DNA of 64,000 bases from Aeromicrobium flavum (GTDB lineage: Bacteria > Actinomycetota > Actinomycetes > Propionibacteriales > Nocardioidaceae). The notes beneath the pieces are model-generated. The model was not told the DNA's origin. It did not search any database and was given only the letters and a program-made list of their open reading frames with translations. Shown piece by piece: positions 1 through 64,000 of the stretch; within the stretch, counting starts at the first letter, position 1, and each line of letters starts with the position of its first letter. The translations under genes were made by a program, and so were the position numbers. The DNA lies in NCBI RefSeq assembly GCF_007992115.1, contig NZ_BJZQ01000005.1, forward strand, positions 124,001-188,000. Reading direction: 5' to 3'.

Positions 1-333
1 CGCGGAGTCGAGATGGCACCGCGTCAGCAGATCGAGTACGTGTGCGCCGATGGCCACACCTTCACCGTGACGATGTCGGACGAGGCCGAGGTTCCGGCCG
101 AGTGGGAAGACCCGAAGACCGGCCAGATGGGCCGCCGCGTCGGCGGTGGCGAGCCGGACCGGAAGGAAGAGAAGGCCGTGCGCACGCACTGGGACATGCT
201 CCTGGAGCGTCGTTCCGAGGCCGAGCTCGAGGAGATCCTCACCGAGCGTCTCGAGATGCTGCGTGGCGGCGAGATCGGCCCGCCGCACCTGCACCGCAAG
301 AGCAAGTCGCGGAAGAAGTCCGTCAGCGCCTAG
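1..333 (+). CDS. rbpA: RNA polymerase-binding protein RbpA (5' end cut by window)
   Basis: RbpA binds the principal sigma factor and RNA polymerase and stabilises the promoter open complex in actinobacteria. The reading frame is open from base 1; the ATG at 13 is internal, because RGVEMAPRQQIEY matches the conserved RbpA stretch before the core, so roughly the first 20 codons lie outside the window. The C-terminal sigma-interacting part is intact (THWDMLLERRSEAELEEIL). The core keeps one Cys and one His (YVCADGH), but the second Cys pair expected of zinc-binding RbpA is replaced by EWEDPKTG. Its 3' end overlaps the convergent ppm gene by 11 bp, and rbpA next to ppm is the usual actinobacterial arrangement. 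Confidence 0.93.
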   Translation, partial: RGVEMAPRQQIEYVCADGHTFTVTMSDEAEVPAEWEDPKTGQMGRRVGGGEPDRKEEKAVRTHWDMLLERRSEAELEEILTERLEMLRGGEIGPPHLHRKSKSRKKSVSA

Positions 334-1048
334 CGCCGAACGGATTCATCCGCTGGAGGCCCCACACGGTGACCCGTGTGAGGGCCTCTTTCACGATGTC
401 GAAGCTCATCTTCGACTGACCGTGCACCCGCTCGACGAACGTCACCGGCACCTCGGCCACCGCGAGCCCGGCGAGCCGGGTCTGGCGGGTCATGTCGATC
501 TGGAAGCAGTATCCCTGCGACTCGACCGCGTCGAGGTCGATCGCCTCGAGCGTCTCGCGGCGGAACGCGCGGAAGCCCGCGGTGGCGTCCTTGACGCCCA
601 GGTCGAGCATCAGCCGGGCGTAGAGCGACGCGCCCCGCGACAGCGCCTCGCGACGCTTGGGCCAGTTGACGACCGAGCCGCCCGGCACCCAGCGCGAGCC
701 GAGGGTCAGCGGAACCCCCGAACGGGCCGACTCCAGCAGCTTGCCGAGGTCCTCGGGCCGGTGCGAGCCGTCGGCGTCCATCTCGACGAGGATCTCGTAG
801 CCATGGGCCAGGCCCCAGGCGAAGCCGGCACGGTAGGCCGCACCCAGACCCTCCTTGCCCTGCCGGTGCAGGACGTGGATGCGCGGGTCGTCGACGGCCA
901 GCTTGTCGGCGATGTCGCCGGTGCCGTCCGGGGAGTTGTCGTCGGCGACGAGGATGTCGACCTCGGGCTGCTCGCGCAGCACGCTGTCGCAGATCCAAGC
1001 GACGTTGTCCGCCTCGTTGTAGGTCGGGATGATGATCAACGTCTTCAT
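323..1048 (-). CDS. ppm: Polyprenol monophosphomannose synthase (GT2)
   Basis: This GT2 glycosyltransferase moves mannose from GDP-mannose to polyprenyl phosphate; the lipid-linked mannose feeds protein mannosylation and envelope glycolipids. The protein (241 aa) starts MKTLIIIPTYNEADN and shows ADDNSPDGT (residues 35-43), the metal-binding DAD in EMDADGSH (91-93) and a GSRW block. The ATG at 1048 overlaps the lnt stop codon (ATGA), so the nine extra codons upstream are not needed. There are no membrane segments, so it is a soluble catalytic domain. In mycobacteria this domain is fused behind Lnt; here the two are separate but translationally coupled. It converges on rbpA with an 11-bp overlap. 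Confidence 0.93.
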   Translation of the reverse strand: MKTLIIIPTYNEADNVAWICDSVLREQPEVDILVADDNSPDGTGDIADKLAVDDPRIHVLHRQGKEGLGAAYRAGFAWGLAHGYEILVEMDADGSHRPEDLGKLLESARSGVPLTLGSRWVPGGSVVNWPKRREALSRGASLYARLMLDLGVKDATAGFRAFRRETLEAIDLDAVESQGYCFQIDMTRQTRLAGLAVAEVPVTFVERVHGQSKMSFDIVKEALTRVTVWGLQRMNPFGARR

Positions 1049-2505
1049 GTCCGCCGCTCCGCTCGTAACTTCCATTTACCGAGGGCCCATCCTGCCACGG
1101 ACATGACGTAGATCACCACCGCCCACCGGTCTCCCCACGTCGTGGCGGGCGTCGTGCCGTGCGCGGCCTGCACCCGGGCGATGACGGTGGCGGGCTCCTT
1201 GGCGTCGGCACGGCCCTCGACGCGCCCCTGCGGGTCGACGATGCCGGTGATCCCGTTGGTCGACGCGACCGTGACCCAGCGCCCGGTCTCGATCGCCCGG
1301 AGCCGCGAGATCGCCCACTGCTGCTGGGGCTGCACGCCGCGGCCGAAGTCCATGAAGCTGGCGTTGCTGGTCTGCACCGCCAGCACCTCGGCGCCGAGGT
1401 CGACCGCGCCGTGGACGGCGCCGTCGTAGGCGATGTCCCAGCAGATCGTCAGCCCGATCGAGAGGCCGTCGAGCGTCATGACGCCCGGCTCGTCGCCGGC
1501 CACGATGTCGCGCGGGATGTCGCGGTCGAACCGAGGGACGAGCGACCCGAGCTGCTCACGGAACGGCACGTACTCGCCGTAGGGCACCGGGTACTGCTTG
1601 AGGTAGACGTCCTCGCGCGGACCGTTCTCGTCGACGAGCACCGAGGCGTTGTAGGCGGTGTCGTCGGTCGGACCGTTGAGGATGGCGCCGACGAGGATGG
1701 GAGCGCCGAGCCGCTTCGACAGGGCCACCACCTCGTCGCGCGCGAACGCGTTCTCGGTGACGTCGAGGTCCGAGCCGTTCTCGGGCCAGATCACCACGTC
1801 GACCGGCCGGTCGATGCGCTCGGTCTCCTTCACGTGGAGGCGGAAGATCTCGGCCCGCGGCCACTGCAGGAACGGACCGGGGGTGTTGCCCTGCACCACG
1901 GCCACGGTGCGCTCCTCTCCCCCGTCGGCGATCCCCACGGGCAGCGCCAGGCCGATCGCGGGGATCGCGATCGCGGCGGCGAGGGCCACGAGCCGGCGGT
2001 CGGTCACCGCCACCACGAGCAGCCCGGCCACCAGCGCCATCAGCCAGGACGTCGCGGGCAGGGCGACGAGTCGCACCCACCCCTCGAGCGGCGTGTCGAT
2101 CGCCGTGTGGGACAGGCGGCCCCACGGGAACCCGCTGAGCGGAACGGCCCCGCGGACCTGCTCGCCCGCCGCCCACACGGCGGCGGCCCACACGGGCCAG
2201 AACGGGGCGCACACCGCGGCGCGCAGCACCCAGGTGATGCCGGCGATGAACAGCGCCTCGATCAGCACCAGCGCGACCCACGCCCACGGGTCGACGGCGT
2301 TCATCCACCAGATGAGCGGTCCCATGAAGGCCAGCCCGAACGCCAGGCCCGTCGCCAGCACCCACCGGACGGGAGCGTCCCGCAGCGTGCGGACCACCGC
2401 CAGGAAGCCCGCGAGGGTGAGGACCATCAGGCCCGGCACCGCGAGCGGCTCGAACGCCGCCGCGGACGCGGCCCCCAGCAGGGCGGCCGCGAGGACGTGT
2501 CTCAC
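1045..2505 (-). CDS. lnt: Apolipoprotein N-acyltransferase
   Basis: Lnt N-acylates the lipid-modified Cys of lipoproteins at the outer face of the membrane. The 486-aa protein has an N-terminal block of about six membrane segments (to ~residue 195) and a nitrilase-type domain. The expected catalytic triad is visible: Glu242 in VVIWPENGS, Lys303 in YLKQYPVPYGEYVPFRE and Cys355 in GLTICWD. The start is taken as GTG at 2505, which overlaps the TGA of the preceding peptidase gene (GTGA); the open frame runs further upstream only as a shadow of that gene. The 3' end overlaps ppm by 4 bp, giving a peptidase-lnt-ppm operon. Substrates in this window could include the lipoproteins at 11929 and 49268. 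Confidence 0.92.
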   Translation of the reverse strand: MRHVLAAALLGAASAAAFEPLAVPGLMVLTLAGFLAVVRTLRDAPVRWVLATGLAFGLAFMGPLIWWMNAVDPWAWVALVLIEALFIAGITWVLRAAVCAPFWPVWAAAVWAAGEQVRGAVPLSGFPWGRLSHTAIDTPLEGWVRLVALPATSWLMALVAGLLVVAVTDRRLVALAAAIAIPAIGLALPVGIADGGEERTVAVVQGNTPGPFLQWPRAEIFRLHVKETERIDRPVDVVIWPENGSDLDVTENAFARDEVVALSKRLGAPILVGAILNGPTDDTAYNASVLVDENGPREDVYLKQYPVPYGEYVPFREQLGSLVPRFDRDIPRDIVAGDEPGVMTLDGLSIGLTICWDIAYDGAVHGAVDLGAEVLAVQTSNASFMDFGRGVQPQQQWAISRLRAIETGRWVTVASTNGITGIVDPQGRVEGRADAKEPATVIARVQAAHGTTPATTWGDRWAVVIYVMSVAGWALGKWKLRAERRT

Positions 2506-3581
2506 AGTCGGACGAGATCGCGCGGGGTGTTGTTGAGGACCTCGACGCCGTCCTCGGTGCACACGACGATGTCCTCGATACGCGCGCCCCACTGTCCCTC
2601 GACGTAGATCCCGGGCTCGATCGAGAACGCCATGCCGGCCTCCAGCTCGAGGGTGTTGCCCTCGACGATGTACGGCTCCTCGTGCGTCTCCTGGCCGATC
2701 CCGTGGCCCGTGCGGTGGATGAAGCGGTCGCCGTAGCCGGCGTCGGCGATGATCTGGCGGCCGACCGCGTCGACCGACTCCGCGGTCACACCCGGCCGGG
2801 CGTACTCGCGCTGCGCCTGCTGGGCCTGCTTCAGCACCTCGAGCATGGCGACGTAGCCCGGGTCGGGCTCGCCCCCGGCGACGTAGTTGCGGGTGGAGTC
2901 CGAGCAGTAGCCGGCGGGCGTCGTGCCGCCGATGTCGACGACGACCGGCTCCCCGGCACGGATCACTCGGTCGGAGACCTCGTGGTGCGGGGACGCGCCG
3001 TGGGGACCGGACCCGACGATGACGAAGTCGACCTGCTCGTGGCCCTCCTCGACGATGGCACGGGCGATGTCGGCGCCGACCTCTCGCTCGGTGCGACCCG
3101 GACGCAGCCACTCCCCCATGCGGGCGTGGACGCGATCGATCGCTGCACCGGCCTCGCGCAGGGCCTGCACCTCGGCGTCGTCCTTGACGGTGCGCAGGTG
3201 CGAGACCAGCTCGCCGCCGAGCACCAGCGTCGACTCGGGCAGGGCCTCCTGGAGCGCGAACACGCGCGACGCCCACATCTGGTCGTCGACCGCCACCACG
3301 TCGGCGGACCCGACGAGGTCGGCCACGACGGCGTAGGGGTCGTCGGTCTCGCTCCACGTGACGATCGGCATGGTCACCCCGGCCGCCTCGGCCGCCGCCC
3401 GCTCGAGTCCGGGGACCACGAGGTGGGAGCCCAACTGCGTCACCACCAGGCAGGTCAGCCGTTCGAGCGGTTTCGCGGCGTACCCGGTCAGGTAGCGCAG
3501 GTCGGCCCCGGGGGTCACGAGGAGGGCGTCGATGCCGTGCTGGCCGGCCAGGATGCGGGCGCTGTCGAGACGTTCGGTCAC
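2502..3581 (-). CDS. M24 family Xaa-Pro peptidase (PepE/PepQ-like)
   Basis: This cytoplasmic metallopeptidase is expected to hydrolyse Xaa-Pro peptides. A creatinase-like N-terminal domain (to ~residue 125) precedes the M24 pita-bread domain. Metal ligands are visible as Asp in VVVDIGGTT and SDSTRNY, His in HRTGHGIGQETHEEPY, and Glu in SIEPGIYVEG and ARIEDIVV. At 359 aa it has normal length. The start is GTG at 3581, supported by a TAGCCT -10 element six bases upstream. In M. tuberculosis (recalled) the matching gene, pepE, also sits beside a 5'-3' exonuclease. It leads the operon with lnt and ppm. Whether it prefers dipeptides or longer peptides cannot be read from sequence. Confidence 0.9.
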   Translation of the reverse strand: MTERLDSARILAGQHGIDALLVTPGADLRYLTGYAAKPLERLTCLVVTQLGSHLVVPGLERAAAEAAGVTMPIVTWSETDDPYAVVADLVGSADVVAVDDQMWASRVFALQEALPESTLVLGGELVSHLRTVKDDAEVQALREAGAAIDRVHARMGEWLRPGRTEREVGADIARAIVEEGHEQVDFVIVGSGPHGASPHHEVSDRVIRAGEPVVVDIGGTTPAGYCSDSTRNYVAGGEPDPGYVAMLEVLKQAQQAQREYARPGVTAESVDAVGRQIIADAGYGDRFIHRTGHGIGQETHEEPYIVEGNTLELEAGMAFSIEPGIYVEGQWGARIEDIVVCTEDGVEVLNNTPRDLVRL

Positions 3582-3587
3582 CCCCTG

Positions 3588-3593
3588 AGGCTA
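3588..3593 (-). promoter_or_regulatory. -10 element, leaderless M24 peptidase operon
   Basis: TAGCCT lies six bases before the GTG start at 3581, the spacing expected if transcription begins at the start codon. Confidence 0.55.
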
Positions 3594-3666
3594 TCTGGCG
3601 CTCCCGACGAAGCTGTGTGAACGTAGGTCATGTCTGTTCCATCACACCCACAAGGATCGGGGGTCC

Positions 3667-5217
3667 ATGAAAAGGGCCATCATCGCCGCGTCTGCGGTTG
3701 TCCTCACCGCCGGCCTCGTCACCGCGTCACCCGCGGAGGCGAAGCCGGGACCGGCAGTACCGAAAGGTCAGACCACCAAGCTGACCAAGGCTGTCCAGGT
3801 CAACGGCATCCTGAAGCACCTGCGCCAGTTCCAGCGCATCGCGAACGCCAACGACGGCAACCGCGCGTCGGGCCTGCCCGGCTACGAGGCGTCCGTCGAC
3901 TACGTCACGCAACAGCTGCGGAAGTCGGGTTACACCGTCAAGAAGCAGGCGTTCACCTTCCCGTTCTGGCAGGACCTCAGTCCGGCCACCCTGACGGTGG
4001 ACGGGTCCACGGTCGAGACCGCGAGCTTCACCTACTCGGGCGACGGCAGCATCACCGGGCCGATCGTCCCGGCGAACGTCACGCTCCCGCCCACGGCTCC
4101 GCCGGGTGAGACCGAGTCCGGCTGCGCGGTCAGCGACTTCCAGCCCGCCCCGGCCGAGCCGGCGATCGCGCTGGTCCAGCGCGGCACCTGCCCATTCGGT
4201 GACAAGGTCGACAACGCCGTGGCCGCGGGCTACGACGCCGTGCTGATCTTCAACGAGGGCCAGGAGGGTCGCACCTCGCTGGTCGCCGGAACCCTGGGCG
4301 AGCCCAAGTCGGTTCCGGTCGCCGGACTGTCGTACGAGGACGGGGCGGCGCTCGCCACGGCCGAGAACCCGACCGGCACGTTGACGACCGACACCGAGTT
4401 CGACCCCGAGGCGACGACGTGGAACGTCATCGCCGACCTGCCGAAGAAGCGACTCAAGAAGATCAAGCACAAGGACCAGGTCGTCGTGGTGGGCGCCCAC
4501 CTCGACAGCGTCGCGGAGGGTCCGGGCATCAACGACAACGGCACCGGCTCGGCGGGCATCCTCGAGATCGCCAAGCAGCTGCGCAAGACCAAGCTCGACC
4601 GCAAGCTGCAGCGGCCGGTCAGGTTCGCCTTCTGGGGTGCTGAGGAAGCCGGCCTGCTGGGTTCGGAGCACTACGTCGCGAATCTGTCCGAGCGCCAGCT
4701 GTCGAAGATCTACGCCAACCTGAACTTCGACATGATCGGCTCGCCGAACTACGCGCGGTTCGTCTACGACGGCGACGGCTCCGACGGCGACGCCGGTCCG
4801 GCCGGCTCGGGTGCGATCGAGAAGGTCTTCACGGGCTATTTCGACAGCAAGGGCCTGGCCAGCGAGCCGACCGCCTTCGACGGGCGGTCGGACTACGGCC
4901 CGTTCATCGCTGCCGGCATCCCGGCCGGCGGCCTGTTCACCGGTGCCGAGGGCGTCAAGACGCCCGAGCAGGTGCCGCTCTACGGCGGAACGGCCGGCGT
5001 CGCGTACGACGAGTGCTACCACTCCGAGTGCGACGACATCACGAACGTGAACGTCGACGCCCTCCACGAGATGGGTGACGCCGCGGCGTTCGCGGTCGCC
5101 ACGCTCGGCCTGTCGAAGCGCGGCCTCTACCCCGACGGCAGCCGCAAGGCGGCCAAGAAGGGCAAGGCCACGGGTCAGGCCCACACCAAGGTGCACTCGC
5201 ACGCGCCGGTGCGCTGA
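3667..5217 (+). CDS. Secreted M28 family aminopeptidase with PA domain
   Basis: This is a probable extracellular zinc aminopeptidase. An N-terminal Sec signal (residues 1-25, ending near SPAEA-K) precedes an M28 peptidase interrupted by a protease-associated (PA) domain at about 155-250 (QRGTCPFGDKVDNAVAAG). Two-zinc ligands are visible: His278 and Asp280 in VGAHLDS, Asp290 in GINDNGTG, and the catalytic Glu326/Glu327 in WGAEEAGLLGS. Further ligands are likely in LNFDMIGS and CYHSECDD. The C-terminus is basic. It is divergent from the M24 peptidase across an 85-bp gap, with a weak AAGGATCGGGGG ribosome-binding stretch before the ATG. The gap holds no obvious -10 in the + direction. Confidence 0.92.
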   Translation: MKRAIIAASAVVLTAGLVTASPAEAKPGPAVPKGQTTKLTKAVQVNGILKHLRQFQRIANANDGNRASGLPGYEASVDYVTQQLRKSGYTVKKQAFTFPFWQDLSPATLTVDGSTVETASFTYSGDGSITGPIVPANVTLPPTAPPGETESGCAVSDFQPAPAEPAIALVQRGTCPFGDKVDNAVAAGYDAVLIFNEGQEGRTSLVAGTLGEPKSVPVAGLSYEDGAALATAENPTGTLTTDTEFDPEATTWNVIADLPKKRLKKIKHKDQVVVVGAHLDSVAEGPGINDNGTGSAGILEIAKQLRKTKLDRKLQRPVRFAFWGAEEAGLLGSEHYVANLSERQLSKIYANLNFDMIGSPNYARFVYDGDGSDGDAGPAGSGAIEKVFTGYFDSKGLASEPTAFDGRSDYGPFIAAGIPAGGLFTGAEGVKTPEQVPLYGGTAGVAYDECYHSECDDITNVNVDALHEMGDAAAFAVATLGLSKRGLYPDGSRKAAKKGKATGQAHTKVHSHAPVR

Positions 5218-5293
5218 CACCGCCCCTGAGTCGTCCCCGTCACCGTTCGCGGTGGCGGGGACGACCCGCGTCCGACGTGCCATCATGGGCGCC

Positions 5294-6193
5294 ATGTCCT
5301 CGCGACTGCTGCTGCTCGACACCGCCAGCCTCTACTTCCGTGCGTTCTACGGCGTGCCCGACTCGATCAAGGCGGCCGACGGCCGCCCGGTCAACGCGGT
5401 GCGCGGCATCCTCGACTTCCTCGCCACCTTGCAGGCGCGCTACGAGCCGGCGGCCGTCGTGGCGTGCTGGGACGACGACTGGCGACCGGCGTGGCGGGTC
5501 GAGCTGCTCGACACCTACAAGACCCACCGCGTCGCCGATCCCGAGGCCGGGATCGAGGAGACGCCCGACCTGCTCGCCCACCAGGTGCCCCTCATCGCCG
5601 AGGCCCTGACCCTGGCCGGTGCCACGGTCGTCGGCGCGCCCGAGGCGGAGGCCGACGACGTCATCGGCACCCTCGTGCACCGCTGGGAGACCGGGATCGA
5701 CGTCGTCACCGGTGACCGCGACCTGTTCCAGCTCGTCGACGACGCGCGCGACGTCCGGGTGCTCTACACGGCACGCGGCGTCAGCAAGCACGACGTCGTC
5801 GACGCGGCCTGGGTGCGCGAGAAGTACGGCATCGAGCCCGGACAGTACGTCGACTTCGCCGTGATGCGCGGCGACGCGTCCGACGGCCTGCCGGGTGTGC
5901 CCGGCATCGGCGACAAGACGGCGGCCACGCTGCTGCGCGAGTTCACGGACCTCGACGGCATCCGGGCGGCCGCGGCCGATCCGGGCTCGTCGCTGCGGCC
6001 GCGCATCCGCCAGTCGCTGCTGGACTCGGCCGACTACATCGACGCGGCCGTCAAGGTCGTCACCGTGCGTCCCGATCTCGACCTCGAGGACCCCGTGACG
6101 GGTGTCATGGACGTCGAGGCGCTGCGGACGTTCGGCGAGCAGTGGAACGTCGCCGGACCCGTCGAGCGGCTGCTCGAGTCCGTCACGACGTGA
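5294..6193 (+). CDS. 5'-3' exonuclease (PolA N-domain type)
   Basis: This 299-aa protein resembles the free-standing 5'-3' exonuclease/flap-nuclease domain of DNA polymerase I, acting on 5' ends or flaps in replication and repair. Acidic metal ligands are seen at Asp9 (LLLLDTASLYFRAF), in APEAEADDVIGTL and in VVTGDRDLFQLV; the helix-hairpin-helix is GLPGVPGIGDKTAATLL. The start at 5294 gives MSSRLLLLD; the ATG nine bases upstream is possible, but a CATCAT -10-like hexamer lies seven bases before 5294. No polymerase domain follows, and the gene ends inside the convergent helY with an 11-bp overlap. The neighbourhood (M24 peptidase, exonuclease, helY) is conserved in actinobacteria. Confidence 0.9.
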   Translation: MSSRLLLLDTASLYFRAFYGVPDSIKAADGRPVNAVRGILDFLATLQARYEPAAVVACWDDDWRPAWRVELLDTYKTHRVADPEAGIEETPDLLAHQVPLIAEALTLAGATVVGAPEAEADDVIGTLVHRWETGIDVVTGDRDLFQLVDDARDVRVLYTARGVSKHDVVDAAWVREKYGIEPGQYVDFAVMRGDASDGLPGVPGIGDKTAATLLREFTDLDGIRAAAADPGSSLRPRIRQSLLDSADYIDAAVKVVTVRPDLDLEDPVTGVMDVEALRTFGEQWNVAGPVERLLESVTT

Positions 6194-8903
6194 CGCTGGA
6201 GTAGGCCACCACCCCGGTGCGCAGCTCGTCCAGCGCCTGCCGCGCCGTGTCCCGCACGGGCCCCGGACCGGACGCGTCGGCGATCTGGGCCACCGTGTCG
6301 ATGAGCTGCTTCATCGCGCGCACGAAGTCGCCGGCCGCCATCTCGGCGGCGCCGAGGACCAGGTCCAGACTCACGCCCTCGCACCACAGCCAGACCGCGT
6401 GCGCGAACCCGAAGTCGGGGCGGCGCAGGAACTTCAGCCGGTGCTCGCGCTCGAGCTGGTCCATCTGCAGCCACAGCAGGCCGAGCGACTCCGCCGCCTG
6501 GGCCACGGTCTTCGTCGGGAACCGCGGCGGCGGCGCCTCGTCGGAGTTCCGCGCGGTGTAGGTCAGTCCGCTCGCGACGGCGGCGAACTCCGCCGGCGAC
6601 AGCCCGGACCAGACGTCGTGGCGCAGCGACTCGCTGACCACGAGGTCCAGCTCGCCGTAGATCCGCTGCAGTCGGCGACCCTCCTGCGTGACCTCGTCAC
6701 CGTCGAGATAGCCGAGCGTGTCCAGGACGACGCAGACGCGGTCGAACTGGCGGGCCACGCTGTTGGTGCGCTGCTCGACCCGACGGCGCATGCTGTCGGT
6801 CTCGCGGTCCAGCGCGATCAGGCGCTCGGCCCAGCGCGCGTGAGCCTCCCGGTCGGGGCACGCGTGGCACGGATGGTCGCGCAGCTCGCGCCGCAGTTCG
6901 GCGATGCGCGGGTCCTCGGCGGTCGGACCCTCCCGGTACGCCCCGCGGTACTCGGCGAGGTGTCCGGCCCGATCACGCAGCGACGACGCCAGGTCGCGCC
7001 GGGACTGGGCGTCGCGCGGGTTGAACGCCTTCGGGATGCGCATCTGCATCAGGGGGTCGACCGGCGTCGGGAAGTCGACGAGAGCAAGCCGGCGGGCGTG
7101 CCGGTTGGCGGTCAGCACCATCGGGCGCGGACCTTCGACGTTGTTCGCATCCGGATCGAGCACCACCGCGAGCCCCGAGAACTTGCCCGCCGGGACGTTG
7201 ATGACGTCCCCGCGCTTGAGGCGGGTGAGCGACTCCAGCGCCTCCTCGCGCCTGGCGGCGCGGCGCGACTTCGATCCCGCCGACTCCAGGTCGCTGAGCC
7301 GGCGTCGCAACCCCATGTACTCCATGAAGTCACCGCGCTCGCACGTCGCGGACTCGCGGTAGCCCTCGATCGCGTCGTCGGCCTTCCGGACCTTCTTGGC
7401 CAGGCCCACCACGGCGCGGTCCGCCTGGAACTGGGCGAACGACATCTCCAGCAGTTCGCGGGCACGCTCGCGCCCGACCTGGTGCACCAGGTTGACCGCC
7501 ATGTTGTACGACGGGCGGAACGACGAGTTGAGCGGATACGTGCGGGTCGATGCCAGGCCGGCGACGTGGCGCGCGTCCAGCCCCGGCTGCCACAGGACGA
7601 CGCCGTGACCCTCGACGTCGATGCCACGGCGTCCGGCGCGGCCGGTGAGCTGGGTGTACTCCCCCGGCGTGACGTCGACGTGGTTCTCGCCGTTCCACTT
7701 CGTGAGGCGGTCGATCACGACCGAGCGTGCCGGCATGTTGATGCCGAGGGCCAGCGTCTCGGTGGCGAACACGACCTTCACCAGCCCGGCGCTGAACAGG
7801 TCCTCGACGCACTCCTTGAACGTGGGCAGCATGCCCGCGTGGTGCGCGGCGATGCCGCGGCCGATCCCCTCGCGGAACTCGTGGAAGCCCAGCACCGCCA
7901 GGTCCTCGTCGGGCAGGTGGGCGCAGGCGGCGTCGACGTGGGCGTGGATGGCCTCGCGCTCCTCCTGCGACGTCAGGATGAGGCGGGCGGCCAGGCACTG
8001 CTCGACCGCCGTGGCGCACCCGGCCCGGCTGAAGATGAAGACGATCGCCGGCAGCAGGCCCTCGGACTCGAGCTTGAGGACGATGTCGATGCGGTCGGGG
8101 GTGCGGTGGCGGCTGCGTGGGCGTCGTCCGCCCTTCTGCGGCCGTCGCGAGCGGTTCTTGGAGAACGCCCGGTTCCACTGCGCGTCGTCACGCGCCATCT
8201 GCTCGAGGGTGTGGTTGACCTCGGTGCTGTTCGGCTCGAAGAGGTCGAACATCTTGCGGCCCACCAGCACGTGCTGGTGCAGCGGCACGGGACGCTTCTC
8301 CTCGACGATCGTCTCGGTCTCGCCGCGCACCTCGTGCAGCCAGGCTCCGAACTCCTCGACGTTGGAGACCGTGGCCGACAGCGACACGATCGACACCGAC
8401 GGAGGCAGGCCGATGATGACCTCCTCCCAGACCGCGCCGCGGAACCGGTCGGCCAGGTAGTGCACCTCGTCCATGACGACGTGCCCGAGGTTGTTCAGCG
8501 TCGATGACCCCGCGTAGATCATGTTGCGCAGGACCTCGGTCGTCATGACGACGATCGGCGCCTCGCCGTTGATCGTGTTGTCGCCGGTCAGCAGGCCGAC
8601 GTTCTCGGCGCCGTACCGGTCGGTGAAGTCGCTGAACTTCTGGTTCGACAGGGCCTTGATCGGCGTCGTGTAGAAGCACTTGCGGCCGGTGGCCAGCGAC
8701 AGGTGGACGGCGAACTCGCCCACCAGGGTCTTGCCCGAGCCCGTGGGTGCGGCCACGAGCACGCCGTGACCGTCCTCGAGCGCCTCGCAGGCGCGGACCT
8801 GGAAGTCGTCCAGCCCGAACGGATACAGGTCTCGGAAGGCCGCGACGTGCGGGTGCTTCCGGTCCTGGCGGAATCGGGCGTACTGCTCGGCCGGGGTGGA
8901 CAT
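6183..8903 (-). CDS. helY: Ski2-like DEAD/DEAH-box RNA helicase HelY
   Basis: This 906-aa ATP-dependent helicase belongs to the Ski2/Mtr4-like family and presumably remodels RNA. Motif I is APTGSGKT (52-59), motif II is DEVH (145-148), motif III is SLSATVS and motif VI is QLTGRAGRRG. The C-terminal third carries the winged-helix and DSHCT-type region usual for the family, including a Cys-containing stretch DHPCHACPDR. The start ATG at 8903 has both a GGAGG-like stretch and a TAGGCT -10 six bases upstream. It lies 19 bp after tatC, matching the pafB-pafC-tatA-tatC-helY order known in mycobacteria, but appears to have its own promoter. Confidence 0.93.
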   Translation of the reverse strand: MSTPAEQYARFRQDRKHPHVAAFRDLYPFGLDDFQVRACEALEDGHGVLVAAPTGSGKTLVGEFAVHLSLATGRKCFYTTPIKALSNQKFSDFTDRYGAENVGLLTGDNTINGEAPIVVMTTEVLRNMIYAGSSTLNNLGHVVMDEVHYLADRFRGAVWEEVIIGLPPSVSIVSLSATVSNVEEFGAWLHEVRGETETIVEEKRPVPLHQHVLVGRKMFDLFEPNSTEVNHTLEQMARDDAQWNRAFSKNRSRRPQKGGRRPRSRHRTPDRIDIVLKLESEGLLPAIVFIFSRAGCATAVEQCLAARLILTSQEEREAIHAHVDAACAHLPDEDLAVLGFHEFREGIGRGIAAHHAGMLPTFKECVEDLFSAGLVKVVFATETLALGINMPARSVVIDRLTKWNGENHVDVTPGEYTQLTGRAGRRGIDVEGHGVVLWQPGLDARHVAGLASTRTYPLNSSFRPSYNMAVNLVHQVGRERARELLEMSFAQFQADRAVVGLAKKVRKADDAIEGYRESATCERGDFMEYMGLRRRLSDLESAGSKSRRAARREEALESLTRLKRGDVINVPAGKFSGLAVVLDPDANNVEGPRPMVLTANRHARRLALVDFPTPVDPLMQMRIPKAFNPRDAQSRRDLASSLRDRAGHLAEYRGAYREGPTAEDPRIAELRRELRDHPCHACPDREAHARWAERLIALDRETDSMRRRVEQRTNSVARQFDRVCVVLDTLGYLDGDEVTQEGRRLQRIYGELDLVVSESLRHDVWSGLSPAEFAAVASGLTYTARNSDEAPPPRFPTKTVAQAAESLGLLWLQMDQLEREHRLKFLRRPDFGFAHAVWLWCEGVSLDLVLGAAEMAAGDFVRAMKQLIDTVAQIADASGPGPVRDTARQALDELRTGVVAYSSVTS

Positions 8904-8909
8904 GCCTCC

Positions 8910-8915
8910 AGCCTA
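8910..8915 (-). promoter_or_regulatory. -10 element upstream of helY
   Basis: TAGGCT ends six bases before the helY ATG. The intervening GGAGGC could also act as a ribosome-binding site, so either leaderless expression or read-through from tatC is possible. Confidence 0.45.
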
Positions 8916-8922
8916 CGGAGGA

Positions 8923-9765
8923 TCAGTCGGCGAGGCCTTCAGGAGCGTCGAGTGGCGAGGCCTGCTCGTCGTCCCAGGACGACTCCGCGCGGCTGCGACG
9001 GCGGTCGGTGACCCGGGCGATGATCTCGGACACGAAGTACAGCCCGCTCATCGGGATCGCCAGGAACAGGAACGTCACCGGGTCGACGGTGGGCGTGGCG
9101 ATCGCCGCGAAGACGAAGATGCCGATGATGATCCACGGCCGGGAGCGGATCAGCTGGGCGCCGCTGACCGCGCCGATCCGGTTCAGGATGACCACGACGA
9201 CGGGAATCTGGGCACCCACGCCGAACAGCACGATCATCCGCGTCGCGAAGCTGAGGTAGTCGGCGCCGTTGAGCAGGTTCGTCCAGCCCTCCGGCGCGAA
9301 GCCCACGAGCAGTTCGATCGCCTTCGGGAACGTCCAGTAGCCGACCCAGGCGCCGCCGATGAACAGCGGCAGGCAGGTGACGGTGAGCAGCGCCGCGGCG
9401 CGCTTCTCGTGGCGGTGCAGGGCCGGCAGCACGAACGCCCACAGCTGCCACATCCACACCGGGCTGGACAGCACGAGGCCCGCGATCACGCTGGTCTTGA
9501 GCTGGAACTGGAAGGCGCCGCCGATGCCGCTGACGATCAACTCGCTCTCGATGCCCTCGGCCTCGAGGGCCGGCCGGACCTGCTCGTAGGGCGCGGTCAG
9601 CCAGTCGAGGATCTCGGGGTAGAAGTTCCAGGCGATCACGACGCCGATCGCGACGGACAGCAGCGCCTTCGTGAGCCGCGAGCGCAACTCCGCCAGGTGG
9701 TCGAACAGCGGCATCTCGCCGCTGGGACCCCGCTGGTGCCGGGTCCGCCCGAATCCGAGCGCCAC
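8923..9765 (-). CDS. tatC: Sec-independent translocase subunit TatC
   Basis: TatC is the receptor for twin-arginine signal peptides and with TatA forms the export machinery for folded proteins. The 280-aa protein has the family signature MPLFDHLAELRSRL near the N-terminus and six membrane segments, with a conserved loop around FPKAIELLVGF. It begins with GTG at 9765, five bases after the tatA stop, so the two are cotranscribed. The C-terminal tail (from ~250) is hydrophilic and Arg/Ser-rich, common in actinobacterial TatC. The M6 metalloprotease at 14434 has a possible Tat-type leader and could be a client (inference). Confidence 0.95.
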   Translation of the reverse strand: MALGFGRTRHQRGPSGEMPLFDHLAELRSRLTKALLSVAIGVVIAWNFYPEILDWLTAPYEQVRPALEAEGIESELIVSGIGGAFQFQLKTSVIAGLVLSSPVWMWQLWAFVLPALHRHEKRAAALLTVTCLPLFIGGAWVGYWTFPKAIELLVGFAPEGWTNLLNGADYLSFATRMIVLFGVGAQIPVVVVILNRIGAVSGAQLIRSRPWIIIGIFVFAAIATPTVDPVTFLFLAIPMSGLYFVSEIIARVTDRRRSRAESSWDDEQASPLDAPEGLAD

Positions 9766-9770
9766 CCCGG

Positions 9771-9992
9771 TCAGACGGTGGGGTCGTCGCGGCGTTCGGT
9801 GGAGGCCGGGTCGATGGAGCGCGGCGTCGAGTCGGCCTTCTTCTCCTCCTGCTCGCTCTCGCGGATCTCGGACTTGAAGATGCGCAGCGCACGGCCGGAG
9901 CCGCGAGCCAGCTCGGGCAGCTTGCGGCCGCCGAACAGGAGCAGGACGATCCCCAGGATGATGAGGATCTCGGTGGCACCGAGGTTGGGCAT
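9771..9992 (-). CDS. tatA: Twin-arginine translocase subunit TatA
   Basis: TatA oligomers form the conducting element of the Tat pathway. The 73-aa protein has one N-terminal membrane helix (LGATEILIILGIVLLLFGG), the FGxxKLPEL hinge (FGGRKLPELARGSG) and an amphipathic helix followed by a charged tail. The start is fixed at the ATG at 9992 by AAGGAGATCCCC upstream; the longer open frame contributes only non-family sequence. It lies 10 bp after pafC and 5 bp before tatC. Only one TatA-type gene is present and no tatB is seen in the window. Confidence 0.95.
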   Translation of the reverse strand: MPNLGATEILIILGIVLLLFGGRKLPELARGSGRALRIFKSEIRESEQEEKKADSTPRSIDPASTERRDDPTV

Positions 9993-10002
9993 GGGGATCT
10001 CC

Positions 10003-10965
10003 TTAGGCGGAACTGGTTCCATCGTACGCGGCCAGCGCTGAGCGAGCCGCATCCCGTACCTCGTCGGCGAACCCCGCCGGCTCGACGACGCGGGCGTGAC
10101 CACCGGACCGCATCACGACGCGACGCAGCCACGACGGGTCGCTGCCGAACAGCCGCGCGCGGACCGACCCGTCGGGCCGCTCCTCGAGGACCTCCATGCG
10201 GTACTGCTCGAGCAGCCAGTCGGCGCCCGCGTCGACCTCGACCACGACCGACGGGGTGTCGGGGCCCTGCGGGAACAGGTCCTCCAGCCGGGTGCGCTGG
10301 CCGGCGTCGGTGGTGACCGGGGCGTCGAGCACGGTGGCGGCGACGATGCGGTCGACCCGGAAGAGCCGGTCGGCCTCGACCTTGTGGCACCACGCCGAGA
10401 GGTAGCGGTGGCCGTCCTGGGTGAACGCCCGGTGCGGGTCGACGACCCGCTCGCTCTGCTCGTCGCGCGTGTCGTTGGCGTAGACCATCTGCAGCTGGCG
10501 GTTGCCGGCCAGGGCCTCGGCGACGGCCGACTGCACCGCCGGGTCGACCGCGGGCAAAAGCACGTCGACCGACGTGTCGACCTCGGTGCCGGCCGCCTCC
10601 GCGAGCTTGGCCAGGGCCGAGTCGACGAGCGCGGCCTGGTCGCCCGCGGCCGACTGCCGCAGCGTGCGCAGCGCCACCATGAGCGCGGCCGCCTCGCTGC
10701 GCGAGACCCGCAGCGGGCGCGGCATGAAGTCGGCGTCGCGGATGTGGACGACGCCCTCGTCCTGGAGCGCGGTGACGTCGAAGTCGATCAGCTCGCCGTG
10801 GAACTCGCCCCAACCGGTGAGCATCATGATCTCGAGTTCGCGCTGGGCCTGGGCCGGCTTGATGTTGAACTCGCGGGCGAGGTCGGCCAGCGGGATGCCC
10901 TGGTTGCTCTGCAGGTACGGGACCATCGCGAGCATCCGGACGACCTGCTTGAGGGACGGATTCAT
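10003..10965 (-). CDS. pafC: WYL-domain transcriptional regulator PafC
   Basis: PafC pairs with PafB as the transcription activator of the LexA-independent DNA-damage response described in mycobacteria. The 320-aa protein has an N-terminal winged helix (VRMLAMVPYLQSNQGIPLADLAREF), a central WYL domain (QMVYANDTRDEQSERVVDPH, RYLSAWCHKVEADRLFRVDRI) and a WCX C-terminal extension. The start ATG at 10965 overlaps the pafB stop codon (ATGA), so the two subunits are translationally coupled. The gene is followed by tatA. Despite the gene name, pafBC is not needed for pupylation itself. Confidence 0.93.
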   Translation of the reverse strand: MNPSLKQVVRMLAMVPYLQSNQGIPLADLAREFNIKPAQAQRELEIMMLTGWGEFHGELIDFDVTALQDEGVVHIRDADFMPRPLRVSRSEAAALMVALRTLRQSAAGDQAALVDSALAKLAEAAGTEVDTSVDVLLPAVDPAVQSAVAEALAGNRQLQMVYANDTRDEQSERVVDPHRAFTQDGHRYLSAWCHKVEADRLFRVDRIVAATVLDAPVTTDAGQRTRLEDLFPQGPDTPSVVVEVDAGADWLLEQYRMEVLEERPDGSVRARLFGSDPSWLRRVVMRSGGHARVVEPAGFADEVRDAARSALAAYDGTSSA

Positions 10966-11918
10966 GCGTGGACCTCCGCGATCGCGCGCAGCCGCTCGAT
11001 GACGGCGGCCCGCAGCTCGGGCGGCGACACGACGAGCACGTCGGGTCCGTAGGACGCGATGTCGCCGGCGATGTCGCCCTGGACGGCGTACGCGACCTCG
11101 ACCTCGTCGGTGGTGTCGTCGAGGCGATCGACCCGCACGGCGTGCCGGCGCAGGGACTGTCCGCGGCCCGCCGTGACCTGCAGGACGGCCGTGGCGTCGG
11201 GCTCCGGCGGGTGGAGCGCCCGCGCGACCTTCTTCAGGTCGGCGTCCTCGGGCACCTCGTACTCCCCCGGGTCGCCGTCGGGCTTCACGTCGCCCACGAT
11301 GCGCGAGAGGCGGAACAGCCGCGGTCCGCCGCGGTCGCGGTCGAAGCCGCCGACGTACCAGTGCTCGCGGTAGGACGTCATGCCCCACGGCTCGAGGTGG
11401 CGCAGGGTGGTCTCGCCCTCGGGCCGCCGGTACTCGAACGCGATCGGCATCCGGCGCCCGGTGGCGTCGAAGACGGCGTCGAACGCGGGCTCGTCGGCGC
11501 TGAGACGCGCTTCGGTCATGCGCAGGACGGACGGGTCGATGTCGTTGCCGATGGCCTTGAGCTTCGCGAGCGCCGTCGTGGTCTCGGCCGCCATCCCGGC
11601 GTGGTCCCACAGCTGCCCGGCGAGGCCGAGGACGGCGGCCTCCTCGACCGTGAGGTCGATCTGGGGCAGCTCGACCTCGGCCCGCAGGAGCCGGTAGCCG
11701 GTGACGCCGCCGAGGGCGTCGTACGTGCCGGTCTCGATCTCCAGGCCGAGGTCGCGCAGCTCCTGCTTGTCGCGCTCGAACTTCCGCTCGAAGGCCACGT
11801 CCGTGTCCTCGCGGTACTCCGCGATCGACGACCGGATCTGTTCCTTCGTCAGGTACTGGTTCGTGGCCAGGAGGGTGAAGACGAGGTTCATCAACCGTTC
11901 GGTCTTCCGCTGGGCCAT
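10962..11918 (-). CDS. pafB: WYL-domain transcriptional regulator PafB
   Basis: This is the partner of PafC in the DNA-damage regulator. The 318-aa protein begins MAQRKTERLMNLVFTLLA with the winged-helix DNA-binding domain, followed by a WYL domain (IAFEYRRPEGETTLRHLEPWG, WYVGGFDRDRGGPRLFRLSRI) and a WCX region ending VIERLRAIAEVHA. It is similar in size and plan to PafC, consistent with ancestral duplication. The TAGTCT -10 seven bases before the ATG includes the TAG stop codon of the FKBP gene upstream, so pafBC can be transcribed separately from the FKBP and pafA genes. Confidence 0.93.
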   Translation of the reverse strand: MAQRKTERLMNLVFTLLATNQYLTKEQIRSSIAEYREDTDVAFERKFERDKQELRDLGLEIETGTYDALGGVTGYRLLRAEVELPQIDLTVEEAAVLGLAGQLWDHAGMAAETTTALAKLKAIGNDIDPSVLRMTEARLSADEPAFDAVFDATGRRMPIAFEYRRPEGETTLRHLEPWGMTSYREHWYVGGFDRDRGGPRLFRLSRIVGDVKPDGDPGEYEVPEDADLKKVARALHPPEPDATAVLQVTAGRGQSLRRHAVRVDRLDDTTDEVEVAYAVQGDIAGDIASYGPDVLVVSPPELRAAVIERLRAIAEVHA

Positions 11919-11925
11919 GAGCGAA

Positions 11926-11931
11926 AGACTA
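11926..11931 (-). promoter_or_regulatory. -10 element of pafB, contains FKBP stop codon
   Basis: TAGTCT lies seven bases before the pafB ATG. Its first three bases (11931-11929) are also the TAG stop codon of the upstream FKBP lipoprotein gene. Confidence 0.55.
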
Positions 11932-12834
11932 GCTGGCGTCGAGCAGGTCCACGACGAAGATCAACGGCCCGTCGGGCTTGCCTTCCTTCTTCGCGTTCTT
12001 GCCGAAACCGTCCTCGACCGTGCAGGTCACCACGACGCGGCTGCCGACCGTGTTGCCCGGGATGAGATCGGACCAGCACGGGGCGACCGAGCCCTCGGCG
12101 ATCGAGATCTGGCGGGGACCGGTGGACCACGACTCGTCGAACACCTGACCGGCGGGGTACTTCTGGCCGACGTAGTGCACGCTGAGCGTCGCGCCCTTGG
12201 CGACCGGGTCGCCGGTGCCCTTGATCAGGACCTCCAGGCCGGACTTCTTCAGCGGGGCCGTCTTCTTCGTCTTGACGAACTTCGCCGGGTGCTTGTCCTT
12301 GTCGAAGGTCAGCTTCGGCAGCGTGGCGGACGGGGCGACAGCCTTGCCCTTGGCCTCGGTGGGCACCTTGGAGACGAGATCGAAGAGGAAGACCATCGTG
12401 TCGTCCTTCTTCATGCCGAGGGACTCGACGCTCTGCAGCAGCGAGGCACCGTCCTTCGAGGGCACCGACACCAGGACGCGCGAGCCGATGTCCTGGCCGA
12501 CGAGGCCCTTGTAGAAGCCCGGCAGCGCCGTCTTCTTGTTGAGGGTCAGCGTCATCGGCGTCTCGTTCTTGAAAGAGTTGTCGAACTCCTTGCCGGTGCG
12601 GCCGTTCACGGCGACGTAGTTGATCTTGATCGTGTCACCGTCGGCGACCTCGTCGCCGCCGCCCTTGGAGACGACCCGCGACTCGGTCTTCGTGGCCGTG
12701 TAGTCCTCCTCGACCGTGACCTTCGGGGTGTCGGCCTTGCTGACCTCGATCCCGTCGAGGTCGTTGCCACCTCCGCAGCCGGCGAGGACGAAGGATGCGG
12801 TGGTCATGGCAACCACGAGAGCAGTACGACGCAC
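11929..12834 (-). CDS. Lipoprotein with two FKBP-type peptidyl-prolyl isomerase domains
   Basis: This is an envelope-anchored peptidyl-prolyl cis/trans isomerase. The 301-aa precursor starts with GTG at 12834, preceded by AGGAGG, and has a lipobox FVLAGC with the lipidated Cys at about residue 20, followed by GGG. Two FKBP folds follow: an N-terminal one (~65-155, DGDTIKINYVAVNGRTGKEFDNS) and a C-terminal one (~205-300, GATLSVHYVGQKYPAGQVFDESW, IFVVDLLDAS). The first is more divergent and may be inactive. The gene sits between pafA and pafB, a position FKBP genes often hold in actinobacteria. Maturation would need Lnt-type processing, for which lnt is in this window. Confidence 0.9.
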   Translation of the reverse strand: MRRTALVVAMTTASFVLAGCGGGNDLDGIEVSKADTPKVTVEEDYTATKTESRVVSKGGGDEVADGDTIKINYVAVNGRTGKEFDNSFKNETPMTLTLNKKTALPGFYKGLVGQDIGSRVLVSVPSKDGASLLQSVESLGMKKDDTMVFLFDLVSKVPTEAKGKAVAPSATLPKLTFDKDKHPAKFVKTKKTAPLKKSGLEVLIKGTGDPVAKGATLSVHYVGQKYPAGQVFDESWSTGPRQISIAEGSVAPCWSDLIPGNTVGSRVVVTCTVEDGFGKNAKKEGKPDGPLIFVVDLLDAS

Positions 12835-12868
12835 GATGAGGTTCCTCCTGGGGATCGATGCCGTGGCC

Positions 12869-12874
12869 ACACTA
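12869..12874 (-). promoter_or_regulatory. -10 element upstream of the FKBP lipoprotein gene
   Basis: TAGTGT in the 69-bp gap after pafA would start a transcript with a leader of about 28 nt containing the AGGAGG ribosome-binding site. Confidence 0.35.
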
Positions 12875-12903
12875 ACCGGCGATCCCAAGGAACGACTGAG
12901 AGG

Positions 12904-14265
12904 TCACATCGAGTCGATGAGGCGCTGGACGCGGTCGTCCTGCGAGCGGAACGGGTCCTTGCACAGCACGGTGCGCTGGGCCTGGTCGTTCAGCTTCAGG
13001 TGCACCCAGTCGACCGTGAAGTCGCGGCGGCGCTCCTGGGCCCGCGCGATGAAGTCGCCCCGGAGCCGGGCGCGGGTGGTCTGCGGGGGCACCGACTTGG
13101 CGGCGAACACGTCGAGGTCCTTCGTCACCCGGGCGACGGCGCCCTTGCGCTCGAGCAGGTAGAACAGCCCGCGGTCGCGCCGGATGTCGTGGTAGGCCAA
13201 GTCGAGCTGGGCGATGCGCGGATCGGCCCAGGACAGGCCGCGCTGCGTGCGGTACCGATCGAGCATCCGGTACTTGATCACCCAGTCGATCTCGCGCTCG
13301 ATCAGGCTCAGGTCCTCACTCTCGATCGCCTTGAGCGTACGCTCCCACAGGTCCATCGTGCGGTCGATGGTGGGGGCGCGGAGGCCTTCGCGGTCGATGA
13401 ACTCGGCCGCCTTCGAGAAGTACTCCGCCTGGATCTCCAGCGCCGACAGCTCGCGGCCGTTGGCGAGCTGGACCTTGCGGCGGCCGGTCATGTCGTGCGA
13501 GATCTCGCGGATCGCGCGGATCGGGTTCTCGAGCGTGAGGTCGCGCATCGTGACGCCGGCCTCGATCATCCGGAGCACGAGGTCGGTCGTGGCGACCTTC
13601 AGCATCGTGGTCGTCTCGCTCATGTTCGAGTCACCGACGATCACGTGCAGCCGCCGGAACCGCTCGGCGTCCGCGTGCGGCTCGTCGCGGGTGTTGATGA
13701 TCGGTCGCGAGCGCGTCGTGGCGCTCGAGACGCCCTCCCAGATGTGCTCGGCGCGCTGGCTGACACTGAAGACGGTGCCGCGGGGTGTCTGCTGCACCTT
13801 GCCGGCGCCGCAGATGATCTGGCGCGAGACCAGGAACGGGATGAGGACGTCGGCCAGCTTGCTGAACTCGCCGCCCCGGCCGACGAGGTAGTTCTCGTGG
13901 CAGCCGTACGAGTTGCCGGCGGAGTCGGTGTTGTTCTTGAACAGGTAGATGTCACCCTCGACGCCGTCCTCGGCGAGTCGCTGCTGGGCGTCGAGCATGA
14001 GGCCCTCGAGGATCCGCTCCCCCGCCCGGTCGTGCGTCACGAGGTCGACGATGTCGTCGCACTCGGGCGTCGCGTACTCGGGGTGGGAGCCCACGTCGAG
14101 GTACAGCCGCGCGCCGTTGCGCAGGAAGACGTTGCTGCTGCGCCCCCACGAGACGACCCGGCGGAACAGGTAGCGCGCGACCTCGTCCGGGGACAGACGG
14201 CGCTGGCCGTGGAACGAGCAGGTGACGCCGTACTCGTTCTCGATTCCGAAGATCCGCCGGTCCAT
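12904..14265 (-). CDS. pafA: Pup--protein ligase PafA
   Basis: PafA uses ATP to join the C-terminal Glu of Pup to lysines of target proteins. The 453-aa protein shows the carboxylate-amine ligase signature GIENEYG (Glu9, Glu11), the catalytic Asp57 in [45 protein letters not shown] and the C-terminal domain ending VQRLIDSM. It aligns by motif with Dop at 19006, its paralogue, but lacks the Dop loop after the first strand. A TAGGCT -10 six bases upstream suggests a leaderless transcript. It is separated from prcAB-pup-dop by a secreted M6 protease gene on the opposite strand. Confidence 0.96.
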
Positions 14266-14271
14266 GACGTC

Positions 14272-14277
14272 AGCCTA
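14272..14277 (-). promoter_or_regulatory. -10 element, leaderless pafA
   Basis: TAGGCT ends six bases before the pafA ATG, with no Shine-Dalgarno-like sequence in the gap. Confidence 0.6.
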
Positions 14278-14380
14278 GACCCGCGGGTGGCACGGAGTCG
14301 GATGTCGAGACGCCGGCCGCACGCGGCGACGCAACAGCCTCTTCCATCTCACGCATTCAAGGCGCAGGATGAGCGGGTGT

Positions 14381-14417
14381 CCGTGCATCGGTGCACGGCT
14401 GCCGGGTCTCGACCCGG
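14381..14417 (+). other. Two consecutive hairpins before the M6 protease gene
   Basis: CCGTGCA/TGCACGG (7 bp, loop TCGG, 14381-14398) is followed at once by CCGGGT/ACCCGG (6 bp, loop CTCG, 14402-14417). The ribosome-binding site GGGGAGGAG follows within four bases. They could shape translation or mRNA stability of the protease transcript; the function is unknown. The rest of the 158-bp gap holds the pafA promoter. Confidence 0.4.
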
Positions 14418-14433
14418 TTCGGGGAGGAGAAGC

Positions 14434-17298
14434 ATGACCATGCGCAGAACCACAGGAGCACGCAGGCGTTACCTCGCGATCGTGCCCGCACTGGCGTTGA
14501 CCACCACCGGGCTCGCGCTCGGCTCGTACTCGGTGGCGGCGACCCCGCCGCCCGCGCCGACCACCGGCGAGGCCCAGAAGGCCCCGGCCGGCTACATCAA
14601 CTACGTCGCCCCCCAGGTCGAGAGCGCGTTCACGCCGGACAAGCCGGTCGAGCTGGGCGGCAAGGCTGTGTCGAAGCGGTCGGCGAAGCGCCAGCAGCAG
14701 GCGCTCATCCGGGCCAAGCAGGTCGACCGCAAGCACAGCCAGGGCAACCCGGTGGCGGCTCGCCAGCTGGCCCGGGTCGAGGCCGAGTCGATCCGCACCG
14801 GCCGCAGCCCCAAGTCGGTCTGGTCGAAGCGGTTCAAGAAGGCCAGGACCACGCAGCAGGCGAAGCTGCTCACGATCCTGGTCGAGTTCAACGAGCAGGC
14901 GAACGACGACTTCAGCGGCGCGATGGTCCCCGACGGCTTCAGCGCCGAGACCTGCGTGCCGGGCACCGTGCAGAACGGGCCCACGCACAACCAGATCCCC
15001 AACCCGGCCGACAGCGAGCTGCCCGACAACAACTCGATGTGGGTCAAGGACTTCTCGCCCGAGCACTTCAACGCGATGCTCTACTCCAAGCGGGGCATCA
15101 CCGAGCGCGTCCGCAAGGACCTGCGCGGTCCCGACGGGCGGCGCGGCATCGACATCTCCGGCTACACGATGAAGAACATGTACGAGGAGATGTCCAAGGG
15201 CGCCTACACCGTCGGCGGCACCGCCACCCCGTGGGTCACGGTCGAGCACTCGGAGGCCTACTACGGCGCCACCGTCTGCCACCAGAACGACGCGGGTGAG
15301 TGGGTCTACGGCGCGATCCAGGACATGCAGGGCCACCCCGACAACGAGCGTGGACCCGGCCAGTTGCCGATCGACGCCGTGGCCGCGCTGGCCGAGGCGC
15401 AGCCGAACTTCCCCTGGGCCGACTACGACATCGAGGACCAGGGCGACGTCGACGGCGACGGCAACCTGTTCGAGCCCGACGGCGTCATCGACCACGTGGT
15501 CCTGGTGCACGCCGGCGAGGACAAGTCCGGTGGCGGCGGCGCCGAGGGCCCGTACGCGATCTGGGCGCACTCCTCCGCCGTTCCCGGGGGCGCTCCCGTT
15601 CCCGGCACGAACCTGCGGCTGTCGAACTACATCGTGCAGCCCGAGGACTCCGGGGTCGGCGTGTTCGCGCACGAGTACGGCCACGACCTGGGCCTGCCGG
15701 ATCTCTACGACACGGCCAGCGGCGGCGACTCCGACGTCGACTTCTGGGACCTGATGGCCTCCGGGTCGCACTCGGGCCCCATCTTCCAGTCGATGCCGAC
15801 GCACATGGGCCTGTGGGACAAGTGGGTGCTCGGCTGGGCCGATCCCGTGGTGGTCGAGCCCGGCGAGCGGGCCCGCAACATCAAGGTCGGGCAGACGAGC
15901 CGGACCCCGAAGGGCACGGCCGACGGCATCCAGATCAACCTGCCGGACAAGGTCGTCACCCGGGCCGAGCCGCACAGCGGCGACAACATGTGGTGGGGCG
16001 GCAACGACCAGAACTGGGCGATGAACTCGCTGACCCGCTCCATCGAGGTGCCGAACGCGGCCGACGCCAGGTTCTGGATGTGGAACAACTACGTCATCGA
16101 GCAGGACTGGGACTTCGGGTTCGTCGAGGTCTCCACCGACGGTGGGGCGACGTGGACGCCGCAGAAGGTCTACGACGAGGAGGGCACCGAGGTCACGACC
16201 CCGGAGGACTATCCCGATCCCAACGGCAACCTCGAGGCGTTCGGCGACCGGCGCTTCGGCCTCACCGGCACCAGCGACGGGTGGCGCCACGACTACATCG
16301 ATCTCGGCCCCTGGGCCGGCCAGACCATCCAGGTCCGGCTGATGCAGTCCACCGACGCGGCCTTCACCGAGCGCGGCTGGTTCGCCGACGACTTCTCGGT
16401 GACCGGCGGCGGCGAGACCACGTTCACCGATGACGTCGAGGGCGGCGCCAACGGCTGGACCGCCACCGTCGGCACCTGGGTCGCGGGCGAGGCGCTCGGC
16501 GCGGGCTGGACGATCGACACCGGCACGACGTCGGCCGCCCAGTACTACCTGGTCGAGTGGCGCAACCTCGACGGCTTCGACAAGGGGCTCAAGTACGCGT
16601 ACGACACGACGTACCAGAAGCTCGGCGGCGAAGGCGCGTGGAAGGTCGAGAAGATCAGGTACAACGCCCCCGGTGCCCTCGTCTGGTACCGCGACACGTC
16701 GTACGGCGACTCGAACCACGTGTTGAACAACCTCACGACCCTGCCCAGTGAGGGCGCCAAGGGCGGCCTGCTCATCGTCGACAGCCACTTCGACCCGCTG
16801 CGGCGCAGCGGGGCGAACGCGGCCAACGACCCGAGCACGCTGAAGAACCTGCCCTCGCGTCCGCAGTCGTCCAACGCGGCGTTCAACCTGTTCGGGACCT
16901 ACCCGTTCCGGGAGTGCACCACGAAGGCCGACTTCACCGGCGAGGCCTGCAACCGGTTCGGCAGCCAGCGTCGCGTCACCACCTTCACCGACACGAAGGG
17001 GTGGTACCCGGGCATCGAGGTGCGCGGTGAGGACCTGTTCTACCGCGACGCGGACGCGTCGACCGTCGTGCCGTCGCGGGGCAACGCCCCGTACAGCACG
17101 CGGGTCGTCGACGAGAACGGCCAGCCGCTCACCGAGCTCTACGGTGAGGACATCGGCCTGGTCACGCCGCTCGGCTCGGGTGACCCGGCCGACGACGGGG
17201 TCGCGTTCGGCACCGGGGTGAAGGTGTCGCAGACGATGTCGCGCAACATGGCGGCGCTGCTGCGGATCACCCCGCCGAAGGCTCAGCCCAGGAGCTGA
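14434..17298 (+). CDS. Secreted M6 family metalloprotease (immune inhibitor A-like)
   Basis: This is a large secreted zinc endopeptidase of 954 aa. The N-terminus has a leader with [14 protein letters not shown], which resembles a twin-arginine signal, ending near SVAAT-P. A propeptide-like region (~40-130) precedes the M6 catalytic domain with [14 protein letters not shown]; zinc ligands are His413 and His417 and the catalytic residue is Glu414. Acidic DVDGDGN-type stretches suggest calcium binding. The distal half contains a MAM/lectin-like region ([29 protein letters not shown]). GGGGAGGAG precedes the ATG at 14434. It interrupts the pafA-prcA interval and overlaps the prcA 3' end by 16 bp. 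Substrates are unknown; homologues in Bacillus degrade antimicrobial peptides. Confidence 0.93.
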
Positions 17299-17975
17299 GC
17301 GACCTGCGCCTGGCCCAGCCGCTTGAACTTTCGCGGCTGGGTCCGGGTGCGGTCGAGGACGGCGACCTCGAGGTCGTCCGCAGCGATGGTGCGGGCGGGC
17401 TCGGTGTCGTTGCCCAGCGCCGTCAACGCGAGGCGCAGGGCCTCGGCCAGCGGGAGCTCGGCCGCGTAGTGCGTGCTGAGGTACTCCTCGACCTTGTCGC
17501 TCTGGCCGCCCATCACGCCGTACGCCGGGACGTCGGCGACGGAGCCGTCGTACGTCAGGCGGTAGATCTGGTCGGTGGCGGGTGTGGTGCCCACCTCGGC
17601 CACGAAGATCTCGACCTCGTACGGCTTCTCGCCGCCGCTGGAGAAGATCGTGCCGAGCGTCTGGGCGTAGGCGTTGGCCAGCCCGCGTCCGGTGACGTCG
17701 CTGCGCGCGTAGGAGTAGCCGCGCATGTCGGCCAGCCGCACGCCGGCGATGCGCAGGTTCTCGAACTCGTTGTAGCGCCCGACCGCGGCGAAGCCGATGC
17801 GGTCGTAGATCTCGCTGATCTTGTGCAGGGCCCGCGAAGGGTTCTCGGCGACGAAGATGATGCCGTCGGCGTAGCGGACGACCGCGACGGAGCGGCCCCG
17901 GGCGATGCCCTTGCGGGCGAAGTCCGCCCGGTCCTTCATCAGCTGTTCGGGCGAGACGTAGAAGGGGGTGGTCAT
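17283..17975 (-). CDS. prcA: 20S proteasome alpha subunit
   Basis: PrcA forms the outer gating heptameric rings of the bacterial 20S proteasome and docks the ARC ATPase. The 230-aa protein starts [33 protein letters not shown], the typical alpha N-terminal gate and helix H0, and continues with [20 protein letters not shown] and [11 protein letters not shown]. It lacks a catalytic N-terminal Thr, as expected of alpha subunits. The C-terminus is shorter than in some mycobacterial homologues. It is seven bases downstream of prcB and its 3' end overlaps the M6 protease gene. Confidence 0.96.
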
Positions 17976-17982
17976 GGCGCTC

Positions 17983-18798
17983 CTAGGTCAGCGGGGCGGA
18001 CGGACCGTCGGGCGACTGCATGCGCCCGCCGATCACGCGGTCGGCGATCTCGGCGGTGGCGGACTCGTCCCACGCCCGGTACCCGTCGCGGGTGATGACC
18101 GAGACGAGCGGGAAGATCCGCCGGGTCAGGTCGGGACCACCCGTGGCGGTGTCGTCGTCGGCGGCGTCGTAGAGTGCCTGGATGACGGCGGTGACGGCGT
18201 CGGACTCGCTCATGCCCTGGCGGTACAGCTTCTTGAGCGAGCCGCGGGCGAACGTCGAGCCGGAGCCGACGGAGTGGAACGTGCGCTCCTCGTTCTTGTT
18301 GCCGGTGACGTCGAACGCGAAGATGCGCCCGCACTCGGCGTCGAGGTCGTAGGCGGCGAACAGCGGCACGACGGCCAGGCCCTGCATGGCCATGCCGAGG
18401 TTGCCGCGGATCAGCGTCGCGAGGCGGTTGGCCTTGCCGTCGGTCGAGAGCGTGATGCCCTCGATCTTCTCGTAGTGCTCGAGCTCGACCTGGAACAGGC
18501 GCGTCATCTCGACGGCGATGCCCGCGGTGCCGGCGATGCCGACGCAGCTGAACTCGTCGGTCGGGAAGACCTTCTGGATGTCGCGCTGGGCGATGACGTT
18601 GCCCATGGTGGCGCGGCGGTCGCCGCCCATCACCACTCCCCCGTCGAACGTCGCGGCGACGATCGTCGTCCCGTGCGTCACGTCGAGACCGGACACGGAC
18701 CCTCCGGAGGCGTGCGGCAGCAGATCAGGTGCCTGGGTGGCGAGGAACTCGGCGAACGATGAGGAGCCGACGGCGCGGAAGCCGCCATCGAGCATCAC
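17983..18798 (-). CDS. prcB: 20S proteasome beta subunit
   Basis: PrcB is the proteolytic subunit. The 271-aa precursor has a propeptide of 43 residues removed after HG, exposing the nucleophile Thr44 ([21 protein letters not shown]). Conserved features include the Asp of GDRR, Lys in IQKVFPTD and the SGS segment [17 protein letters not shown]. Two starts are possible: GTG at 18798, which overlaps the pup TGA (GTGA) and lies six bases after GAAGGG, or ATG at 18795. I chose the GTG for spacing. It is part of the pup-prcB-prcA operon. Confidence 0.96.
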
Positions 18799-18989
18799 TG
18801 CCCGCCCTTCTGGACGAAGCTGCGCACGAACTCCTCGGCGTTCTCCTCGAGGACGTCGTCGATCTCGTCGAGGATCGAGTCGACGTCGTCGTCGAGCTTC
18901 TCCTTGCGTTCGGCATCGACCTCGGGAGTCTCGACCTGCTCTTCGTCGACGTCGCTCTTGCGCGTCGTCCTGTGCTGTTGCTCGGCCAT
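18795..18989 (-). CDS. pup: Prokaryotic ubiquitin-like protein Pup
   Basis: Pup is the small, disordered tag attached to proteins for proteasomal degradation. The 64-aa sequence has the hallmarks: an acidic central coiled region ([21 protein letters not shown]) that binds the ARC coiled coil, and the C-terminus FVQKGGQ. The final residue is Gln, so Dop must deamidate it to Glu before PafA can use it; dop lies just upstream. The ATG is six bases after a TAGGGT -10, with GGAG in the gap. The stop codon overlaps the prcB start. Confidence 0.97.
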
Positions 18990-18995
18990 GTCTCC

Positions 18996-19001
18996 ACCCT
19001 A
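18996..19001 (-). promoter_or_regulatory. -10 element of the pup-prcB-prcA operon
   Basis: TAGGGT lies six bases before the pup ATG, in the 16-bp gap after the dop stop. The gap sequence GGAGAC might also serve as a weak ribosome-binding site. Confidence 0.5.
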
Positions 19002-19005
19002 TCCA

Positions 19006-20508
19006 CTAGCGACCCGTGATGGCCCGGAAGAGTTCGGTGGACGTCTCGACGCGCGCGAAGAGCCCGTCCACGTGTTCGGCGGTGCCCTTCAGCGGCTCCA
19101 TCGTCGGCACGCGCTGCAGGGAGTCGTAGCCCGGGAGATCGAAGATCACCGAGTCCCAGGACGCGGCGGCGATGTCGGGCGCGAAGCGCTGCAGGCACCG
19201 GCCACGGAAGTAGGCGCGCGTGTCGCGGGGCGGCTCGGTGACGGCGTCGGCGATGACGTCGTCGGAGAGCAGCCGGTCCATGCGGCCCGCGGCCAGGAGC
19301 CGGTGGTAGAGCCCGCGCTCGGGACGGATGTCGTGGTACTGCAGGTCGATCAGGTGCAGCTTGGCGTGGTCCCAGTCGAGGCCGTCGCGCTCGCGGTACT
19401 GCTCGAGCAGCGCCAGCTTGGCGACCCAGTCGAGCTCGCGCACGAGGCTCATCGGGTCGTCGGCGAGCCGGGTGAGCACGGACTCCCAGCGCTCGAGGAC
19501 GTCGTCGGTCTCCTCGTCGCTGCCCTCGGTCTCGACGAACTTCTTCGCCTGCTCGAGGTAGTGGCCCTGCAGCTCCAGCGCGGTGATCGTGCGTCCGTCG
19601 GCCAGCTCGACCGTCTGCCGCAGCGAGGGGTCGTAGGAGATCTGGTGCAGCGCGCGGACCGGGTCGGCCAGCGCGAGCGGCTCGGGCAGGGCGTCGGCCT
19701 CGATCATCGCCAGCACCAGCGAGGTGGTGCCGTGCTTGAGGTAGATGGAGGTCTCCGACAGGTTGGCGTCGCCGATGATGACGTGCAGGCGGCGGTACTT
19801 CTTCGGATCGGCGTGCGGCTCGTCGCGGGTGTTGATGATGGGCCGCTTGAGCGTCGTCTCCAGGCCGACCTCGACCTCGAAGTAGTCCGAGCGCTGGCTG
19901 ATCTGGAACGCGTGGACGCTGCCGTCCTGGCGCTGGCCCACGCGGCCGGCACCGGTGATGACCTGGCGGCCGACGAAGAACGGCGTCAGCTGCTGCACGA
20001 TCGACAGGAAGGGCACGTCGCGGCGCATCAGGTAGTTCTCGTGCGAGCCGTACGCCGCACCCTTGTTGTCGACGTTGTTCTTGTAGAGGACGATCGGCGC
20101 GACCCCGGGCACGCGGGCGGCGAGCCGGGCTCCGCGGGCCATGACCAGCTCGCCGGCCTTCTCCCAGCGGACGACGTCGAGCGGGCTCGTGACCTCGGGG
20201 CTGGAGTACTCGGGGTGGGCGTGGTCGACGTACAGCCGGGCGCCGTTCGTGAGGATGATGTTGGCCAGGCCCATGTCCTCGTCGGTGAGCTGCGAGGGGT
20301 CGGCCACGTCGCGGCCGAGGTCGAACCCACGCGCGTCGCGCAGCGGGCTCTCCTCCTCGTAGTCCCAGCGCGCCCGCCGGGTCAGCCCGTTCGCGGCGGC
20401 GTACGAGTTCACGACATGGGTCGCCGCGACCATCGGGTTCGCCTGGGGCTGCCCCTGGACGGCGATCCCGTACTCGACCTCGGACCCCTGCACTCGTCGG
20501 ACGCTCAC
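19006..20508 (-). CDS. dop: Pup deamidase/depupylase Dop
   Basis: Dop converts the C-terminal Gln of Pup to Glu and can also remove Pup from substrates. The 500-aa protein has SEVEYGIAV (Glu10, Glu12), the long N-terminal Dop loop (residues ~40-80, [19 protein letters not shown]), the catalytic Asp95 in [40 protein letters not shown] and the C-terminal [14 protein letters not shown]. It is homologous to PafA. It starts with GTG at 20508, preceded six bases upstream by TAGGGT. It is directly upstream of pup on the same strand. Confidence 0.96.
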
Positions 20509-20514
20509 GCCTTC

Positions 20515-20520
20515 ACCCTA
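20515..20520 (-). promoter_or_regulatory. -10 element, leaderless dop
   Basis: TAGGGT ends six bases before the dop GTG start. Confidence 0.55.
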
Positions 20521-20547
20521 CGCGGGCGTGCCCGCTGGAGGCCGCGT

Positions 20548-20778
20548 TCACCGGCCGACCGCGAGCGGAGAGCCGCCGCGGATCTCCCGGGCGGTCTCAC
20601 TGCGCGGGTCGAAGACGATGTGACCGTCGGCGAACGTCCAGGCCGTCAGGCCCCGGTGCAGGGGCGCGCCCCACACCGCGGCACCGCCGGTCTCCTCGTA
20701 CCGGGCCTCGATCGTCCGGTACGGGCCGATCTTGGGCGCCCCGCCGCTGCGCGCCCACGCGCCGAGCTCTGTCGTCAT
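20548..20778 (-). CDS. Small protein with a single LGFP-like repeat
   Basis: This 76-aa protein is not firmly recognised. The segment GGAAVWGAPLHRGLTAWTFADG followed by HIVFDPRSETA resembles one LGFP repeat, a short motif usually found in tandem in actinobacterial cell-wall proteins (Gly-Ala-Pro turn, aromatic, GG, then a Pro-x-T/S turn). There is no signal peptide or membrane segment. It lies between dop and a VOC-family gene on the same strand, with only 40- and 36-bp gaps, and no good ribosome-binding site precedes the ATG. The LGFP assignment rests on pattern alone. Confidence 0.55.
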   Translation of the reverse strand: MTTELGAWARSGGAPKIGPYRTIEARYEETGGAAVWGAPLHRGLTAWTFADGHIVFDPRSETAREIRGGSPLAVGR

Positions 20779-20814
20779 GTCGACAAAGAGTCAGCGCCGT
20801 GGCCGACCGATACG

Positions 20815-21234
20815 TCACGCGCCGGCGGAGTCGTCCTCGACGTCGACCATCCACGGCGTCCCGAAGCGATCGATGCACATCCCGAAGGCCGAGGTCCAGA
20901 AGGTCGGCGCCAGCGCCATCGTCACCTCGCCCCCGGCGGCCAGCGCGTCGAACACCTCGCGCGCCCTCGTCGCGTCAGGAGCGGTGTACGACACGGAGAA
21001 TCCCATCTTCGGGCCACCGTCTCCGGTCGGGTCGTCCGATCCCATGAGCAGGTCGTCACCGATGCGCAACGACGCATGCATCACCGAGTCGGGATCGGCG
21101 CCGGGCATGCGTGCCTCCTCCGGCACCTCGCTCGTGCGCATGACGGCCGCTTCACCGCCGAACACCTCGCCGTAGTGCGCGAAGGCCTCGGCGCAGGTGC
21201 CGCCGCTGAAGAAGAGGTACGCGTTGATCGCCAT
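20815..21234 (-). CDS. VOC family (PhnB-like glyoxalase fold) protein
   Basis: This 139-aa protein has the vicinal-oxygen-chelate fold pattern of the PhnB/DUF1338-like subgroup: MAINAYLFFSGGTCAEAFAHYGEVFGG at the start, SLRIGDDLLMGSD in the middle and GMCIDRFGTPWMVDVE at the end. The substrate is unknown; PhnB-like proteins are often annotated as demethylubiquinone methyltransferase-like without enzymatic proof. The ATG at 21234 begins at the conserved family N-terminus; the upstream open frame is not family-like. It sits between arc/GNAT and dop on the same strand, so may ride on the proteasome transcript, without obvious functional connection. Confidence 0.82.
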   Translation of the reverse strand: MAINAYLFFSGGTCAEAFAHYGEVFGGEAAVMRTSEVPEEARMPGADPDSVMHASLRIGDDLLMGSDDPTGDGGPKMGFSVSYTAPDATRAREVFDALAAGGEVTMALAPTFWTSAFGMCIDRFGTPWMVDVEDDSAGA

Positions 21235-21295
21235 GTCGATCCCCGATCCTGAGAGGTGGTCGGTCACTCCCAGCATGCAGCCGATCTCCGACAGA

Positions 21296-21766
21296 TCACA
21301 AGGTCTTGCCGAGGTGGACCGCGTCGTCGTACCCGGCGTAGTAGCCGAACGGCTCGACGTCGACGTAGCCGGCCGAGCGGTACAGCGCGATGGCCTCGGG
21401 CTGCTCGAGGCCCGTCTCGAGGACGAGCCGCGTGATGCCCTGCCGCGCGGCACTGCGCTCGAGCTCGTCGAGGATCTGCCGCGACAGTCCCTGACCGCGG
21501 TGGGAGTCGAGCACGAACATGCGCTTGATCTCGCCGTCGGTCTCGCCCGCCGGACCCCCGCGACGCCAGCCGCCCATCGCGACCGGGATCTCGTCGACGT
21601 AGCCGATGAAGAAGATCCCGTTGGGGTGGTCGAACTCCGAGGGGTCCATCGGCGAGGCGTCGCCCACCTCGGTGGCGTAGCGCCGGACGTACTCGGCCTG
21701 GACCAGCTCGGTCAGCTTCACGGCGTCCGGGTGGTCGTAGCGGACCACGCGCAGTTCGATGGTCAG
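21296..21766 (-). CDS. GNAT family N-acetyltransferase coupled to arc
   Basis: This 156-aa GCN5-type acetyltransferase shows the acetyl-CoA loop in [19 protein letters not shown] and the C-terminal [22 protein letters not shown]. The substrate is unknown. The most complete start is an unusual CTG at 21766 that overlaps the arc stop codon (CTGA), giving [13 protein letters not shown] as the first strand; the first conventional start is GTG at 21748, which would trim six residues. The 4-bp overlap makes translational coupling to the proteasomal ATPase likely. Position suggests, but does not show, a role linked to pupylation or proteasome substrates. Confidence 0.82.
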
Positions 21767-23412
21767 AGGTACTGTCCCGTGTTCGCGACCGTGTCGATCG
21801 AACGACCCGGCTCGTTGCCGCCCTTGCCCGTGATGAGCGTGCGGATGAAGACGATCCGCTCGCCCTTCTTGCCCGAGATCCGCGCCCAGTCGTCGGGGTT
21901 GGTGGTGTTGGGCAGGTCCTCGTTCTCCTTGAACTCGTCGACGCAGGCCTGGAGCATGTGCTGGACCCGCAGGCCCTTGCTGCGGTGGTCGAGGAAGTCC
22001 TTGATCGCCATCTTCTTCGCACGGTCGACGATGTTCTGGATCATCGCGCCGGAGTTGAAGTCCTTGAAGTACAGGACCTCCTTGTCGCCCCCGGCGTACG
22101 TGACCTCGAGGAACTGGTTCTCCTCCGTCTCGGTGTACATCCGCTCGACCGTGCGCTGGATCATCGCGTGCACGCAGGCCTCGCGGTCGCCGCCCCACTC
22201 GCGCAGGTCGTCCTCGTGCAACGGCAGGCGCGACGTCAGGTACTTGCTGAAGATGTCGCGCGCGGCCTCGGCGTCGGGGCGCTCGATCTTGATCTTCACG
22301 TCGAGGCGGCCGGGTCGCAGGATCGCGGGATCGATCATGTCCTCGCGGTTGGAGGCGCCGATGACCAGGACGTTCTCGAGCCCCTCGACGCCGTCGATCT
22401 CGCTCAGCAGCTGCGGCACGATCGTGTTCTCGACGTCGGACGAGACGCCCGAGCCGCGGGTGCGGAACAGCGAGTCCATCTCGTCGAAGAACACGATGAC
22501 GGGGGTGCCCTCGCTGGCCTTCTCGCGGGCGCGCTGGAAGACGAGACGGATGTGCCGCTCGGTCTCGCCGACGTACTTGTTCAGCAGCTCGGGGCCCTTG
22601 ATGTTGAGGAAGTAGGAGCGACCCTCCTCCCCCGTCCGCTCGCTGACCTTCTTGGCCAAGCTGGCGGCGACCGCCTTGGCGATCATCGTCTTGCCGCAGC
22701 CGGGCGGGCCGTAGAGCAGGATGCCCTTCGGCGGCTTCAGCTCGTGCTCGACGAAGATCTCGGGGTACAGGTACGGCAGCTCGACGGCGTCCTTGATGAT
22801 CTCGACCTGGTTGCCGAGGCCGCCGATGGACGTGTAGTCGATGTCGGGCACCTCTTCGAGGACGAGCTCCTCGACCTCGGACTTCGGGATGCGCTCGTAG
22901 ACGTACCCGGCGCGGGTGTCGAGCAGCAGCGAGTCGCCGGCCCGCAGCTTCTCCTCGCGCAGCGTGTCGGCCAGCCGCACGACCTTCTCCTCGTCGGCGT
23001 TGCCGAGGACGAGCGCGCGCTCGCCGTCGGCCATCAGCTCCTTGAGCATGACGACCTCGCCGACCTGCTCGAAGTCGAGCGCGGCCACCACGTTCATGGC
23101 CTCGTTGAGGATGACCTCCTGGCCCTTGCGCAGCGCGTCCTTGTCGACGGCGGGGCTGACGTTGACCCGCAGCTTGCGGCCACCGGTCATGACGTCGACG
23201 GAGTCGTCGCCGTTGCGCTGGAGGAAGGTGCCGAATCCGGTGGGCGGCTGCGCCAGGCGGTCGACCTCCTCCTTGAGGGCCACGATCTGGTCGCGGGCCT
23301 CGCGCAGGGTGGACGTCAGACGCTCGTTCTGGGCGGCCGTGCTCGCAAGACGCGCCTCGGCATCGGCGAGGCGGGCCTCGACGTACCTGTCGGTGTGCTC
23401 ACTACCGGTCAT
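21763..23412 (-). CDS. arc: Proteasome-associated ATPase ARC/Mpa
   Basis: ARC is the hexameric AAA+ unfoldase that captures pupylated proteins and feeds them to PrcAB. The 549-aa protein has an N-terminal coiled coil (~10-55) that binds Pup, OB-fold interdomains (~60-185), Walker A GPPGCGKT (235-242), Walker B FFDEMD (308-313) and an arginine-finger region RPGRLDVKI. It ends in GQYL, the C-terminal motif needed to dock on the proteasome alpha ring. The start ATG at 23412 follows AGGAGG at good spacing; the upstream open frame is not needed. A 103-bp gap separates it from trmI. Confidence 0.96.
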
Positions 23413-23438
23413 GTGCACCTCCTGGAGGGATTGATCCG

Positions 23439-23444
23439 ACCCTA
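23439..23444 (-). promoter_or_regulatory. -10 element upstream of arc
   Basis: TAGGGT would give a short leader of about 20 nt that includes the AGGAGG ribosome-binding site of arc. Confidence 0.4.
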
Positions 23445-23515
23445 CCCGTCGGAACCGTCCGTACCAGTCCATCTTGCGCCTCAGATGTTTCGATCGTGTT
23501 GAGGCGAGACCCGCG

Positions 23516-24397
23516 TCAGTCCAGGTCGGCCGGGCGCGGTCCGACGTAGTCGGGCCCGTACGCTCCCGGAGCGGGTCGGCGGGTCTTCGGCATGGGGCGC
23601 TGCCCGGGGGCCAGGCGGCGTGCGGTGACCAGGAACGCCGTGTGCCCGTTCATCTTGTGGTTGGGCCGGACGGCGAGGCCCTCGAGGTGCCAGTCACGCA
23701 CGAGGGTCTCCCACGCGTGCGGCTCGGTGAATCCGGCCGACTCGCGCAGCGACTCGACGAAGCGGGACAGCTGGGTGGTGGTGGCGACGTAGCCGCACAC
23801 GATGCCGCCGGGCACCAGTCGCTGCAACGCCAGCGGGATGCACGTCCACGGATCGACCATGTCGAGGATGATGCGGTCGACCTCGGGCCCGTCGGCCGCG
23901 TCGCGGAGGTCGCCGACCGTCAGCGACCACGTGTCGGGCGACCCGCCGAAGACCTGCTCGACGTTCTTGCGTGCGGTCTCGGCGAAGTCCTCGCGCATCT
24001 CGTGCGACTCGAGGCTGCCCTCGGAGCCGATGGCGCGCAGCAGATAGGTGGAGAGGCTGCCGGAGCCGGCCCCCGCCTCGACCACGCGGGCGCCCGGGAA
24101 GATGTCGGCCTGCACGAGGATCTGGGCGGCGTCCTTGGGGTAGATGATCGCGGCGCCGCGCGGCATCGAGACGACGTACTCGAACAGCAGCGGGCGGAAC
24201 ACCTGGTACGGGTGCTCGAGCGAGGTGTCGACCACGATCCCCTCGGGGAACCCGATGATGTCGTCGTGGCGGATCTGACCCTTCTTGGTGCTGAACTCCT
24301 TGCCGACCTCGAGCCGGATGTTGTGCTTGCGGCCCTTGGGATCGGACAGGCGGACCCACTCGCCCTCGACGAAGGGGCCGGTACGTTGAAGATTCAT
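23516..24397 (-). CDS. trmI: tRNA (adenine-58-N1)-methyltransferase TrmI
   Basis: TrmI makes m1A58 in the T-loop of tRNAs with S-adenosylmethionine as donor. The 293-aa protein has an N-terminal beta domain ([19 protein letters not shown]), the SAM-binding loop [11 protein letters not shown] (105-115) and the catalytic/substrate motif ILDMVDPW (177-184). The C-terminal tail is Pro-rich. Its ATG overlaps the stop of the M50 protease gene (24394-24397, ATGA). TrmI next to the proteasome ATPase gene is a conserved actinobacterial neighbourhood. Confidence 0.94.
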
Positions 24398-25311
24398 CCG
24401 GCCTCACGATAGGCGCGGTCCACCGTGGACGCGAAGAGGGTGCCCACCACGGCCCCGCGGTCGTCGACGAGGGCGTAGGCGTTGGAGGGATTCTCGGCCA
24501 TCGCGACGAGCAGGTCGCGGCCGGCGAGCTCGACCGAGATCGGCACGGCACCGACCGGCGGCTCCTCCTCGCGCATGAGCCCCTGCGCCGTCAGCGACCC
24601 GAGGCGCGCCAGCACCACCCCCTGCTTGAGGGCGTAGGACGCGCCCTGCCACAGGAAGAGCGCGACGGCCAGCAGCAGCAACGCGCGGCCGATCGCGAAG
24701 GTGTCCTCCCCGAACATCATGGCGACCGAGATCGCGACCAGGGCCAGCGCGGCGAGGCGTCCGATCCAGCCGGCGATGCGGACGCCCTTGGCCTCGCTGC
24801 CGGTGAGCGCCCAGATCAGGGCGCGCAGCACGCGACCGCCGTCGAGCGGCAGGCCCGGGAGCATGTTGAAGATCGCGATGAGGACGTTGATGAAGCCGAC
24901 GGACCAGAGCACCGATCGCGTGGCGCCGTCGCTGGCCTGGGCTCCCCACAGCGCCGCCATCCCGATGACGAGCGAGGCGAGCGGGCCGACGATCGACGTG
25001 GCGAGCTCCTGCCACGGATGGCGCGAGTCGCCCTCGATGTGCGTCTCGCCGCCGAGCAGGTGCAGCTCGACCATCGGCACGCGCATGCCGAACCAGCGCG
25101 CGGCCGCGAGGTGGGCCAGCTCGTGCAGGAACACCGAGACGTAGAGGCTCAGCACGAACACGACGGCCGTCAGGTAGGGGTTCGGCCCGGCGCCCAGCGA
25201 TTCGAACTGGGGCGCGAAGACGATCACGAGGATCACGCCCATCAACAACAACGACGGGCGTACGCGGATGTCCGCGCCCGCGATGCGCGCGACGCGCCAG
25301 CCACCAGCCAT
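24394..25311 (-). CDS. Site-2 protease family (M50) membrane metalloprotease with CBS-like tail
   Basis: This polytopic intramembrane zinc protease has 305 aa. The HELAH motif (His63, Glu64, His67) lies in the second membrane segment, and the third ligand is Asp157 in NMLPGLPLDGG. Five to six hydrophobic segments are visible, followed by a C-terminal soluble region (~235-305, NPSNAYALVDDRGAVVGTL) that resembles a partial CBS domain. The substrate is not known; family members cleave membrane-embedded regulators. A TAGGTT -10 six bases before the ATG overlaps the stop codon of the HAD gene upstream. It is translationally coupled to trmI. Confidence 0.92.
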   Translation of the reverse strand: MAGGWRVARIAGADIRVRPSLLLMGVILVIVFAPQFESLGAGPNPYLTAVVFVLSLYVSVFLHELAHLAAARWFGMRVPMVELHLLGGETHIEGDSRHPWQELATSIVGPLASLVIGMAALWGAQASDGATRSVLWSVGFINVLIAIFNMLPGLPLDGGRVLRALIWALTGSEAKGVRIAGWIGRLAALALVAISVAMMFGEDTFAIGRALLLLAVALFLWQGASYALKQGVVLARLGSLTAQGLMREEEPPVGAVPISVELAGRDLLVAMAENPSNAYALVDDRGAVVGTLFASTVDRAYREAG

Positions 25312-25317
25312 GCGTAC

Positions 25318-25323
25318 AACCTA
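25318..25323 (-). promoter_or_regulatory. -10 element of the M50 protease gene, contains HAD stop codon
   Basis: TAGGTT ends six bases before the ATG at 25311; its TAG (25323-25321) is the stop codon of the HAD hydrolase gene. Confidence 0.55.
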
Positions 25324-25992
25324 CTGGTGTGCGTGCCCCAGACCCGCCAGTCGCGCCAGGTCGGCCAGGTTCACGCCGTCGAGGCTCTTCACCACGGCCC
25401 GGAAGGGCGCCTCCGGGACCGTCACGGCGTGCGGGACGGCCACGACGAAGCAGCCGGCGGCGTTCGCCGACGCGGCGCCCGTGCGGGAGTCCTCGATCGC
25501 GATGCAGTCCGCCGCGCGGACGCCCAGCATCTCGGCAGCCGTCAGGTACGGCTCGGGGTGTGGCTTGCCCTGGGTGACGGAGTCGCCGGTGACGACCGCG
25601 TCGAACCCGAGGGCCTCCACGACGGGCTCGGCGATGTAGGCGTACGACATGGTGACGAGGGCCTGCGGCACGCCGGCCGCGCGGAGCTCCTCGACCAGCT
25701 CACGGGCGCCGGGACGCCACTCCTGCTTCTCGCGCAGCGCACTCGCGACGCGGCCGCCGAGCCAGTCGACGATCTCCTCGGGCGTCATGTCGCCGCCGAT
25801 GCGCTGCTTGATGTAGCGCGCGGCGACGAGCAGGTCGCTGCCGACGAGGTGCAGGGAGTCCTCCTCGGTCCACACGACGCCGTGGTCCTCGGCCAGCTGG
25901 TGCTCCCCCGAGATCCACATCGGCTCGGTGTCGACCAGGGTGCCGTCCATGTCCCACAGGACGGCTTTCGGGAGCTTCTGGAGCGAATTCAT
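25321..25992 (-). CDS. HAD family phosphatase (beta-phosphoglucomutase-like)
   Basis: This 223-aa HAD-superfamily hydrolase has motif I DMDGTLVDTEP (nucleophile Asp14, acid/base Asp16), a helical cap, motif II TMSY, motif III Lys in TQGKPHPEPY and motif IV EDSRTG. It probably dephosphorylates a small phosphorylated metabolite; the specific substrate is unreadable. The ATG at 25992 gives the normal N-terminus MNSLQKLPKAVLWDMDG. It is the last gene of the conserved block before the accessory insertion at 26310-31489. No clear ribosome-binding site or -10 was seen upstream. Confidence 0.9.
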   Translation of the reverse strand: MNSLQKLPKAVLWDMDGTLVDTEPMWISGEHQLAEDHGVVWTEEDSLHLVGSDLLVAARYIKQRIGGDMTPEEIVDWLGGRVASALREKQEWRPGARELVEELRAAGVPQALVTMSYAYIAEPVVEALGFDAVVTGDSVTQGKPHPEPYLTAAEMLGVRAADCIAIEDSRTGAASANAAGCFVVAVPHAVTVPEAPFRAVVKSLDGVNLADLARLAGLGHAHQ

Positions 25993-26153
25993 GCTCTGAC
26001 CTGCAGTTTCTCGAGGAATGGCGGTGCACGAACTGGCCACACACGCGGCCGGTGCGACTGTCGGTGCGCCTCTCCACCGTAGATCGAGGGTCGCTGACCT
26101 TGATGTGCACGGTGGCGCACGACCCATCCACGACTTCCGTCCCAGCAGCATCT

Positions 26154-26195
26154 GTGTCCACAGTTTGCCTGCAATGTCGGGGCAAACGTGGACAC
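26154..26195. repeat. 15-bp inverted repeat (hairpin) in divergent intergenic region
   Basis: The left arm (26154-26169) and right arm (26181-26195) pair over 15 bp, with a single bulged A at 26162 and an 11-nt loop. The arms begin GTGTCCAC and end GTGGACAC. No T tract follows on either strand, so it is not a standard terminator. It lies in the ~317-bp region (25993-26309) between the divergent HAD and membrane-protein genes, where I see no convincing gene or -10 element. Confidence 0.6.
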
Positions 26196-26309
26196 GGCCG
26201 AGGGTCCGTGTCAGCCTGATCGCCGTGACGTTGCGAGCCAACGGGCTGCTTCACGGCTGAAGGGTCACTGGCCGTGTCTCATGCTCGGTGCCCACTGAGA
26301 GACGCGAGG

Positions 26310-28127
26310 ATGGCGAGTATTCCGATGACGGCCACCATGCCTGACCACGAGGCGGAGAAGACGCAGCCTCGCGTGACACCTGGCGGTGTCCGGGGACAGT
26401 CACGAGGAGCCGGTCCGCGCCACACACCGCGCAGCGAATGGCTCCTCGCGGGTGGGTTCAGTGTGCTGCTCGCGGTCGTGATGACGTGGCCCCTGGCCCG
26501 TGACGCCGGCCGGGTCATCCCGCACGACCTCGGCGACCCGCTCCTGCAGGCGTACAGCCTCGGTTGGCTGGGTGAGTCGCTTCGCAGCGATCCGGGCGGC
26601 CTGTGGGGTTCCAACAGCTTCTGGCCCGCCCCCGACTCGTTCCTGTTCACCGACACCCTTCTCGGCTACGGACCGTTCGCGATGCTGATCACCGGGTACA
26701 CGAGCGCCCTGGTCGTCTACAACGTCCTGTTCATCGGCACGTTCGCCCTCGCGTTCTTCGGGATGTACGTGTTGCTGCGGCAGCTCGGGGCCCGGTGTGC
26801 TGGGTCGGCCGTGGGCGCCGCCGTGTTCGCCTACAGTCCGTGGAAGCTCGCACACCTCGGCCACCTGAACATCCTCTCGGCCGGCGGGATCGTGCTCTCC
26901 CTGGCGTTGTTCGCCCGCGGACACGGCTGGTCGCTGCGTCACGGATTCCGGCCCGAACGTCAACAGCCGGGCTGGGTCATCGCCGGTTGGCTGGTCGCCC
27001 TGTGGCAGTTCAGCATCGGCGCTGCTCTCGGCCTGGCCTTCATGTACGTGCTGCTGGTGATCGCGGTGATCGTCGGCGGCTGGTGGCTCCTCAAGCGACC
27101 TGCGGTGCGTCGATCGATCATCGTTGCCGACGGCGCGGGCGGGACGATCTTCGCCCTCGGCGTGCTGTGGATCGCGAGCAAGCACGCGGCTGTCGCCGAT
27201 GCGTATCCCGAGGTCGTGCGACCTTACGACTACGTCAAGTTCTTCAGCCCGACCATGCAGGGCTTCATCACTGCTCCGTCGGAATCGCGGCTCTGGGGTG
27301 CCGCGCACGAAGCGGCCCGCGCCGACATGACGTGGGCTCCCGAGCAGACCCTTCTGGTGGGTTTCACGGCTCTGGTGTTGGCGGTCGCGGGCCTGACCTG
27401 GTCGGTCTGGAGCGGGCGGCAGCGGATCGGGCTCGCTCTTGGCATCGCGATCACGACGGCGCTCGCGCTGGGGCCGAACTTCTACCACGACGGAGCGTGG
27501 ACCTGGCAGGTGCTGTACGACTACGCACCCGGGTTCGACTCGGTTCGGTCGACGGGACGAACGGTCCTCTATCTCACCATCATCCTGGGCATCCTGGTCG
27601 CCGGGCTCCTGACCAAGGCAGCCGACACGGCTGACGAACTGGCCACCGTGATCCAGCGAGGGCGCGACAGCCGAGGCCCGATCCTGAGAGCGCCGCGGCG
27701 GGTCCATGCGCTGCTGTTCCTCCCACTGGCGCTGGTGTTGTTCGAGGGTCTGTCGTCTGCCCAGAACTTCGAACCCCGGCAGGCTCCCGTGGCCGTGTCC
27801 CGGTTGGAAGGTCCGGCACTGTTCCTCCCGTCAGACGGACGCGACACGAATGTGCAGTTCTGGACGATCGACGGGTTCGTGGACATGGCGAACGGCAGCG
27901 CTGCCTTCACGCCGGCGAAGCTGGAGAAGCTTCGCGACACCTCGAAGCTCTTCCCGTCCGCGAGTTCGCTCCGTGACCTACGCGGTGCAGGGATCAAGAC
28001 GGTCGTCGTCATTCCCGCCTGGCTTCCCGGAAGCGAATGGTCCTCCCTGGACACCACGATCGATCCCCCCGGTGTCGATGTCGAACGGACCGGCGAAGCA
28101 GTGATCTACCACCTCGACGCTGACTGA
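26310..28127 (+). CDS. Polytopic membrane protein, GT-C-like glycosyltransferase candidate
   Basis: This 605-aa protein has about ten membrane segments, beginning with LLAGGFSVLLAVVMTWPLA (~47-65) after a hydrophilic N-terminus. The first extracytoplasmic loop contains HDLGDPLLQAYSLGWL, the acidic DxxDP-type motif common in GT-C glycosyltransferases and related actinobacterial membrane proteins. A soluble C-terminal domain (~510-605) ends with VIYHLDAD. A lipid-linked sugar donor would be expected if it is a GT-C enzyme, but the acceptor is unknown. The start is uncertain: ATG 26310 is chosen over GTG 26274 and later ATGs at 26325 and 26337. It overlaps the convergent CDF gene by 22 bp. Confidence 0.75.
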   Translation: MASIPMTATMPDHEAEKTQPRVTPGGVRGQSRGAGPRHTPRSEWLLAGGFSVLLAVVMTWPLARDAGRVIPHDLGDPLLQAYSLGWLGESLRSDPGGLWGSNSFWPAPDSFLFTDTLLGYGPFAMLITGYTSALVVYNVLFIGTFALAFFGMYVLLRQLGARCAGSAVGAAVFAYSPWKLAHLGHLNILSAGGIVLSLALFARGHGWSLRHGFRPERQQPGWVIAGWLVALWQFSIGAALGLAFMYVLLVIAVIVGGWWLLKRPAVRRSIIVADGAGGTIFALGVLWIASKHAAVADAYPEVVRPYDYVKFFSPTMQGFITAPSESRLWGAAHEAARADMTWAPEQTLLVGFTALVLAVAGLTWSVWSGRQRIGLALGIAITTALALGPNFYHDGAWTWQVLYDYAPGFDSVRSTGRTVLYLTIILGILVAGLLTKAADTADELATVIQRGRDSRGPILRAPRRVHALLFLPLALVLFEGLSSAQNFEPRQAPVAVSRLEGPALFLPSDGRDTNVQFWTIDGFVDMANGSAAFTPAKLEKLRDTSKLFPSASSLRDLRGAGIKTVVVIPAWLPGSEWSSLDTTIDPPGVDVERTGEAVIYHLDAD

Positions 28128-28726
28128 CGCTCCTCCTCGCTGACCTCCCAGACCTCGTGGGCGGCATGCAGCGCCAGGCCGATGATCAGGCAGCCAAGGA
28201 CCAGGTCGGGCCACCCGGATTCGCTCCACAGGGTGACGCCGGCCATGGCGATGATCGCCACGTTGACCAGCACGTCGTTGCGGGCCGACAGGAACGCCGC
28301 CCTGCTCAGCGAACCGCCGTGATGCCGGACGCTGACGAGCAGCCAGGCGCTCAGGCCGTTCACGAGGACGGCCCCGAGGGACGCCAGGACGACCGGGACG
28401 ACCGCGGGCGCGACGGGCTCGGAGAACCGCTGCGCCGCCTGCCAGGCCGCCACGGCTGCCGGCCCCACGATGATCAGTGCCATCGCCTTGCCCATCACGG
28501 CGCGCCGGGCCAGCGGCCACCCCAGGGCGACGAAGATGAGCAGGTTGACGGCGGTGTCCTCGAGGAAGTCGACGCTGTCGGCCAGCAGCGAGACCGACCC
28601 GGCCGCCAGGGCGACGGTGAACTCGACGAAGAAGTACGACAGGTTCAAGCCGGCCACGATCAGCACGGCGCGGCGGAGACTCCGTGCGTCGACGGAGTGC
28701 GGAAGCCGCTGGTCGTCTGCGCCCAT
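28106..28726 (-). CDS. Short cation diffusion facilitator family transporter
   Basis: This 206-aa protein has five to six membrane helices with the CDF pattern: SVSLLADSVDFLEDTAVN (Asp50, Asp57) in the second segment and ARNDVLVNVAII in the fifth. It would export divalent metal such as Zn, Co or Mn by proton antiport. Unlike typical CDF proteins it lacks the cytoplasmic C-terminal domain; this short form is seen in some actinobacterial cation transporters. The ATG at 28726 is preceded by a TAGGTT hexamer nine bases upstream. It is divergent from the MFS gene and overlaps the membrane protein gene at its 3' end. Confidence 0.85.
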   Translation of the reverse strand: MGADDQRLPHSVDARSLRRAVLIVAGLNLSYFFVEFTVALAAGSVSLLADSVDFLEDTAVNLLIFVALGWPLARRAVMGKAMALIIVGPAAVAAWQAAQRFSEPVAPAVVPVVLASLGAVLVNGLSAWLLVSVRHHGGSLSRAAFLSARNDVLVNVAIIAMAGVTLWSESGWPDLVLGCLIIGLALHAAHEVWEVSEEERQSASRW

Positions 28727-28755
28727 GGTGATCCGAACCTACCCGCAGCGGTGAG

Positions 28756-28765
28756 AGTGATCACT
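28756..28765. promoter_or_regulatory. Palindrome AGTGATCACT between CDF and MFS genes
   Basis: This perfect 10-bp palindrome lies 30 bp upstream of the divergent CDF start and about 47 bp upstream of the MFS start. It could be an operator, but no regulator gene is adjacent and short palindromes arise by chance. Confidence 0.25.
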
Positions 28766-28811
28766 GTGACCGGTGGGAACACGGGACGCTCCGGTCTGGT
28801 TGAGGACCTTC

Positions 28812-30275
28812 GTGACCATCGACACCGCCGCGCCCCCGACGCCGACCACCGACCGCACCGGCCGCCTCATCGCGCTCCTCGTTGGCTCGGCGTTCGTCGT
28901 GATCCTCAACGAGACGATCATGAGCGTCGCGCTGCCCGAGCTCATGAGGGAGTTCGACGTCCCGGCGGCGACGGCGCAGTGGCTCACGACCGCCTTCCTG
29001 CTGACGATGGCCGTCGTCATCCCGATCACCGGCTTCCTGTTGACGCGCTACCCGCTGCGCCGGGTGTTCATGGCCGCGATGATCTCGTTCACCGCGGGCA
29101 CGCTGCTCGCGGCGCTGGCGCCGACGTTCGCGGTGCTGGTCGCGGCGCGTGCCGTCCAGGCCGTCGGCACCGCGCTGATGATGCCGCTGCTGATCACCAC
29201 GATCCTCAACGTCGTCCCGGCGCACCGGCGTGGCCGCATGATGGGCACGGTCTCCATCGTCATCTCGGTCGCCCCGGCCATCGGCCCGACGATCTCGGGC
29301 ATCGTGCTCGACCAGCTCGACTGGCGCTGGATGTTCTGGCTCGTGCTGCCGATCGCGCTGGTCTCGCTCGGCCTCGGTGCCGCCTGGGTGCGCAACGTGA
29401 CCGAGCCGATCGACGTCCCGATCGACGTCCTGTCCGTGGTCCTGTCCGCCTTGGCGTTCGGCGGCCTGATCTACGGCCTGAGCAGCATCGGCGAGGCCGC
29501 GGCGGGCGACGTCCCGGTCTCCCCCGCCGTCCCGCTCGTGGTCGGCGCAGCCGCGTTGGTCCTCTTCGTCCTGCGGCAGCTGTCGCTGCGTGAGCGCGCC
29601 CTGCTCGACCTGCGCACCTTCGCCCACCGCACCTTCACGATCGCCGCCGGCCTGGTCGCCGTCAGCATGATGGCGCTCTTCGGCACCCTGATCCTGCTCC
29701 CGATCTACCTGCAGAACGTCCTCGAGCTCAGCACCCTGGACACCGGTCTGGTGCTGCTGCCCGGCGGACTGACCATGGGCCTGCTCGCCCCGTTCGTCGG
29801 CCGCCTCTTCGACCAGCACGGCCCGCGCCCGCTCGTGGCTCCCGGGGCCGCGCTCACCGCGGTCGCTCTGGGCCTGATGTCGATGTTCGACACGGACACG
29901 AGTCAGGGCACGGTCGTCGCGATCCACGTGCTGATGAGCGTCGGCCTCGCGCTGATGTTCACGCCGCTGATGACGTCGGCGCTCGGCTCGCTGCCGCAGC
30001 ACCTGTACTCGCACGGCAGCGCGACCGTCTCGACGTTGCAGCAGGTCGCCGGCGCCGCCGGCACGGCGCTCTTCGTGACGGTGATGACCCGTCGTTCGGT
30101 GGCCGACCTCGAGTCCGGCTCGTCGGTGGTCGACGCCACGGCCGCCGGCGTGCACGCCGCACTGTTCTACGGAGGTGCGATCTCCGCGGTGGCCGTCGTC
30201 GTCGCCCTCTTCGTGCGCGGCCCGAAGTCCGCGGCGCCCGTCGCCGAGGACGTGGCAGAACCCGTCTCGCTCTGA
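28812..30275 (+). CDS. MFS transporter, DHA2 family (EmrB/QacA type)
   Basis: This probable drug:proton antiporter has 14 membrane helices in 487 aa. The N-terminal helix holds FVVILNETIMSVALPEL, close to the DHA2 motif LDxTIVNVALP, but with Asn-Glu in place of the usual Asp; motif C-like PAIGPTISGIVL lies in helix 5. The start is uncertain: GTG at 28812 gives VTIDTAAPPTP, and GTG at 28773 would add 13 residues not typical of the family. Substrates are unknown. It is divergent from the CDF transporter and belongs to the accessory block between the HAD gene and metH. Confidence 0.9.
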   Translation: MTIDTAAPPTPTTDRTGRLIALLVGSAFVVILNETIMSVALPELMREFDVPAATAQWLTTAFLLTMAVVIPITGFLLTRYPLRRVFMAAMISFTAGTLLAALAPTFAVLVAARAVQAVGTALMMPLLITTILNVVPAHRRGRMMGTVSIVISVAPAIGPTISGIVLDQLDWRWMFWLVLPIALVSLGLGAAWVRNVTEPIDVPIDVLSVVLSALAFGGLIYGLSSIGEAAAGDVPVSPAVPLVVGAAALVLFVLRQLSLRERALLDLRTFAHRTFTIAAGLVAVSMMALFGTLILLPIYLQNVLELSTLDTGLVLLPGGLTMGLLAPFVGRLFDQHGPRPLVAPGAALTAVALGLMSMFDTDTSQGTVVAIHVLMSVGLALMFTPLMTSALGSLPQHLYSHGSATVSTLQQVAGAAGTALFVTVMTRRSVADLESGSSVVDATAAGVHAALFYGGAISAVAVVVALFVRGPKSAAPVAEDVAEPVSL

Positions 30276-30310
30276 GGTCATTCGGGGGGAGCCCTGCGCC
30301 CCGCCGCTTG

Positions 30311-30316
30311 TAGTGT
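30311..30316 (+). promoter_or_regulatory. -10 element, leaderless epoxide hydrolase gene
   Basis: TAGTGT ends six bases before the ATG at 30323, with no ribosome-binding site in the gap. Confidence 0.55.
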
Positions 30317-30322
30317 CGGCAG

Positions 30323-31489
30323 ATGGCCGCCGTGCGCGAGTTCACGATCGACATCCCCGACTCGACCCTGGTCGACCTGCGCGGGCGCCTGCGGCGGACG
30401 CGACTCGCGCGCCGGGTCGGCACGGAGTGGGACGCCGGCACCGATCCCGACTACCTCGCGGCGTTCGTGTCGGCGTGGGCGGAGTTCGACTGGCGGCCCA
30501 CCGAGCACACGATCAACCAGATTCCGCAGCGCCTGATTCGCGCGGGCGGCGCCGACATCCACGTGCTTCACGCACCGGGGCGGGTGGCCGCCGGTCAGGC
30601 GGCACTGCCGTTGGTGCTGACGCACGGGTGGCCCAGCTCGTTCTTCGAGTTCCTGTCCCTGATCGGGCCGCTGACCGACCCGGCGGCCCACGGTGGGGAC
30701 GCCGCCGACGCCTTCGACGTGGTCATCCCGTCGCTTCCCGGCTTCGGGTTCTCCTCGCGACTGCCGCAGGGCCCGACCGAGCCGTCGCGCATCGCCGCGG
30801 TCTGGGTGGAGGTGATGGAAGCGCTCGGGTACACGGCGTTCGGTGCCTACGGCGGCGACATCGGCTCACACGTCACCAACTTCCTCGGCGCGCACCACCC
30901 GGAGCGTGTGGTCGGACTGTTCACGCACCATCCGAACCTGCACCCCGTCCTCGACCCGGACGTCCCCCTGTCCCCAGCCGATGTGCGGTACCTGGCGCAG
31001 CGAGGCAACGACGCCGGCGCCCACGACGACGGCTATGCGGCGATCCAGGCCACCCGCGGCGACTCGCTCGCCGCGGGACTCTCTGACTCCCCCGCCGGAC
31101 TGGCGGCCTGGCTGCTCGAGAAGTACCGCGAGTGGAGCGACTGCGACGGAGACCTCGAGTCCTCGATTGACCGACGCACCCTGATGAGCATCGCCACCCT
31201 GTACTGGGCCACCAACACCATCGGCACCTCGTTCCTGCCCTACCGAGATGACGACGCCACTCCCCCGCTGCCGCCCGTCACCGTGCCGGCCGGACTGATC
31301 CTCACCCCCGAGGACGCCGTGTACCCGCGCGAGTTCGCCGACCGGACCTACCGCGACATCCGACTGTGGCGCGGACCCGAGTCCGGCGGGCACTTCCTGG
31401 CCCTCGAGCAGCCCGGACGCCTCATCCGTGACCTGCGCGACTTCTTCCGTCCACTCCGCGGCGGTCGCCTTTCGTGTCAACGGGACTGA
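30323..31489 (+). CDS. Epoxide hydrolase (EHN domain alpha/beta hydrolase)
   Basis: This 388-aa protein resembles microsomal-type epoxide hydrolases, which open epoxides to diols. The N-terminal EHN domain (~1-100) contains DIPDSTLVDLRGRLRRTR and WRPTEHTINQIPQ; the hydrolase domain has the oxyanion HGWP (101-104), the nucleophile Asp179 in AYGGDIGSH and the catalytic His in SGGHFLALEQP. Cap tyrosines that activate the epoxide are likely among the YREWSDC/YWATN segments. It may detoxify or use aromatic or lipid epoxides. It is monocistronic, 47 bp after the MFS gene, apparently from its own leaderless promoter. Confidence 0.9.
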   Translation: MAAVREFTIDIPDSTLVDLRGRLRRTRLARRVGTEWDAGTDPDYLAAFVSAWAEFDWRPTEHTINQIPQRLIRAGGADIHVLHAPGRVAAGQAALPLVLTHGWPSSFFEFLSLIGPLTDPAAHGGDAADAFDVVIPSLPGFGFSSRLPQGPTEPSRIAAVWVEVMEALGYTAFGAYGGDIGSHVTNFLGAHHPERVVGLFTHHPNLHPVLDPDVPLSPADVRYLAQRGNDAGAHDDGYAAIQATRGDSLAAGLSDSPAGLAAWLLEKYREWSDCDGDLESSIDRRTLMSIATLYWATNTIGTSFLPYRDDDATPPLPPVTVPAGLILTPEDAVYPREFADRTYRDIRLWRGPESGGHFLALEQPGRLIRDLRDFFRPLRGGRLSCQRD

Positions 31490-31593
31490 CGTATGCTCGT
31501 GGCCACAGTTCGGATCCTTCCCGAAGCCCAGGCGAGCCCGCCGCCGGCTGGAAGATCCCAGCAGCCCCCATGTTGTAAACGCTGAGGATTTCC

Positions 31594-34500
31594 ATGACCG
31601 ATTTCGTTCCGCAGTTCCGCCCCGACGCCACCGACGCCCTCACCGAGGCGATGGCGCGGCGGATCCTCGTGCTCGACGGCGCGATGGGAACCGCGATCCA
31701 GCGCGACCGTCCCGACGAGGGCGGCTACCGGGGCGAGCGGTTCGCGCAGTGGTCCTGCGACGTCCAGGGCAACAACGACCTCCTCACCCTGACGCAGCCC
31801 GACATCATCGCCGGGATCCATCGTGAGTACCTCGAGTCCGGTGCGGACATCATCGAGACGAACACGTTCAACGCCAATGCGATCTCCTTGCGCGACTACG
31901 ACATGGTCGACCTGGCGTACGAGCTGAACTACGCCTCGGCGCAGCTCGCGCGGTCTGCCGTGGAAGCGGTCCAGACCCCCGACCATCCCCGGTACGTCGC
32001 CGGCGCCCTCGGCCCGACGACGCGCACCGCGTCCATCTCCCCCGACGTCAACGACCCCGCCGCCCGCAACGTCACGTGGGACGAGCTGGTCGACGCCTAC
32101 CTGACCGCCGCGCGCGGCCTCCTCGACGGTGGCGCCGACCTGCTGATGATCGAGACGATCTTCGACACACTCAACGCGAAGGCCGCGATCTTCGCCGTCG
32201 AGACGCTCTTCGAGGAGACCGGCCGTCGCTGGCCCGTCGTCATCTCGGGCACCATCACCGACGCGTCCGGACGCACCCTCTCGGGCCAGACCGTCGAGGC
32301 GTTCTGGAACTCGGTGCGGCACGTCAAGCCGCTGCTGGTCGGCCTGAACTGCGCCCTCGGCGCCGACGAGATGCGCCCCTACATCGCCGAGCTCTCGCGC
32401 ATCGCCGACTGCCACATCTCCTGCTACCCCAACGCGGGCCTGCCGAACGCGTTCGGCGAGTACGACGAGTCGCCCGACCAGACCGCGGCGATCCTGCGCG
32501 AGTTCGCCGAGAGCGGCTTCTTCAACGTCGTCGGCGGATGCTGTGGAACGACCCCGGCCCACATCGCCGAGATCGCCCGCAGCGTCGACGGACTGACCCC
32601 GCGAGAGGTGCCCGAGATCGCGCCCGCCCTGCGCCTGTCAGGCCTCGAGCCGCTGACGGTCACCGAGGAGTCGCTCTTCGTCAACGTCGGCGAGCGCACC
32701 AACATCACCGGCTCGGCGAAGTTCCGCAATCTCATCAAGGCCGAGGACTACCCGGCCGCGCTGGCGGTGGCACTGCAGCAGGTCGAGAACGGCGCGCAGG
32801 TCATCGACATCAACATGGACGAGGGCATGATCGACGGCGTCGCCGCGATGGACCGGTTCTGCAAGCTCATCGCTGCCGAGCCCGACATCAGCCGGGTCCC
32901 CGTCATGGTCGACTCCTCCAAGTTCGAGGTCATCGAGACAGGCCTGAAGGCCATCCAGGGCAAGTGCATCGTGAACTCGATCTCCATGAAGGAGGGCGAG
33001 GAGCGCTTCGTCGAGCACGCGCGGCTCTGCCGCAAGTACGGCGCCGCGATCGTCGTCATGGGCTTCGACGAGGAGGGCCAGGCCGACAACCTCGAGCGCC
33101 GCCGGCAGATCGCCGGGCGCGCGTACCGGATCCTGACCGAGGAGGTCGGCTTCCCGGCCGAGGACATCATCTTCGACCCCAACGTGTTCGCCGTCGCCAC
33201 GGGCATCGAGGAGCACGCGCGGTACGGGCTCGACTTCATCGAGGCCACCGCGTGGATCAAGGAGAACCTGCCGGGCGCCCTGGTCTCCGGCGGCGTCTCG
33301 AACGTCTCCTTCTCGTTCCGCGGCAACAACACGGTCCGCGAGGCCATCCACGCCGTGTTCCTGTTCCACGCCATCAAGGCCGGCATGGACATGGGCATCG
33401 TCAACGCCGGTGCGCTGGTGCCGTACGACACCGTGCCTGCCGAGCTGCGCGACCGCATCGAGGACGTCATCCTCAACCGTCGCGAGGACGCCGCCGAGCG
33501 CCTGCTCGAGATCGCGTCCGACTACGCCGGCACGACCGAGAAGTCCGAGGCCACCGCCGAGGAGTGGCGCTCGCTGCCCGTCGGCGAGCGGATCACGCAC
33601 GCGCTCGTCAAGGGCATCGACGCGCAGGTCGAGGAGGACACCGAGGAGCTCCGCCAGCTCATCTCCGACCGCGGCGGCAAGCCGATCGAGGTCATCGAGG
33701 GCCCGCTGATGGACGGCATGAACGTCGTCGGCGACCTGTTCGGCGCGGGCAAGATGTTCCTGCCGCAGGTGGTCAAGTCCGCCCGCGTCATGAAGAAGGC
33801 CGTCGCGTACCTGATCCCCTTCATCGAGGCCGAGAAGTCGCCCGACGACGTCAGCAACAGCAACGGCACGGTCATCATGGCCACCGTCAAGGGCGATGTG
33901 CACGACATCGGCAAGAACATCGTCGGCGTCGTCCTGCAGTGCAACAACTACGACGTGATCGACCTCGGCGTCATGGTGCCCGCGCAGAAGATCCTCGACG
34001 CCGCGCGCGAGCACCACGCCGACGCGATCGGCCTGTCCGGCCTGATCACGCCGTCGCTCGACGAGATGGAGAACTTCGCCGCCGAGATGGCGCGCCAGGA
34101 GTTCGACATCCCGCTGCTGATCGGCGGCGCCACCACGTCGCGGGCCCACACCGCGGTCAAGGTCGACCGCAAGTACCCCGGCCCCGTCGTCTGGGTGAAG
34201 GACGCCTCGCGCTCGGTGCCGGTCGTGGCCGCGCTGCTGTCCGACGAGCAGCGTCCCGGCCTGCTCGCCGATCTCAAGACCGACTACGACGCCCTGCGCG
34301 AGCGCCACGCCTCCCGGGGCGACGCACGGACGATCCTGCCCCTGCCGGCCGCCCGCGCGGACGCGACGCCGATCGACTGGTCCGCGTACACGCCTCCCGT
34401 CCCGAACGCTCTCGGCGTGCACGAGTTCGGTCCGTACCCGCTCGGCGAGCTGCGCGAGTACATCGACTGGCAGCCGTTCTTCAACGCGTGGGAGATGAAG

Positions 34501-35322
34501 GGCTCGTTCCCGGACATCCTCAACTCCCCCACCCACGGTGAGGCGGCGCGCAAGCTCTACGAGGACGCGAACGAGATGCTCGATCGCATGATCGCCGAGG
34601 ACTGGCTGACCGCCCGCGGCGTGGCCGGGCTCTTCCCGGCGGCGCGCGACGGCGACAGCACGATCGTGTACACGGACGAGTCGCGCACGACCGAGCTGAC
34701 GCGCTTCGAGCACCTGCGCCAGCAGACCGAGCACCGCAAGGGCGTCCCCCACCGCTCGCTCGCCGACTTCATCGCCCCGGTCGACTCCGGCCGCCCGGAC
34801 TATGTCGGCGCCTTCGCCGTCACCGCCGGGCTCGGCAGCACCGAGAAGGTCAAGGCATTCAAGGCCGAGCTCGACGACTACTCGGCGATCATGGTCGAGG
34901 CCCTGGCCGACCGCCTCGCCGAGGCCTTCGCCGAGCGCCTGCACGAGCGCGTCCGCACCGAGCTGTGGGGCTACTCCCCCGACGAGAAGCTCAGCAACAC
35001 CGAGCTGATCAAGGAGAAGTACGACGGTGTCCGGCCCGCCCCGGGCTACCCGGCGTGCCCAGAGCACACGGAGAAGCGCACGATCTGGTCCCTGCTCGAG
35101 GTCGAGGAGCGCACCGGCATCGAGCTGACCGAGTCCATGGCGATGTGGCCGGGCGCCTCCGTCAGCGGCCTGTACTTCTCGCATCCGCAGTCGCAGTACT
35201 TCGTGCTGGGACGCATCGGGCGCGACCAGGTCCAGGACTATGCCGAGCGCAAGGGCTGGACCATCGCCGAGGCCGAGCGCTGGCTGTCGCCGAACCTCGG
35301 CTATCGCACCGAGGATGAGTAG
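31594..35322 (+). CDS. metH: Cobalamin-dependent methionine synthase
   Basis: MetH transfers a methyl group from methyltetrahydrofolate via cobalamin to homocysteine. The 1242-aa protein contains all four modules: homocysteine domain with zinc ligands Cys253 (LNCALGA) and Cys316/Cys317 (GGCCGTTP); pterin domain (~345-620, [15 protein letters not shown]); B12 domain with the lower ligand His770 in GDVHDIGKN; and the C-terminal SAM-dependent reactivation domain ([19 protein letters not shown]). The 104-bp leader (31490-31593) shows no recognisable B12, SAM or SAH riboswitch; a TGAGGA stretch precedes the ATG. Its TAG stop forms part of the promoter of the next gene. Confidence 0.97.
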
Positions 35323-35325
35323 GCT
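35320..35325 (+). promoter_or_regulatory. -10 element of PAC2 gene, contains metH stop codon
   Basis: TAGGCT ends six bases before the GTG at 35332; its first three bases are the metH TAG stop. GAAGGG in the gap could instead act as a ribosome-binding site for read-through mRNA. Confidence 0.5.
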
Positions 35326-35331
35326 GAAGGG

Positions 35332-36180
35332 GTGACCGACGCCCAGATCCCCGTCCTGAGGAACCCGTGGATGGTGGCCGCGTTCGAGGGCTGGAACGAC
35401 GCCGCCGACGCGGCCACGAGCACGGTCGACCACCTCATCGAGGAATGGGACGCCGAGGTCTTCGCCGAGCTCGATCCGGAGGAGTTCTACGACTTCCAGG
35501 CGGTGCGCCCGGTGATCGCCCCGTCGGAGAACGGCGTGCGCGAGATCGTGTGGCCGACTCCCACGCTGTACTTCGCGCGGCCGCCGCGGATGGACCGCGA
35601 CGTGCTGCTGCTGCGCGCGGTCGAGCCGAACTACCGCTGGCAGACGTTCTGCTCCTCGGTGGTCGAGCTCGCCCAGCGTGCGGGCGTCCAGGAGCTCATC
35701 ACGCTCGGCGCCCTGCTGGCCGACACCCCGCACACGCGCCCGGTCCCGGTCACCGGCTCGACCAACGACCCGGTGCTGATGGAGCGGCTGTCGCTCGACC
35801 AGTCCCGGTACTCCGGCCCGATCGGCATCACGACGGTCCTGGGCGACGTCGCCGCCCGTGCCGGGCTGGCCACGGCCGGCATCTGGGCGGCGGTGCCGCA
35901 CTACGTGGCCGAGCCGCCCTGCTACAAGGCCACGCTGGGACTGCTCGGCGCGGTCGAGGACGCCGTCGGCGTCGGCCTGCCCCAGGGTGTGCTGCGTGAG
36001 ATGGCGGAGGCCTGGCAGCGCGGCGCCGACGACCTGCTCGGACAGGACGAGGACCTGCTGGAGTACGTCCAGTCCCTCGAGACCGAGCACGACGCCGGCG
36101 ACCTCCCCGAGGCCTCCGGCGACGCGATCGCCCGTGAGTTCGAGCGCTACCTGCGCCGTCGCGGCGACGACATCGCCTGA
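35332..36180 (+). CDS. PAC2 family protein (proteasome assembly chaperone 2-like)
   Basis: This 282-aa protein belongs to the PAC2 (DUF75) family, whose eukaryotic member helps assemble proteasome alpha rings; bacterial members have no proven role. Family signs are the N-terminal PWMVAAFEGWNDAADAA, the central ITLGALLADTPHTRPVPV and IWAAVPHYVAEPPCYKATLGLL. The C-terminal third is acidic and helical. It starts with GTG at 35332. PAC2 next to metH is conserved in M. tuberculosis (recalled as Rv2125). Coexistence with a complete proteasome in this genome makes an assembly role plausible but unproven. Confidence 0.9.
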   Translation: MTDAQIPVLRNPWMVAAFEGWNDAADAATSTVDHLIEEWDAEVFAELDPEEFYDFQAVRPVIAPSENGVREIVWPTPTLYFARPPRMDRDVLLLRAVEPNYRWQTFCSSVVELAQRAGVQELITLGALLADTPHTRPVPVTGSTNDPVLMERLSLDQSRYSGPIGITTVLGDVAARAGLATAGIWAAVPHYVAEPPCYKATLGLLGAVEDAVGVGLPQGVLREMAEAWQRGADDLLGQDEDLLEYVQSLETEHDAGDLPEASGDAIAREFERYLRRRGDDIA

Positions 36181-36851
36181 CCGCCTCGGACCGACGCGAG
36201 CTCATCGTCGCGCGTCTCCCGCCACAGCGACCACCCGATCAGGCCCCACACGAGCATCCGAGGCCACATCCCGAGAGCCTGGGTCGACACGGCGACGAGG
36301 GCGACGCTCAGCGGCAGGTCCAGGGCCAGCACCCAGGCCGCCGCGCGCGGCTGGAACCGGGCCCGGAGCAACCCGATGCCCAGGGTGATGCTGGCCGGGA
36401 TCCCGATCAGCATCCCGAGCAGCATCACCAGGTAGCCGGTGTCGACGACGCCCAGCCAGTACACCGCGAACTGCGCCGCACACATGACCGCGTAGCTCAG
36501 GATCGACAGCCGCCAACCCCACCGCTCCGTGCGGCCCAGGCGGGACGGGCGACGGCTCCACGTGGCGAGCAGGCAGGCACTCACCGCCAGCAGGGCGATC
36601 AGGTTGAACTTCCCGTAGGTCAGGTAGACGGTGTCCGCGCTGCCGAAGTCCAGCAACCACGGCTGCAGGGCGTCCAGCGCCGGCCGGGCCCACCACGAGG
36701 CGAGCGGGTTGTCGAGGTCCGTACGCCCGTCGGCGGTCTGCATCCGGGCCAGGGCGTTGAGCGGCGCGAACACCAGGCTGGCGACGGCAAGGACGACGGC
36801 GGCCACGCCGCATCGGCGGATGGTCGTGTCGGTGAACGATGGTCGCTGCAT
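36147..36851 (-). CDS. Hypothetical polytopic membrane protein
   Basis: I do not recognise this 234-aa protein. It has about six membrane segments (for example GVAAVVLAVASLVFAPLNAL, LIALLAVSACLLATW and LVMLLGMLIGIPASITLGIGLL), with a first outside loop containing DLDNPLASWWARPALDALQPWLL. The ATG at 36851 follows GAGGAGCTCACC. Its 3' end overlaps the PAC2 gene by 34 bp in convergent orientation. Its 5' end faces the histidine kinase gene at 36983, so it may be a target of that two-component system (inference from position only). Confidence 0.75.
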   Translation of the reverse strand: MQRPSFTDTTIRRCGVAAVVLAVASLVFAPLNALARMQTADGRTDLDNPLASWWARPALDALQPWLLDFGSADTVYLTYGKFNLIALLAVSACLLATWSRRPSRLGRTERWGWRLSILSYAVMCAAQFAVYWLGVVDTGYLVMLLGMLIGIPASITLGIGLLRARFQPRAAAWVLALDLPLSVALVAVSTQALGMWPRMLVWGLIGWSLWRETRDDELASVRGGQAMSSPRRRR

Positions 36852-36970
36852 GGTGAGCTCCTCAGGTTCGATTGCCTCAGACGCTAGGGCGGGGCGACCC
36901 TGCGGGGCATCGGCCCCGCGGTCGTCTCGGCTCCACCCTCGGGTTGATTCCGACGGGTCCCCCACCGGCG

Positions 36971-36976
36971 TAATCT
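36971..36976 (+). promoter_or_regulatory. -10 element, leaderless histidine kinase operon
   Basis: TAATCT ends six bases before the ATG at 36983. Confidence 0.55.
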
Positions 36977-36982
36977 CCGAGC

Positions 36983-38119
36983 ATGGAGGGGAGACGCCCC
37001 CGTCTGACGCGCGGTGACTGGCTGCTGCCGGCCGTGCTGGCGGTCGTGGGCGTCGGCGAGGTCTTCACCGTCGACGACCTGCCCCGCCTCCCGGGTCTCG
37101 TGGCGGTGCTCCTGCCGTGCGCGCTCCTCGTGGGCCGCCGCCCCCTCCCGCTGGTGTTCGCCACACCGGCGGTCGGCGTCGTCATGCTCAGCAGTCATCT
37201 CGGCCTGCCCGACGACGCGCTCACCACTCCCCTGCTCGTCGTGTTCGCCGGCTGCTTCGCACTCGGTCGCCACGAGCGCGTCGCGGCCAGGGGCGCCCTG
37301 GTCCTGGTAGCTCTCAACACCGCGTTCCACCTCCTCGGCGCGTGGCGGGTGCCGCTGTTCGGCGACGTGCTGTGGGCGGGCGGTCTGTCCTTCCTCCCCT
37401 GGTTCTTCGGGCGACTCGTCCTCGCCCACGCGCGCCAGAGCGAGCAGCTCGCCGAGCAGGGCCGCCGACTCGTCGAGGAGCAGCGTCAGGTCGCCGAGCG
37501 GGCCGTCGCCGACGAGCGTCGTCGGATCGCGCGCGAGCTGCACGACGTGATCGCCCACGCGGTCAGCGTCATGGTCGTCCAGGCGGGTGCGGCGCGCGAG
37601 CTCGTCGGCTCCGACGACGTGGCGGCGGACGCGGCGCTGGACGAGGTGCAGCGCGCCGGTCGCGGCGCGCTCACCGAGACCGGCCGGCTGCTCGGACTCC
37701 TGCGCGCGGAGGAGGACTGCGAGGTGACACCTCAGCCGTCCGTCGACGACGTCGCCCGCCTCGTCGAGGACTTCCGCGGCTCCGGCCTCGACGTCTCCCT
37801 CGCGATGCGTGGCAGCACCGCGGGGCTGCCGGCCGCGCTGGAGCTCTCCGTCTTCCGGATCGTGGAGGAAGGCCTCACCAACGCGCTCAAGCACGCGCCC
37901 GGTGCCCGCGTGCACATCGACGTCCGGCGCGAGAACGACGCGGTGGAGGTGGCGATCACGAGTGACGGCGGCGGTCCGCGGGTCGCGCCGTCCGGCGGAC
38001 ACGGGCTGGTCGGGATGCGTGAGCGCGTGGCGATGTTCGGTGGCTCGCTCTCGACCGGGCCCACCGACACCGGCGGGTACCTCGTGGACGCGCGCCTTCC
38101 GGTGGGCGAGACACCATGA
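36983..38119 (+). CDS. Sensor histidine kinase (NarL/DesK type, HisKA_3)
   Basis: This 378-aa membrane kinase senses an unknown signal and phosphorylates the adjacent response regulator. It has four to five membrane segments (residues ~13-148) with little periplasmic sequence, a linker coiled coil (RQSEQLAEQGRRLVEEQRQ), the phosphoacceptor His187 in RRRIARELHDVIAHAV and an HATPase_c domain with the N-box EEGLTNALKHA and G-box GGHGLVGMRERV. The sensing is likely within or at the membrane, as in DesK-like kinases reacting to envelope stress or drugs. The stop overlaps the regulator start (ATGA). Confidence 0.93.
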   Translation: MEGRRPRLTRGDWLLPAVLAVVGVGEVFTVDDLPRLPGLVAVLLPCALLVGRRPLPLVFATPAVGVVMLSSHLGLPDDALTTPLLVVFAGCFALGRHERVAARGALVLVALNTAFHLLGAWRVPLFGDVLWAGGLSFLPWFFGRLVLAHARQSEQLAEQGRRLVEEQRQVAERAVADERRRIARELHDVIAHAVSVMVVQAGAARELVGSDDVAADAALDEVQRAGRGALTETGRLLGLLRAEEDCEVTPQPSVDDVARLVEDFRGSGLDVSLAMRGSTAGLPAALELSVFRIVEEGLTNALKHAPGARVHIDVRRENDAVEVAITSDGGGPRVAPSGGHGLVGMRERVAMFGGSLSTGPTDTGGYLVDARLPVGETP

Positions 38120-38769
38120 CGAGCGTGGTGCTGGTCGACGACCAGGAGCTGATTCGCGCCGGGTTGCGGGTGATGCTGGAGGCTCACGGCGTCGAGGTGC
38201 TCGGAGAGGCGGCCGACGGGCGGGCCGGTGTCGACCTCGTCCGGCGGGCCCGGCCGGACGTCTGCCTGATGGACCTCCGGATGCCGGGACTCGACGGGAT
38301 CGAGGCGACCCGGCTGCTCGTCGCCGAGGGCACGACGACGCGCATCCTGGTGCTGACGACCTACGACCTCGACGAGCTGGTGCACGCCGCCCTGCGGTCG
38401 GGCGCCGCCGGCTTCCTGCTCAAGAGCACCCCGGTCGCGCGTCTGGTCGACGGCATCGACGTCGTGGCCTCGGGCGACGCCCTGCTGGCGCCATCACTCA
38501 CGCGCCGGCTCATCGAGCAGCACCTGGCAGCACCGTCACCGGGACGTGCCGCAGCGTTCACCACCGGCCTGACCGATCGCGAGCGCGAGGTGCTCGAGCT
38601 CGTGGGCCGTGGGCTGTCGAACGACGAGATCGCCGCCGAGCTGTTCGTGTCCCACGCGACCGTGAAGTCGCACGTCAACCACGTGTTCGCCAAGCTCGGC
38701 GTCACGAGCCGGGTCCAGGCCGTCGTGCTCTGCTACGAGCACGGGCTGGTGGTACCGGGCCGCGCCTGA
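38116..38769 (+). CDS. LuxR/NarL family response regulator
   Basis: This 217-aa regulator has a receiver domain with the phosphorylation site Asp53 (VCLMDLRMPGLDG), acidic Asp8/Asp9, the conserved Thr in LVLTTYD and Lys in GFLLKSTP. The C-terminal helix-turn-helix is TDREREVLELVGRGLSNDEIAAELFVSHATVKSHV. It forms a two-component system with the upstream kinase, whose stop codon it overlaps. Likely targets are nearby membrane genes, but no binding site was identified. Confidence 0.94.
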   Translation: MTSVVLVDDQELIRAGLRVMLEAHGVEVLGEAADGRAGVDLVRRARPDVCLMDLRMPGLDGIEATRLLVAEGTTTRILVLTTYDLDELVHAALRSGAAGFLLKSTPVARLVDGIDVVASGDALLAPSLTRRLIEQHLAAPSPGRAAAFTTGLTDREREVLELVGRGLSNDEIAAELFVSHATVKSHVNHVFAKLGVTSRVQAVVLCYEHGLVVPGRA

Positions 38770-38780
38770 TCCGGCGAGGG

Positions 38781-40004
38781 TCAGAGCTCGATGCCGAGCA
38801 ACGCGTCGACGGCGGCGCGCACGGTGGCGGACGACTCGGTGTCGTCGCCCCGGGACGCCGTCCAGGCATCCACGGCCTTGAGCGCGGCGGGCGCGTCCAG
38901 GTCGTTCGCGAGCGCCCCACGGAGCTGGTCCACGAGCTCTCGACCGGACGGACCCGCCGACCGGTCCGCGGCGGCACGCCAGCGGGCCAGGCGATCCTCG
39001 GCGACCACGATCTCGTCACCGAACCACTCCCAGTCCTCGCGGTAGTGGTGCGAGAGCAGGGCGAGGCGGATCGCCATCGGGTCGTGGCCCTCGGCGCGCA
39101 GCTTCGAGACGAGCACCAGGTTGCCCTTGGACTTGCTCATCTTCTCGCCCTCGTACCCGACCATCCCGGCGTGCACGTACGCACGGGCGAAGGGCTCACC
39201 GGTGGCGACCTCGGCCTCGGCGGCCGACATCTCGTGGTGCGGGAAGACCAGGTCCGATCCTCCACCCTGGACGTCGAAGCCGGTGCCGAGGTGGTGCAGC
39301 GCGATCGCCGAGCACTCGATGTGCCAGCCCGGCCGGCCGCGTCCCAGCTCGGTGTCCCAGGCGGGCTCACCCGGACGCTCGGCCTGCCACAACAGGCAGT
39401 CCAGCGGATCCCGCTTGCCGCTGCGCTCGGGGTCGCCGCCGCGCTCGCCGAACACCCGCAGCATCGTCGCCGTGTCGAAGCCGGAGACCTCGCCGAAGCT
39501 CGGAGCCGAGCGGACGTCGAAGTACAGGTCGTCGTCGACACGGTAGACGGCGCCCGTGAACTTCAGCCGGTTGATCAGGTCCACCACGAGCGGGATCGAC
39601 TCGACCGCCCCGACGTAGTGCTCGGGCGGCAGCACCCGCAGGGCCGTCATGTCCTCACGGAACAGCTGGGTCTCGCGCTCGGCGAGGGCGACCCAGTCCA
39701 TGCCGGTGGCGGTGGCCCGCTCGAGCAGCGGGTCGTCGACGTCGGTGACGTTCTGCGTGTAGTGGACGTCGAGGCCGCGATCGAGCCACGCGCGCTGCAG
39801 GAGGTCGAAGGCCAGGTACGTGTTGGCGTGCCCGAGGTGGGTCGCGTCGTACGGCGTGATGCCACAGACGTAGAGACGGGCGGCGGACTCGGGATCGACC
39901 GGGACGGCCCGGCCGGCGGCGGTGTCGTGCACCTGGACCGGTGGTCCGTCACCGAGCCCGGAGTCCGAGAGTCGTGGGATCGGTGGGCGGGACCAACTCT
40001 GCAT
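38781..40004 (-). CDS. mshC: Mycothiol ligase MshC (cysteine:GlcN-Ins ligase)
   Basis: MshC joins cysteine to GlcN-inositol with ATP in mycothiol synthesis, the main low-molecular-weight thiol of actinobacteria. The 407-aa protein is a cysteinyl-tRNA-synthetase relative that begins with the MshC-specific MQSW and carries Cys47 ([10 protein letters not shown]), the HIGH-like THLGHA, zinc ligands Cys231 and His256 (WHIECSA, FPHHEMS) and KMSKS (288-292). It is shorter than CysRS, lacking the anticodon-binding domain, which supports MshC. TAGGCT seven bases upstream suggests leaderless transcription. It is convergent with the response regulator gene (11-bp gap). Confidence 0.96.
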
Positions 40005-40011
40005 GTCGTTG

Positions 40012-40017
40012 AGCCTA
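40012..40017 (-). promoter_or_regulatory. -10 element, leaderless mshC
   Basis: TAGGCT ends seven bases before the mshC ATG. Confidence 0.55.
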
Positions 40018-40033
40018 TCGGGACGCGGAAGTC

Positions 40034-40039
40034 CACAAT
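40034..40039 (+). promoter_or_regulatory. Possible -10 element of the corA-like gene
   Basis: CACAAT ends six bases before GTG 40046. It departs from TANNNT at the first base, so it is weaker evidence than the other sites. Confidence 0.3.
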
Positions 40040-40045
40040 GAGCAG

Positions 40046-41005
40046 GTGATCATGGACTGTGCGCTCTATGTCGGCGGCGTGCGCGAGGAGACCGACAACG
40101 ACCCGCACACGCTGGACGACACCCTGGCTCGGCTCGGGCAGGGCGACTTCCTGTGGGTCGGCGTCGTCGACCCCACGCACGAGGAGATGGAGCGACTCGG
40201 GGACGCGCTGGGGATGCACCCGCTGGCCGTCGAGGACACGCTCGGCGCGCACCAGCGACCCAAGGTCGAGCGGTACAGCGACCACGTCTTCATCTCGATG
40301 CGCAGCGTCTCGTACAGCGACGACGACATCACCACCAACGAGGTCAACCTCTGCCTCGGCGCGAACTACCTGCTGACGGTGCGCCACGGGGGTCCGTCAC
40401 TGGGCGAGGCCCGGCACCGGGCCGAAGAGGCCACCGAGCGGCTCGAGCGCGGACCGATCGCGGCGCTGCACGCGGTGGTCGACGCGATCGTCGACCACTA
40501 CGAGGACGTGGCGGCCGAGCTGGTCACCGACGTCGAGGAGGTCGAGAACTCGGTCTTCTCCCCCGACCGCACCGAGGACTCGCGCCGCATCTACCGGCTC
40601 AAGCGCGAGACGCTCGAGTTCCGGCACGCCGTCGCGCCGTTGCGCGATCCGATCAGCCGCTTCGCGGTCGTGGCCGAGCCCGAGGAGCTGCGGCCCTACT
40701 TCCGCGACATCGCCGACCACCTGCACCGCGCGCTGGACGCCATCGACTCGATCGACAGCCTGCTCGGCAACGCGCTGAACGCCCACCTGGCGCAGCTGAG
40801 CGTCCAGCAGAACGAGGACATGCGCAAGCTCACCGCGGGCGCCACGCTGTTCGCGATCCCCACCGCCGTCGCCGGCGTCTACGGGATGAACTTCGAGCAC
40901 ATGCCCGAGCTCTCGTGGACCTACGGCTACCCCGCCTGCGTCGCCGCCATGGGCGCCGTCTGCTTCGCGGTCTACCGGCGTTTCAAGCGCTCCGGCTGGC
41001 TGTAG
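40046..41005 (+). CDS. CorA family magnesium/cobalt transporter
   Basis: This 319-aa protein belongs to the CorA/MIT family of pentameric magnesium channels. It has a large N-terminal cytoplasmic domain rich in acidic residues and, at the end, two membrane helices: the first closes with [10 protein letters not shown], the family GMN selectivity motif, and the second is followed by RRFKRSGWL. The central region ([31 protein letters not shown]) is the long stalk helix. GTG 40046 is the listed start; ATG 40052 is equally possible. It is divergent from mshC and convergent with uppP. Confidence 0.93.
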
Positions 41006-41014
41006 GGAGGCGGG

Positions 41015-41848
41015 TCAGGCGGCGACGGCGCCGTTCAGCACGCCGGCAGCCAGCAGCAGGAGCACCACGGCGCCGAGGGCGACGCGGTAGACCACGAACG
41101 GCGTGTAGGAGTTCTTGCTGACGTACTGCAGCAGCCAGTGGATGACGGCGAGGCCCACGACGAACGACACCACCGTGCCGACGATCGTGGGCATCGTGCC
41201 GTAGGCGTTCTCGCCGCCGGGGATGTCCTTGAGCTTGTAGATGCCGGCGCCGACGACGGCCGGGATCGCCAGCAGGAACGCGTACCGCGTGGCGGCCCGG
41301 CGGTCGTAGCCGAGGAGGAGCCCCATCGAGATCGTGGCGCCCGAGCGCGAGACACCCGGGACCAGCGCGCACGCCTGCGCGAGGCCGAGCAGGATCGCGT
41401 CGCGCATCGCGAGGTCCTCGATCGGCTTGACCTTGCGGCCGACCCGCTCGGCCAGCCCGAGCACGAGGCCCAGCACGATCAGCATCGTGCCGATGAACCA
41501 CAGGTTGCGGAACTCCCGGTCGATGAGGTCCTCCAGCAGCACGCCCAGGATCACGATCGGCAGGGAGCCGATGATGATGAACCAGCCCATCCGCCACTCG
41601 GGAGCCTGCCGGGCCTCGGCGCTGACGACGCCGCGCACCCAGCCCGATCCGATGGTCCAGATGTCGCGCCAGAAGTAGAGGATCACCGCCAGCTCGGTGC
41701 CGATCTGGACCACGGCGGTGTAGGCCGCGCCCGGGTCCTCCCAGCCGAGCAGCTGGGGCACGATCGCGAGGTGCGCGCTGCTGGAGATGGGCAGGAATTC
41801 GGTGAGTCCCTGGACGATGCCCAGGATCACGGAGCGCAGCAGATCCAC
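41015..41848 (-). CDS. uppP: Undecaprenyl-diphosphatase UppP
   Basis: UppP (BacA) dephosphorylates undecaprenyl pyrophosphate to recycle the lipid carrier for peptidoglycan and other wall polymers. The 277-aa protein has about eight membrane helices, the (E/Q)xxxE-type motif with Glu17 in GLTEFLPISSSAHL, and PGVSRSG (164-170) with Arg168. Overexpression of such proteins gives bacitracin resistance. It starts with GTG at 41848 behind a TAGGCT -10. It is divergent from the aldo/keto reductase gene. The recalled M. tuberculosis order also places uppP shortly after mshC. Confidence 0.95.
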   Translation of the reverse strand: MDLLRSVILGIVQGLTEFLPISSSAHLAIVPQLLGWEDPGAAYTAVVQIGTELAVILYFWRDIWTIGSGWVRGVVSAEARQAPEWRMGWFIIIGSLPIVILGVLLEDLIDREFRNLWFIGTMLIVLGLVLGLAERVGRKVKPIEDLAMRDAILLGLAQACALVPGVSRSGATISMGLLLGYDRRAATRYAFLLAIPAVVGAGIYKLKDIPGGENAYGTMPTIVGTVVSFVVGLAVIHWLLQYVSKNSYTPFVVYRVALGAVVLLLLAAGVLNGAVAA

Positions 41849-41854
41849 CGTGCG

Positions 41855-41860
41855 AGCCTA
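41855..41860 (-). promoter_or_regulatory. -10 element, leaderless uppP
   Basis: TAGGCT ends six bases before the uppP GTG. Confidence 0.55.
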
Positions 41861-41884
41861 CACACGAAGCTCTGGGCCACCGAC

Positions 41885-41890
41885 TAGCCT
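41885..41890 (+). promoter_or_regulatory. -10 element, leaderless aldo/keto reductase gene
   Basis: TAGCCT ends six bases before the ATG at 41897; it is 24 bp from the divergent uppP -10. Confidence 0.55.
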
Positions 41891-41896
41891 CGTCGC

Positions 41897-42850
41897 ATGC
41901 ACGCGCGTCGACTCGGGGGTTCGGGACTCCAGGTGTCGCGGCTCGCGCTCGGGACCATGTCCTGGGGCGCCGCCGTCGACGAGTACGTCGCCGACGAGCA
42001 GCTGCGGGTCTTCCTCGACGCCGGGGGCACCCTCATCGACACCGCGCCGATCTACGGGGACGGCGTCTGCGAGCAGGTCCTCGGCTCGCTGCTGGGCAAG
42101 CACGGCGTCCGCGACCGCATCGTGCTCGCGGGCAAGGCCGGCGTCGTGCGCCGCGACGGGCACGCCGTGATCGACGGCTCGCTGCGCTCCCTGCTGGCCC
42201 AGCTCGACCAGTCGCTGGCCGATCTCGGCACCGACCACCTCGACCTGTGGCAGATCCACCGTTGGGACGACGAGGTGCCGGTCGAGGAGACCATGGCCGC
42301 GCTCGACCAGGCGGTGCGGTCGGGCCGCGTCCGGTACGCGGGCATCAGCAACTTCACCGGATGGCAGACCGTCGCGGCCCAGCACGCCTACGCCCGCGTC
42401 GGCAACGGCGTCCCGCTCGTCAGCACCCAGATCGAGTACTCGCTGCTGCGACGCGAGCCGGAGGCCGAGACCATTCCTGCGGCCGCGCACGCGGGACTGG
42501 GGATCCTGGCCTGGTCGCCGCTCGGCCGCGGCGTGCTCACGGGCAAGTACCGGCTCGGCGTGCCGGCCGACTCGCGCGCCGCCGATGCGCGCTGGGAGTC
42601 GTTCGTCGCTCCGCACCTCACGCCGGCCAAGACCCGCGTGGTCGATGCGCTGGGGGCCGCGTCCGAGGGCCTCGGCGTGCCGATGTCGCACGTCGCCCTG
42701 GCGTGGTTGCGCGACCAGCCGCGCGTCGCGTCGGCGATCGTCGGGGCCCGCACCACCGCTCAATTGCAGGAGTCGCTCGGATCGGAGACACTCGATCTTC
42801 CCAGCGAGATCCACGCCGCCCTCAGCGATGTGTCCGAAGGAGCCCGATGA
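41897..42850 (+). CDS. Aldo/keto reductase
   Basis: This 317-aa NAD(P)H-dependent oxidoreductase of the aldo/keto reductase family forms a TIM barrel. The catalytic residues are visible: Asp and Tyr in LIDTAPIYGDG, Lys in VLAGKAGVV and His in LWQIHRWD. Cofactor-binding residues lie in LAWSPLGRGVLTGKY and AIVGARTTAQL. The substrate is unknown. Its stop codon overlaps the start of the small DUF5703 gene (ATGA), forming a two-gene operon with a leaderless promoter shared back-to-back with uppP. Confidence 0.93.
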   Translation: MHARRLGGSGLQVSRLALGTMSWGAAVDEYVADEQLRVFLDAGGTLIDTAPIYGDGVCEQVLGSLLGKHGVRDRIVLAGKAGVVRRDGHAVIDGSLRSLLAQLDQSLADLGTDHLDLWQIHRWDDEVPVEETMAALDQAVRSGRVRYAGISNFTGWQTVAAQHAYARVGNGVPLVSTQIEYSLLRREPEAETIPAAAHAGLGILAWSPLGRGVLTGKYRLGVPADSRAADARWESFVAPHLTPAKTRVVDALGAASEGLGVPMSHVALAWLRDQPRVASAIVGARTTAQLQESLGSETLDLPSEIHAALSDVSEGAR

Positions 42851-43032
42851 TCGACTACGAGTTCTGGAACGTCTCCATCTCGCGGACCAAGTCGGTGAAC
42901 GCGGTCTGCCAGTGGCTGACCCAGGCGGCCGAGTTCCAGGGTTGGGAACTCGACCGCCTGCGCAAGGACACCTCGGGTCAGCGCACGGTGCGCCTGCGTC
43001 GCAAGATCATCCGCATGCGCGCCACCGTCTGA
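42847..43032 (+). CDS. DUF5703 family small protein
   Basis: This 61-aa protein begins MIDYEFWNVSISRTKSVN and ends with the basic GQRTVRLRRKIIRMRATV. The pattern (short acidic/aromatic start, AEFQGWELDRLR, then an Arg-rich strand) matches the actinobacterial DUF5703 family, whose function is unknown. The ATG overlaps the TGA of the aldo/keto reductase gene, so it is translationally coupled. It has no membrane segment or signal and could bind nucleic acid or a larger partner through the basic C-terminus (inference). Confidence 0.88.
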   Translation: MIDYEFWNVSISRTKSVNAVCQWLTQAAEFQGWELDRLRKDTSGQRTVRLRRKIIRMRATV

Positions 43033-43039
43033 ACCCGAC

Positions 43040-44062
43040 TCACTCGTCGGGCTTGCCCCGCGACCGACGCAGCTCGCGTCCGCGGGCGATGTCCTTCTCG
43101 GCCTTCTTGCGGTCCTTGTCGATCTTCGACGAGTCGCGCGGAGGCAGCTGGATCTCCTCCTCGGCCGGCAGGCCGGCCTGCAGCTCCCGGCCACGCTCCA
43201 GCTCGGCATCGAGCTCACCGCCGAACAGCAGGGCCAGGTTGGTGATCCACAGCCACAACAGGAAGACGATGACGCCCGCGAGGGAGCCGTACGTCTTGTT
43301 GTAGTTGGAGAAGTTCGCCACGTAGAAGCCGAACAGCAGCGACGCCACGACCCAGGCCAGGATCGCCACGACCGCGCCGATGCTGATCCAGCGGAAGCGG
43401 GGCTGCTTCACGTTCGGCGTCACGTAGTACAGCAGCGCGACGATCAGGATCACGACGAGCAGCATCACCGGCCACTTCGCGATGTTCCAGACCGTGACCG
43501 CTGTGTCGCCGAGACCCACGGCGTCGCCCACGGCCTGCGCCGCGGGACCGGTGAGCACGAGGGCCAGGGCCACGAGCGCGGCCAGGACGACCGTGACGAG
43601 CGTCAGCAGCAGCATGATCGGCCGCAGCTTCCAGATCGGCCTGCCCTCGCCGATCTCGTAGATGCGGTTCATGCCCCGGCTGAACGCGTTCACGTAGGCC
43701 GAGGCCGACCAGAGGGCCGCCGCGAGACCGATGATGAGCCCGAACCCAGAACTCTGGCTCTGGCTGAGCTCCTTCAGCGTCGGCTCGATGGTGTCCGCGG
43801 CACTCGACGCACCGAGGTCACGCAGGATCTGCAGGAGCGTGTCGACGGTCTTGGCGCTGTCGCCGACGAGGCCCACGAGGGACAGCATGGCCAGGGCGGC
43901 GGGGAACAGGGCCAGGATCGAGTAGTAGGTCAGCGCCGCCGCGAGGTCCGTGCACTGGTCCTCGGAGAACTCGCGTGCCGTCTTGCGCAGCACGTAGAAC
44001 CACGAGGGCTTCGTGAGGTCCTTCGGGGTGTCCGGCCCGCGATCCTTGCCCGGCTCGGCCAT
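43040..44062 (-). CDS. YihY/BrkB family inner membrane protein
   Basis: This 340-aa protein belongs to the YihY/virulence factor BrkB family (once misannotated as RNase BN). It has six membrane segments, starting with the conserved DQCTDLAAALTYYSILALFPAALA and including the hallmark YVNAFSRGMNRIYE and LTYYS-type signatures. The tail beyond ~290 is highly charged (GRELQAGLPAEEEIQLPPRDSSKIDKD). The function is unknown. Its start shares one base with the stop of the DUF3618 gene (TGATG), making it the last gene of the envelope operon. Confidence 0.92.
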   Translation of the reverse strand: MAEPGKDRGPDTPKDLTKPSWFYVLRKTAREFSEDQCTDLAAALTYYSILALFPAALAMLSLVGLVGDSAKTVDTLLQILRDLGASSAADTIEPTLKELSQSQSSGFGLIIGLAAALWSASAYVNAFSRGMNRIYEIGEGRPIWKLRPIMLLLTLVTVVLAALVALALVLTGPAAQAVGDAVGLGDTAVTVWNIAKWPVMLLVVILIVALLYYVTPNVKQPRFRWISIGAVVAILAWVVASLLFGFYVANFSNYNKTYGSLAGVIVFLLWLWITNLALLFGGELDAELERGRELQAGLPAEEEIQLPPRDSSKIDKDRKKAEKDIARGRELRRSRGKPDE

Positions 44063-44325
44063 CAGCGCCCCCGTCGCAGGGACTTCAGCACCAGGTACGC
44101 CAGGAACAGCGCGGTGATGCCACCGGCGAGCGACAGGACCTCGGGCCGGGGCTTGCCGTCCGGGTCCGTGACCGACTCCCGGGCCGAGTCCTTGAAGCCG
44201 CTCGCGGACTCCTTGACCCGGCTCTTCACGTCGAACTTCGCGGCGAGCTCGTCGACGGTGTCGGCGAGCTCCTCCCGGGTCCGCTCGACCTCGTCGCGCA
44301 GGGCGTGGATGTTCTCGTCACTCAT
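44062..44325 (-). CDS. DUF3618 domain protein
   Basis: This 87-aa protein begins with the DUF3618 pattern ALRDEVERTREELADTVDELAAKFDVKSRVKE (quoted in part: EVERTREELADTVDELAAK) and ends in one membrane helix (LSLAGGITALFLAYLVLKSL) with a basic tail. It is thus a tail-anchored protein with a cytoplasmic coiled coil. DUF3618 genes commonly neighbour YtxH and holin-superfamily genes in actinobacteria, as here. The role is unknown. It starts 12 bp after the holin-like gene and is coupled to the YihY gene. Confidence 0.88.
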   Translation of the reverse strand: MSDENIHALRDEVERTREELADTVDELAAKFDVKSRVKESASGFKDSARESVTDPDGKPRPEVLSLAGGITALFLAYLVLKSLRRGR

Positions 44326-44337
44326 GACACTCCTAGG

Positions 44338-44748
44338 TCAGTGGTCTCGGGCATGGCGGACGGCGTCGACGTCGGCCTTGACGCTCTCGACGGTGCCCTT
44401 GGGCACCGGGGGGCCGGCGTCCTGGACGCGGTTCTTGCCGAGCAGCGCGGCGACGCCGGCGATCACGAGGATCACCACGCCGACGATCAGCGCGGCCAGC
44501 CAGGCGTCCATCACCAGGGCGAGGGCCAAGATGATGGCCGTGATGATCACGCCGAGGCCGTAGAGGGCCAGCAGGCCGCCGACGCCGATGAACCCGGCGC
44601 CGACGCCTGCCTTCTTGGCCTTCCCGGACACCTCCGCCTGGGCCAGGCGCATCTCGTCGCGGACGAGCGTCTTCAGCTCGTTCGTGAGCTTCGAGATCAG
44701 CTCGCCCGTGGAGGCCGAGGACTCACGGCCGGCTTCGAACTGGCTCAT
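44338..44748 (-). CDS. Phage holin family (actinobacterial holin superfamily) membrane protein
   Basis: This 136-aa protein has an N-terminal amphipathic helix (LISKLTNELKTLVRDEMRLAQAEVS), two closely spaced membrane helices (IGVGGLLALYGLGVIITAIILALAL and AALIVGVVILVIAGVAALL) and a charged tail. This is the Phage_holin_3_6/DUF1469 type found in chromosomal envelope operons; there are no phage genes nearby, so lysis is not the likely role. The ATG overlaps the YtxH gene stop (ATGA). A cytoplasmic-membrane structural or stress function is possible. Confidence 0.88.
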   Translation of the reverse strand: MSQFEAGRESSASTGELISKLTNELKTLVRDEMRLAQAEVSGKAKKAGVGAGFIGVGGLLALYGLGVIITAIILALALVMDAWLAALIVGVVILVIAGVAALLGKNRVQDAGPPVPKGTVESVKADVDAVRHARDH

Positions 44749-45179
44749 CTCCCGGTGGCTCCGCTGCCCGAGCCGGTCGAGCCGGTGCCCGAACCCGTCG
44801 AACCGGTGCTCGAACCCGTCGATCCGGTGCTGCTGGACCCGGTGGAACCGGTGCTCGAACCCGTGGAGCCCGGGCTCGTGTCGGTCGATCCGGTGCGCGA
44901 ACCGGTCGAGCCGGTGCTGCTCGATCCGCTGCTCCCGAAGCCCGACGAGCTGCTGCCCGAACCTCCCGAGCTCGAGCTGCCCGAGCTGCTGGAGCCGCCG
45001 GCTCCCGGCACCTTCTCCTGGGCGACGTGCTGGGCCTTCTGGGCCGCGTCCTGGACGCGAGGATCCTTCCAGAGGCTCTGGGCCTTGTCGACGATCTGGT
45101 CATAGCGCTCGCGGCCCGAACGGGTCCCGAGGACGTATCCGGCGCCGACTCCTACGAGGAACTTCAGCTTTCCGACCAT
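44745..45179 (-). CDS. YtxH-like protein with low-complexity Ser/Gly/Thr tail
   Basis: The 144-aa protein starts MVGKLKFLVGVGAGYVLGTRSGRERYDQ (seen as a short hydrophobic anchor followed by GTRSGRERYD), typical of YtxH-like proteins, followed by an amphipathic helix to ~residue 55. Residues ~61-144 are almost only Ser, Gly and Thr, with repeated GSTGS units. The ATG at 45179 follows GGGGGAG. It is the first gene of the YtxH, holin-like, DUF3618, YihY operon. The tail may be a flexible or disordered extension; its length probably varies between strains because of the repeats. Confidence 0.85.
   Translation of the reverse strand: MVGKLKFLVGVGAGYVLGTRSGRERYDQIVDKAQSLWKDPRVQDAAQKAQHVAQEKVPGAGGSSSSGSSSSGGSGSSSSGFGSSGSSSTGSTGSRTGSTDTSPGSTGSSTGSTGSSSTGSTGSSTGSTGSGTGSTGSGSGATGR
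44748..44930 (-). repeat. Imperfect tandem repeats encoding GSTGS units
   Basis: Degenerate ~12-bp units (GGTTCGACCGG-like and variants) are repeated through the 3' end of the YtxH gene. On the + strand they give an open frame rich in EPVEPV, which I regard as a shadow. Confidence 0.7.
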
Positions 45180-45262
45180 GGTGGTCTCCCCCATCTCATC
45201 GCAACCGTCCGGATGACGGTCTGTGCTCTGGGGGTACCCGAACTTCGCCGGGGTATGCGCGC

Positions 45263-46552
45263 TCAGGCCAAGTCGAGGAACTCGTCGAACACGCGCGTGC
45301 CGAACCGGAGGGCGTCGATCGGCACCCGCTCGTCGACGCCGTGGAACAGCGCCGTGAAGTCCAGGTCGGCCGGCAGGCGCAGCGGGACGAACCCGTAGGA
45401 GGTCATCCCGAGCTTGTGCCACGCCTTGGCGTCGGTGCCCGCGGACATGAGGAACGGCGCGACGTGGGCCTCGGGATCGTGCTTGAGCAGCGAGACCGTC
45501 ATGGCGTCGACGAGGTCGCCCTCGAACGCGTACTCCAGCGGGATGTCGAGGTGATACGGCTCGACCGTGACCGTGTCGCCCGCGATCTGCTGGACGCGCT
45601 CGACGAAGCCGTCGTGGTGCCCGGGCAGCGGCCGCCCGTCGACGTAAGCGACCGCCTCGCCGGGGACGACGTTGTGCTTGTAGCCGCCCTGGATCATCGT
45701 GGCGTTGGTCGAGTTGCGCAGGCCGGAGCCGATCATGCGGGCCGCCGGGCCGAAGTGCTCGAAGAGCTCGTCGGGCGTGCCGTCGGTGCCGGTCAGCTCG
45801 CGCACCTTGGCCAGCAGGAGCTGCATCGACGGACCCGGCTCGGCCGCCCACTCGTGCTCGCCGAGGTTCACCAGCGCGCGCGCCAGGTGGGTGACCGCGT
45901 TGTCGGGGTTGCGCATCGAGCCGTGCCCTGCCGTGCCGGCGGCCTTGAGCCGGAGCCAGGCGATGCCCTTCTCCCCGGACTCGATCAGGTAGAGCCGCTG
46001 TCCCGCGACCTGGGTGGAGAAGCCGCCGACCTCGCCGATCGCCTCGGTGCACCCCTCGAACCACTCGGGGTGGTGCTCGACCAGCCAGTGGGCGCCGAGC
46101 TGTCCGCCGGCCTCCTCGTCGGCGGTGAAGACCAGCAGGATGGGGCGGTCGGGGATCCGGCCGGACCGCTGGCGCTCGCGCACCACGGCGAGCATGATCG
46201 CGTCGAAGTCCTTCATGTCGACGGCGCCGCGGCCCACGACGTAGTCGTCGACGATCTCGGCGGCGAACGGGTCGACCGACCAGTCGGCGGCCTGCGCCGG
46301 GACGACGTCGAGGTGGCCGTGCACCACGAGACCGGGACGCGTCGAGTCCTGGTTGCCCCAGCGAGCCACGACGCTGGCGCGGCCGCGCTCGGACTCGAGG
46401 ATGGTCGACTCGACCCCCACCTCGGCCAGCTGGGCGGCCACGTACTCGGCGGCGGCGCGCTCGCCCGGACCGGACGAGTCGCCGAAGTTGGAGGTGTCGA
46501 TCCGGATCAGGTCACGGCAGAGGTCGACGACCTCGGTCTCGGCGGCGGACAT
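45263..46552 (-). CDS. M20/M25/M40 family metallo-hydrolase
   Basis: This 429-aa di-zinc peptidase/deacylase of the M20 family shows His80 and Asp82 in VHGHLDVVP, the bridging Asp112 in GRGAVDMKD, the catalytic Glu146 and ligand Glu147 in FTADEEAGG, and a dimerisation domain (~200-310). The specific substrate is unclear; the matching M. tuberculosis gene is annotated dapE2 (recalled), but DapE function is not established. The ATG follows a TAGGGT -10 by six bases. The 83-bp gap to the YtxH gene holds nothing recognisable beyond that gene's ribosome-binding site. Confidence 0.92.
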   Translation of the reverse strand: MSAAETEVVDLCRDLIRIDTSNFGDSSGPGERAAAEYVAAQLAEVGVESTILESERGRASVVARWGNQDSTRPGLVVHGHLDVVPAQAADWSVDPFAAEIVDDYVVGRGAVDMKDFDAIMLAVVRERQRSGRIPDRPILLVFTADEEAGGQLGAHWLVEHHPEWFEGCTEAIGEVGGFSTQVAGQRLYLIESGEKGIAWLRLKAAGTAGHGSMRNPDNAVTHLARALVNLGEHEWAAEPGPSMQLLLAKVRELTGTDGTPDELFEHFGPAARMIGSGLRNSTNATMIQGGYKHNVVPGEAVAYVDGRPLPGHHDGFVERVQQIAGDTVTVEPYHLDIPLEYAFEGDLVDAMTVSLLKHDPEAHVAPFLMSAGTDAKAWHKLGMTSYGFVPLRLPADLDFTALFHGVDERVPIDALRFGTRVFDEFLDLA

Positions 46553-46558
46553 GGCCCC

Positions 46559-46564
46559 ACCCTA
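46559..46564 (-). promoter_or_regulatory. -10 element, leaderless M20 hydrolase gene
   Basis: TAGGGT ends six bases before the ATG at 46552. Confidence 0.55.
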
Positions 46565-46565
46565 G

Positions 46566-46955
46566 TCACGCCAGCAGAGCGCGCAGCACCCTCGAGACCA
46601 TCAGCCCCAGCAGCCGCCCGACCACCGGGTCGAACAGCGCAGGGACGCCGACGACGGACACGTCCTCGTCCCACGTGACGACGCTGCCGCCGCCCTCGGG
46701 CGCGACCGTGATGGTGGCACTCCCCCGCACGACCCGGCCGCGCTTGTGCAGCTCGACCCGGTGCGGCGGATCCCAGCGCGTGATCTCCATCGGGTCGTCG
46801 AATCCCAGCGGTCCGACCGCCGTGCGCGCCGTGAAACCGACCGGCGTCACGGTCACCTCCGTGAGCGGCACCCGGTGCCGCTTCCAGTCGGTGACGCGGG
46901 CGAACGCGTCGGGTGCCGAGTGGTGTGATGTGTACCTCACGCGCGTTCTGGCCAT
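46566..46955 (-). CDS. SRPBCC family protein
   Basis: This 129-aa protein has the START/Bet v1-like SRPBCC pattern: a first strand and helix (RVRYTSHHSAPDAFARVTDW), the central PMEITRWDPPHRVELHKRGR and SATITVAPEGGGSVVTWDEDVSV, and a long C-terminal helix ([19 protein letters not shown]). It likely binds a hydrophobic ligand. The start at 46955 (MARTRVRY) is preferred over 46961 because a TACGCT -10 ends exactly six bases upstream. That -10 shares its TA with the divergent MoxR promoter. Confidence 0.85.
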   Translation of the reverse strand: MARTRVRYTSHHSAPDAFARVTDWKRHRVPLTEVTVTPVGFTARTAVGPLGFDDPMEITRWDPPHRVELHKRGRVVRGSATITVAPEGGGSVVTWDEDVSVVGVPALFDPVVGRLLGLMVSRVLRALLA

Positions 46956-46961
46956 CTCCAC

Positions 46962-46967
46962 AGCGTA
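46962..46967 (-). promoter_or_regulatory. -10 element of SRPBCC gene, overlapping divergent -10
   Basis: TACGCT on the minus strand ends six bases before the ATG at 46955. Its TA step (46966-46967) is also the TA of the plus-strand TAGAGT. Confidence 0.5.
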
Positions 46968-46971
46968 GAGT
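46966..46971 (+). promoter_or_regulatory. -10 element, leaderless MoxR operon
   Basis: TAGAGT ends seven bases before the ATG at 46979 and overlaps the minus-strand -10 of the SRPBCC gene by two bases. Confidence 0.55.
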
Positions 46972-46978
46972 TGAATCC

Positions 46979-47863
46979 ATGTTCAACAAGGGCACCATGC
47001 CGTTCACCTCGGTCGAGGACGTCAAGGCCAAGCTCGCCACGGCCGGCTACCTCGCCTCGGACGCCGTCGCGACCACCGTCTACCTGGCCAGCGAGCTGGG
47101 CAAGCCGCTGCTCGTCGAGGGCCCCGCCGGCGTCGGCAAGACCGAGCTCTCGCGCGCCATCGCGCAGTCCTGTGGTGCCGAGCTGGTCCGCCTCCAGTGC
47201 TACGAGGGCGTCGACGAGTCGCGCGCCATCTACGAGTGGAACCACGCCAAGCAGCTGCTGCGCATCTCGGCCGGCCACGACGAGGGCTGGAGCGAGGCGA
47301 AGTCCGACATCTTCTCCGAGGAGTTCCTGCTCCCCCGCCCCCTGCTGTCGGCGATCCGCAACGACGGCCCGACCGTCCTGCTCATCGACGAGACCGACAA
47401 GGCCGACGTCGAGATCGAGGGCCTGCTGCTCGAGGTGCTCGGCGACTTCCAGATCACGATCCCCGAGCTGGGCACGGTCACGGCCACCCAGCGCCCGTTC
47501 GTGGTGCTCACGTCGAACGCCACCCGCGAGCTCTCGGAGGCGCTGCGGCGCCGCTGCCTCTTCCTGCACATCGAGTTCCCCGCCGCCGAGCTCGAGCGCG
47601 ACATCGTCGCCATGAAGGTCCCCGACCTCGACGACGCCCTGGCCGACTCGGTCGTCCGCGTCGTCAACGCCCTGCGCGCCATGCCGCTGCGCAAGGCGCC
47701 GTCGGTGTCCGAGACGCTCGACTGGGCCCGCACCCTGGTGGCGCTGGGTGCCGACACCCTGACCTCCGAGGTCGTCTCCGGGAGCCTGGGCGTCGTGCTC
47801 AAGCACAACGACGACATCGACAAGGCCCGCACGAAGCTGGACCTGGACGCCGTCCTGTCATGA
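46979..47863 (+). CDS. MoxR family AAA+ ATPase
   Basis: This 294-aa MoxR-type ATPase probably works as a chaperone for maturation of a metalloenzyme or surface complex with its VWA partner. It has Walker A EGPAGVGKTE (48-55), Walker B VLLIDETDKAD, sensor 1 VVLTSNATRELSEALRRRC with the arginine finger, and a C-terminal lid. Sequence such as RLQCYEGVDESRAIYEWN is typical of the CoxD/NorQ-like MoxR branch. Its stop overlaps the start of the VWA gene (ATGA). Confidence 0.94.
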   Translation: MFNKGTMPFTSVEDVKAKLATAGYLASDAVATTVYLASELGKPLLVEGPAGVGKTELSRAIAQSCGAELVRLQCYEGVDESRAIYEWNHAKQLLRISAGHDEGWSEAKSDIFSEEFLLPRPLLSAIRNDGPTVLLIDETDKADVEIEGLLLEVLGDFQITIPELGTVTATQRPFVVLTSNATRELSEALRRRCLFLHIEFPAAELERDIVAMKVPDLDDALADSVVRVVNALRAMPLRKAPSVSETLDWARTLVALGADTLTSEVVSGSLGVVLKHNDDIDKARTKLDLDAVLS

Positions 47864-49254
47864 GCACCCAGGTCGCGACCCGGCTGGTCGAGTTCGTCGA
47901 GGCGCTGCGCACGAAGGGGGTCAACGCCGGCCCCAGCGAGACGATCGACGCCGCGGACGTGATGCGGGTCCTCGGCCTCGAAGACCGCGACCTGCTTCGC
48001 GAGGGCCTCGCGGCAGCGCTGGTCCGGCGTGGCGGCCAGCGGGACGTCTTCGACCAGACCTTCGACCTGTTCTTCCCCGTCGGCGTCGGTCGTCCCGAGG
48101 CCGCTCGCGACGTGGACGAGGACATGGACGTCCAGCAGATCCGCGAGCTGCTGCTCGCGGCGCTCCTCGACCGCGACCCGCGCACCTTAGCCCAGATCGC
48201 CGAGATCGCCGTCGACGTCCTCGGTGAGGTCGGACGTCCCGACACCGAGACCGCCGGCTGGTCGGCCTACCAGACGATCGACCGCCTCCAGCCCCAGACG
48301 CTGATCGCCGCCGCCATGGCGATGCGGCCCGGCGGCGGATCCGGCCAGGGCGGTCAGGGGCTCGGCACGCAGTTCACCGACCGGCTGGCCCGCGACGAGG
48401 TCCGTCAGGGCATCGAGGCGTTCCGCGAGATGGTCCAGGCCGAGGCGCGTCGGCGCTCCGCCGAGCTGCGCGGCCGCGAGCTCGTGGCACGGCATGCCGT
48501 GCGGTCCTCGCGCGAGCACGTCGACTTCCTCAGCGCCAACCGTCAGCAACTCGAGGAGCTGCGGCGTTCGGTGAAGCCGCTGGCACGTGTCCTGGCCACG
48601 CGGCTCTCCGCGCGCAGGCGCCGTCGTCGCCGCGGCAAGATCGACATGCGCCGTACCCTGCGCAAGGCGATGGGCACCGGTGGCGTGCCGATGCGGCCCG
48701 TGTTCGAGAAGCCGCGTCCGAGCCGACCCGAGCTCGTCCTGCTGTGCGACGTCTCGGGCTCCGTGGCCGGGTTCTCGAACTTCACGATGCTCCTCACCCA
48801 GGCGCTCAGTGCCCAGTTCAGCAAGGTGCGGGTCTTCGCCTTCGTCAACGCGATGGCCGAGGTCACCGAGATCGTGAAGGACGGTGCCGTGTCCGGCGGC
48901 GGCGACATCGAGACGCGCATCCGCGAGGAGGCCCGGATCACGAAGTGGCACACCAGCAGCGACTACGGCGAGGCGCTGCTGGACTTCCGCGAGTTCTTCC
49001 TCGACTCGGTCGGCCCGCGGACGGCGGTGCTGATCCTCGGCGACGCCCGCAACAACAACCAGAACCCCCGCTACGACGCGCTCCACGAGATCGCCATGCG
49101 CTCGCGCCGCACCTACTGGCTCAACCCCGAGCACCACACCCGCTGGGGACTGGGCGACTCCGAGGCGCTCGGCTACGCCGAGGTCGTGCCGATGTACGAG
49201 TGCGCGAATGTCGATCAGCTGACGCACTTCGTGACACGATTGCTCCCTGTCTGA
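47860..49254 (+). CDS. VWA domain-containing CoxE-like protein
   Basis: The 464-aa protein resembles CoxE: an N-terminal helical region (~1-260) with a basic stretch (LSARRRRRRRGKIDMRRTLRK) and a C-terminal von Willebrand A domain with MIDAS motif CDVSGS (Asp297, Ser299, Ser301). MoxR-VWA pairs are chaperone-like modules; the CoxD/CoxE type assists insertion of the Mo-Cu centre in CO dehydrogenase, but no such enzyme is nearby. A small lipoprotein follows 13 bp downstream. The true client is unknown. Confidence 0.92.
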   Translation: MSTQVATRLVEFVEALRTKGVNAGPSETIDAADVMRVLGLEDRDLLREGLAAALVRRGGQRDVFDQTFDLFFPVGVGRPEAARDVDEDMDVQQIRELLLAALLDRDPRTLAQIAEIAVDVLGEVGRPDTETAGWSAYQTIDRLQPQTLIAAAMAMRPGGGSGQGGQGLGTQFTDRLARDEVRQGIEAFREMVQAEARRRSAELRGRELVARHAVRSSREHVDFLSANRQQLEELRRSVKPLARVLATRLSARRRRRRRGKIDMRRTLRKAMGTGGVPMRPVFEKPRPSRPELVLLCDVSGSVAGFSNFTMLLTQALSAQFSKVRVFAFVNAMAEVTEIVKDGAVSGGGDIETRIREEARITKWHTSSDYGEALLDFREFFLDSVGPRTAVLILGDARNNNQNPRYDALHEIAMRSRRTYWLNPEHHTRWGLGDSEALGYAEVVPMYECANVDQLTHFVTRLLPV

Positions 49255-49267
49255 CCGAAGGAGCGCC

Positions 49268-49729
49268 ATGCGCACGCTGATCCGTCTGGCCGTGCTGCCG
49301 ATCCTGGCGCTCGCGCTCACCGCCTGCGGCGACCCTGACGACAACGGCGGCGCCAGTGCGGGTCCGATGTCGGAGGCCACTTTCGAGCCGTCCCGGGGCC
49401 TGCCCGAGGGAGTCGAGAAGACCCTCGACAGTCCCGCCGGTGTCGTCGTCGGCACGGACGGGCAGATTCACGTCGTGACCTACGGCAGCAGCTCGAACCC
49501 GGCGGTCGTCCGCCAGGTCCGCGCGGAGGGCCAGACCGTGACGGTGCAGGTCAGCGCCGTCGAAGGCCGTGCCGCCACGATGGACTACGTCCCCACGACC
49601 TCGACCTTCATCCTGCCCGACAGCGTGGACCCGAAGCAGCCGATCACGTTTGAGCTGAGCGACTTCGGCCCCGTGGAGATCGCCGCTGCCGAGCCCGGTG
49701 CCGAGGCCTGGGTCGAGCGGCCGGAGTAG
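49268..49729 (+). CDS. Hypothetical lipoprotein
   Basis: I do not recognise this 153-aa protein beyond its export signal: a hydrophobic N-terminus (LIRLAVLPILALALTAC) with the lipidated Cys at residue 20, followed by an acidic DPDDNGG linker and a beta-rich domain (GQIHVVTYGSSSNPAVVRQV, FILPDSVDPKQPITFELSDFG). GAAGGAG precedes the ATG at 49268. It is 13 bp downstream of the VWA gene, so probably cotranscribed with the MoxR-VWA pair. It may be a client or partner of that module, by position only. Confidence 0.82.
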   Translation: MRTLIRLAVLPILALALTACGDPDDNGGASAGPMSEATFEPSRGLPEGVEKTLDSPAGVVVGTDGQIHVVTYGSSSNPAVVRQVRAEGQTVTVQVSAVEGRAATMDYVPTTSTFILPDSVDPKQPITFELSDFGPVEIAAAEPGAEAWVERPE

Positions 49730-49733
49730 CGCC

Positions 49734-49739
49734 TAGGAT
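49734..49739 (+). promoter_or_regulatory. -10 element, leaderless macrodomain gene
   Basis: TAGGAT ends seven bases before the ATG at 49747. Confidence 0.55.
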
Positions 49740-49746
49740 CACCGGC

Positions 49747-50250
49747 ATGACCCGCGTGACCGCGATCCACGCCGACATTACGACGCTCGACGTGGACGCG
49801 ATCGTCAATGCCGCCAACAGCGCCATGCGCGGTGGGGGCGGCGTAGACGGGGCCATCCACCGGGCGGGCGGGCCCGCCGTCCTGGCCGACTGCGTCGCGC
49901 GCTTCCCCGACGGGCTCGCCACGGGTGACGCGGGCTGGACCACCGCGGGCGACCTCCCGGCACGCTGGATCATCCACACGGTGGGCCCGAACCGGCACGC
50001 CGGCCAGACCGACCGGGCCCTGCTCGTCTCGTGCTACCGCCGGTCGCTCGAGGTGGCCGCCGAGATCGGTGCCCGGGACGTCGCCTTCCCGCTGGTCGGC
50101 GCCGGCATCTACGGCTGGTCGAAGGAGGACTCGATCGCGGCCGCCCTCGAGGCGGTGGACTCCTCGTCCACTGCGGTCGAGCACGTCCTGCTGGTCGGCT
50201 ACGACGCGTCGACGACCCGCCAGATCGAGGTGGCGCTCGCGGACCGCTGA
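49747..50250 (+). CDS. Macrodomain protein, O-acetyl-ADP-ribose deacetylase type
   Basis: This 167-aa protein is a stand-alone macrodomain that probably hydrolyses O-acetyl-ADP-ribose or removes ADP-ribose from proteins (MacroD/YmdB type). Conserved elements are ADITTLDVDAIVNAANSAMRGGGGVDGAIHRAGG, quoted in part as VNAANSAMRGGGGVDGAIH, and FPLVGAGIYGWSKEDSI. The Asn and Asp residues of the active site are in place. ADP-ribosylation partners such as a toxin or sirtuin are not seen nearby. A phosphoesterase gene follows 21 bp downstream. Confidence 0.94.
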   Translation: MTRVTAIHADITTLDVDAIVNAANSAMRGGGGVDGAIHRAGGPAVLADCVARFPDGLATGDAGWTTAGDLPARWIIHTVGPNRHAGQTDRALLVSCYRRSLEVAAEIGARDVAFPLVGAGIYGWSKEDSIAAALEAVDSSSTAVEHVLLVGYDASTTRQIEVALADR

Positions 50251-50271
50251 GCGGGACGGTTGACTGGTCCC

Positions 50272-50790
50272 ATGTCGACCCGGCTGCTGCTCATCGCCGA
50301 CACCCACCTGCCCAAGCGGGCGAAGGAGCTGCCCGCCCAGGTGTGGGACGCGGTCGACGCCGCCGACGTGGTGATCCACGCGGGCGACTGGGTCGACGTC
50401 CCGTTGCTGGACGACCTCGAGGCCCGGTCCCGACGGCTGGTCGCCGTCTACGGCAACAACGACCACGGTGAGCTGCGCGAACGGCTCCCCGAGGTGGCGC
50501 GCGCCGAGATCGACGGGATCCGCTTCGGCGTCGTCCACGAGACCGGCGCGTCGAAGGGACGCGAGGAGCGGTGTGGCGCCCTGTACCCCGACCTCGACGT
50601 CCTCGTCTTCGGGCACAGCCACATCCCCTGGGACACGACGACGGGCACCGGCCTGCGCCTGCTCAACCCCGGCTCCCCCACCGACCGGCGCCGCCAGCCC
50701 TCCTGCACCTACATGACGGCCGTGGCGGATGCGGGCACGCTCCGCGACGTGGAGCTGCACCGACTGCCGCTGCGCACCGCCGCCCGGTGA
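50272..50790 (+). CDS. Metallophosphoesterase (YfcE/MJ0936 family)
   Basis: This 172-aa dimetal phosphoesterase shows LLLIADTHLPKRAKE (Asp and His), VIHAGDWVDV, VYGNNDHGELR, VVHETGA and VFGHSHIPW followed by NPGSPTDRRR, the full calcineurin-like motif set of YfcE-type phosphodiesterases. The ATG at 50272 gives the normal N-terminus; a TTG twelve bases upstream is less likely. It lies 21 bp after the macrodomain gene; together they might process ADP-ribose-derived or cyclic nucleotides (inference). It is convergent with the oxidoreductase gene. Confidence 0.92.
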   Translation: MSTRLLLIADTHLPKRAKELPAQVWDAVDAADVVIHAGDWVDVPLLDDLEARSRRLVAVYGNNDHGELRERLPEVARAEIDGIRFGVVHETGASKGREERCGALYPDLDVLVFGHSHIPWDTTTGTGLRLLNPGSPTDRRRQPSCTYMTAVADAGTLRDVELHRLPLRTAAR

Positions 50791-50801
50791 CGGCCTCCGG
50801 C

Positions 50802-51743
50802 TCAGAACTCCAGGACCAGGCGGCCCCTGACGCCGCCGGCCTCGAGCCGCCGGTGCGCCTCGGCCGCTTGCGCGGCGGGCAGCCTGTCCGCCACCCGCAG
50901 GGTGAGCACCCCGGTCTCGGCCTGCCGGCGGAGCGTGTCGAGCCTCTCCTGTTCCTGCGCGTACGCCGTGATCCAGACCTGCTCGTTCCGGATCCCGCGC
51001 GGCGGCTCACCGCGGAAGCAACGCACGGCAGCGAAGGCTCCCCCGTCCCGGATCGCGGGGAAGAGCGCGGCGTCCTGGACGGAGCCGTCGACCATCGCGT
51101 GAACGCCGTCCGGGACCTCCTGGAGCATCAGCTCGGCGACTCCGTCCCCGCGAGGGACGACGATGTCGGCGCCGAGCTTGCGCACCAAGGGCTCGTCCGC
51201 CTCGGACGCGTCGGCCACGACGACCAGCCCGTCGGCCTTGGCCAGCTCGATCACGTAGCCACCGAGCGCGCCGGCGGCACCGGTCACGCCCAGCACCTGG
51301 CCGGGCTCGAGACCCACGAGGTCCAGCGCGAGGCGCGCGGTGAGCCCGTTCATCGGCAGGGTCGACGCCTCGGCATGGCTGGTGCCGGCGGGTGCCGCCG
51401 CGACGGACCCCACCGGCAGAGCGACCAGCTCGGAGTACGCGCCGTGGCGACCGTGCGGGATGACGACGCCCATCACGCGATCGCCGACGGCCAGATCGGT
51501 GCGGACGTCCGGTCCGATGGCCTCGAGCACGCCCGCGACGTCCATGCCCGGGACGTACGGCGGCTGCGACTGCTTCGCCTGGGCTCGCGCGCGGTCGCCG
51601 TTGCGGACGTAGGTGTCGGTCGGGTTGACCGCCGCCGCGTGCACCCGCACCAGGACCTCACCCGGTCCGGGCACCGGATCGGGCAGCTCCACGACCTCGA
51701 GGACGTCGGGTCCGCCGTACTGGTTCGCTCCGATGGCACGCAT
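50802..51743 (-). CDS. NADP-dependent quinone oxidoreductase-like MDR protein
   Basis: This 313-aa protein is of the zinc-free quinone oxidoreductase (QOR) branch of medium-chain dehydrogenases. It has the GroES-like domain ([39 protein letters not shown]) and a Rossmann domain with [20 protein letters not shown]. No structural or catalytic zinc Cys clusters are seen. The likely reaction is reduction of a quinone or enal with NADPH. The ATG at 51743 begins the conserved [19 protein letters not shown]; the open frame upstream is not family-like. No strong promoter is seen; GAGGGT six bases upstream is a weak candidate. Confidence 0.92.
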
Positions 51744-51819
51744 GTCGCCACCCTCGCACGGTGAGCCGAACGCGCACCTCGGGCGGCTAGGCTCGACGCC
51801 GAGATCGCGAGGGGGTCGC

Positions 51820-52422
51820 ATGTCCGTGCCGCCAGGGCTCCGCCCCGATGAGACACGCGCCGTGCATGCGGTCCTGGCCGACCCGGTCTGTCGGACCGTG
51901 CTGGAGCGGATGCCGCGCCTCGGGCTCGCGGAGTGGTGGCTCACCGCCGGTGCCGTCTTCCAGAACATCTGGAACGCGCAGGAGGGCAGGCCCGCCGGAT
52001 TCGGGATCAAGGACTACGACGTCTTCTACTTCGATGCGGCCGACCTCGGGTGGGACGCCGAGGACGAGGTCATCCGGGCCGTGGCGGACCTCTTCTCCGA
52101 CGTGGACGCGCACGTCGAGATCCGCAACGAGGCCCGGGTGCACCTCTGGTACGAGGAGAGATTCGGCGTTCCGGCCGATCCGTTCACCAGTGCCACCGAT
52201 GCGATCGACGCCTTCGCCAGCACCACCTGCTGCGTCGGCATGACGACGGCGCCCGACGGGAGAATCAGCGTCCACGCACCATACGGGCTCCAGGACGTCT
52301 TCGACCGTGTCATGCGCCCGAATCCAAGGCTGGCGCCGCGCGAGGTCTACGAGGCTAAGGTCGCGCAGTACCGCGAGCGGTGGCCCTCCGTCACGGCCGA
52401 GCCGTGGCCGGACGACATCTGA
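51820..52422 (+). CDS. Nucleotidyltransferase-like family (NTP_transf_6) protein
   Basis: This 200-aa protein resembles the NTP_transf_6 (DUF925) family: LAEWWLTAGAVFQNIWN, then GIKDYDVFYFDAADLGWDAED, with the acidic pair of the putative active site, and VEIRNEARVHLWYEERFG. The transferred nucleotide and acceptor are unknown. The ATG at 51820 follows GAGGGGG; a TAGGCT hexamer at 51787-51792 could be its -10, giving a ~22-nt leader. It is divergent from the oxidoreductase gene. Confidence 0.85.
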   Translation: MSVPPGLRPDETRAVHAVLADPVCRTVLERMPRLGLAEWWLTAGAVFQNIWNAQEGRPAGFGIKDYDVFYFDAADLGWDAEDEVIRAVADLFSDVDAHVEIRNEARVHLWYEERFGVPADPFTSATDAIDAFASTTCCVGMTTAPDGRISVHAPYGLQDVFDRVMRPNPRLAPREVYEAKVAQYRERWPSVTAEPWPDDI

Positions 52423-52478
52423 CGCCGGCGACTGGCTGGGCTGACGTTTCTGTCGGTGGCGCCCACTGGGTTGGGTGC

Positions 52479-53723
52479 ATGGGTTGGAGTCAGGCGGCGG
52501 TCACGGGCGACGCGGTGCGTCGCGCCCGGGCGATGGCCGAGTTCGAGGAGTGGGACTTCGTGGTGTCCCAGCACGTCCGCCGGGTGGCCGAGATCGACCG
52601 CACCGATGACATCGTGCTGTCCAAGGAGCTCGCCCGGCGTGAGGTGACGCTGGAGCTGGCGCAGGCCCTGCGGGTCACCGAGCACCAGGTCTGGTCGATG
52701 GTCCGTGAGGCCCAGATCGTGCGGGAACGGACGCCGGCGGTGTGGGAGGCGTTCCGCGCCGGCGACCTCGACGCGGTCCGGGTCACCGCGATCGCCGACA
52801 GCGCCGCCCGACTCCAGACCCGCGACTCCTGGCAGAAGCTCGAGCACTCCGCGCCGGAGTACGCCGCGACCCACACCATCGCCGAGCTGCGGGCCTGGCT
52901 GCGGCGACTGCGGGCCCGGCTCGAGCCCGAAGGCGCCGACGCCGAGACCGCCCGCGCCCTCGCCGACCGACGCGTGAACGTCACCCACAACGACGACGGC
53001 ACCTCCTGGCTCAACGCCCTGCTCCCCACCGGGGTCGCGATCGCCGTGGCCGAGCGGCTCCGCAAGGCCGCCAAGGCCCTCCCCTCGGTCGACCCCGAGA
53101 CCGGCGAGACCGACACCCGCACCCGCGAACAGAAGCAGGCCGACCTGCTCGGGCACTGGCTCACCTCCTGCACCGGCACCGAGACCGACATCCGGGCCGA
53201 GATCGCGATCAGCATCGCCGCCACCGACCTCATCGGCCTCACGAACGGCCCCGGCATCACCCGCGACGGCGAACCCGTCACCTCCGCCTGGGTCCGCGAG
53301 CTCGCCGGCTCCGAACACACCCTCTTCCGCAGACTCGTCCTCGACCCCCGCGGCGACATCCTCGACACCACCGTCCTGAACTACCGGCCCACCGAAGCGT
53401 TGAGGAAGGCGCTCCGATGGCGAGACGGCACCTGCCGCGTCGCCGGCTGCCGAGCCCCCGTCCACGACACCGACCTCGACCACGCCAAGCCCTACGACAC
53501 AGGCGGCGAGACCACCGCCTCCAACCTGCGGTGCCTGTGCCGCAAACACCACAACATGAAGTCCCACGACCACCTCGACGACCGTCACCTCGACACCCCG
53601 ATGCGGATCATCGAGCGGTACCTCCCCTGCCCACCCACCGTGGGATTTCTCGACCTCCTCGACCCGAAACGACCCGTCCGAGGGCCTCAACTCCGTGAGA
53701 TACCTCACCCGGCTTCCGTGTAA
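52479..53723 (+). CDS. DUF222 / HNH endonuclease signature protein
   Basis: This 414-aa protein belongs to the actinobacterial DUF222-HNH (13E12 repeat-like) family. The N-terminal DUF222 region is helical (RRARAMAEFEEWDFVVSQHVRRVAEID); the C-terminal HNH motif is GTCRVAGCRAP, then TDLDHAKPYDTGGETTASNL and CLCRKHHNMKSH, with Cys pairs for a structural zinc. Members occur in many copies per genome and are suspected to be mobile or intron-like nucleases, but no mobile boundaries are seen here. The ATG at 52479 has no clear ribosome-binding site. Confidence 0.9.
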   Translation: MGWSQAAVTGDAVRRARAMAEFEEWDFVVSQHVRRVAEIDRTDDIVLSKELARREVTLELAQALRVTEHQVWSMVREAQIVRERTPAVWEAFRAGDLDAVRVTAIADSAARLQTRDSWQKLEHSAPEYAATHTIAELRAWLRRLRARLEPEGADAETARALADRRVNVTHNDDGTSWLNALLPTGVAIAVAERLRKAAKALPSVDPETGETDTRTREQKQADLLGHWLTSCTGTETDIRAEIAISIAATDLIGLTNGPGITRDGEPVTSAWVRELAGSEHTLFRRLVLDPRGDILDTTVLNYRPTEALRKALRWRDGTCRVAGCRAPVHDTDLDHAKPYDTGGETTASNLRCLCRKHHNMKSHDHLDDRHLDTPMRIIERYLPCPPTVGFLDLLDPKRPVRGPQLREIPHPASV

Positions 53724-53779
53724 CGACCCGCGCTTTTCCTTCGAATCGCAGTACGGGTCGGGGTCGACACGCCGAGCGG

Positions 53780-53807
53780 CGAAAGACGTCCGTTTCGTGG
53801 TCTTTCG
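53780..53807. repeat. 8-bp inverted repeat upstream of the riboswitch
   Basis: CGAAAGAC and GTCTTTCG flank a 12-nt loop. A second, weaker pair, CGACCCG (53725-53731) and CGGGTCG (53755-53761), precedes it. Either may end the HNH transcript; the T6 tract at 53823-53828 is too far downstream to make a standard terminator. The region 53724-53855 holds no gene and must contain the promoter for the riboswitch transcript, but I could not locate it. Confidence 0.35.
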
Positions 53808-53855
53808 GCTGCGCCACGTACGTTTTTTGACGGCCCACCCGCGGGCCGGTCCGTG

Positions 53856-54013
53856 AGCACGCTGAACCCGTCGAGGCTCACGGGACACTCGAAGCACTTC
53901 ATCGACGGGCCGGGGAAACCAGCATTGCGTCGCGTCATCGCGACTTGGGGCTCACCACCACGCGTGGGGCATACCTTCATTGCCAGTCCGACAGGTCTCT
54001 CCTCGTAGGCGTC
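53856..54013 (+). promoter_or_regulatory. Probable c-di-AMP riboswitch (ydaO-yuaA class)
   Basis: The leader carries the conserved landmarks of the ydaO-yuaA class in order: ACGCTGAACCCG at the start; an arm pair CCCGTCG (53867-53873)/CGACGGG (53903-53909); CCGGGGAAACCA; a variable hairpin GTCGCG-TCAT-CGCGAC (53929-53944); TTGGGGC and GTGGGGCATACC; then CCGACAGGTCTC and CCTCGTAGGCGT. The ACGC at 53859-53862 can pair with GCGT at 54009-54012 to close the element. The ribosome-binding site GAAGGAG follows immediately, so ligand binding could control translation or elongation. In actinobacteria this class commonly precedes cell-wall hydrolase genes, as here. Confidence 0.85.
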
Positions 54014-54026
54014 GAAGGAGATCCCC

Positions 54027-54623
54027 ATGCGACACGTCGCAACCATGCTTGCTGCCTCCGTGGCAGCGTCCGTCCTGTCCCTCGCTGCTCCCGCCCAAGC
54101 GGCGCCCAGCACCGTCACCACCGGTGTGGCCACCACCAGCGTCGCCACCACCAACGCGGCGCCGACCGCCGCCCAGCTGCGCAAGCAGCGCATCATCAAG
54201 AAGAAGGCCGCGATCAAGAAGAAGCGCGCCATCGTCGCCAAGAAGAAGGCGATCAAGAAGAAGCGCGCCATCAAGCGCGGCAAGAAGATCATGCGCGTCG
54301 CCTCGAAGTACCGCGGCACGCCGTACCGCTGGGGCGGCACCAGCCCGTCCGGCTTCGACTGCTCCGGCTACGTCAAGTACGTCGCGAAGAAGTCCGTGAA
54401 GAAGAACATGCCCCGCATCGCCGGCGCCCAGATGAGCAAGGGCAAGAAGATCGCCAAGAGCAAGAAGCGCAAGGGCGACCTGATCGGCTTCTACAACGGC
54501 TCCGGCGTCTACCACATCGGCATCTACGCCGGTGGCGGCAAGATCTGGCACTCGCCGCGCCCGGGCAAGTCGGTCGAGAAGGTCAAGATCTGGACCAGCG
54601 GCTACAAGGTGCGCCGGATCTGA
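54027..54623 (+). CDS. Secreted NlpC/P60 (C40) peptidase
   Basis: This 198-aa secreted cysteine peptidase should cleave peptidoglycan stem peptides. A Sec signal (1-26, ending AQAA-P) precedes a Thr/Ala/Val stretch, then a strikingly Lys/Arg-rich segment (~52-90) and the NlpC/P60 domain with Cys112 (FDCSGYV), His163 (YHIGIY) and His175 (IWHSP). The Lys-rich part is encoded by a 21-bp exact direct repeat (54213-54233 and 54252-54272). The basic region may bind anionic wall polymers. Expression is predicted to respond to c-di-AMP through the leader at 53856-54013. A strong hairpin terminator follows. Confidence 0.94.
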   Translation: MRHVATMLAASVAASVLSLAAPAQAAPSTVTTGVATTSVATTNAAPTAAQLRKQRIIKKKAAIKKKRAIVAKKKAIKKKRAIKRGKKIMRVASKYRGTPYRWGGTSPSGFDCSGYVKYVAKKSVKKNMPRIAGAQMSKGKKIAKSKKRKGDLIGFYNGSGVYHIGIYAGGGKIWHSPRPGKSVEKVKIWTSGYKVRRI

Positions 54624-54639
54624 TCCACGCACCCCTGTT

Positions 54640-54676
54640 CCACGGGCGAGTCACCTCACGGGTGACTCGCCCGTGG
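54640..54676 (+). terminator. Strong hairpin after the NlpC/P60 gene
   Basis: A perfect 16-bp stem (54640-54655 with 54661-54676) and 5-nt loop lie 17 bp after the stop codon. It lacks a T tract, as is common for high-GC actinobacterial terminators. Confidence 0.75.
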
Positions 54677-54723
54677 CGTACCCGGACCTCGCCGCGGCCC
54701 CGCACCACGGCAGACTCGTCTTC

Positions 54724-55149
54724 ATGACGAGCGCCCGCGACAGCGGTGTCATCGAGGCACCCTTCCCCTCGCAGACCTCCGACCTCGTGGCCGCGGGTCT
54801 CGGCGTGGTCGTGACCGCCGCGTTCGTCCTGTGGCTGATCTGGTGCGGCGTCAGGGACCTCCGTGCCGGCGAACGGTCCGGGCGGTACGTCCTCGCCTTC
54901 GCCCTGTTCTCGTTCCTCCTCCTGGGCAGCCTCATCGACAAGGACCTCGTCGAGCCCGCCCAGGTCGACCAGCTGGAGGAGGGGCTGGCGAAGGAGCGGA
55001 TCGAGCTGTTCGGCGACGACCACCCCGACCACGACGGGGGCCGGTACCCCGGCACCCACCGCGGACGTCCCGCGCTGGTGACGATCGAGCGCGACGGCAG
55101 CACCTACCGCTGGTCGGTCGAGTACGGTCTCGCGGATCGGACCGAGTAG
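54724..55149 (+). CDS. Hypothetical membrane protein
   Basis: I do not recognise this 141-aa protein. It has two membrane helices (DLVAAGLGVVVTAAFVLWLIW and YVLAFALFSFLLLGSLI) followed by a soluble tail with an acidic His/Asp stretch (FGDDHPDHDGG) and a beta-rich end (ALVTIERDGSTYRWSVEYG). The His/Asp cluster could bind metal. The start ATG at 54724 is the first after the NlpC terminator; CAGACT seven bases upstream is a weak -10 candidate. It appears monocistronic. Confidence 0.72.
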   Translation: MTSARDSGVIEAPFPSQTSDLVAAGLGVVVTAAFVLWLIWCGVRDLRAGERSGRYVLAFALFSFLLLGSLIDKDLVEPAQVDQLEEGLAKERIELFGDDHPDHDGGRYPGTHRGRPALVTIERDGSTYRWSVEYGLADRTE

Positions 55150-55226
55150 GGCAGCGCGCGGATGGGTACCGATCAGTCCCCAGCCGCGACGCACGGGGCG
55201 CCGCGACGTGACCCGGAGGAGATCCC

Positions 55227-55520
55227 ATGGCTGCGACGAGGAAGAGCCAGGGCGGCCGAGACGGCGTGCGCATGACCGACGACAGCCTGCGCGTACGCCA
55301 GCTCACGCACTACCAGTTCAGCTGGACGGCGGGCGAAGGCGGAGAGAACGGCATCTGGACCCTCCAGCTCGTGCTCGACGAGGGCGCGTGGGAAGAGGTC
55401 CTCACGGTGAGCGCCGAGGATGCCGACAACCTGCAGGACGTCCTCACGAACACCAGCAAGGTGTTCTACGACATCGACCGTCGCGTGTTGATGTTCGGCG
55501 TCACCAAGGCGGGCGACTGA
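55227..55520 (+). CDS. Hypothetical small protein
   Basis: This 97-aa protein is unrecognised. It is soluble with a basic N-terminus (AATRKSQGGRDGVRM) and a beta-rich body (QLTHYQFSWTAGEGGENGIWTLQLV, VLTVSAEDADNLQDVL, VFYDIDRRVLMFGV), which looks like a small single-domain binding protein. GGAGGAG precedes the ATG with good spacing, and a bidirectional terminator follows, so it is probably a real monocistronic gene. Confidence 0.75.
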   Translation: MAATRKSQGGRDGVRMTDDSLRVRQLTHYQFSWTAGEGGENGIWTLQLVLDEGAWEEVLTVSAEDADNLQDVLTNTSKVFYDIDRRVLMFGVTKAGD

Positions 55521-55545
55521 CGCCAGTGCTCCTGGTCTTCACACG

Positions 55546-55575
55546 GGGCGAGCCATCCGCGAGGGTGGCTCGCCC
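55546..55575. terminator. Bidirectional terminator hairpin
   Basis: A 13-bp stem with one G-T pair (55546-55558 with 55563-55575), loop GCGA, separates the convergent genes at 55520 and 55576 and directly abuts the stop codon of the latter. TCATTCTT follows on the plus strand. Confidence 0.75.
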
Positions 55576-56493
55576 TCATTCTTCGAACAACCAGGAGACA
55601 TCGAGCGATACGGCCAAGGGCACCGTCGTCCAGAACTCCACGTCCTCATCCGAGGGCTGGTGGCTTCCGACGAACGCGATCATCACGTCCAGGCCGCCTG
55701 CGGTTCGCTCGACCGGCCGCAGTCCGCGCACGCATGACGCCTGGCCCGGCTCGCGGGCGCAGACACGCACCGTCGGCAGCTGCGCCCGATCGCTCCACGG
55801 CACGAAGGTCGACGAGCGCACGACGACGTCGCCGGAGCCGTCGCGCTCGTGGCGGTCGAATCCCTCCCACTGGTAGTCGCGAGGAATCTCGGCCGGCAGC
55901 ACGGGCGGGATCCCGGGTGCGGCATCAAGGTCCGCCTGCGCCGAAACTCGCGTGTGGATGACGACGGGCGAGGCGACCGGGTCCGGCTCCTGCGTTTCCG
56001 CCAACCACGAGCTGACGACGACGAACGCTCCCACCATGAGCGCGCTCTCGGCGACGAGACGCCACGCGCTCCGCCGCTTCGGTGCGGAAGGCCGCCGCAG
56101 CCCGAGCCCGAGGCGGAGCCAGCTCAGGTGGATGGTGGTCCCGATCGCGAACGTGATCCCGCTGACCACGCTCGCGGCATCGCCGTCGGCGATCATCAGG
56201 GTGCAGGCGCCGTAGATCCCCATGGGCACCGCGTGCAGCTTGGCCAGGACGCGGTTCCCGGACGAGGTCGCGCGGTCGTCGTCCACGAACACGGTCACCA
56301 GGGTGCCTGCGATCGAGGCCACCGCGACGACCGAGCAGATGATCACCGGCAGGAAGATGAGGTCATCGAACATGACCACGTCACGCTCTGCTCGACGGAT
56401 CTTGAACCCGATCACCGTGCCCACGGCCACGAACAGAGTCGTCCCGACGAAGACCGCCGTCGAGACGACCGCGGCCCGCTTGTCACCCTGCAC
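55576..56493 (-). CDS. Hypothetical membrane protein with extracytoplasmic domain
   Basis: This 305-aa protein is unrecognised. It has four N-terminal membrane helices (for example VVSTAVFVGTTLFVAVGTVIG, FLPVIICSVVAVASIAGTLVT and MGIYGACTLMIADG), a fifth at ~150-170 (LVAESALMVGAFVVVSSWL) and an extracytoplasmic domain (~175-305) with one Cys pair (VRVCAREPGQASCVRG) that could form a disulfide. It starts with GTG at 56493 after GGGAGATGCGGAG. A TAGGTT hexamer at 56541-56546 is a possible -10. Convergent with the small gene at 55227. Confidence 0.72.
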   Translation of the reverse strand: MQGDKRAAVVSTAVFVGTTLFVAVGTVIGFKIRRAERDVVMFDDLIFLPVIICSVVAVASIAGTLVTVFVDDDRATSSGNRVLAKLHAVPMGIYGACTLMIADGDAASVVSGITFAIGTTIHLSWLRLGLGLRRPSAPKRRSAWRLVAESALMVGAFVVVSSWLAETQEPDPVASPVVIHTRVSAQADLDAAPGIPPVLPAEIPRDYQWEGFDRHERDGSGDVVVRSSTFVPWSDRAQLPTVRVCAREPGQASCVRGLRPVERTAGGLDVMIAFVGSHQPSDEDVEFWTTVPLAVSLDVSWLFEE

Positions 56494-56540
56494 TGCGACT
56501 CCGCATCTCCCACGGGTTCCATTGGCCCCATCAGAGCGAG

Positions 56541-56546
56541 AACCTA
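56541..56546 (-). promoter_or_regulatory. Possible -10 element of the membrane protein gene
   Basis: TAGGTT in the 93-bp gap after the helicase gene would give a leader of about 41 nt before GTG 56493. Confidence 0.3.
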
Positions 56547-56586
56547 CGCGAGAACGCCCGTCCTCTCAGCCGAATGGGGACTGCCG

Positions 56587-58719
56587 TCAGGAGCGGGTGC
56601 CGGACAGCGCGTCGGTCAGCAGGGCCACGAGCGTCTCGAGCTGCAGGTCCGCGGAGTCGACGACCTCCTCGTCGGAGCCGTCGAGCGCGCGGGCGGCGAG
56701 ACCGGCCTTGCTGTCGATGAGCTCGACGATCTTGGTGTCGATCGTCTGCGAGGCGATGATCCGCCACGCGGTCACGGGCTCCTCCTGGCCGATGCGGTGG
56801 ACCCGGTCGATCGCCTGGGTCTGCTCCGCGTCGGTCCAGGACAGCTCAGCGAGCACCATGTCGGACGCGACCTGCAGGTTGACGCCCACGCCGGCGGCCG
56901 ACAGGGAGCAGACGATGACGGACACGTCAGGATCGTTCACGAAGGCGTCGATGCTCTTCTGGCGTGCCGAGGGCGTCTGGTTGCCGCGGATCGACGAGTA
57001 CCGGATGCCGCGCTGCTCGAAGGTCTTCTCGGCCACGTCCATGACGTCGACGTGCTTGGCGAAGAAGACGACCTTGCCGACGCTGTGCGCCAGCTGGGCC
57101 GTGTAGTCGGCCGCGAGGCCCGCCTTCGCCTGGCCGATGCGCCGCATCATGGCGAAGACGTTCTCCTCGGTCTTCGAGGAGTCCTCCCGCTCCCCCAGGG
57201 CGATCCGGCGGACGAGGTCGTGGTCGATGCCGTCGGTCGTCGATCCGACCGCGCGGGACTCGAGCGCTCGCTCGTACCGGGCGACCAGGCGGCCCACGAG
57301 CTCGCGCTCGGCCGCACGGATCGAACGTCCGGCCTCGTCGTCGAGCTCGACGCGGAGGTCGGCGACACGTCGGGCCGGGATGTCGGAAGCGACGTCGACC
57401 TTGCGACGGCGCACGATGCCCATGTCGATGACGCGGCGGCGGGCGGAGGAGAAGAAGCCGGGGTCGATCGGCGTCAGACCGGTGTCCTCGAGCGCATGGA
57501 GCAGCTCGGGACGGGGCTTCTTCTCGTCGATCCAGCCGAGGTACTGCCAGATGGCGCGGAAGTCGTCGATGTCGTTGATCAGCGGGGTGCCGGTCAGCGC
57601 CATCAGGAGGGGGCGGGCGGTCCGGGTGCGGATGCGCTCCGACAGCTGCAGCACGTGCTGCGAGCGCTGGGACGACTTGTTCTTGATGAAGTGCGCCTCG
57701 TCGAGGACCATGCCGCGGAAGCCGAGGTCGCCGAGCCAGCCGACGTGCCGGTCGAGCACCTCGTAGTTGACGATCACGATGTCGGCGAAGCCGTCGATCG
57801 TGTCGCCGTCGCCCTGGATGACGGTGGCCTTGTGCTTCGGGGTCCACATCTGCGCCTCGCGCGCCCAGTTCGACTTGACGACGTTCGGCACCACCACGAG
57901 CAGGGGGTAGGCATCGGCGGCCTGCGCCGCGAGCAGGGCCTGCGCCGTCTTGCCCAGTCCGGGCTCGTCGGCCAGCAGGAAGGTGCGGTGTCCTTCCGCC
58001 GCGGCGGCGACCAGCTCGGCCTGGTGGCGCATGAGCGCGAGCCCGTCGGGCACGGGCACCGGCGCCGGTTCGGGCAGGTCCATGCAGGCGACGGCGCCGC
58101 TGGAGGCCCGCTCGAACGACGAGAGCAGCGGCCCGATCAGCTCCCAGCTGCCGAGCCGGCGGGGCGGCGGCGTGCGCTCCTCGACGGCCTGGAACTGGGG
58201 TGCGAGGAACGGGTTGGCGAGCTGACGCGAGATGACAGTCTGCGGCACCACCTGACGGCTGACGGGGGCGGGGGCCGGGGCCTCCTCGACCGGCGGCTCC
58301 GGCTCGTCGGGAAGCTCGACGCCGGCGGCCCGCAGCATGTCCCGCTTGAGGTCCTTCGCCGCGTCGGACACCTCGGCATCCTCCGAGAGCAGCGAGAGCA
58401 ACGAGGTGTCGAGCGCCGCGGTCTTCGCCAGGATCGTGCCGATGCCGTCGAGCCGATTGAGCTGCTCGGTGCGCTGGGACTCGCTCAGGTCGGTCGCCGT
58501 CCTGACCCGCGTGCGCTCCTCGCGTGCCAGCAGGGCCACGGTCTGGAACTTGGCCCGGATCGAGGCACTTCCGCGGCCGCGCTGGACGCCGGCCTCCACC
58601 TCACGCACGGCGCGCGCGAGCACCGGGATGATGCCCCCGCTCTCGGGCGCACGTCCACTGCGCTGACTGCGCGTCCGAGCTCCGGTGGAACCCGACTGAG
58701 ACCGGCCTCGTCTGGCCAA
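56587..58719 (-). CDS. SNF2 family DEAD/DEAH-box helicase
   Basis: This 710-aa protein has a complete SNF2-type ATPase: motif I DEPGLGKT (251-258), DEAH (340-343), motif III LMALTGTPLIN, and the C-terminal helicase half with LSAAGVGVNLQVAS and QAIDRVHRIGQ. SNF2 proteins translocate on duplex DNA to displace bound protein. The N-terminal ~220 residues are unassigned, basic at first (ARRGRSQSGSTGARTRSQR), then helical with a Pro/Glu linker. The start is TTG at 58719 behind AGGAGAG. It stands alone; no methylase or nuclease partner for a defence system is visible. Confidence 0.9.
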   Translation of the reverse strand: MARRGRSQSGSTGARTRSQRSGRAPESGGIIPVLARAVREVEAGVQRGRGSASIRAKFQTVALLAREERTRVRTATDLSESQRTEQLNRLDGIGTILAKTAALDTSLLSLLSEDAEVSDAAKDLKRDMLRAAGVELPDEPEPPVEEAPAPAPVSRQVVPQTVISRQLANPFLAPQFQAVEERTPPPRRLGSWELIGPLLSSFERASSGAVACMDLPEPAPVPVPDGLALMRHQAELVAAAAEGHRTFLLADEPGLGKTAQALLAAQAADAYPLLVVVPNVVKSNWAREAQMWTPKHKATVIQGDGDTIDGFADIVIVNYEVLDRHVGWLGDLGFRGMVLDEAHFIKNKSSQRSQHVLQLSERIRTRTARPLLMALTGTPLINDIDDFRAIWQYLGWIDEKKPRPELLHALEDTGLTPIDPGFFSSARRRVIDMGIVRRRKVDVASDIPARRVADLRVELDDEAGRSIRAAERELVGRLVARYERALESRAVGSTTDGIDHDLVRRIALGEREDSSKTEENVFAMMRRIGQAKAGLAADYTAQLAHSVGKVVFFAKHVDVMDVAEKTFEQRGIRYSSIRGNQTPSARQKSIDAFVNDPDVSVIVCSLSAAGVGVNLQVASDMVLAELSWTDAEQTQAIDRVHRIGQEEPVTAWRIIASQTIDTKIVELIDSKAGLAARALDGSDEEVVDSADLQLETLVALLTDALSGTRS

Positions 58720-58846
58720 ATTTCTCTCCTATGACTTACGTGTGGCCCGCCATGACGGCAGCACACCCCGAGCACTCGGGCACGACCGGCACTCGCGTGT
58801 TTCGCGGCCGATTCAACCGAGCGGGCGGCCCACCTGAGTGATCGCG

Positions 58847-58865
58847 GATCCGGTGTGACCGGATC
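58847..58865. repeat. Perfect inverted repeat upstream of SNF2 gene
   Basis: GATCCGGT-GTG-ACCGGATC lies 128 bp upstream of the helicase start. It could be an operator. The remainder of 58720-59073 contains the terminator at 58985-59018 and no gene that I can support. Confidence 0.3.
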
Positions 58866-58984
58866 AGAGGCCCCATTCCAGCGCATCCGGCTGGGAGCGC
58901 GTGGGAGACGTCGCCCTGACCTCACCAGTTTAGCCCGCCGAGGCCGTGCGGTCCCGCGCAGGACCCGAGTCGTTCACGGGAAAG

Positions 58985-59018
58985 AACAAAACCCCCTCAC
59001 CGGCGAGAGTGAGAGGGT
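58985..59018 (-). terminator. Rho-independent terminator for the gene at 59074
   Basis: On the minus strand ACCCTCTCAC and GTGAGGGGGT pair with one mismatch around an 8-nt loop (59009-59018 with 58991-59000) and are followed by TTTTGTTCTTT. It lies about 55 bp beyond the stop of the hypothetical gene. Confidence 0.75.
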
Positions 59019-59073
59019 CTTGAGTGACCGACTCTACAGCGCGGGCCTGGTGGCCTCCAGCTCGGCTCCTGAT

Positions 59074-59640
59074 TCAGCGATTGGTCTCGCGGATCGCGAA
59101 CCAGAGGGCGATGTGCTCGGGCCGGACGCCCGCCGCGACGCACGGCGCGCCGAAGGAGATGCCCGGAAGCGTGTAGTGCCAGGCGAAGCCGTTCCACGGC
59201 GCCGCCAGCACGTTCGTCCTCACCAAGGTGCCTGCATCGCATTTCAGGCTCGTCATTCCGGGGAACGACCGGTCCGCCAACCGCATCCCCGGCAGCACGA
59301 AGCCCGGGTCTCCGGCGATCTCCTTGCGAGCCCAGCGCACGAACAGACCGAACGGGCTCGTCGGATCGCGCCGGACAGTGGCGACGCGACGGCCATTGAG
59401 CCAGACGGGCACGCCGTCTCGGAACGGCGTGGCGATCGGGGATCGCTGGCGCTCCTCGAGCGGTCGACGATCGGTGAGGTCCAGCACGATGGTGGCGTGA
59501 CCGACCGTCGCCTCGACCGTGTTGTACCTGGACACCACCGACACGGGCCCCCACTGCTTGCGCGAGAAACCGGTCCAGTCGTAGCGAACCTTGCCGGGCT
59601 CGGGCATACCCACCGTCTCGTTGTGCACGGGCCCGATCAT
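59074..59640 (-). CDS. Hypothetical protein
   Basis: I do not recognise this protein (188 aa from ATG 59640; GTG 59700 or ATG 59607 are other possible starts). It is soluble, beta-rich and has no signal peptide. Notable segments are VSVVSRYNTVEATVGHATIVLDL, PFRDGVPVWLNGRRVATVRRDP, SFPGMTSLKCDAGTLVRTN and a C-terminal WNGFAWHYTLPGISFG with EHIALWFAIRE. An intrinsic terminator follows and an independent gene lies upstream. The strong terminator argues that the gene is real. Confidence 0.65.
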   Translation of the reverse strand: MIGPVHNETVGMPEPGKVRYDWTGFSRKQWGPVSVVSRYNTVEATVGHATIVLDLTDRRPLEERQRSPIATPFRDGVPVWLNGRRVATVRRDPTSPFGLFVRWARKEIAGDPGFVLPGMRLADRSFPGMTSLKCDAGTLVRTNVLAAPWNGFAWHYTLPGISFGAPCVAAGVRPEHIALWFAIRETNR

Positions 59641-59715
59641 GCCGTCCCGGCCATGGCAGCGGCTCGCTGCCGTCGCCGGGCATCGGCCTCGCGCCGACAC
59701 CGACCGCGACCTGGC

Positions 59716-61566
59716 TCAGAACCCCAGCGTCCGCAGCAGGCCCACCTCCCTGATCGGCGTCTCCCAGACGGACCCCGGCCCGTCGGGGTCGATCGTGCGG
59801 CCGGTCGCGAGGAACTCGGCGGTCTGGCCGAGGCCTTGGGCGCGAGCCGTGGCGAAGACCGGGGCGAGGCCCGGGAAGCCGTGCGGATTCGCGGCCGAGG
59901 CGGCGGTGAGGTCATTGCGGTAGAGCGAGGTGCGTCCGGCCAGGTGTCCGGCCCGCAGGAGCGTGAACGACGTCGGGTTCGCGACGGTCCGGTCGCCGCG
60001 GGCGACCTGGTAGAGCGCATCGCGGTGCCGTACGAGCGGCGCGAACGTCTCCGGGCTGCCCGCGCGCTGGAGCCAGGTCGAGTGCGCGAGGAACGCCTGG
60101 ATCGCGAGGGCGCCGGCAGCCGGCTCGGTCACGGGGTCCTCGCCGGGCAGCGGGAGCGACTCGGTGAACCCGACCGTGCCACCGTTGAGCAGGCCCTCGG
60201 CCTGCAGGTTGAGGGCGGCCAGCGGTCGGAAGTCCGGTGACAGTCGCGCGATCTCGCTGATCGGTCCGCCCGGCACGGTGAGCACGGCCTGGTCGAACGA
60301 CGGATCCGCCGCAACGGTCATCGTGCCGTAGATGCCGCCGAAGCTGATGCCGTAATAGTCGATCGACCGCGACGAGAGGCCCAGGCTTCGATCCGCGGCG
60401 ACCGCCCGGAGCAGGCTCATGTTGTCCAGCGACGCCTGCCGCAGGGTGTCGCGGAAGCCGACGGTCGCGGCGGCCGTGCCCACCCGCGGGCTCGCGCCGT
60501 CGGTCGATCCGATCCCCGGGAAGCCGTCGACGTCACGCCCGCGGCCGTACGCGGGGACCTTGCGCACGCCCGAGGAGTCGGTGATCAGCCACTGGCTGCC
60601 CGGGCCGAACCCGTGACCGGGGACGGTGGTCGCGATCGTCGCGATCCCGCGGCGGGCGTTGTACTCAGCCTCCGCCAGCATGTTGCTGAGGTTGCCGGTA
60701 AAACCGTGTCCGAACACTGCGACCGGCCAGCCGCCGCGCGGCGCCCGGCCCGCGGGAGTCGTGAGCACGAAGGGCAAACGCGCCGTACCCACGGCGCGGG
60801 GTCCACGGTCGCGGGTCGGCGTCTGCGCGATCGTGCCGTCCTCGCGGAGCCAGGAGGGGGCCTCGAACGAGCCGATGACGATGCGACCGGTCAGGCCGGT
60901 CGTCGGAACCGGGACCGGGTTCAAGGCGGCGGCGCCGGTGTCCTGCAAGTACTCCAGCGTGGCGGTGGTCGCGTCGACGGTGGCCTCCACCCGCAGCTCG
61001 GCAGGTCGGGTCCGGTGGACCCGACGAGCGAGGTCGAGCAGCCCGTCGGTCGCCGACATGGTCGTGAAGGTCTCCTCCGCGTTCCTCCCCGCGCCGCGCA
61101 CCGTCAGTCGGTAGGTCGTGCCCGGGTCGAGCTGGCGGGTGGGGTGGGCGTACACGGTGCGCGTGGCGGCGTCGTAGACCACGCGCTCGACGCCGATCGA
61201 GGGTCCGTGGCCGCGGCCGCGGCGGATCGTGATCGCGCGGGCCGCCGCCGTCGGATCCACGGGCCGGTCGAAGGTGACGGCGACGCGCGGATCGAGGTCG
61301 AAGCCGTCCAGTTCGTCGAGCCGCGTGATCATGCCGCACGACGACACCGTGGCGCAGCCGTCCGCGGGCAGCGCGATCCTCAGGCCCGTCTTCTGCCCGC
61401 GGTCGCGCACGGTCAGGTCGTTGCTCGGGAAGATCGACACCGCCCGGGCCCCGGAATGCCCGTGTCCCGATGTCGCCTCGGACGGGGAGGTTCCCACCAG
61501 CGCCACCGCCAAGACCCCCGTCGCCGCCGCAATGGCCCACCTGCTCGACCTGTGTGCCTGTGCCAT
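59716..61566 (-). CDS. Secreted alpha/beta hydrolase with Ig-like (Big_5) domain
   Basis: This 616-aa exported protein begins MAQAHRSSRWAIAAATGVLAVALVG, with a Sec signal ending around SEA-T. An N-terminal Ig-like region (~75-175, VAVTFDRPVDPTAAARAITIRRG, LDPGTTYRLTV) matches the Big_5 type. The hydrolase domain has the GHGFTG oxyanion-type loop and the nucleophile Ser in YYGISFGGIYG (GxSxG). The substrate, probably an ester or lipid, is unknown. A Crp-type palindrome overlaps its upstream region at 61585-61600, 19 bp before the ATG, suggesting catabolite-type control. Confidence 0.85.
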   Translation of the reverse strand: MAQAHRSSRWAIAAATGVLAVALVGTSPSEATSGHGHSGARAVSIFPSNDLTVRDRGQKTGLRIALPADGCATVSSCGMITRLDELDGFDLDPRVAVTFDRPVDPTAAARAITIRRGRGHGPSIGVERVVYDAATRTVYAHPTRQLDPGTTYRLTVRGAGRNAEETFTTMSATDGLLDLARRVHRTRPAELRVEATVDATTATLEYLQDTGAAALNPVPVPTTGLTGRIVIGSFEAPSWLREDGTIAQTPTRDRGPRAVGTARLPFVLTTPAGRAPRGGWPVAVFGHGFTGNLSNMLAEAEYNARRGIATIATTVPGHGFGPGSQWLITDSSGVRKVPAYGRGRDVDGFPGIGSTDGASPRVGTAAATVGFRDTLRQASLDNMSLLRAVAADRSLGLSSRSIDYYGISFGGIYGTMTVAADPSFDQAVLTVPGGPISEIARLSPDFRPLAALNLQAEGLLNGGTVGFTESLPLPGEDPVTEPAAGALAIQAFLAHSTWLQRAGSPETFAPLVRHRDALYQVARGDRTVANPTSFTLLRAGHLAGRTSLYRNDLTAASAANPHGFPGLAPVFATARAQGLGQTAEFLATGRTIDPDGPGSVWETPIREVGLLRTLGF

Positions 61567-61584
61567 CTCGTACCCCCGAATGAA

Positions 61585-61600
61585 TGTGATCTGGTTCACA
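61585..61600. promoter_or_regulatory. CRP/GlxR-type operator TGTGA-N6-TCACA
   Basis: TGTGATCTGGTTCACA matches the Crp-family consensus perfectly in both half sites and is centred about 27 bp before the hydrolase start codon. The rest of 61567-61831 shows no gene. Confidence 0.5.
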
Positions 61601-61831
61601 CCGATCCTTGGGCGCGGGGCCGGGCGCGTCAAGGCGCCCGCGCCGTGGTGGACAAGAACGCCCCGGCCGCGACAGATGGTCACCATGGGCACGTCGTGCG
61701 CGGCCCATCCCCCACCGGTAGGCGAATACGCTGGAACTCCAAAGAACAGGGTGATCCCGTGGCGTTTCGTCTCTGAGACAACAAATGGCGCTGACCGCGT
61801 TTCCGCTGGTCAGAGCCATCTGCTTCTTCTG

Positions 61832-61917
61832 TGTCCGAGGGGGGACTTGAACCCCCATGCCCCTTACAGGGCACTAGCACCTCAAGCTAGCGCGTCTACC
61901 AATTCCGCCACCCGGAC
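61832..61917 (-). tRNA. tRNA-Leu(GAG)
   Basis: An 86-nt tRNA on the minus strand: acceptor arms GTCCGGG and CTCGGAC pair (one G-T), the D-loop has GGTAGACGCG, the anticodon stem-loop GCTTGAGGT gives anticodon GAG (61881-61883), there is a long leucine-type variable arm, and the T-arm is GGGGGTTCAAGTCCCCC. The CCA end is not encoded. The anticodon reads CUC/CUU leucine codons. Confidence 0.96.
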
Positions 61918-61979
61918 AGGTGCGTTTTGCTGCAGCACTGAACTCTAGCAAACACCTCGCGGAGGGCTACGCACGGGGC

Positions 61980-63242
61980 TCAGAGCAGTTGCGCGATGGC
62001 GTGGATGACGAGTCCGGCCAGGCCGCCGACGACGGTGCCGTTGATGCGGATGAACTGCAGGTCGCGACCGACGTGCAGCTCGATCCGGTCGGCCGTCTCC
62101 TTGCCGTCCCAGCGCTCGACCGTCGCCGAGATGACCGTCGCGATCTCGCCGCCGTAGTGCTCGACCACATAGGCCGCGGCGTCACCGGCCCAGCCGTCGA
62201 CCTTCGCCGCGAGCACCGCGTCCGACTGCAGCCGCTCCCCCAGGTGCTCGATCTCCTCGACGATCCGCCGGCGCAGCACCCCGTCACGGTCGTCCAGCGC
62301 CTCCAGCAGCCCCCGGCGGAACGAGTCCCACAGCCGCACCGCGGTCGTCGACGCCTTCGGCTGGGTCAGCAGGCGCTGCTTGAGCCGCTCGGCGCGGTCC
62401 ATCGTCTCGGGATCGTGCTGCAGGTCGTGGGCCAGCTCGACGAGCCAGTGGTCCAGCGCGACGCGCGCGTCGTGGCGCGGGTCGTCGCGGATGTCCTCCA
62501 CCCACGTCAGCACCTCGCGGAAGAGGCGATCGGCGACCAGTGCGTTGGCCCACTTGGGCGCCCATTCCGGAGCGCGCTGGATGATCAGGTCGGTGATCCG
62601 ATCCGGGTGGCGCGCCAGCCAGCCGTGAAGCTCATCCAGCCCGAGGTCGACCAGGCCCGTGTGCGCGCCCTCGTCGAGGATCTCGGTCAGCAGCTGACCC
62701 ACGGCGGGGCTCAGCGGCTCCTGCATCATGCGCGGCACGATCAGCTCGGTGATGACCGCCTGCACGTCCTCCTCCTTGACCCGGTGCAGCAGGTCGGAGG
62801 TGACCCGGGCTCCCTCGTCGACGATGCGGTGGACCCGGCCGGGCGACGCGATCCAGTGCCCCACCCGCTCCGCGGGCCCGGCGGCGGCGATCCGGTCGCG
62901 GATGACGTCCTCGCGCAGGAAGTTCTCGGCGACGAAGTCCTGCAGGCTGGCCGCCAGCTGGTCCTTCTTCTTCGGGATCAGCGCGGTGTGCGGGATCGGG
63001 AGGCCCATCGGGTGCCGGAAGAGCGCGGTCACCGCGAACCAGTCGGCGATCGCGCCGACCATCGCCGCCTCGGCCGCGGCGTTGACGTAGCCCCACCCGC
63101 CGTCGAGTCCGTGCGTCGCGGCGAAGACGATCGCGGCCACCACGAGCAGGGACGTCGCCAGGGTCCGCATCCGGCGCAGTCCCGCCCGCCGCGCCTCGTC
63201 GTCTCCCGACACGGGCAGGACCGGGCTCATCGCTTCCGTCAT
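61980..63242 (-). CDS. DUF445 domain-containing membrane protein
   Basis: This 420-aa protein belongs to the DUF445 family. An N-terminal membrane anchor (LATSLLVVAAIVFAAT) is followed by the diagnostic EAAMVGAIADWFAVTALFRHPMGLPIPHTALIPKKK, quoted in part as GAIADWFAVTALFRHP, then a long helical region and a C-terminal hydrophobic segment (GTVVGGLAGLVIHAIAQLL). The function is unknown; some relatives are linked to membrane or envelope organisation. A TAGGGT -10 lies six bases before the ATG at 63242. It is downstream of nothing on its strand and divergent from the DUF937 gene. Confidence 0.9.
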   Translation of the reverse strand: MTEAMSPVLPVSGDDEARRAGLRRMRTLATSLLVVAAIVFAATHGLDGGWGYVNAAAEAAMVGAIADWFAVTALFRHPMGLPIPHTALIPKKKDQLAASLQDFVAENFLREDVIRDRIAAAGPAERVGHWIASPGRVHRIVDEGARVTSDLLHRVKEEDVQAVITELIVPRMMQEPLSPAVGQLLTEILDEGAHTGLVDLGLDELHGWLARHPDRITDLIIQRAPEWAPKWANALVADRLFREVLTWVEDIRDDPRHDARVALDHWLVELAHDLQHDPETMDRAERLKQRLLTQPKASTTAVRLWDSFRRGLLEALDDRDGVLRRRIVEEIEHLGERLQSDAVLAAKVDGWAGDAAAYVVEHYGGEIATVISATVERWDGKETADRIELHVGRDLQFIRINGTVVGGLAGLVIHAIAQLL

Positions 63243-63248
63243 GGCGTA

Positions 63249-63254
63249 ACCCTA
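63249..63254 (-). promoter_or_regulatory. -10 element, leaderless DUF445 gene
   Basis: TAGGGT ends six bases before the ATG at 63242. Confidence 0.55.
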
Positions 63255-63274
63255 GGCAGAGGACGCTTCCGCGT

Positions 63275-63280
63275 TACGCT
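63275..63280 (+). promoter_or_regulatory. -10 element upstream of DUF937 gene
   Basis: TACGCT would give a leader of about 37 nt containing the GAAGGAG ribosome-binding site at 63312-63318. Confidence 0.35.
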
Positions 63281-63323
63281 CGAAATGCCGGTCCGCCCGG
63301 ACCGCATCGACGAAGGAGTCCCC

Positions 63324-63875
63324 ATGGCCGGCCTCGACGACCTGCACCAGCTCATCCCCGTGGACCAGATCGCGAAGCGACTGGGCGTCGAGCGCTCCGC
63401 CGCCGAACAGGGCATCGAGGCGGCCCTGCCCGCCCTGCTCGGAGGACTCGAGGCCAACGCGAAGGACCCGAAGGGCGCCGCCTCGCTCGGAGGGGCGATC
63501 GCCTCGAAGGACACCTCCCTCGTGGACGGCGGCGTCGACGTCGATCAGATCGACACGGCCGACGGCGAGAAGATCGTCAAGAACGTCTTCGGCGAGAAGT
63601 CCGACGACGTCGCGGTCGCGCTCGGCTCGACGAGCGGCGCCCAGGACGCGGGACTCGTGAAGAAGCTCCTGCCGATCCTCGCCCCGATCGTGATGGCCTA
63701 CCTCGCCAAGCGCGCCACCGGCAGCGGCCAGCAGGGCACCATCGCCGGCGGCGGCGGGCTCGAGGACCTCATCGGTGGGCTGCTCGGCGGCGGCGGGTCG
63801 TCATCGTCGAAGGGCGGGCTCGGCGGCGGACTGGGCGACCTGCTGGGCGGTCTGCTCGGCGGCGGCAAGCGCTGA
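63324..63875 (+). CDS. DUF937 domain-containing protein
   Basis: This 183-aa protein has the DUF937 pattern: IPVDQIAKRLGVERSAAEQGIEAALPALLGGLEANAKDPKGA, seen in part as AEQGIEAALPALLGGL, then KLLPILAPIVMAYLAK and a Gly/Leu-rich tail of GLGDLLGGLLGGG repeats. The function is unknown. The ATG at 63324 follows GAAGGAG at normal spacing. The Gly-rich tail is low complexity. A metallopeptidase gene with its own leaderless promoter follows 19 bp downstream. Confidence 0.88.
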   Translation: MAGLDDLHQLIPVDQIAKRLGVERSAAEQGIEAALPALLGGLEANAKDPKGAASLGGAIASKDTSLVDGGVDVDQIDTADGEKIVKNVFGEKSDDVAVALGSTSGAQDAGLVKKLLPILAPIVMAYLAKRATGSGQQGTIAGGGGLEDLIGGLLGGGGSSSSKGGLGGGLGDLLGGLLGGGKR

Positions 63876-63882
63876 GCACCCC

Positions 63883-63888
63883 TAGAAT
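63883..63888 (+). promoter_or_regulatory. -10 element, leaderless metallopeptidase gene
   Basis: TAGAAT ends six bases before the ATG at 63895. Confidence 0.55.
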
Positions 63889-63894
63889 CGCGCC

Positions 63895-64000
63895 ATGACG
63901 TTCAACGAGGGCGCGAACCTGGACACCAGTCAGGTCACCGGCGGCGGCAAGGGCGGCGCCGTGGTCGGCGGCGGCATCGGCGGCCTGTTGCTCATGCTGC
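63895..64000 (+). CDS. Neutral zinc metallopeptidase, YpfJ family (3' end cut by window)
   Basis: Only the first 35 codons are present: MTFNEGANLDTSQV, then GGGKGGAVVGGGIGGLLLML. This N-terminus matches the actinobacterial YpfJ/neutral zinc metallopeptidase family, which begins with MTFN, LDTSQV and a Gly-rich membrane segment. The catalytic HExxH lies beyond the window, so enzyme function cannot be confirmed here. Confidence 0.75.
   Translation, partial: MTFNEGANLDTSQVTGGGKGGAVVGGGIGGLLLML

Follow-up and report, generated by a model that had tools for sequence, protein, structure and literature searches.

The 5' leader of a secreted NlpC/P60 peptidase gene in Aeromicrobium flavum, situated within the 64,000-nucleotide stretch of DNA analysed here (the "window"), is probably a divergent member of the c-di-AMP (ydaO/yuaA) riboswitches and would act by repressing translation. 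Comparison of related leaders supports its homology to the class, its conserved helices and, in the class, a covariation between one aptamer loop and the 3' tail. The identity of the ligand, the dependence on it and the OFF direction are presumed. The riboswitch class, the kind of target gene and the translational mode are already known. New are a subfamily that falls under the Rfam cut-off, the association of this subfamily with long Lys/Arg-rich linkers, and relatives that lack separate P6 and P7 helices.

The helices P0 to P7 and the pseudoknot were written by hand on an alignment of seven leaders (group B, the window clade), guided by the sequences and by the Rfam family RF00379. The features of the window element are as follows.

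53851 to 53858, plus strand: P0 5' strand, eight pairs with 53876 to 53883 in the P2 loop; two double-sided changes in the clade
53876 to 53883, plus strand: P0 3' strand, from the clade alignment
53859 to 53862, plus strand: P1 5' strand ACGC, paired in 7 of 7 sequences; the RF00379 alignment starts at 53860
54009 to 54012, plus strand: P1 3' strand GCGT, from the clade alignment
53867 to 53873, plus strand: P2 5' strand, pairs with 53903 to 53909; two double-sided changes
53903 to 53909, plus strand: P2 3' strand, from the clade alignment
53911 to 53915, plus strand: P3 5' strand CGGGG, pairs with 54001 to 54005; two one-sided variants, neither of which breaks a pair
54001 to 54005, plus strand: P3 3' strand CCTCG, from the clade alignment
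53920 to 53947, plus strand: P4, with a hairpin insertion (53929 to 53934 with 53939 to 53944) relative to RF00379
53948 to 53989, plus strand: P5 (53948 to 53950 with 53987 to 53989), enclosing P6 and P7
53955 to 53967, plus strand: P6 hairpin, invariant in the clade
53968 to 53984, plus strand: P7 hairpin, invariant in the clade
53974 to 53978, plus strand: P7 loop CCUUC, putative pseudoknot 5' strand (anti-Shine-Dalgarno); covaries in the class, invariant in the clade
54014 to 54020, plus strand: Shine-Dalgarno sequence GAAGGAG, of which GAAGG (54014 to 54018) is the putative pseudoknot 3' strand
54027 to 54623, plus strand: secreted NlpC/P60 peptidase of 198 residues with a Lys/Arg-rich linker (PF00877)

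The first-pass annotation had described a closing P1 pairing of ACGC with GCGT and a ribosome-binding site one base later. The sequence positions bear this out: the two strands are present and complementary, and the single base C54013 separates the second of them from GAAGGAG, which is followed by the ATG start codon at 54027. A simple consensus scan of the plus strand between 53600 and 54750 gave no terminator-like site, in agreement with the earlier view that a separate terminator is absent, and an intrinsic terminator was dropped as the expression platform on these grounds. This empty scan and the one-base spacing from P1 to the Shine-Dalgarno sequence make it very unlikely that the c-di-AMP riboswitch works mainly through transcription attenuation. 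Such a mode would have a precedent in Streptomyces coelicolor rpfA, for which termination is reported in the available part of PMC10117811, and in Corynebacterium glutamicum transcript levels were lower with the riboswitch than without it, irrespective of c-di-AMP (PMC9960051, accessible portion).

A DUF222 protein with an HNH domain is encoded immediately upstream on the same strand (52380 to 53723, plus). Right after the NlpC stop codon there is a perfect inverted repeat with 16 bases per arm and no T run (54640 to 54676, plus), and a shorter repeat resembling it lies near 55546 to 55575; both were noticed by eye. The small downstream open reading frames at 54726 to 55149 and 55227 to 55520, both on the plus strand, have no Pfam or NCBIfam match at E <= 0.001.

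The hand-written structure fits the window clade closely. Standard pairs occupy 99.4% of 336 cells in the seven group B sequences, compared with 35.0-45.2% when the partners are slid by one to three columns. P1 to P7 all pair in the clade, and the class landmarks are thus found in the order in which they had been annotated. There are four double-sided pair changes, shared equally between P0 and P2, a number reached by 1 of 500 shuffles; the covariation score of the structure is likewise reached by 1 of 500. Further pair types show no excess in group B (11, compared with 10.9 in shuffles; 431/500). In both of the double-changed P2 pairs it is the window that differs from the other members. Within group B there is no variation in P6, P7 or the pseudoknot, so this group by itself is no evidence for them, and compensatory support within the clade is confined to P0 and P2. 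P0, formed by the 5' flank and the P2 loop, can be seen by eye in groups A and D (defined below) as well.

The search with RF00379 that had been proposed as a check gave no significant single-sequence match. The covariance model aligns to 53860-54018 on the plus strand with 15.1 bits (E 0.47), as compared with a gathering score of 38, and for the window sequence by itself this does not exceed the level of chance. A scan of the window at the Rfam gathering thresholds reported one tRNA and nothing else. Three other families overlap the element far under their cut-offs and were rejected: Scr3920 on the opposite strand (20.4 of 88 bits), speF (15 of 37 bits) and ncS035 (14.2 of 79 bits). Because the 38-bit gathering threshold is a curated cut-off and not a structural feature, what is claimed here is descent from, and resemblance to, the RF00379 class rather than an Rfam call, and on comparative grounds this claim is well supported. 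The assignment to the ydaO/yuaA class thus fails by the single-sequence Rfam score, an outcome that the first-pass annotation itself had named as refuting, and stands by the series of ortholog scores and by the clade model.

The genus sample consisted of 49 genomes including that of the window. RF00379 matches were found in 42 of them under strict filters, with which weak matches may be lost. According to the coordinates, one element in each of 39 genomes (59.8-94.4 bits) precedes another, separate NlpC match, whose open frame has 323-390 residues; the canonical copy in the window genome is at C1:77180-77329 (75.8 bits). A second series is formed by 20 hits directly 5' of orthologs of the window gene. 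These are graded from 50.9 to 15.1 bits, 12 being above the cut-off (40-50.9 bits) and eight below it (15.1-36.5 bits), and the window has the lowest score of all.

The leader alignment has 29 members, 27 derived from loci and two fetched separately; L029-L031, paralogs with frames of about 400 residues, were excluded. A scan of genome contigs gave two loci, and L249, a distant Treponema protein, was left out. Groups were assigned by eye. Group A (L017-L028, L062 and L063) is canonical, group B comprises L002-L008, group C L011-L013, and group D L009, L010, L014 and L016, while L015 is intermediate between group D and the others. At E <= 1 RF00379 is silent on L007, L009, L010, L013, L014, L015 and L016, although their leaders do align.

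A covariance model of the seven group B sequences, the window included (R3), was used at E <= 0.01 to search the family, represented by 197 genomes, scoring no more than 13 candidates in each. It matches at least 65 of the 197, and the 132 genomes without a match say little because of this restriction on candidates. The model gives 81.7-83.2 bits on the group C leaders and also recovers, in other genera, elements that score above the RF00379 cut-off (G126:C134 with 55.6 bits, G058:C29 with 47.0 and G121:C1 with 41.9). Since R3 and RF00379 match at the same places, the homology of the window leader to accepted members of the class is seen from both directions.

The P7 loop CCUUC of the window is complementary to GAAGG at 54014-54018, the Shine-Dalgarno sequence itself, and the window therefore has the pairing between the P7 loop and the 3' tail that is a mark of the class. 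Covariation between loop and tail was analysed in three sets. The wide set comprises 149 elements of the family and the class (49 loci and 100 stretches; L073-L221) among the matches listed, of which 143 could be parsed, L116, L119, L156, L168, L177 and L201 being left out. The 29 leaders form the second set, ten group A members being parsed with a pattern of their own, and the third consists of 39 paralogous elements located by hit coordinates. In the wide set each loop pairs with its own tail at -10.35 kcal/mol, versus -7.90 kcal/mol when permuted (0 of 10000 permutations; 133 distinct), and in the 29 leaders the values are -10.44 and -8.72 (0/10000; 21 distinct). For the paralogs they are -8.87 and -8.19 (38/10000; 33 distinct).

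The signal holds when the wide set is thinned to 97 of the 143 elements (z -11.8, 0/10000), and two control stretches compared with the tail in the same 97 elements give none (8539/10000 and 4119/10000). Within the genus, thinning weakens it, to 160/10000 with 11 clusters and 1052/10000 with eight. Matching variants can also be seen by eye: L027 has a loop shorter by one U (CCUC) and a GAGG Shine-Dalgarno sequence, L024 and L026 have CCUUCA with UGAAGG, and most group A members have CCUUCG with CGAAGG. The pairing seems to be a feature of the class, because the P7 loop UCCUUCG and the tail CGAAGGA of the Thermoanaerobacter tengcongensis element, in the available part of PMC5393176, show it too; that pairing is our own reading of the letters.

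The position of the pseudoknot relative to the start site was determined with a script on the matches listed. The pseudoknot strand overlaps the Shine-Dalgarno sequence by at least 3 bases in 28 of the 29 leaders, in 49 of the 143 wide-set elements and in 0 of the 39 paralogs. In the rest of the wide set, it lies at most 6 bases 5' of the Shine-Dalgarno sequence or touches it in 71 elements and is apart from it in four; 19 have no start or Shine-Dalgarno sequence called. On the window the script preferred a higher-scoring helix, TGGGG:CCCCA, and classed it as "apart", and in L009, L010 and L027 the helix it chose lies outside the apical loop. The result for the paralogs is rough, as the end of P1 was placed too far 3' in several of them. 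Direct translational control, which had been suggested from the tight spacing, has more direct support than was then argued, by the identity of the pseudoknot strand with the Shine-Dalgarno sequence and by the loop-tail covariation in the class.

A free fold that disregards pseudoknots is predicted to pair 54014-54018 with the P7 loop strand 53974-53978 at a probability of 0.98-0.99. If the nested aptamer helices are imposed, the Shine-Dalgarno sequence is predicted to be 0.72 unpaired. The pairing in the free fold, together with the position of the window at the bottom of the ortholog scores, would suit a relic aptamer that binds no ligand and whose structure just fixes a constant low level of translation. 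Such a relic seems quite unlikely, as the pairing is kept across seven species and P0 and P2 show compensatory changes.

An opposite arrangement would be an ON switch: without ligand the P3 3' strand (UCUCC) would sequester the Shine-Dalgarno sequence, and formation of P3 would free it. Six potential pairs in the window, one double-sided change in G004 and weak hints at 720/10000 (eight genus clusters) and 559/10000 (64 clusters of all elements) point this way. However, the pairing value is reached by 63 of 500 shuffles, and the P3 3' strand and the tail show no covariation in the 97 thinned wide-set elements (8427/10000), for which reason this strand was dropped as an expression platform. The class is moreover described as OFF in the accessible portion of PMC9960051, and an ON switch is extremely improbable.

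According to the translational OFF reading, which we prefer, a high level of c-di-AMP would cause the aptamer to fold and P1 to close. Closure of P1 would place the P7 loop CCUUC onto the GAAGG immediately 3' of it, and, this being the Shine-Dalgarno sequence of the peptidase, the 30S subunit would be kept off and translation would stop. At low c-di-AMP the pseudoknot would open and the wall hydrolase would be made. Several points count against this reading: the score of 15.1 bits, the invariance of P6, P7 and the pseudoknot in the clade, the weaker test after thinning within the genus, the other helix scored higher by the script, the changed junction letters described below, the Shine-Dalgarno sequence already paired in the free fold, and the transcription termination reported for S. 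coelicolor rpfA (PMC10117811, available part).

The two halves of the window element differ in their resemblance to the RF00379 consensus. The half formed by P1 to P3 is near it. In the half formed by P5 to P7 the junctions depart from it, having CUCAC for UGAAU and AG for GAA, and P6 abuts P7 with no base between them. Because of these junction letters the binding of c-di-AMP may have changed. It is conceivable, if rather unlikely, that the leader is a riboswitch of the same descent with a changed ligand or with just one of the two c-di-AMP sites kept. The group D relatives without separate P6 and P7 would fit this, and the second canonical element in the genome could free that of the window to drift. 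On the other hand, the group A leaders of the same gene are canonical, and the type of target gene is usual for actinobacterial c-di-AMP riboswitches (PMC9960051, as far as accessible).

Group D is found at L009:1266-1410 (plus strand), L010:1948-2092 (minus), L014:1236-1395 (plus) and L016:1248-1407 (plus). These leaders have no separate P6 and P7, only a short loop remaining between the P5 strands, and GACAGUCA comes directly after the P3 5' strand. The remaining loop, (U)CCUC, is complementary to the Shine-Dalgarno sequence GAGG(A), and in L009 GGGCC and GGUCC can make one hairpin. A covariance model of the four leaders with a hand-written structure (R2) matches six of the 197 family genomes, namely the four D loci, G033 (the L015 locus, 68.3 bits) and G107 (29.9 bits, at an RF00379 member that scores 63.7 bits with RF00379). 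An earlier model, R1, with a structure from RNAalifold, was discarded as its fold was unlike the aptamer. Two genomes, G038 (L009 and L062) and G047 (L010 and L063), each have two orthologous NlpC genes, of which one is preceded by a canonical group A leader and the other by a reduced group D leader.

As a tentative and rather unlikely conjecture, the second riboswitch of Aeromicrobium may be drifting off the class, the window clade having remodelled one half of the aptamer and group D having collapsed P5-P7 into one hairpin with a loop that matches the Shine-Dalgarno sequence. If true, this would provide a stepwise set of naturally occurring riboswitches with one site or a new specificity.

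The product of 54027-54623 matches PF00877 (NlpC/P60) with 83.2 bits (cut-off 23, E 1.5e-23). It has DCSG at residue 111, HIGIY at 163 and WHS at 174, which we take to be the catalytic motifs, so that the annotated NlpC/P60 peptidase is confirmed with its Cys and His motifs. Its linker has 24 Lys or Arg within residues 51-96. The linker had been called unusual; it is indeed basic, but it is common to the seven members of the clade and not peculiar to this genome. By our own cut, the linkers of all seven group B orthologs have 43-93 residues with 32-37% Lys/Arg, whereas the 17 of 22 other proteins that could be cut have linkers of 9-22 residues with 9-33%; L011, L012, L013, L025 and L027 lack the DCSG string and their linkers were left out. 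The long basic linker and the B-type RNA accordingly co-occur in this sample.

A diadenylate cyclase gene, which the first-pass annotation had advised looking for, is present in the genome (PF02457, 90.8 bits). The DHH family PF01368 has no match in the window genome, as against a match in 13 of 14 control genomes. A PF01663 protein is encoded at C13:79753-80649 and could be a c-di-AMP phosphodiesterase, a prediction that goes with the Streptomyces phosphodiesterase AtaC, presumably a member of the same family.

The comparative evidence suggests that the pseudoknot of the c-di-AMP aptamer doubles as a ribosome block in many Actinobacteria. The Rfam cut-off misses members of one clade in Aeromicrobium, and the graded leaders offer a natural series on which one could ask how large a part of the two-site aptamer is required. 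In the accessible literature we found no comparative demonstration of the class pseudoknot as a block of the Shine-Dalgarno sequence, although one may exist beyond it, and the genus name was absent among the matches listed when the class literature was searched with Aeromicrobium. The mechanism itself has been suggested for C. glutamicum (PMC9960051), and a review names the class among those that use it (PMC10907184), going by the available parts of both.

The closest known system is likened by its description in the accessible part of PMC9960051. The C. glutamicum nlpC gene (cg2402) also has a ydaO-type element 5' of an NlpC/P60 wall peptidase, c-di-AMP lowers its translation in a translational OFF mode with the canonical terminator absent, and its authors suggest a CTCC-GGAG pseudoknot with the ribosome-binding site. 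Unlike the window element, which scores under the Rfam cut-off, it was found by earlier annotation and belongs to an operon of seven genes. S. coelicolor rpfA is another actinobacterial ydaO-type element 5' of a secreted wall hydrolase, but transcription termination is reported for it (PMC10117811, available portion). In the T. tengcongensis ydaO crystal construct the P7 loop fits the tail right after P1 (PMC5393176, in part). That element comes from another phylum, and compared with it the window has changed P5-P7 junctions, a P4 hairpin insertion and a long P2 with P0. The preQ1-III and cobalamin riboswitches are unrelated in RNA and ligand, yet their aptamer loops similarly dock downstream at or near the ribosome-binding site, and the accessible text of the review (PMC10907184), which cites Nelson 2013, groups ydaO with such riboswitches.
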